Positions 1-12,784 of a stretch of DNA of 12,784 bases are shown here, in pieces. A program made the translations under genes and the position numbers. The notes beneath the pieces were generated by a model. That model was given only the letters and a program-made list of their open reading frames with translations. It ran no database searches and was not told the origin of the DNA. This DNA comes from a bacterium. Lineage in GTDB: Bacteria > CSSED10-310 > JAJRTK01. The DNA lies in the NCBI GenBank assembly GCA_024278345.1, contig JAJRTK010000323.1:1-12784 (forward strand). The letters run 5' to 3'. Every line of letters starts with the position of its first letter. Within the stretch, counting starts at the first letter, position 1.

Positions 1-240
1 AGGGGCCAGATCAAGATTGTCAGCGCACCTCCACCAAGGGATAAACCATGACAAATGGCTCAAGAGGAGCACAAATCTTGGTGGTGCTTCGGCCTTAGGG
101 CAGTGGAGAGTGAGAGCGGCGGTGATGGCGAACAGCGGCGGACGGACTGCCGCCGATGTGAGCGGAACGCAACACGTAGAAAACAAAGGGTTTGCCGACA
201 ACCCCGCCCTAAAAGAAGAGCACGTCCCGAATCTTACCCC
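1..240. other. Non-coding region downstream of sctP
   Basis: No credible gene is seen in this stretch. The short open frames present are Arg/Cys-rich and have no ribosome site or recognisable motif. On the minus strand, which would continue the sct operon, stops interrupt every frame, so no partial sctQ or export-gate gene enters the window here. The only structured feature is one copy of a 47-nt repeat (127-173). No clear intrinsic terminator for sctP was found. Confidence 0.6.
127..173 (-). repeat. 47-nt dispersed repeat, copy 1
   Basis: This segment matches the reverse complement of 2602-2648 at 42 of 47 positions with no gap. The core contains the palindrome CGGCGG-ACGGACTG-CCGCCG, which could form a 6-bp stem. 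It lies 68 nt beyond the sctP stop codon. The two copies are inverted relative to each other and bracket the sctO-sctP unit. It may be a dispersed intergenic (REP-like) element; the family is not recognised. Confidence 0.7.
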
Positions 241-1785
241 TCAAGCCACGTAGGTAGCGGAATCCTTCTCGCCCCCCTTTAGCCCCCGTACCGAGCCGGG
301 AATGGCTCCCGCTGGCCCCACCGGACCACGCCTGGCTCCTGGACGACCTGGAGGCCCAAACCTCGGATCGCGAATCGCAGCCTGTTCCGCCTCCTGATCC
401 GCCACCTGCTCCAACAACTCCCGGGAAGTCTCAGCATTCTGCCCCTGCTCCGAATCGGAAAAATTCTGGCGGCCTACGACATCCGATCCAACGTCCAGGC
501 GATTCACCTCCAGCCCCTTGGCCTGTAGCGCCTTTTCCAGCTCCTTGACGTTCTCTGTCAGCAGGTTTCTGGCATCTGCAGCATCGGCTGTGAACGACAC
601 ATCCAGCTTGCCATCCTTGCCAACCTTGATGGAAAGCTCAATCCCCTCAAGGCGACCGCTTGACATGGTCAAGCTCATCTCCGCGCCACCCTTCACCGTT
701 GTCCGCAATCGGACATTGCTCACCATATTCTCGACCTTACGGACGATTTCCTTGATTTCCGCCTGACTCATGCGCTGGGTCTGTTGCACACTCTCCGCAC
801 GCTCAACCCGACTCTGGAACTCTACCTGAGAAGGGGGCACAATGTTCGGCTCGACAACCGGAGAAGCCTCCTTGTTCTCCCCAACACCCTGGCCCGAATC
901 TTCAAGCTTGTCCGCTGTCAAAGCTGCATCTGAAACAACATCCCCCACTCTTGGCTGGGCCTCCAAATCGATCTTCCTAGGCCCCAACAAAGGCTTACTG
1001 TGAGCCTGCATACGAAGCTGAGGCATGTTCTTTTTGGCACCCCGCCGGAAACCCGCGGGCAACGGTGCTCCAGGCGATGGGGGCGAAGTCCGGAGAGGCC
1101 GGGCAAACAAAGATCTCTTGCTGGCACGTTGGGCCGACATCGCGGTGCGCAACGCTGCTCGCCGGCCACCTGCCTGCGCCAAGAGTTGCTTGGGCAAAAG
1201 ACCTCGACTTCCCACAGTCCGCGCCATGCCAAGCAGAGGCTTCTTGGGACCCTTTCCAGCAAGCCCCTGATGGAGGACTCCCGGCCTCTTGAACGGCGTG
1301 TCGCCCCGAACGGTGGGCCGAGAAGATCGCGGCAGACGGTGACCGCCTCCACGAATTCCTCGCCCCCCGGACATGGGACCCCGCAGCACCGGGTGCTTGC
1401 TCCGGCCACCAGGCCCCTTTGCTCCCCAACCCTTGACACCAATCCCCTTCCGCCCCACAAGACGACCGCGACGGCCGGCTCGAAGGCGCCTCTTGCCACC
1501 TTCCGAACTCTTTTTCTCTGGCTTATCATCATCGCCACGGCCATCGCGATTCCCTGCACCCTCCCTGGAACCGCGGTCCTGAACCTGGCTGCGGGCCGAT
1601 TGTTGAAGCTGCACGCTCTCAAATGCCGAGGAACCGGACTCCGCCCCCGCTGCGGACTGCTCCGAACCTGTCCTCCCCAGCGAATCCCTGAACTTACTTG
1701 CCGATTCCGGATCGCGAGTCTGCTGCGCCGAGTACGACCGTTGAGTCGTGACCGATGGTGACTGTGAAGCTGATACTTTCGTCAT
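241..1785 (-). CDS. sctP: SctP/FliK-like needle-length (ruler) and substrate-switch protein
   Basis: 514 aa. Residues about 340-433 look like the FliK/SctP C-terminal substrate-switch domain: a beta-rich segment (SLTMSSGRLEGIELSIKVG), then an amphipathic helix (NVKELEKALQAKGLEV) and a final strand. In the family this domain contacts the SctU export gate and switches secretion from rod/needle to later substrates. Upstream is a Ser/Gln-rich N-terminus (1-95) and an unusual Arg/Gly/Lys-rich stretch (97-271). A Pro/Gly-rich tail follows (about 465-505). It is the last gene of the minus-strand run, 22 nt after sctO, with GGGGGCGA upstream of the ATG as a plausible ribosome site. Position after an FliJ-like gene supports the call, since fliJ-fliK are adjacent in flagellar operons. 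Length is above the usual SctP size, mainly because of the basic insert. The C-terminal domain assignment is fairly secure; a ruler function for the basic region is inferred. Confidence 0.8.
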   Translation of the reverse strand: MTKVSASQSPSVTTQRSYSAQQTRDPESASKFRDSLGRTGSEQSAAGAESGSSAFESVQLQQSARSQVQDRGSREGAGNRDGRGDDDKPEKKSSEGGKRRLRAGRRGRLVGRKGIGVKGWGAKGPGGRSKHPVLRGPMSGGRGIRGGGHRLPRSSRPTVRGDTPFKRPGVLHQGLAGKGPKKPLLGMARTVGSRGLLPKQLLAQAGGRRAALRTAMSAQRASKRSLFARPLRTSPPSPGAPLPAGFRRGAKKNMPQLRMQAHSKPLLGPRKIDLEAQPRVGDVVSDAALTADKLEDSGQGVGENKEASPVVEPNIVPPSQVEFQSRVERAESVQQTQRMSQAEIKEIVRKVENMVSNVRLRTTVKGGAEMSLTMSSGRLEGIELSIKVGKDGKLDVSFTADAADARNLLTENVKELEKALQAKGLEVNRLDVGSDVVGRQNFSDSEQGQNAETSRELLEQVADQEAEQAAIRDPRFGPPGRPGARRGPVGPAGAIPGSVRGLKGGEKDSATYVA

Positions 1786-1807
1786 CTGAAATCGCCCCCA
1801 AAGCGTT

Positions 1808-2302
1808 CTAACGATTTTTGTTAAACATGAAGATCGTTTGGGCGACGTCTTCCGCTGTCAGTTCTTGCTTGCGCTGGATCTCTTTCTTCGCCTGGATCTC
1901 CCACTTCTCCCGGTGCTTCTCCAACGCCTTGAGCTCCTTAGACTTCTCCAAGAGCACTTCCCGTGCCGCATCGACTTCCAGTTGCTGCCGCACCACCGCC
2001 TGCTTTTGGGCTACAATGAGATCATCCATCGCCCGGATTTCTTCCGCCATCCGATCAAGAAAACGGTACTCTTCTTGGATGGTCTGAACGGTCATCTTAC
2101 CCTGGCGCATCTCCTGAGTGAGCTCATCCCGCCTCGCTAAACGAGCTTGGATCTTCTGCCGCTTCTCCTCTTTGAGCTCCTCAAGTTTCTTCTCTTCCCT
2201 CGAAAGCTTCTTCTGCTCCAAGACCATTTGGTCTTGCGCTTCTCTTTCCGCTCTCTCGCGCATATCCAAAAGCGTCTGGAGTCGATACTTGGGGAGTCGC
2301 AT
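1808..2302 (-). CDS. sctO: SctO/FliJ-like stalk protein
   Basis: 164 aa, almost entirely charged coiled coil (Glu/Lys/Arg/Gln heptads from about residue 10 to 145). It opens with KYRLQTLLDMRERAEREAQ, the characteristic FliJ start, where a Tyr/Phe-x-Leu-Gln-x-Leu-Leu-Asp segment leads into the first helix. In the family, two antiparallel helices insert into the central pore of the SctN hexamer, like the gamma subunit of F1-ATPase, and link it to the SctV export gate. The ATG at 2302 is preceded by AGGAG at a good distance. It is separated from sctN by about 500 nt, has a sigma-28-like promoter 154 nt upstream, and is followed by sctP after 22 nt, so sctO-sctP is probably its own transcription unit. 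Length and composition fit the family well. Confidence 0.85.
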   Translation of the reverse strand: MRLPKYRLQTLLDMRERAEREAQDQMVLEQKKLSREEKKLEELKEEKRQKIQARLARRDELTQEMRQGKMTVQTIQEEYRFLDRMAEEIRAMDDLIVAQKQAVVRQQLEVDAAREVLLEKSKELKALEKHREKWEIQAKKEIQRKQELTAEDVAQTIFMFNKNR

Positions 2303-2456
2303 CTTGCAGTCTCCTAACTTGCAGGCTCAATCTCACGCTACCCGGGGAACCCGTCAGATTCCGGCGATTCTATTGTCTGCTCCACCATCACCGAAGCGGC
2401 AGCACAAGTACACTGCCTGTGCAAACCTGACCGACATCCCAACCCCATCATTCCAC

Positions 2457-2485
2457 ATTATCGGCATCTTTCGGAAAAGAGTGCG
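2457..2485 (-). promoter_or_regulatory. Sigma-28-like promoter upstream of sctO-sctP
   Basis: Read on the minus strand, the -10 element is GCCGATAA, an exact match to the enterobacterial FliA consensus. CGCACT begins 22 nt before CGATAAT. The same spacing and a similar -35 (CGCAAC) occur upstream of the two related small genes at 10047 and 11540. The sctO ATG is 154 nt downstream. A cognate sigma factor gene lies in the same window. Confidence 0.55.
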
Positions 2486-2601
2486 CATTCACGCCACCCC
2501 ACCCTACATCGAAGCTTTAATCCCCGCCCGGTCTCCCTTGGAATCTCAGTTGCGGAACGCCTTCAGGGCATAAATCCCAAGAATCTCCTGCTCTTCTTAT
2601 G

Positions 2602-2648
2602 GTTGCGGTCCGCTCCCGTCGGCGGCAGTCCGTCCGCCGCCGTCCGCC
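2602..2648 (+). repeat. 47-nt dispersed repeat, copy 2
   Basis: Reverse-complement partner of 127-173 (42 of 47 identical, ungapped), with the same GGCGGCAGTCCGTCCGCC palindromic core. It lies 156 nt beyond the sctN stop. With copy 1 it forms an inverted pair about 2.4 kb apart that encloses sctO, sctP and their promoter. Confidence 0.7.
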
Positions 2649-2803
2649 TCTCATCGCCCTGGATACAGGCTTTGAGCCGAAAAAACATGCCAGAGCCCAA
2701 ATCTCTCAAGACCGCCCCTACATGGCGTCGAACCAAGAAACGACGAATCGGCCTTCCCTCCGCCAAAGAAGCCAGAAAACCCCGAAGGCGGAGCACTACC
2801 GCC

Positions 2804-4150
2804 TCATTCCTCAAACATGTCGATGAGACGCTGGACCGATTCCTCGAAGATCGGCTTCTCGTGAAGACCCTGTTTGAGGTAGGTTTCCACCTCCTCGATC
2901 TTGTCGATGGCGTGATCGACCTTCGGATCATTACCATACTCGTATGCACCAAGCATGATGAGATCCCGGTTCTTCTCATACGTCGATAGAACCTCCCGAA
3001 GGTTGCCAGCAGCCTTCTTGTGCTCGGAAGTGGCAATAGAGTTCATCACCCGAGACAAGCTGGGGGGCACATCGATGGCCGGCCAGTGGTTTCTGGCCCC
3101 GAGCGCACGGTCGAGGATGATATGGCCATCAAGGATCCCTCGAACCTCATCGGCAATGGGCTCGTCCATATCCCCTCCAGCAACAAGAACGGTATAAAGG
3201 GCTGTGATGGAGCTGATATGGTTATTGCCAGTCCTTTCGAGTACCGAGGGAAGCATCGCAAAAACAGACGGCGGGTAGCCTTGGCGGGCTGGGGGCTCGC
3301 CCGTAGCAAGGCCGATCTCCCGCTGGGCACGGGCAAGGCGCGTAGTGGAGTCCATCAAGAAAAGGACCTTGACTCCCTGGTCACGAAACCACTCCGCGAT
3401 AGCCGTCGCAACAAAGCAGGCTTTGAGGCGCTCCAAAGAAGGGCGATCCGACGTGGCACAAACCACCACGGATCGAGCCATCCCTTCAGCTCCCAGAGAC
3501 TCGTGTACGAAATCCATCACCTCGCGGCCCCGCTCGCCCACCAAACAGACCACACACATTTCGGCTCCGCAATTACGAGTGATCTGCCCCATGAGGGTAG
3601 ACTTGCCCACACCACTCCCTGCAAACAACCCTACCCGCTGCCCCTCTCCCACGGTAAGCAACCCATCGATCGCCCGAATCCCTATGGGCATCGGCTCCGC
3701 AATCGGCTTGCGGGTAGTGGGATCTGGCGGAAAACGGTCTACGGGCCACTCCATCAAATCGAGCTGGTCCCAATCCTCCATGGTGTAGCCTTCGGCAGGA
3801 AGCATCGGTTCACCCAAGCCATTCAAAACCCAACCCCGAAGAGCTTCGCCAACCCGAATCGAAAACGGCTTGCCCGTAGGCCGAACTTCCGAATCAAGGC
3901 CCAACCCCTCCGGAGGCCCAAAAGGCATGAGCAAAGCTTGATCGTCCTTGAATCCTACCACTTCCGCAACCAGCGGCCGTGTCCGGTGATGACTCCAGAT
4001 CTCGACGACTTCCCCCATTCGCACACCGGGAACTGCCGCCTTGATGATCAGCCCAACAATCTCCGTCACCCGCCCCTTCACCTTCACTGGGGAGAGCGCC
4101 TCGAGGTTGTCGAGATACTTCAGAATGTTAATCGAGTTCGCATGTCCCAT
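2804..4150 (-). CDS. sctN: T3SS ATPase SctN (FliI/YscN family)
   Basis: 448 aa, full length for the family. Visible motifs: Walker A GSGVGKST (about 178-185), the GERGRE segment (205-210) bearing the catalytic Glu, Walker B VLFLMDS (262-268), and the run DSTTRLARAQREIGLATGEP, which is typical of FliI/SctN rather than F1 or Rho. The alpha/beta ATPase signature PAIDVPPSLSRVM is at about 357-369. The enzyme forms a hexamer at the cytoplasmic face of the export gate, hydrolyses ATP, and releases substrates from chaperones. The ATG at 4150 lies 6 nt after the sctL stop, so translation is probably coupled, and SctL is its known regulator. All catalytic residues appear intact. Flagellar FliI is the alternative, but neighbours (lipoprotein SctJ, SctI) place it in a T3SS. 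Confidence 0.95.
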   Translation of the reverse strand: MGHANSINILKYLDNLEALSPVKVKGRVTEIVGLIIKAAVPGVRMGEVVEIWSHHRTRPLVAEVVGFKDDQALLMPFGPPEGLGLDSEVRPTGKPFSIRVGEALRGWVLNGLGEPMLPAEGYTMEDWDQLDLMEWPVDRFPPDPTTRKPIAEPMPIGIRAIDGLLTVGEGQRVGLFAGSGVGKSTLMGQITRNCGAEMCVVCLVGERGREVMDFVHESLGAEGMARSVVVCATSDRPSLERLKACFVATAIAEWFRDQGVKVLFLMDSTTRLARAQREIGLATGEPPARQGYPPSVFAMLPSVLERTGNNHISSITALYTVLVAGGDMDEPIADEVRGILDGHIILDRALGARNHWPAIDVPPSLSRVMNSIATSEHKKAAGNLREVLSTYEKNRDLIMLGAYEYGNDPKVDHAIDKIEEVETYLKQGLHEKPIFEESVQRLIDMFEE

Positions 4151-4156
4151 TTCGTC

Positions 4157-4810
4157 TTATCCGACGTCCCTTCCAAGAAGAATCTGAGTGATCTGCTCCA
4201 ACTGAGTCTCGAGTTGGGCATCGATGGTCCCAATCTCAGTTTCGATCACGCAGCCCCCTCGCTTGATCGACGGGTCACCCCGAAGATCAATGTCTTTCGC
4301 CCTGCCAAGCCGTGCGATGAGCTGCGGCTTTGCAATCTCGAGATTCTTGAGGTCGGTGGGATGAACCCGAACGTTGATGTCCCGCTGCTGGCGAACCGTC
4401 TCCAAGGCACTTCCCACAATGTGGGCGATCTCGTCTTGGTTGTGGTCCAACTCGTGCCCGACAATTTTTTCCGCAACGCGAAGGGCGAGCTTGATGAGCT
4501 GAGGCTCGGTCTCTCGAACCAGCTTGTCCCGTAACTCTCTAGCCTCTACCAAAAGCCGAGTCGCCTGCTCGGCTCCCTCCTCGTATCCTCTCCTCCGAGC
4601 TTCCTCCATTGCCGCATGATACTCCTGTTTCGCCCGAGCTCGAATGGCATTGGCGTCACGCTCGGCCTCCGCAATGATCTGGCTAGCACGACCTCGAGCG
4701 TCATAGACTTCACTGTCGATGATGCGCTCCGGTCGTCCACGAGAACCCCTTGGAACCCGAGGCGGCCCCCCCGAAGAACTCGGGATGTTCCCTTTCAATA
4801 TCTTGGCCAT
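4157..4810 (-). CDS. sctL: SctL/FliH-like ATPase regulator (stator)
   Basis: 217 aa. A flexible Gly/Pro/Arg N-terminus (about 1-30) is followed by a long Ala/Glu/Arg helix (about 35-110, including RRRGYEEGAEQA), then a folded C-terminal domain. The latter has the FliH/SctL landmarks VRVHPTDLKNLE and GGCVIETEIGTIDAQLETQL near the end. SctL dimers bind SctN and tether it to the cytoplasmic sorting platform or C-ring (SctQ); the fold is related to the F-ATPase b and delta subunits. GGGAGAAG stands just upstream of the ATG at 4810. The gene sits between the FliG-like gene and sctN, as fliH sits between fliG and fliI. Family membership is secure; the partner SctQ is not encoded in this window. Confidence 0.9.
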   Translation of the reverse strand: MAKILKGNIPSSSGGPPRVPRGSRGRPERIIDSEVYDARGRASQIIAEAERDANAIRARAKQEYHAAMEEARRRGYEEGAEQATRLLVEARELRDKLVRETEPQLIKLALRVAEKIVGHELDHNQDEIAHIVGSALETVRQQRDINVRVHPTDLKNLEIAKPQLIARLGRAKDIDLRGDPSIKRGGCVIETEIGTIDAQLETQLEQITQILLGRDVG

Positions 4811-4866
4811 GCAGCTTCTCCCGCTGATGACTTGTCCGGCACCGTCAAGGCGCCGGCGCCACCACT

Positions 4867-5880
4867 CTATGCTTCACCATGGAAGCGAAGCAAAAAATTA
4901 CATTCTTTCCATTTCGGATCGATCCTGCCCGAGGCAGCGAGCTTGTACACGCAAGCTACGATGAAATCTTGTAGCTTCAACCTCTGTTTCCTATCGAGAG
5001 GCGGCTGGTTCTCGAACTCCCTCAAATAAGCAAAAAGCATCTTTCCAAGCTCTCTATCCAGCTTGTAGCAGATGTGAGCCCCCATTTTGGGGTGCTCTGG
5101 CGCCAAACATTCTGACAGCTTCATCAAACCGGCTTCCTTGAAAAGCCAACCTTCCCTTGTACTGGCAATCTCCAACGTAAGAATGCTCTTTTGCGCCCGT
5201 TTTACGTCCTCCGGACTCATCTCATCAAGGCCCCGGACGGCCTCTAAAAGCAATCGCTCGTCTCGCGCCGGCATCCGCTTACAGAGCTTTTGCAAAGCAC
5301 GGGGATCAACCCCCTGAAATGCCACGGCAAAAAGTCTTAACCCGACCTCCCGCACAAGAGTCTGGAGATCCTGCCCGTCGAGGTTTGAAATGCTGCGAAA
5401 CATGAAGTTTCTCGACTCATCCCCCCCGCCAACGGCCTCAAACTGCCTCAAAAAAATGCGGAGCAAAAGTCTGGCCATCCGAGGAACCAAAGGTTCGAGC
5501 TTTGGCAGACGAAGCAGTAGCCCTTTGGGAAGGTAGGCCGTCAGCCCAACCTTGATAAGGTCGGGAAGGGCATCAAGAATCCTCGCGATGATGTGAGGAG
5601 GTTCGCGCTGAAGAAGCTCCGCAAGCCACTCGGTGTGAATCGTCGATAGAAGATCTTCGGACGATTCACTGGAAATGAGCGACTCGAGCTCGCTGGTGAC
5701 GACCGTTGCTAATCTGTCGTCGGGCAGCGAAGCGAAGCGCTCTGTCTCCTCTGCCAACAGAACGGCATCGGGCTCAGGCAAATACTGGTAAAGAGCTGTC
5801 GCCTGCTCCGGGGAGACAAGGAGAGCCAACGCCATGAGCGTAGCATCCTTGTCCCCTAACCTTGGCGATAAATTCTGCAA
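4867..5880 (-). CDS. FliG-like protein in the SctK position
   Basis: 337 aa. Residues about 13-65 resemble the FliG N-terminal domain (MALALLVSPEQATALYQYL). REPPHIIARILDALP (92-106) resembles the FliG middle-domain EHPQ region. Residues about 161-236 align without gaps to the FliG C-terminal domain (LQTLVREVG...AFQGVD...KRM...AQKSIL). The spacing is compressed and about 100 residues follow with no flagellar counterpart, so total length resembles FliG but the architecture differs. FliG joins FliF to the switch ring and makes torque; most of its charged torque positions are substituted here. In an injectisome this slot is held by SctK, which binds the sorting platform. The start is TTG at 5880, with AGGGGG 6 nt upstream and no in-frame ATG before residue 16. 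An sctL gene follows at 56 nt. A platform adaptor role is inferred from position; FliG homology is judged by eye. Confidence 0.72.
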   Translation of the reverse strand: MQNLSPRLGDKDATLMALALLVSPEQATALYQYLPEPDAVLLAEETERFASLPDDRLATVVTSELESLISSESSEDLLSTIHTEWLAELLQREPPHIIARILDALPDLIKVGLTAYLPKGLLLRLPKLEPLVPRMARLLLRIFLRQFEAVGGGDESRNFMFRSISNLDGQDLQTLVREVGLRLFAVAFQGVDPRALQKLCKRMPARDERLLLEAVRGLDEMSPEDVKRAQKSILTLEIASTREGWLFKEAGLMKLSECLAPEHPKMGAHICYKLDRELGKMLFAYLREFENQPPLDRKQRLKLQDFIVACVYKLAASGRIDPKWKECNFLLRFHGEA

Positions 5881-6000
5881 GGAGACCCCCTGAAGGAAAA
5901 GCTGGAACAGTGGGTAACCGGACTTCTCGCATCAAACTCGGTCACCGAACCGGCTAGGCTTCATGATCACCCAAACGACGAGGCGAGCTTCCCTGCCACA

Positions 6001-6954
6001 CTAACTTTTTCGCCGCTTCTGGAGGGCGGCGAGTTTTCTTTTGAGCGTCGCCGCCTGGAAGAACGCGACAAACCACAACACAAGGAGTATTAAAACGACC
6101 ACTCCCAAAACAGCACCACCAATCACGACTCCCCGGTAGGAGTCACGAGCAATCTTGAAGGTGCCAAGGGAAACCAACTCCGTATTGTCGGCCAATTTTT
6201 CTTTGTAGGTTTCCTTACACTGCTCAAAACTCATCCCGGTTGCTCCGACGGAACCATCACCGGCGGCGGCTTCCACCACGAACGGAGAAATGGGCTTGGA
6301 AACGACAGTGATGTCGTCCATCCCCTGAAGCCCTTCAACGGCACGCCAAACCAATTGTTTGATCTCGAGATCGCTGTAGGGTTTCTTGTCCTTGGCATCG
6401 GGGATGTACTTTAACAGGATGGATGCCGTCGGCCGAGGTGCTCTGTTGGTACCGTCCTTGGAATCATCCCGAAGGACATCTTCCTCGGGCAAGACGACGT
6501 GAACATGCGCATCGACCACACCGTCGATAGCCTCCAACGTCATCTCTAACTCACCGGTCATCGCGTGAAGAAACTTTGCCTTTTCTTCATACTGCCCGGG
6601 GATGAGCCCGCCAGGCGGGTAGACAGCCTCGATACCATGCCCTGGCTTCCTTGGCAGCCCGTACAAGTCGAGGACCTGAAATGCGGCGCCAAGGCGCTCT
6701 TTCTCCACAAGCACCTTCCAGGTGGGATTCCGATCCGATGGCTCTAGCTCTTTTTCCGCCGAGATGCCCGCCGCATTCAAACGGACGATGAACTCGTTGG
6801 CCTCTTTCTCCGACAGCTTGTGGTACAGCCCCCCCTTACTACACCCGATGACCGCGAAAAGAAGCCCCAGACAGAGCAAACGAGGCCCGCCACCAAAGAC
6901 CTGCCTCTTCACTCCACCATTACCATTCAGTTCTCGCGCCATCACCGCTAGCAC
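6001..6954 (-). CDS. sctJ: SctJ inner-membrane ring lipoprotein (YscJ/FliF family)
   Basis: About 317 aa. A signal peptide with hydrophobic core LLCLGLLFAV ends in lipobox VIGC (Cys38), so the mature N-terminus should be lipidated. Ring-building domain 1 (about 42-110) starts YHKLSEKEANEFIVRLNAAG. Domain 2 (about 145-245) contains VDAHVHVVLPEED and ASILLKYIPD. A single transmembrane helix (about 275-299) and a basic tail close the protein. FliF has two membrane helices and is far longer, so this is the injectisome form. SctJ builds the inner ring of the basal body with SctD. GTG at 6954 is preferred because GAGG lies 6 nt before it; ATG at 6942 would shorten the protein by four residues with a poorly placed ribosome site. 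A gap of 120 nt separates it from the FliG-like gene. A long MITE-bearing intergenic region lies upstream. Confidence 0.9.
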   Translation of the reverse strand: MLAVMARELNGNGGVKRQVFGGGPRLLCLGLLFAVIGCSKGGLYHKLSEKEANEFIVRLNAAGISAEKELEPSDRNPTWKVLVEKERLGAAFQVLDLYGLPRKPGHGIEAVYPPGGLIPGQYEEKAKFLHAMTGELEMTLEAIDGVVDAHVHVVLPEEDVLRDDSKDGTNRAPRPTASILLKYIPDAKDKKPYSDLEIKQLVWRAVEGLQGMDDITVVSKPISPFVVEAAAGDGSVGATGMSFEQCKETYKEKLADNTELVSLGTFKIARDSYRGVVIGGAVLGVVVLILLVLWFVAFFQAATLKRKLAALQKRRKS

Positions 6955-7044
6955 TACTCACCTCGCTCCCAGTTCGTTTGGTTGTTCCGAATTAGCACTC
7001 CGCAAACCCAAGATACCATTGACTACAGAGCTATGCACGTTCTC

Positions 7045-7211
7045 GTAAAATCGGGACCTATCAAACCCGGTTTACAACTTCAGCGTTGTGGGGAGGCTCC
7101 TCTCTTGTCCGTGAAGCCCGTACGGCGCACAGGCAAGATGCCTGTGCGCACGGTTTTGGCGGGAAGAATTGTAAAGCAGAAACACGACGATTTGATAGGT
7201 CCCGTAAAATC
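7045..7211. mobile_element. MITE-like element (151 bp) with 8-bp target duplication
   Basis: The element spans 7053-7203 and is bounded by 13-bp perfect terminal inverted repeats, GGGACCTATCAAA (7053-7065) and TTTGATAGGTCCC (7191-7203). Direct repeats of GTAAAATC flank it exactly (7045-7052 and 7204-7211), as expected for a target-site duplication. The centre has a perfect 11-bp hairpin, GCGCACAGGCA-AGA-TGCCTGTGCGC (7125-7149). Subterminal TTTACAA is also inverted. There is no transposase frame, so it would be non-autonomous. The parent transposase family is not identified. It sits between sctI and sctJ. Confidence 0.72.
7125..7149. repeat. Perfect 11-bp palindrome ACAGGCA...TGCCTGT
   Basis: The arms GCGCACAGGCA and TGCCTGTGCGC pair perfectly around a 3-nt loop. 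Motifs of this kind are, from memory, dispersed in many copies in planctomycete, verrucomicrobial and some other genomes, often translated as RTGILPV or QDACAP-type spurious peptides. Here it lies at the centre of the MITE-like element. Confidence 0.65.
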
Positions 7212-7324
7212 AAACCTACGGGTTCCATCCGGGAAACAGCTATATCGAACCAGCCAGAACGACAGCAAGACCCCCCACACTCGGTAAGGAGTCTTGTCGA
7301 TCTGGAGTCCCATGTCGATGTTGA

Positions 7325-7792
7325 TTATACCTGCGTCGACATCGTCTTCTTGACGCCATCTGTCGTCTTTTCGACAATCTTCGTCACCATCTCCAGCTCA
7401 TGGGTGTACCGATACATTCCCGTCTGCATTGCCATGAGCTCCTGGGGACTGAACTTTTTTCCACTGGTGGCCATTTGCATGATTTTATCCATCTTGCTCT
7501 GACCCTTCACCACGTTGGTGATCAGCTTTTGCATCGAACTCTTCTGAGTCTCTTTGATGCGGGTACGAGCCTGGACGCGCTCCTGGGCCGCTTGAAACTT
7601 CTGGCGGGCCTGCACTTGTGTAGCTGCCTGGGGCGGCTGCTGCCGCGTTTGCATGACTTTCTGAAATTCGGAAATCCGATTGGCTTGCTTAGTGACGGGC
7701 TTTTGGATCTGACGCTGGACAACCTGTTGATTTGCTTGGTGCTTAACCGCTTGGCTGGCGGCTGCTCCAACTCCGGAAATCGGCAATGCCAT
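7325..7792 (-). CDS. sctI: SctI inner-rod protein (YscI family)
   Basis: 155 aa. The C-terminal third, from SPQELMAMQTGMYRYTHELE to the end (KKTMSTQV), has the YscI/PrgJ-type pattern: Met-x-Met-Gln, a Tyr and acidic segment, then a Val/Ile/Lys-rich helix ending near a terminal Gln. This helix forms the rod that connects the basal body to the needle. The N-terminal two thirds (about 10-105) are Gln/Lys/Ala/Arg-rich and probably extended or coiled, making the protein longer than the usual 80-120 aa. AGGAGGT stands 8 nt before the ATG, the strongest ribosome site on this strand. It follows the sigma-factor gene by 73 nt and precedes sctJ, as fliE precedes fliF. FliE is a distant alternative, but the C-terminus fits SctI better. 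Confidence 0.78.
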   Translation of the reverse strand: MALPISGVGAAASQAVKHQANQQVVQRQIQKPVTKQANRISEFQKVMQTRQQPPQAATQVQARQKFQAAQERVQARTRIKETQKSSMQKLITNVVKGQSKMDKIMQMATSGKKFSPQELMAMQTGMYRYTHELEMVTKIVEKTTDGVKKTMSTQV

Positions 7793-7865
7793 AATAGTTA
7801 CCTCCTGTCATTCGAACCGGTGAACTCGTGACGACGTAAAAAACTCGTTTAGCGGACTGGCTGAT

Positions 7866-8621
7866 CTACTTATCGGCTCTTTGGCTCTTTTTGTTTCGTC
7901 GATGAATCTGCTCTGGCACCTCGGTCCCCAGTTTCTTGGCTACCAGACGTTGAAGTTCTCGGACTGCGCGAGAATGGAGGCGAGACGCCCAAGACTTGGA
8001 CAACCCCATTTTGTCGCTGACCTCCTGGAGAGTTAAATCTTTGAAATAGTACATCTTGATGACGGTTTTTTCCTGTTGGGGTAGCTCCTCTATTGCCTCG
8101 AGCACGGCGGCACGGCTCTCCCCCATCTCGCACGCGGCTGCGGGACTCGGCTCCCGTTCGTCTTCAATCTGCAAGGCCTCGGCCGTCTCAATAGACGTGA
8201 TGAAGATAGGAACCAATCCCGCCACGGTTTGCGTCAACGCCACAACCTCGGCGTCAATGGAACTTCCACCAAGAGGAGGGCTGCTTCCTGAGAGAGTCGA
8301 CAGATAGTGATTGGCCGCCTCCTGAAACTTCTGGCGTGCATACTGAGAGCGAGAAAGCCAACCCATCTCCCGCAGACCATCGTAAATCGCCCCTCGAATC
8401 CGGTAATAAGCAAAAGTCTTGAAGTTCGCCCCCACCTTGGGATCGAATCGGTCTGCCGCTTCTATCAGGCCAATTTCCCCATGCAAAACAAGATCTTCGT
8501 AGTCGATGTGAGAGGCTACCGTTTTTCTGATTTTCGATGCGATGGAACGTACGTAGGGCCGGTATTGCTCAACGAGTTGGTTCCTTGCCTTCAGATCTGG
8601 CGCACGACTCGCCATCCGCAT
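7866..8621 (-). CDS. FliA/WhiG-type (sigma-28 class) sigma factor
   Basis: 251 aa from the ATG at 8621 (GGGAG 5 nt before); an upstream TTG at 8645 would add 8 residues. Region 2 (about 12-92) contains DLVLHGEIGLIEAADRFDP and FKTFAYYRIRGAIYDGLREM, the FliA-type core-binding and -10 recognition segment. Region 4 (about 170-230) carries the -35 helix-turn-helix LTLQEVSDKMGLSKSWASRL. Region 3 (about 93-169) is poorly conserved and Ser/Pro/Gly-interrupted compared with FliA. Sigma factors of this class direct RNA polymerase to TAAA-N15-GCCGATAA promoters. Close variants of that sequence occur before four genes or units in this window, so a regulatory link to the T3SS is likely. No anti-sigma factor (FlgM-like) was recognised. 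It heads the unit with sctI. Confidence 0.9.
   Translation of the reverse strand: MRMASRAPDLKARNQLVEQYRPYVRSIASKIRKTVASHIDYEDLVLHGEIGLIEAADRFDPKVGANFKTFAYYRIRGAIYDGLREMGWLSRSQYARQKFQEAANHYLSTLSGSSPPLGGSSIDAEVVALTQTVAGLVPIFITSIETAEALQIEDEREPSPAAACEMGESRAAVLEAIEELPQQEKTVIKMYYFKDLTLQEVSDKMGLSKSWASRLHSRAVRELQRLVAKKLGTEVPEQIHRRNKKSQRADK
7870..7897 (-). promoter_or_regulatory. Possible sigma-28-like promoter for sctI
   Basis: Within the last codons of the sigma gene, the minus strand reads GCCGATAA, preceded 16 nt upstream by GAAA. This resembles FliA promoters, and the sctI ATG is 77 nt downstream. The -10 is encoded by Ala-Asp-Lys codons, so chance is possible. The -35 does not match the CGCAAC seen at the other sites. 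Confidence 0.35.
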
Positions 8622-9550
8622 CGTTTCTCCCTTCGGCCCAACCAATAAGGGTTTCCCGCCAATCCCCCCCGAGCACCTGGTCCCATCAAGAGCGCCCCCA
8701 GCCTGTCCAGCCTCTAAGGAATTAGCGCCTCCAAATGTAACACGGCACGGCCCTTAGATCGCCATGGCACAAAACCGACGGGCGATATCTTTCCACCCTT
8801 CTAAATGCCTGACGCCATTTCTCCGGCTTCGGCAAAACAACCCACCATTGGCCATTTTCGACTTCATTTCCACCCATTCCCTCTCCACTCCCCCATCCGA
8901 TCAAGGTCGCAAGGTAGAATATCCGAAAAAAAAAGAATACACTAGGGCAGGCTGACGCTCAACTTGGAAATCTTCCGCCGTTTATTGACAAAACCGGTCC
9001 AAAATGGCTGTCGCTCGTCAAGGTCGTCTTCCACCCACATCAGCAGGATCCCGTGGACATTCGTCACCCTGCATACCCAAGAACTGGGCGTCCATGCGGG
9101 CTTTAAAGGTCCCGACTGTTTGCGCCGGAAATCTCATTACGGACCTGCCGCATGGCCTGATCCTCCGTCTCCGCCGGCGTCCTCATGTACGGCCAGCCTC
9201 GACGGGTCGCACGGCTGCTCCTGGAGGTGTCCTCTCCCCGCCATTGGTGAGAACAGGCCCGGCTGCCTCGCTTCAATCCATGGCGAGAGTTCCCGTATTG
9301 TGGGCTAGCTAAGAGAATCCCGACTACACTGCAACCGAAGGATTTCTTCACGGTCGTCTCATCGCCTGGCAACTCGCTGCCCGATTTCGCGGGAATGACG
9401 GAGGGTAAGGAATCCCACCAAACCCCGGTCTTTCCCTCCTTGACACCAATGCGACGCTCTTGCTAAGAATGGCGGGAGTAGCCTGTTGGGCCAAGCCTGC
9501 CCGCCGACGACCAAAAAAAATCCCAGCCTGAGTTCAGGAGGAAGCAACGT
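8622..9550. other. Long divergent intergenic region
   Basis: About 930 nt separate the minus-strand sigma gene from the first plus-strand gene. Open frames of 100-125 codons occur on both strands, but they are Arg/Ser/Pro-rich, overlap each other, and lack ribosome sites or recognisable domains. Visible features are a poly-A run (about 8925-8936) and a sigma-70-like promoter close to the next gene. No remnant of a recognisable gene was found. Regulatory RNA or DNA-binding sites cannot be excluded. Confidence 0.5.
9440..9469 (+). promoter_or_regulatory. Possible sigma-70-type promoter for the 9551 gene
   Basis: TTGACA (9440-9445) is followed after 18 nt by TAAGAA (9464-9469). The predicted start would give a leader of about 75 nt. 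No sigma-28-like box is seen before this gene, so it may be expressed from a housekeeping promoter. The -10 is weak. Confidence 0.3.
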
Positions 9551-9874
9551 ATGATGATGGGAAACAAAGGCACGTTCAGTGCGGGGAGCATGGCGCAGGG
9601 ACCAAGAGGGCCGCGACGGCCCATGGCTCGACAAACAAGCTCCTCGACCTCTTTGGGGTATCCGACCATCGAAGGGCTTCTTGAAACGGAGGACTTTTCG
9701 AAACTTGAGGAAGGGTTCGAAGATATCCAATCCCAAGTTGCGGGGATCATTTCAGAAAAGACAGCTTCGGCGCGAACTAAACGTCGAGCCAAGCTAGCGC
9801 TCGGGGCTTTTGAAACAGCCCTCGATCTCATTAAAGAGCTTCTTGAGATCAAGGAGCAGATAAGGAGGGGGTGA
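9551..9874 (+). CDS. Small helical protein, possible SctE-like co-chaperone
   Basis: 107 aa, family not recognised. AGGAGG stands 7-8 nt before the first ATG, a strong ribosome site, which supports a real gene. The N-terminal 35 residues are Gly/Arg/Ser-rich and likely disordered. Residues about 38-105 appear helical, with charged segments (EDFSKLEEGFEDIQSQV and ALGAFETALDLIKELLEIKE). It is the first gene of the plus-strand group and precedes a needle-like candidate and a TPR gene. That order recalls yscE-yscF-yscG, in which a small helical protein and a TPR protein jointly chaperone the needle subunit. The SctE idea rests only on position and helical character; it could equally be a secreted substrate or an unrelated chaperone. 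Confidence 0.6.
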   Translation: MMMGNKGTFSAGSMAQGPRGPRRPMARQTSSSTSLGYPTIEGLLETEDFSKLEEGFEDIQSQVAGIISEKTASARTKRRAKLALGAFETALDLIKELLEIKEQIRRG

Positions 9875-9904
9875 AACTCGATTGACCTTTCTCGGGTGAT
9901 CCGG

Positions 9905-9933
9905 CGCAACTATTTCGGAGTTCGCCCGATAAT
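9905..9933 (+). promoter_or_regulatory. Sigma-28-like promoter upstream of the 10047 gene
   Basis: CGCAAC (9905-9910) and CGATAAT (9927-9933) are separated exactly as at 11393-11421 and, on the other strand, 2485-2457. The -10 CCCGATAA differs from the FliA consensus GCCGATAA at one position. The ATG lies 114 nt downstream. Confidence 0.55.
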
Positions 9934-10046
9934 GGAGATTGGATGGAACGAGCGGACAGGCTCTTCAGTCTGCCGCGAAGGTCCGATCGAATTTTGGCAA
10001 TCCGAGTTTTGTTTTTGCAAGAAGGCTTTCCCAGGAGGTCATCGAG

Positions 10047-10448
10047 ATGCCCCAGAGAATTTCGTCGAAAGGTCCGAAGCCATTTAACTATAACACTGTC
10101 ATGGGCGGTTCCACCGCCAAGACAAGCCGAGGCGGCAAATTTGGGGCCGCGCTAGGGGCAACAACCCGCAAGGCTGCGGTTGGCGGTGCTAGCGGAGTAC
10201 CCGGGAGTACCGTTCTTAACAGTGTCCTGGGACAAAGCAAGCCAGGCAAGGTGGGGAGCACGGCGACTGGCCAGGCTGGCGGAGCCCTGATGGGTGCCGA
10301 CCTCGTCCAGATGAACATGAAAATGAACATGCAGTTTATCAGCCTGCAAAATTCCATGCAGATGGAGTCACGCCAATTCCAGGCCGTCTCCAACGCTCTT
10401 AAGGTGCGGCATGACTCGGCAATGTCCGCCGTGAGGAATATGAAGTAA
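10047..10448 (+). CDS. Candidate T3SS needle/secreted subunit (paralogue 1)
   Basis: 133 aa. The start is ATG 10047, because AGGAGG lies 8 nt before it; an in-frame TTG at 9939 has no ribosome site. The N-terminal part (about 10-90) is Gly/Ala/Ser/Thr-rich. The last 40 residues are helical and amphipathic and match the product of the 11540 gene at 20 of 40 positions (shared LQN, SRQ, SNAL, RN-x-K). Needle proteins (SctF) also end in a helix with a conserved aromatic/Asn and terminal Asn-basic pattern, but are about 80 aa and lack a long Gly-rich part. The gene has a sigma-28-like promoter and is closed by a strong terminator, so it is a single-gene unit. Being next to a TPR gene is consistent with a chaperoned substrate. 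Secretion and needle identity are inferred; no family was firmly recognised. Confidence 0.65.
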   Translation: MPQRISSKGPKPFNYNTVMGGSTAKTSRGGKFGAALGATTRKAAVGGASGVPGSTVLNSVLGQSKPGKVGSTATGQAGGALMGADLVQMNMKMNMQFISLQNSMQMESRQFQAVSNALKVRHDSAMSAVRNMK

Positions 10449-10482
10449 TTGAGCCATCCAGCCCACAACCGGTGAGCTCAAG

Positions 10483-10514
10483 ACCCAGAAAGGCCAGATG
10501 CCTTTCTGGGTTTT
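10483..10514 (+). terminator. Intrinsic terminator after the 10047 gene
   Basis: A perfect 12-bp stem, ACCCAGAAAGGC/GCCTTTCTGGGT, with a 5-nt loop is followed by TTTT. It lies 34 nt after the stop codon and ends the transcript before the TPR gene. Confidence 0.85.
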
Positions 10515-10559
10515 GGTGTTTGTGATTGGGATGATGGCCAGCATTGATGAGGGTGGAAG

Positions 10560-10976
10560 ATGAGCAAGGTCGCTGAACCGATCGTCAACGTATCGACCGA
10601 AAACGTCATTTTCTTAATGGAGGCTGGTTACATCTACCTCAATATGGGCCGCTTCAGAGAAGCCAAGGAGGTCTTCGAAGGGGTCGTGGAAATGCGCCCT
10701 GACAGTGATGTCCCCAGGGTCGCCCTCGGGAACGTCTTTCACTCGCAAGGACGGTTCCAGGATTCGGCAAGAATCCATCGGGAAACCTTGAAGCTAATGC
10801 CACAGAGTGCTCGGGCTTACGCCGGTCTCGCGGAGTGCCTGATCTTCCAGAAGAAGACCGAACAAGCTCTTGAAGCCCTCAACAAAGCCATCGAATACGA
10901 TCCTGACGGTGATGTCGCTCACTATGCCAGGACTCTGATCGACGCCATCGACACCAAAGTCTTCGAAGCTCTTTGA
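10560..10976 (+). CDS. TPR protein, probable T3SS chaperone (SctG/LcrH-like)
   Basis: 138 aa. Three tandem tetratricopeptide repeats are visible at about 15-48, 49-82 and 83-116, each with the Gly/Ala and Pro landmarks (YIYLNMGRFREAKEVFEGVV; NVFHSQGRFQDSARIHRETL; AECLIFQKKTEQALEALNKA). A short C-terminal helix follows. There is no signal peptide, so it should act in the cytoplasm. T3SS chaperones of this size and fold include the needle chaperone SctG (YscG/PscG) and the translocator chaperones (LcrH/SycD class). The gene lies between two related candidate substrates, which suits a chaperone for one or both. GAGGG stands 6 nt before the ATG. The TPR fold is secure; the T3SS class and substrate are inferred, and a general TPR adaptor remains possible. 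Confidence 0.8.
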   Translation: MSKVAEPIVNVSTENVIFLMEAGYIYLNMGRFREAKEVFEGVVEMRPDSDVPRVALGNVFHSQGRFQDSARIHRETLKLMPQSARAYAGLAECLIFQKKTEQALEALNKAIEYDPDGDVAHYARTLIDAIDTKVFEAL

Positions 10977-11392
10977 CCCAAGGCGCATCACCACGGATCG
11001 ACACGTGGCCGCTGCGCGACTTACATCGATGCTCTCCTTGGCAGGCCAACATCCTCGACTGTCTTGGAAACGACATTCTGCCGTTTCCTTCTCCTTGGCG
11101 GAAGAGTCTGTCGAGTCGTGGGGTTGTTGGCAACTAGATCCTCCGACAGTTTTACCTCACGTTTTGGATCCTCCTGATGCCCTGATCACCGGAAGCAACG
11201 ACATCCAGGGCAGGAGTTCATGCTTTTTACAGGCTCTCACCTCTTGGCGCAAGGTCGGTCCTCGCCTCTTTTCCTGTGCGGAACTAGGCATCCACGATTT
11301 ACGGGTCGCTTTCGGTGGGTCCTTGCGCCTTTTCCTGCGCGGAGCCAGGTTCGGGAAATTCCTGTTGCCCCCATCTTTTTTCGGGGCTCACA
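10977..11392. other. Non-coding stretch between the TPR gene and the promoter of the 11540 gene
   Basis: One plus-strand frame is open here but has no ribosome site and reads Ser/Phe/Leu/Arg-rich without motifs. A GGAAACG/CGTTTCC hairpin (11066-11088) could help end the TPR transcript, though its T-tract is poor. Two imperfect 36-nt direct repeats lie further on. Nothing else was recognised. Confidence 0.5.
11253..11349 (+). repeat. Pair of imperfect 36-nt direct repeats
   Basis: Segments 11253-11288 and 11314-11349 match at 29 of 36 positions without gaps, including CTTTTCCTG and GCGGA. The starts are 61 nt apart. They end about 44 nt before the sigma-28-like promoter. They might be operator-like sites or a decayed duplication. 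Confidence 0.5.
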
Positions 11393-11421
11393 CGCAACAA
11401 TTCCCAAGTTCTGTCGATAAT
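11393..11421 (+). promoter_or_regulatory. Sigma-28-like promoter upstream of the 11540 gene
   Basis: CGCAAC (11393-11398) and CGATAAT (11415-11421) have the same 22-nt start-to-start spacing as the site at 9905-9933, and the intervening AGTTC is also shared. The -10 GTCGATAA has one mismatch to the FliA consensus. The ATG is 119 nt downstream. Confidence 0.55.
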
Positions 11422-11539
11422 ACGATTGAAAGCTAAACGACAACAACCCTGGCATCATCGGCTGATTCCGATGCTAGGGGCTCCGCAAAAAGTTGAACTC
11501 AAGTTTTTTTGAATTTCATCTCTTTCTCAGGAGGTTCCC

Positions 11540-11953
11540 ATGAACATCGACAACGCGCTGCGCGGTAAGATGCAGTACAATTCCCAGCTCGCTGGTGCCT
11601 CTCGGGGCTCGCAGCAGGCCCTCAGCACCCAGCGAACCAAGAAGAAATCTTTTGCTCAAAAGCTCGGCGGTTTCGCCAAGGGCATTGCCCAAGTTGGACT
11701 GAGCGTAGCTGGTAGCGCTATTCCTGGCGGAAATATCATCAGCAGCGCCATTTCCTCGGCGATGGGCGGAACAGGGGGTAGCGCGGCTTCGGGACTCGGG
11801 GGAGACATGATGAGCCAAATGGCGAGCCAGAACATGGCCTTCCTGGCACTCCAGAACAACATTCAGCAGCAGTCCAGGCAGTACCAGACGATTTCCAACG
11901 CGTTGACGGCAAGCCATCAGGCAGCGTCAAACTCTATCCGGAACCTGAAATAG
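11540..11953 (+). CDS. Candidate T3SS needle/secreted subunit (paralogue 2)
   Basis: 137 aa. AGGAGG lies 7 nt before the ATG. A basic N-terminus (to about residue 40) leads into a hydrophobic Gly/Ala/Ile/Ser segment (about 43-90: GFAKGIAQVGLSVAGSAIPG and on), which could insert in a membrane or pack in a filament. The last 40 residues form the helical module shared with the 10047 product (FLALQN, SRQYQ, SNAL, final RNLK). The hydrophobic region also recalls small translocators. The two related genes may encode major and minor subunits or subunits used at different stages. A duplicated promoter and a similar leader (CTTTC-N-CAGGAGGT at the ribosome site) suggest both gene and regulation were duplicated. 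It is followed at 82 nt by the 12036 gene, without a terminator. Needle identity is inferred. Confidence 0.65.
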   Translation: MNIDNALRGKMQYNSQLAGASRGSQQALSTQRTKKKSFAQKLGGFAKGIAQVGLSVAGSAIPGGNIISSAISSAMGGTGGSAASGLGGDMMSQMASQNMAFLALQNNIQQQSRQYQTISNALTASHQAASNSIRNLK

Positions 11954-12035
11954 ACTTTTGCCAATCTCCAAGCTCCTCGAATGGAGGTTCCGGGGATTCA
12001 TCCGGAGCCTCTTGCCGTAAGCAGGGCGTGCCGTC

Positions 12036-12416
12036 ATGAAGATCTCATCGAAAAAAACCCGCTCCTTGTCCATGCCCATCCGGGTTCCTGCTTCTGGTTC
12101 CAAGGGGAAAGTGTTTTCCCTTCGGACAAATCAGCAGGCGGTGGTGCGCCCGCAAGCACAAGCGGCCACGGGCAAGACACAAACCATTGCATCTGCCGAA
12201 ATGAAGGCAATTGCCTCTGGCTTTCGGAGCGGCAAAATACCAAGCCGCCATGAAGCGATCCAGAAGATGGTGGGAACAATGCTTCAGCGGCAGTACGGTT
12301 CTAAGCTCACTCAAGCCCCTGGTTACGCGAATGTTCAAGCCGCCATCAGTGACTTGATCGCGGGAGATCCGGCGCTCTCCCAGCGCATGGAGAATCTACT
12401 CAAGCAGCTAGCCTGA
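12036..12416 (+). CDS. Small basic protein with a C-terminal helical domain, unknown function
   Basis: 126 aa. The N-terminal 50 residues are basic and low in complexity (Ser/Lys/Arg, then Gln/Ala). Residues about 52-125 look like a compact helical domain: IASGFRSGKIPSRHEAIQKM, then a variable loop, then AAISDLIAGDPALSQRMENL. This layout (a short GKI-x-(S/T)-x-x-EA helix pair followed by a D-P-x-L helix) resembles a small domain I recall at the C-terminus of assorted myxobacterial and other proteins, but I cannot name a family. The start ATG has only GGGCG upstream. The gene ends the plus-strand group, 82 nt after the 11540 gene and just before a strong terminator, so it is probably co-transcribed and part of the same system. 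It could be a chaperone, a regulator or a secreted substrate. Confidence 0.6.
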   Translation: MKISSKKTRSLSMPIRVPASGSKGKVFSLRTNQQAVVRPQAQAATGKTQTIASAEMKAIASGFRSGKIPSRHEAIQKMVGTMLQRQYGSKLTQAPGYANVQAAISDLIAGDPALSQRMENLLKQLA

Positions 12417-12420
12417 CATG

Positions 12421-12481
12421 CGAGCCCCGCGAGGCTCGGGTGCTATCAACGCGCTTTCCCTACGGGGGAAGCGCGTTTTTT
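12421..12481 (+). terminator. Strong intrinsic terminator after the 12036 gene
   Basis: A first hairpin (CGAGCC-CCGCGA-GGCTCG, 12421-12438) is followed by a 12-bp stem, ACGCGCTTTCCC pairing with GGGGAAGCGCGT (one G-U), closed by the stable tetraloop TACG. Six T residues follow directly. This ends the plus-strand unit. Confidence 0.85.
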
Positions 12482-12784
12482 GGTGCGACCGGGGTATCCA
12501 CGCAAGGCGGGACATTCCCAGGACCGTGGAATCGCAAGCGTCCGGGCAACGCCTCGCTATCGCTCGGCGGGTCACGCCGCGCGTTACCCGTAGGTGGTCC
12601 GGGGATTCCATCCCCCGTCCCCTGCTTCACCGCCGGAAAAAACGGATCGCCTTGTGGCGGTCGCCTTGTGGCGGTGTTTTTTGATCCCGCGGTAGAAGGA
12701 AGTGTGGGGCTTGGTGAGTGGAGCTTTGTGGTTGGGGTTCCCTGAAAGAGGATTTGGCCGTGGCGGTTTTGCTTTCAGGGTTGG
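12482..12784. other. Non-coding tail with hairpins
   Basis: No credible gene is seen. The frames open here begin inside the terminator and lack ribosome sites. Contents are a second terminator-like hairpin (12628-12682) and, at the edge, an inverted repeat CCCTGAAAG/CTTTCAGGG (12740-12748 and 12772-12780). Confidence 0.5.
12628..12682 (+). terminator. Terminator-like hairpin with tandem 14-nt repeat
   Basis: CACCGCC (12628-12634) can pair with GGCGGTG (12670-12676), followed by six T. Between them CGCCTTGTGGCGGT occurs twice in tandem (12648-12661 and 12662-12675), each a small CGCC/GGCG hairpin. No gene obviously ends here, so its role is unclear. Confidence 0.45.

Follow-up and report, generated by a model that had tools for sequence, protein, structure and literature searches.

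A FliG Homologue between sctJ and sctL in a Myxococcota-Type Non-Flagellar Type III Secretion Cluster

Described Systems and Layout of the Cluster

FliG has so far been taken as a flagellum-specific protein. The 'Myxo' family of non-flagellar type III secretion systems (NF-T3SS), or T3SS*, has been described as devoid of FliG, and the absence of FliG from these basal systems was used in the argument on the origin of injectisomes (Abby & Rocha 2012, PMC3459982). The family has also been described as lacking a needle (PMC3459982, PMC10433427, PMC12075869), and in M. xanthus it serves prey lysis (PMC10433427, PMC12075869). FliO was found to be retained in non-flagellar T3SS, in the same Myxococcota systems, in a 2025 study that, unlike the present one, makes no mention of FliG (PMC12403147). 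In classical injectisomes the gene between sctJ and sctL encodes SctK, whose flagellar counterpart has been given as 'FliG (?)' (PMC4045390).

The window analyzed here, a stretch of 12,784 nucleotides, belongs to a bacterium of another, small phylum, but carries the same genes in the same order as the T3SS* of M. xanthus (MXAN_2434-2464, the 'Myxo' long locus); in M. xanthus AM003 the order reads sigma-sctI-sctJ-T3FliG-sctL-sctN-sctO-sctP-sctQ. The loci of relatives compared in this work are among the matches listed in a scan of contigs with an SctN profile. On the minus strand of the window, Pfam and NCBIfam profiles identify sctI, sctJ, fliG, sctL, sctN, sctO and sctP, matching fliEFGHIJK of E. 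coli K-12 one for one, so that the correspondence proposed in an earlier note on this DNA is borne out for all seven genes. The block spans positions 241-7792, or extends to 8645 if the sigma factor is counted, and is thus wider than the 4867-8621 considered there. A chance arrangement is ruled out by the E-values together with the identical order in relatives. The flagellar order is real but is not special alone, since rhizobial and Hrp2 injectisomes show the similar order sctJ-[SctK/NolU/HrpB4]-sctL-sctN, where SctK takes the position of FliG.

The SctI inner-rod protein (7325-7792), in the FliE slot, is matched below cut-off by NF038054 (3.1e-5) and PF17001 (1.4e-4), its position being conserved. 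SctJ (6001-6954, 317 aa), in the FliF slot, is an inner-ring lipoprotein with a lipobox ending in VIGC, a C-terminal TM helix and a short basic tail; it matches TIGR02544 at 4e-42 and the FliF model TIGR00206 at merely 1e-8, and the lipobox cysteine is conserved in the SctJ alignment. Downstream of the FliG homologue lie the SctL/FliH stator (4157-4810; PF02108 3.3e-24, TIGR02499 above cut-off), the SctN export ATPase (2804-4150; TIGR02546 1.7e-174, and trees), the SctO/FliJ stalk (1808-2302; PF16789 5.6e-20) and the SctP/FliK length-control protein (241-1785; PF02120 1.3e-10), all on the minus strand. A further contig from the genome of the window shares 203 bp (99.5%) with the left end of the window and continues the cluster with fliM-, fliN-, fliO-, fliP-, fliR- and flhB-type genes. 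At the head of the cluster, on the same strand, stands a FliA/WhiG-like, sigma-28-like factor (7866-8645; TIGR02479 3.6e-44). Previously counted as a second flagellar trait, it adds little: its score stays under the cut-off for FliA, and clusters of this family regularly contain the gene, which occupies the equivalent position in relatives including M. xanthus. A small conserved cluster protein is encoded on the plus strand at 12036-12416; in relatives its homologues, found in seven other loci, precede the sigma gene. An Rfam search of the window gave no match.

The plus strand also carries two paralogous SctF-like proteins. The first (9939-10448), with a needle-type C-terminal helix, is identified by its family profile against PDB (7y6c_F, 3.1e-6), and the second (11540-11953) likewise by the family profile against PDB. 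The SctF assignment relies on this comparison; PF09392 matches 6 of the 15 family members, but is not diagnostic alone because it also matches unrelated control genomes at E<=1. A further SctF-like gene lies at 6694-6918 of another contig of this genome. Between the two SctF-like genes of the window lies a TPR chaperone of SycD/SctY/CdsG type (10560-10976, plus strand), with sub-cut-off matches to TIGR02552 (1.3e-10), NF052415 (1.3e-8) and NF052304 (2.5e-7). A 107 aa protein conserved beside the SctF-like gene (9551-9874, plus strand; homologues in five loci) is a possible needle co-chaperone.

In the SctN tree, T3SS* stands between a group of classical and chlamydial injectisomes and a group of Margulis and flagellar sequences (supports 96/92, 90/86 and 100/99). 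The SctN of the window falls inside a 13-row group at 100/100, and the whole T3SS* clade, at 90/86, is placed next to every classical and chlamydial injectisome sampled; T3SS* monophyly has only moderate support in this tree. The system does not nest deep inside a known T3SS family of unrelated gene order. The suggestion of an early-branching or intermediate form stands as far as the position of the SctN clade is concerned, but the cluster is no lone intermediate: it is a member of the known Myxococcota-type family, in which FliG is general. Like the Myxococcales systems, basal among NF-T3SS, it goes without a T3SS-type secretin: TIGR02516 gave no match above cut-off in the genome of the window (88% complete) and nine others, where only lower-scoring secretins appeared. 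FliO was found in every T3SS* cluster tested, and a FliM-type SctQ in all 13 genomes searched, 12 of them above cut-off, flagellar FliM being counted in the flagellated ones. Of a T3SS*, the window would probably encode the half made up of the cytosolic parts and the inner ring, a judgement that we make jointly with the full explanation below. The published description, with neither FliG nor SctF, needs revision, because FliG is present in M. xanthus and in the window, and SctF-like proteins are found.

Identity and Distribution of the FliG Homologue

The gene at 4867-5880 (minus strand, TTG start) encodes a 337-aa protein, here named T3-FliG, that is a true FliG homologue. Pfam detects FliG_C (PF01706; 56.6 bits against a cut-off of 23.3, E 3.5e-15) and FliG_M (PF14841; 26.7 bits against 25, E 6.5e-6). 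Profile-profile alignment of T3-FliG with FliG by hhalign reached 99.2% (E 1.1e-19), the 14 significant matches of a PDB profile search were all FliG, and the T3-FliG HMM finds FliG of E. coli at 3.6e-12 and those of Firmicutes down to 3e-22. The structure predicted without flagellar sequences, a model of modest quality (pLDDT 62.8, pTM 0.28), also resembles FliG: its best 16 fold matches by Foldseek/VIA are all FliG, with Z around 10, and the predicted FliG_C superposes over 87 residues at 3.0 A. The earlier observation of a FliG-like gene that keeps its ancestral slot, in a system whose SctJ lipoprotein is of the injectisome type, is supported. Profile searches with the 4867-5880 product give a significant FliG match. 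That the protein is instead an armadillo or MgtE_N-like helical-repeat protein merely resembling FliG could be argued from a weak MgtE_N match (0.0013) and from the folds common to FliG and MgtE; this is extremely improbable, given that MgtE ranks far lower than FliG among the PDB sequence and fold matches and that the gene occupies the precise fliG slot.

T3-FliG is not an ordinary flagellar FliG. Judged by sequence, it forms a divergent subfamily, scoring 27.6 bits with the FliG equivalog TIGR00207, below its threshold of 226.7. It shares with flagellar FliG the FliG_M and FliG_C domains, the fold, the gene slot and the FliM-contact glutamate, but differs in its reduced N-domain (FliG_N is weakly detectable, at 0.012 in one relative) and in an additional helical C-terminal extension, which in Myxococcaceae is a Pro-rich tail of about 400 aa. 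Within the Myxococcota-like phylum the gene is carried by approximately 114 of 195 genomes, M. xanthus included, and it occurs in other phyla too. Whenever sctL is close by, the gene stands immediately ahead of it, and it neighbours sctJ in nearly all loci, although in some relatives, two loci among them, sctJ is not immediately adjacent. In the FliG tree the T3-FliGs cluster apart from flagellar FliGs, including those of their own hosts.

Torque Residues and the Question of a Flagellum

Five charges linked to torque (K264, R281, D288, D289 and R297) are kept in flagellar FliGs at 4.84 of 5, whereas the 23 T3-FliGs keep a mean of 0.52 and the window protein keeps 2. The region of the GG hinge is a gap in the T3-FliG alignment. 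The FliM-contact glutamate E125, in contrast to the torque charges, is kept in 23 of 23 T3-FliGs, and P127 in 18 of 23; in the EHPQR FliM-binding motif E and P are mostly kept while H and Q are lost, the window reading EPPH-I. T3-FliG is hence FliG-like by descent and position and not a motor part, because the torque residues are lost. M. xanthus owns stator-like gliding motors, and the FliG_C fold is retained in T3-FliG, so that a FliG/FliM ring still rotating under a MotAB-like stator drive, for instance as a pump or drill, might be conceived. The near-complete disappearance of the torque charges family-wide and the gap at the hinge make such rotation most improbable.

The bacterium of the window has no detectable flagellum. 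Its genome, 88% complete, gave no match to Flg_bb_rod (PF00460), nor did six further genomes, the controls being positive, and a FliG_C profile search found no flagellar FliG in it; the other FliG_C match was rejected, as it is MgtE. A single FlhA/SctV-type gene is present, and the SctR/T/U tree, though dominated by long branches, supports an export gate that is not flagellar. Flagella do occur in five other T3SS* genomes. A cluster with flagellar gene order and FliG-, FliO- and FliM-type genes might be regarded as a decaying flagellum, but SctJ is of lipoprotein type, SctN groups with NF-T3SS, rod genes are missing, and conservation of the cluster in more than 100 genomes together with its function in prey lysis in M. 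xanthus (PMC10433427, PMC12075869) already refutes this proposal, which retains hardly any probability.

Probable Adaptor Role and Origin

SctK (YscK/OrgA/NolU/HrpB4) resembles T3-FliG in its slot between sctJ and sctL and in its proposed FliG-like role, but no relationship to T3-FliG or FliG can be detected in its sequence; in the window, FliG stands where classical injectisomes have SctK. Alignments of T3-FliG with rhizobial SctK, NolU and HrpB4 by hhalign gave no support for homology (at most 2.1%, the level of negative controls), and PscK is absent among the PDB fold and sequence matches of T3-FliG, an absence still compatible with a relationship.

The explanation that we consider probable is that T3-FliG is a non-rotating adaptor connecting the SctJ ring with a FliM-type C-ring, in the slot of the classical SctK. 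T3SS* would descend from a flagellum-type ancestor and would still carry its FliG. The N-terminal part of T3-FliG would dock on the SctJ ring from its cytosolic side, and the middle domain, through the EHPQ region, would bind the FliM-type SctQ; the SctJ tails are short, and docking to FliG_N in FliF style stays putative. T3-FliG would thereby hold the ATPase complex of SctL, SctN and SctO, together with a C-ring of FliM/FliN type, beneath the export gate, doing the job that SctK does in classical injectisomes. It would not turn, because the charges contacting the MotA stator are gone and there are no flagellar rod genes.

Retention has to be weighed against re-acquisition, in which a flagellar fliG entered an injectisome without FliG and displaced SctK between sctJ and sctL. 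Flagella in some T3SS* genomes would place donors at hand, and the T3-FliG branch is long. However, T3-FliG is one divergent family across several phyla that does not group with the flagellar FliG of its hosts, the genes on both sides keep the flagellar order (E-F-G-H-I-J-K-M-N-O-P-R-flhB types), and FliO and the FliM-type SctQ are kept as well, so that re-acquisition seems unlikely. A more far-reaching version of retention can be entertained tentatively, with doubt prevailing: FliG would never have been lost from the injectisome line, SctK would be FliG worn past recognition, T3SS* would be a torque-less intermediate holding a FliM-type C-ring, and T3SS* would also build a real SctF-type needle or filament, 'needle-less' being wrong.

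If retention of FliG as an adaptor is true, the torque residues and the rod and hook genes were lost before the switch scaffold in the loss of motility, an order that would follow from the presence of a FliG homologue at its proper position, with FliO and the FliM-type SctQ beside it, in Myxococcota and further phyla. The nature of SctK and the link between flagellum and injectisome would then become testable in M. xanthus, a tractable predator that is not pathogenic, and T3-FliG would be a concrete component to target in the T3SS* machine of prey lysis.

Identity of the protein between sctJ and sctL

The 337-aa product of bases 4867-5880 (minus strand) is a FliG homologue. It lies above the cut-offs of PF01706 (3.5e-15) and PF14841 (6.5e-6), and in the profile search all 14 significant matches among all PDB sequences were FliG (best 3.3e-17), which bears out the assignment made in the earlier note. 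The profile of this family (T3-FliG), from the Myxococcota-type non-flagellar T3SS (NF-T3SS; here T3SS*), matches FliG of E. coli at 3.6e-12, its hits to further flagellar FliGs reaching 3e-22; compared profile to profile with 84 flagellar FliGs it reached 99.2% (E 1.1e-19, 244 columns), five unrelated T3SS families serving as controls (at most 0.7%). A structural model of the window protein, built on an alignment of it with six relatives and free of flagellar FliG (pLDDT 62.8), found FliG as its first 16 matches among 350,542 PDB chains, with Z about 10 and FliG_C fitting over 87 residues at 3.0 Å. Systems of this kind ('Myxo') have been stated to be without FliG, SctF and secretin (Abby and Rocha 2012, PMC3459982); reviews and a 2025 study term the M. 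xanthus T3SS* 'needle-less' and leave FliG unmentioned (PMC10433427, PMC10849154, PMC12075869), and FliO, without FliG, was reported in Myxococcota NF-T3SS in 2025 (PMC12403147). No report of FliG in T3SS*/Myxo systems was found in the open-access collection searched, a scope outside which the primary T3SS* paper lies.

Gene cluster and flagellar genes

The window, an entire contig of 12,784 bases (C251), carries sctP, sctO, sctN, sctL, the FliG homologue, sctJ, sctI and a FliA/WhiG-like sigma factor on its minus strand, and a TPR chaperone with small conserved genes on its plus strand. Comparison with the E. coli fli region upheld the flagellar order proposed earlier, sctI-J-fliG-L-N-O-P (5'-3') corresponding to fliE-F-G-H-I-J-K. 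Bases 203-1 of contig C489 match window bases 1-203 at 99.5%, the contig ends overlapping in opposite orientation, so the cluster very probably continues there directly, sctP into sctQ. C489 encodes a FliM-type SctQ (489-1844; PF02154 1.7e-14) in which an inserted FHA domain (PF00498 8.8e-17) separates the FliM-like part from the C-terminal SpoA region. A FliN-type gene of its own comes next (PF01052 6.4e-19), and the contig also encodes FliO (PF04347 1.2e-8), SctR, SctT and SctU, with space enough for SctS. Hence the full run follows fliEFGHIJK-M-N-O-P-(Q)-R-flhB. Two dispersed non-coding repeats were seen, one of 57 bp (window 118-173 and 2602-2658, also C489 and partly C426) and one of about 155 bp (window 7050-7203, twice on C241).

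No sign of a flagellum was seen in the source genome (G000; 6.06 Mb), from a small phylum represented by seven other genomes. It holds one FlhA/SctV, on C241, and one FliM-type SctQ; the search of it gave no FliG besides that of the window. Flg_bb_rod had no match in this 88% complete genome, controls being positive. T3-FliG without rod genes also occurs in G035, G134, G138, G275, G424 and G443, genomes to which the caveat of the missing 12% does not apply.

Phylogeny and distribution

In the careful, unrooted SctN tree (47 rows), T3SS* (clade support 90/86) lies between classical NF plus Chlamydia-like systems (split 96/92) and Margulisbacteria plus flagella (split 100/99). A quick tree with F1-ATPase outgroup recovered the same NF+T3SS* clade (99), and the placement agrees with the basal 'Myxo' branch of Abby and Rocha (PMC3459982). 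T3-FliGs group together in the FliG tree, one short, very divergent row being unplaced, apart from flagellar FliGs including those of G003 and G436/G439. Loci L106-L109 (Margulisbacteria and one other bacterium) have a FliF-like protein and a very short FliG (173-191 aa), with a FliF-FliG fusion-like frame in L107; their SctN/FliI adjoins flagella in the tree, and they would be another odd T3SS or a reduced flagellum. A second NF-T3SS kind, without FliG and on a long SctN branch, is present in the window's phylum (L221 of G002: sctL, SctF-like, TPR, sctI, sctJ, sctN, sctQ, sctR, sctT).

With a three-sequence profile, T3-type FliG was found in about 114 of 195 genomes of G035's phylum (best E ≤ 6e-20), regarded as Myxococcota since its loci cluster with records so named, and in 8 of 290 genomes of a broad sample, these eight belonging to several families from beyond that phylum. 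Against this profile, flagellar FliGs give much lower scores over a match of only about 100 positions, which makes the two types easy to distinguish; several genomes have both. In M. xanthus AM003 (L097) the T3-FliG, between sctJ and sctL, has 720 aa (E 4e-101) and FliG_C above cut-off (28.4 versus 23.3 bits). Myxococcaceae T3-FliGs (L012:8889-11087, L097:7115-9277) bear a Pro/Ala-rich tail of about 400 aa with repeated motifs, such as GSAVSAMPRPE in L012. In L081, L082, L083 and L086-L089, SctJ-FliG pairs in which the SctJ frame is long (up to 553 aa) stand apart from other recognised T3SS genes; the remainder of each system is probably scattered.

SctF-like proteins and likely role of T3-FliG

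Whereas T3SS* is described as needle-less, SctF-like proteins are present in its genomes. Window products 9939-10448 and 11540-11953, flanking a SctY/CdsG-type TPR chaperone, share a C-terminal helix with a 74-aa C489 protein (6694-6918), and the family was found in 10/10 T3SS* genomes searched, in several copies per genome beside TPR chaperones (also L097:3387-3953). The sole significant PDB match of its profile is 7y6c_F (E 3.1e-6), a T3SS needle-protein co-chaperone entry; weak matches to PF09392 (6/15 members) and TIGR02105 (3/15) were obtained. The same helix ends several larger proteins, e.g. a 717-aa frame on C275 of G000, so family members need not all be needles; the large ones are perhaps secreted substrates.

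Charge at the torque positions (K264, R281, D288, D289 and R297, E. coli numbering) is kept at 4.84/5 in flagellar FliGs (n=25) versus 0.52/5 in T3-FliGs (n=23), and at two of five in the window copy; the hinge region (192-198) is a gap in the T3-FliG alignment. In the FliM-contact motif, E125 is present in 23/23 T3-FliGs and P127 in 18/23, and the SctQ of T3SS* is FliM-type. Classical injectisomes have a SctK (NolU, HrpB4) gene between sctJ and sctL, where T3SS* has the FliG homologue, and a FliG-like role of SctK was proposed earlier (PMC4045390). Sequence comparison gave no support for descent of SctK from FliG, which is therefore kept as a hypothesis. T3-FliG probably acts as a static adaptor, joining the SctJ ring to a FliM/FliN-type C-ring.
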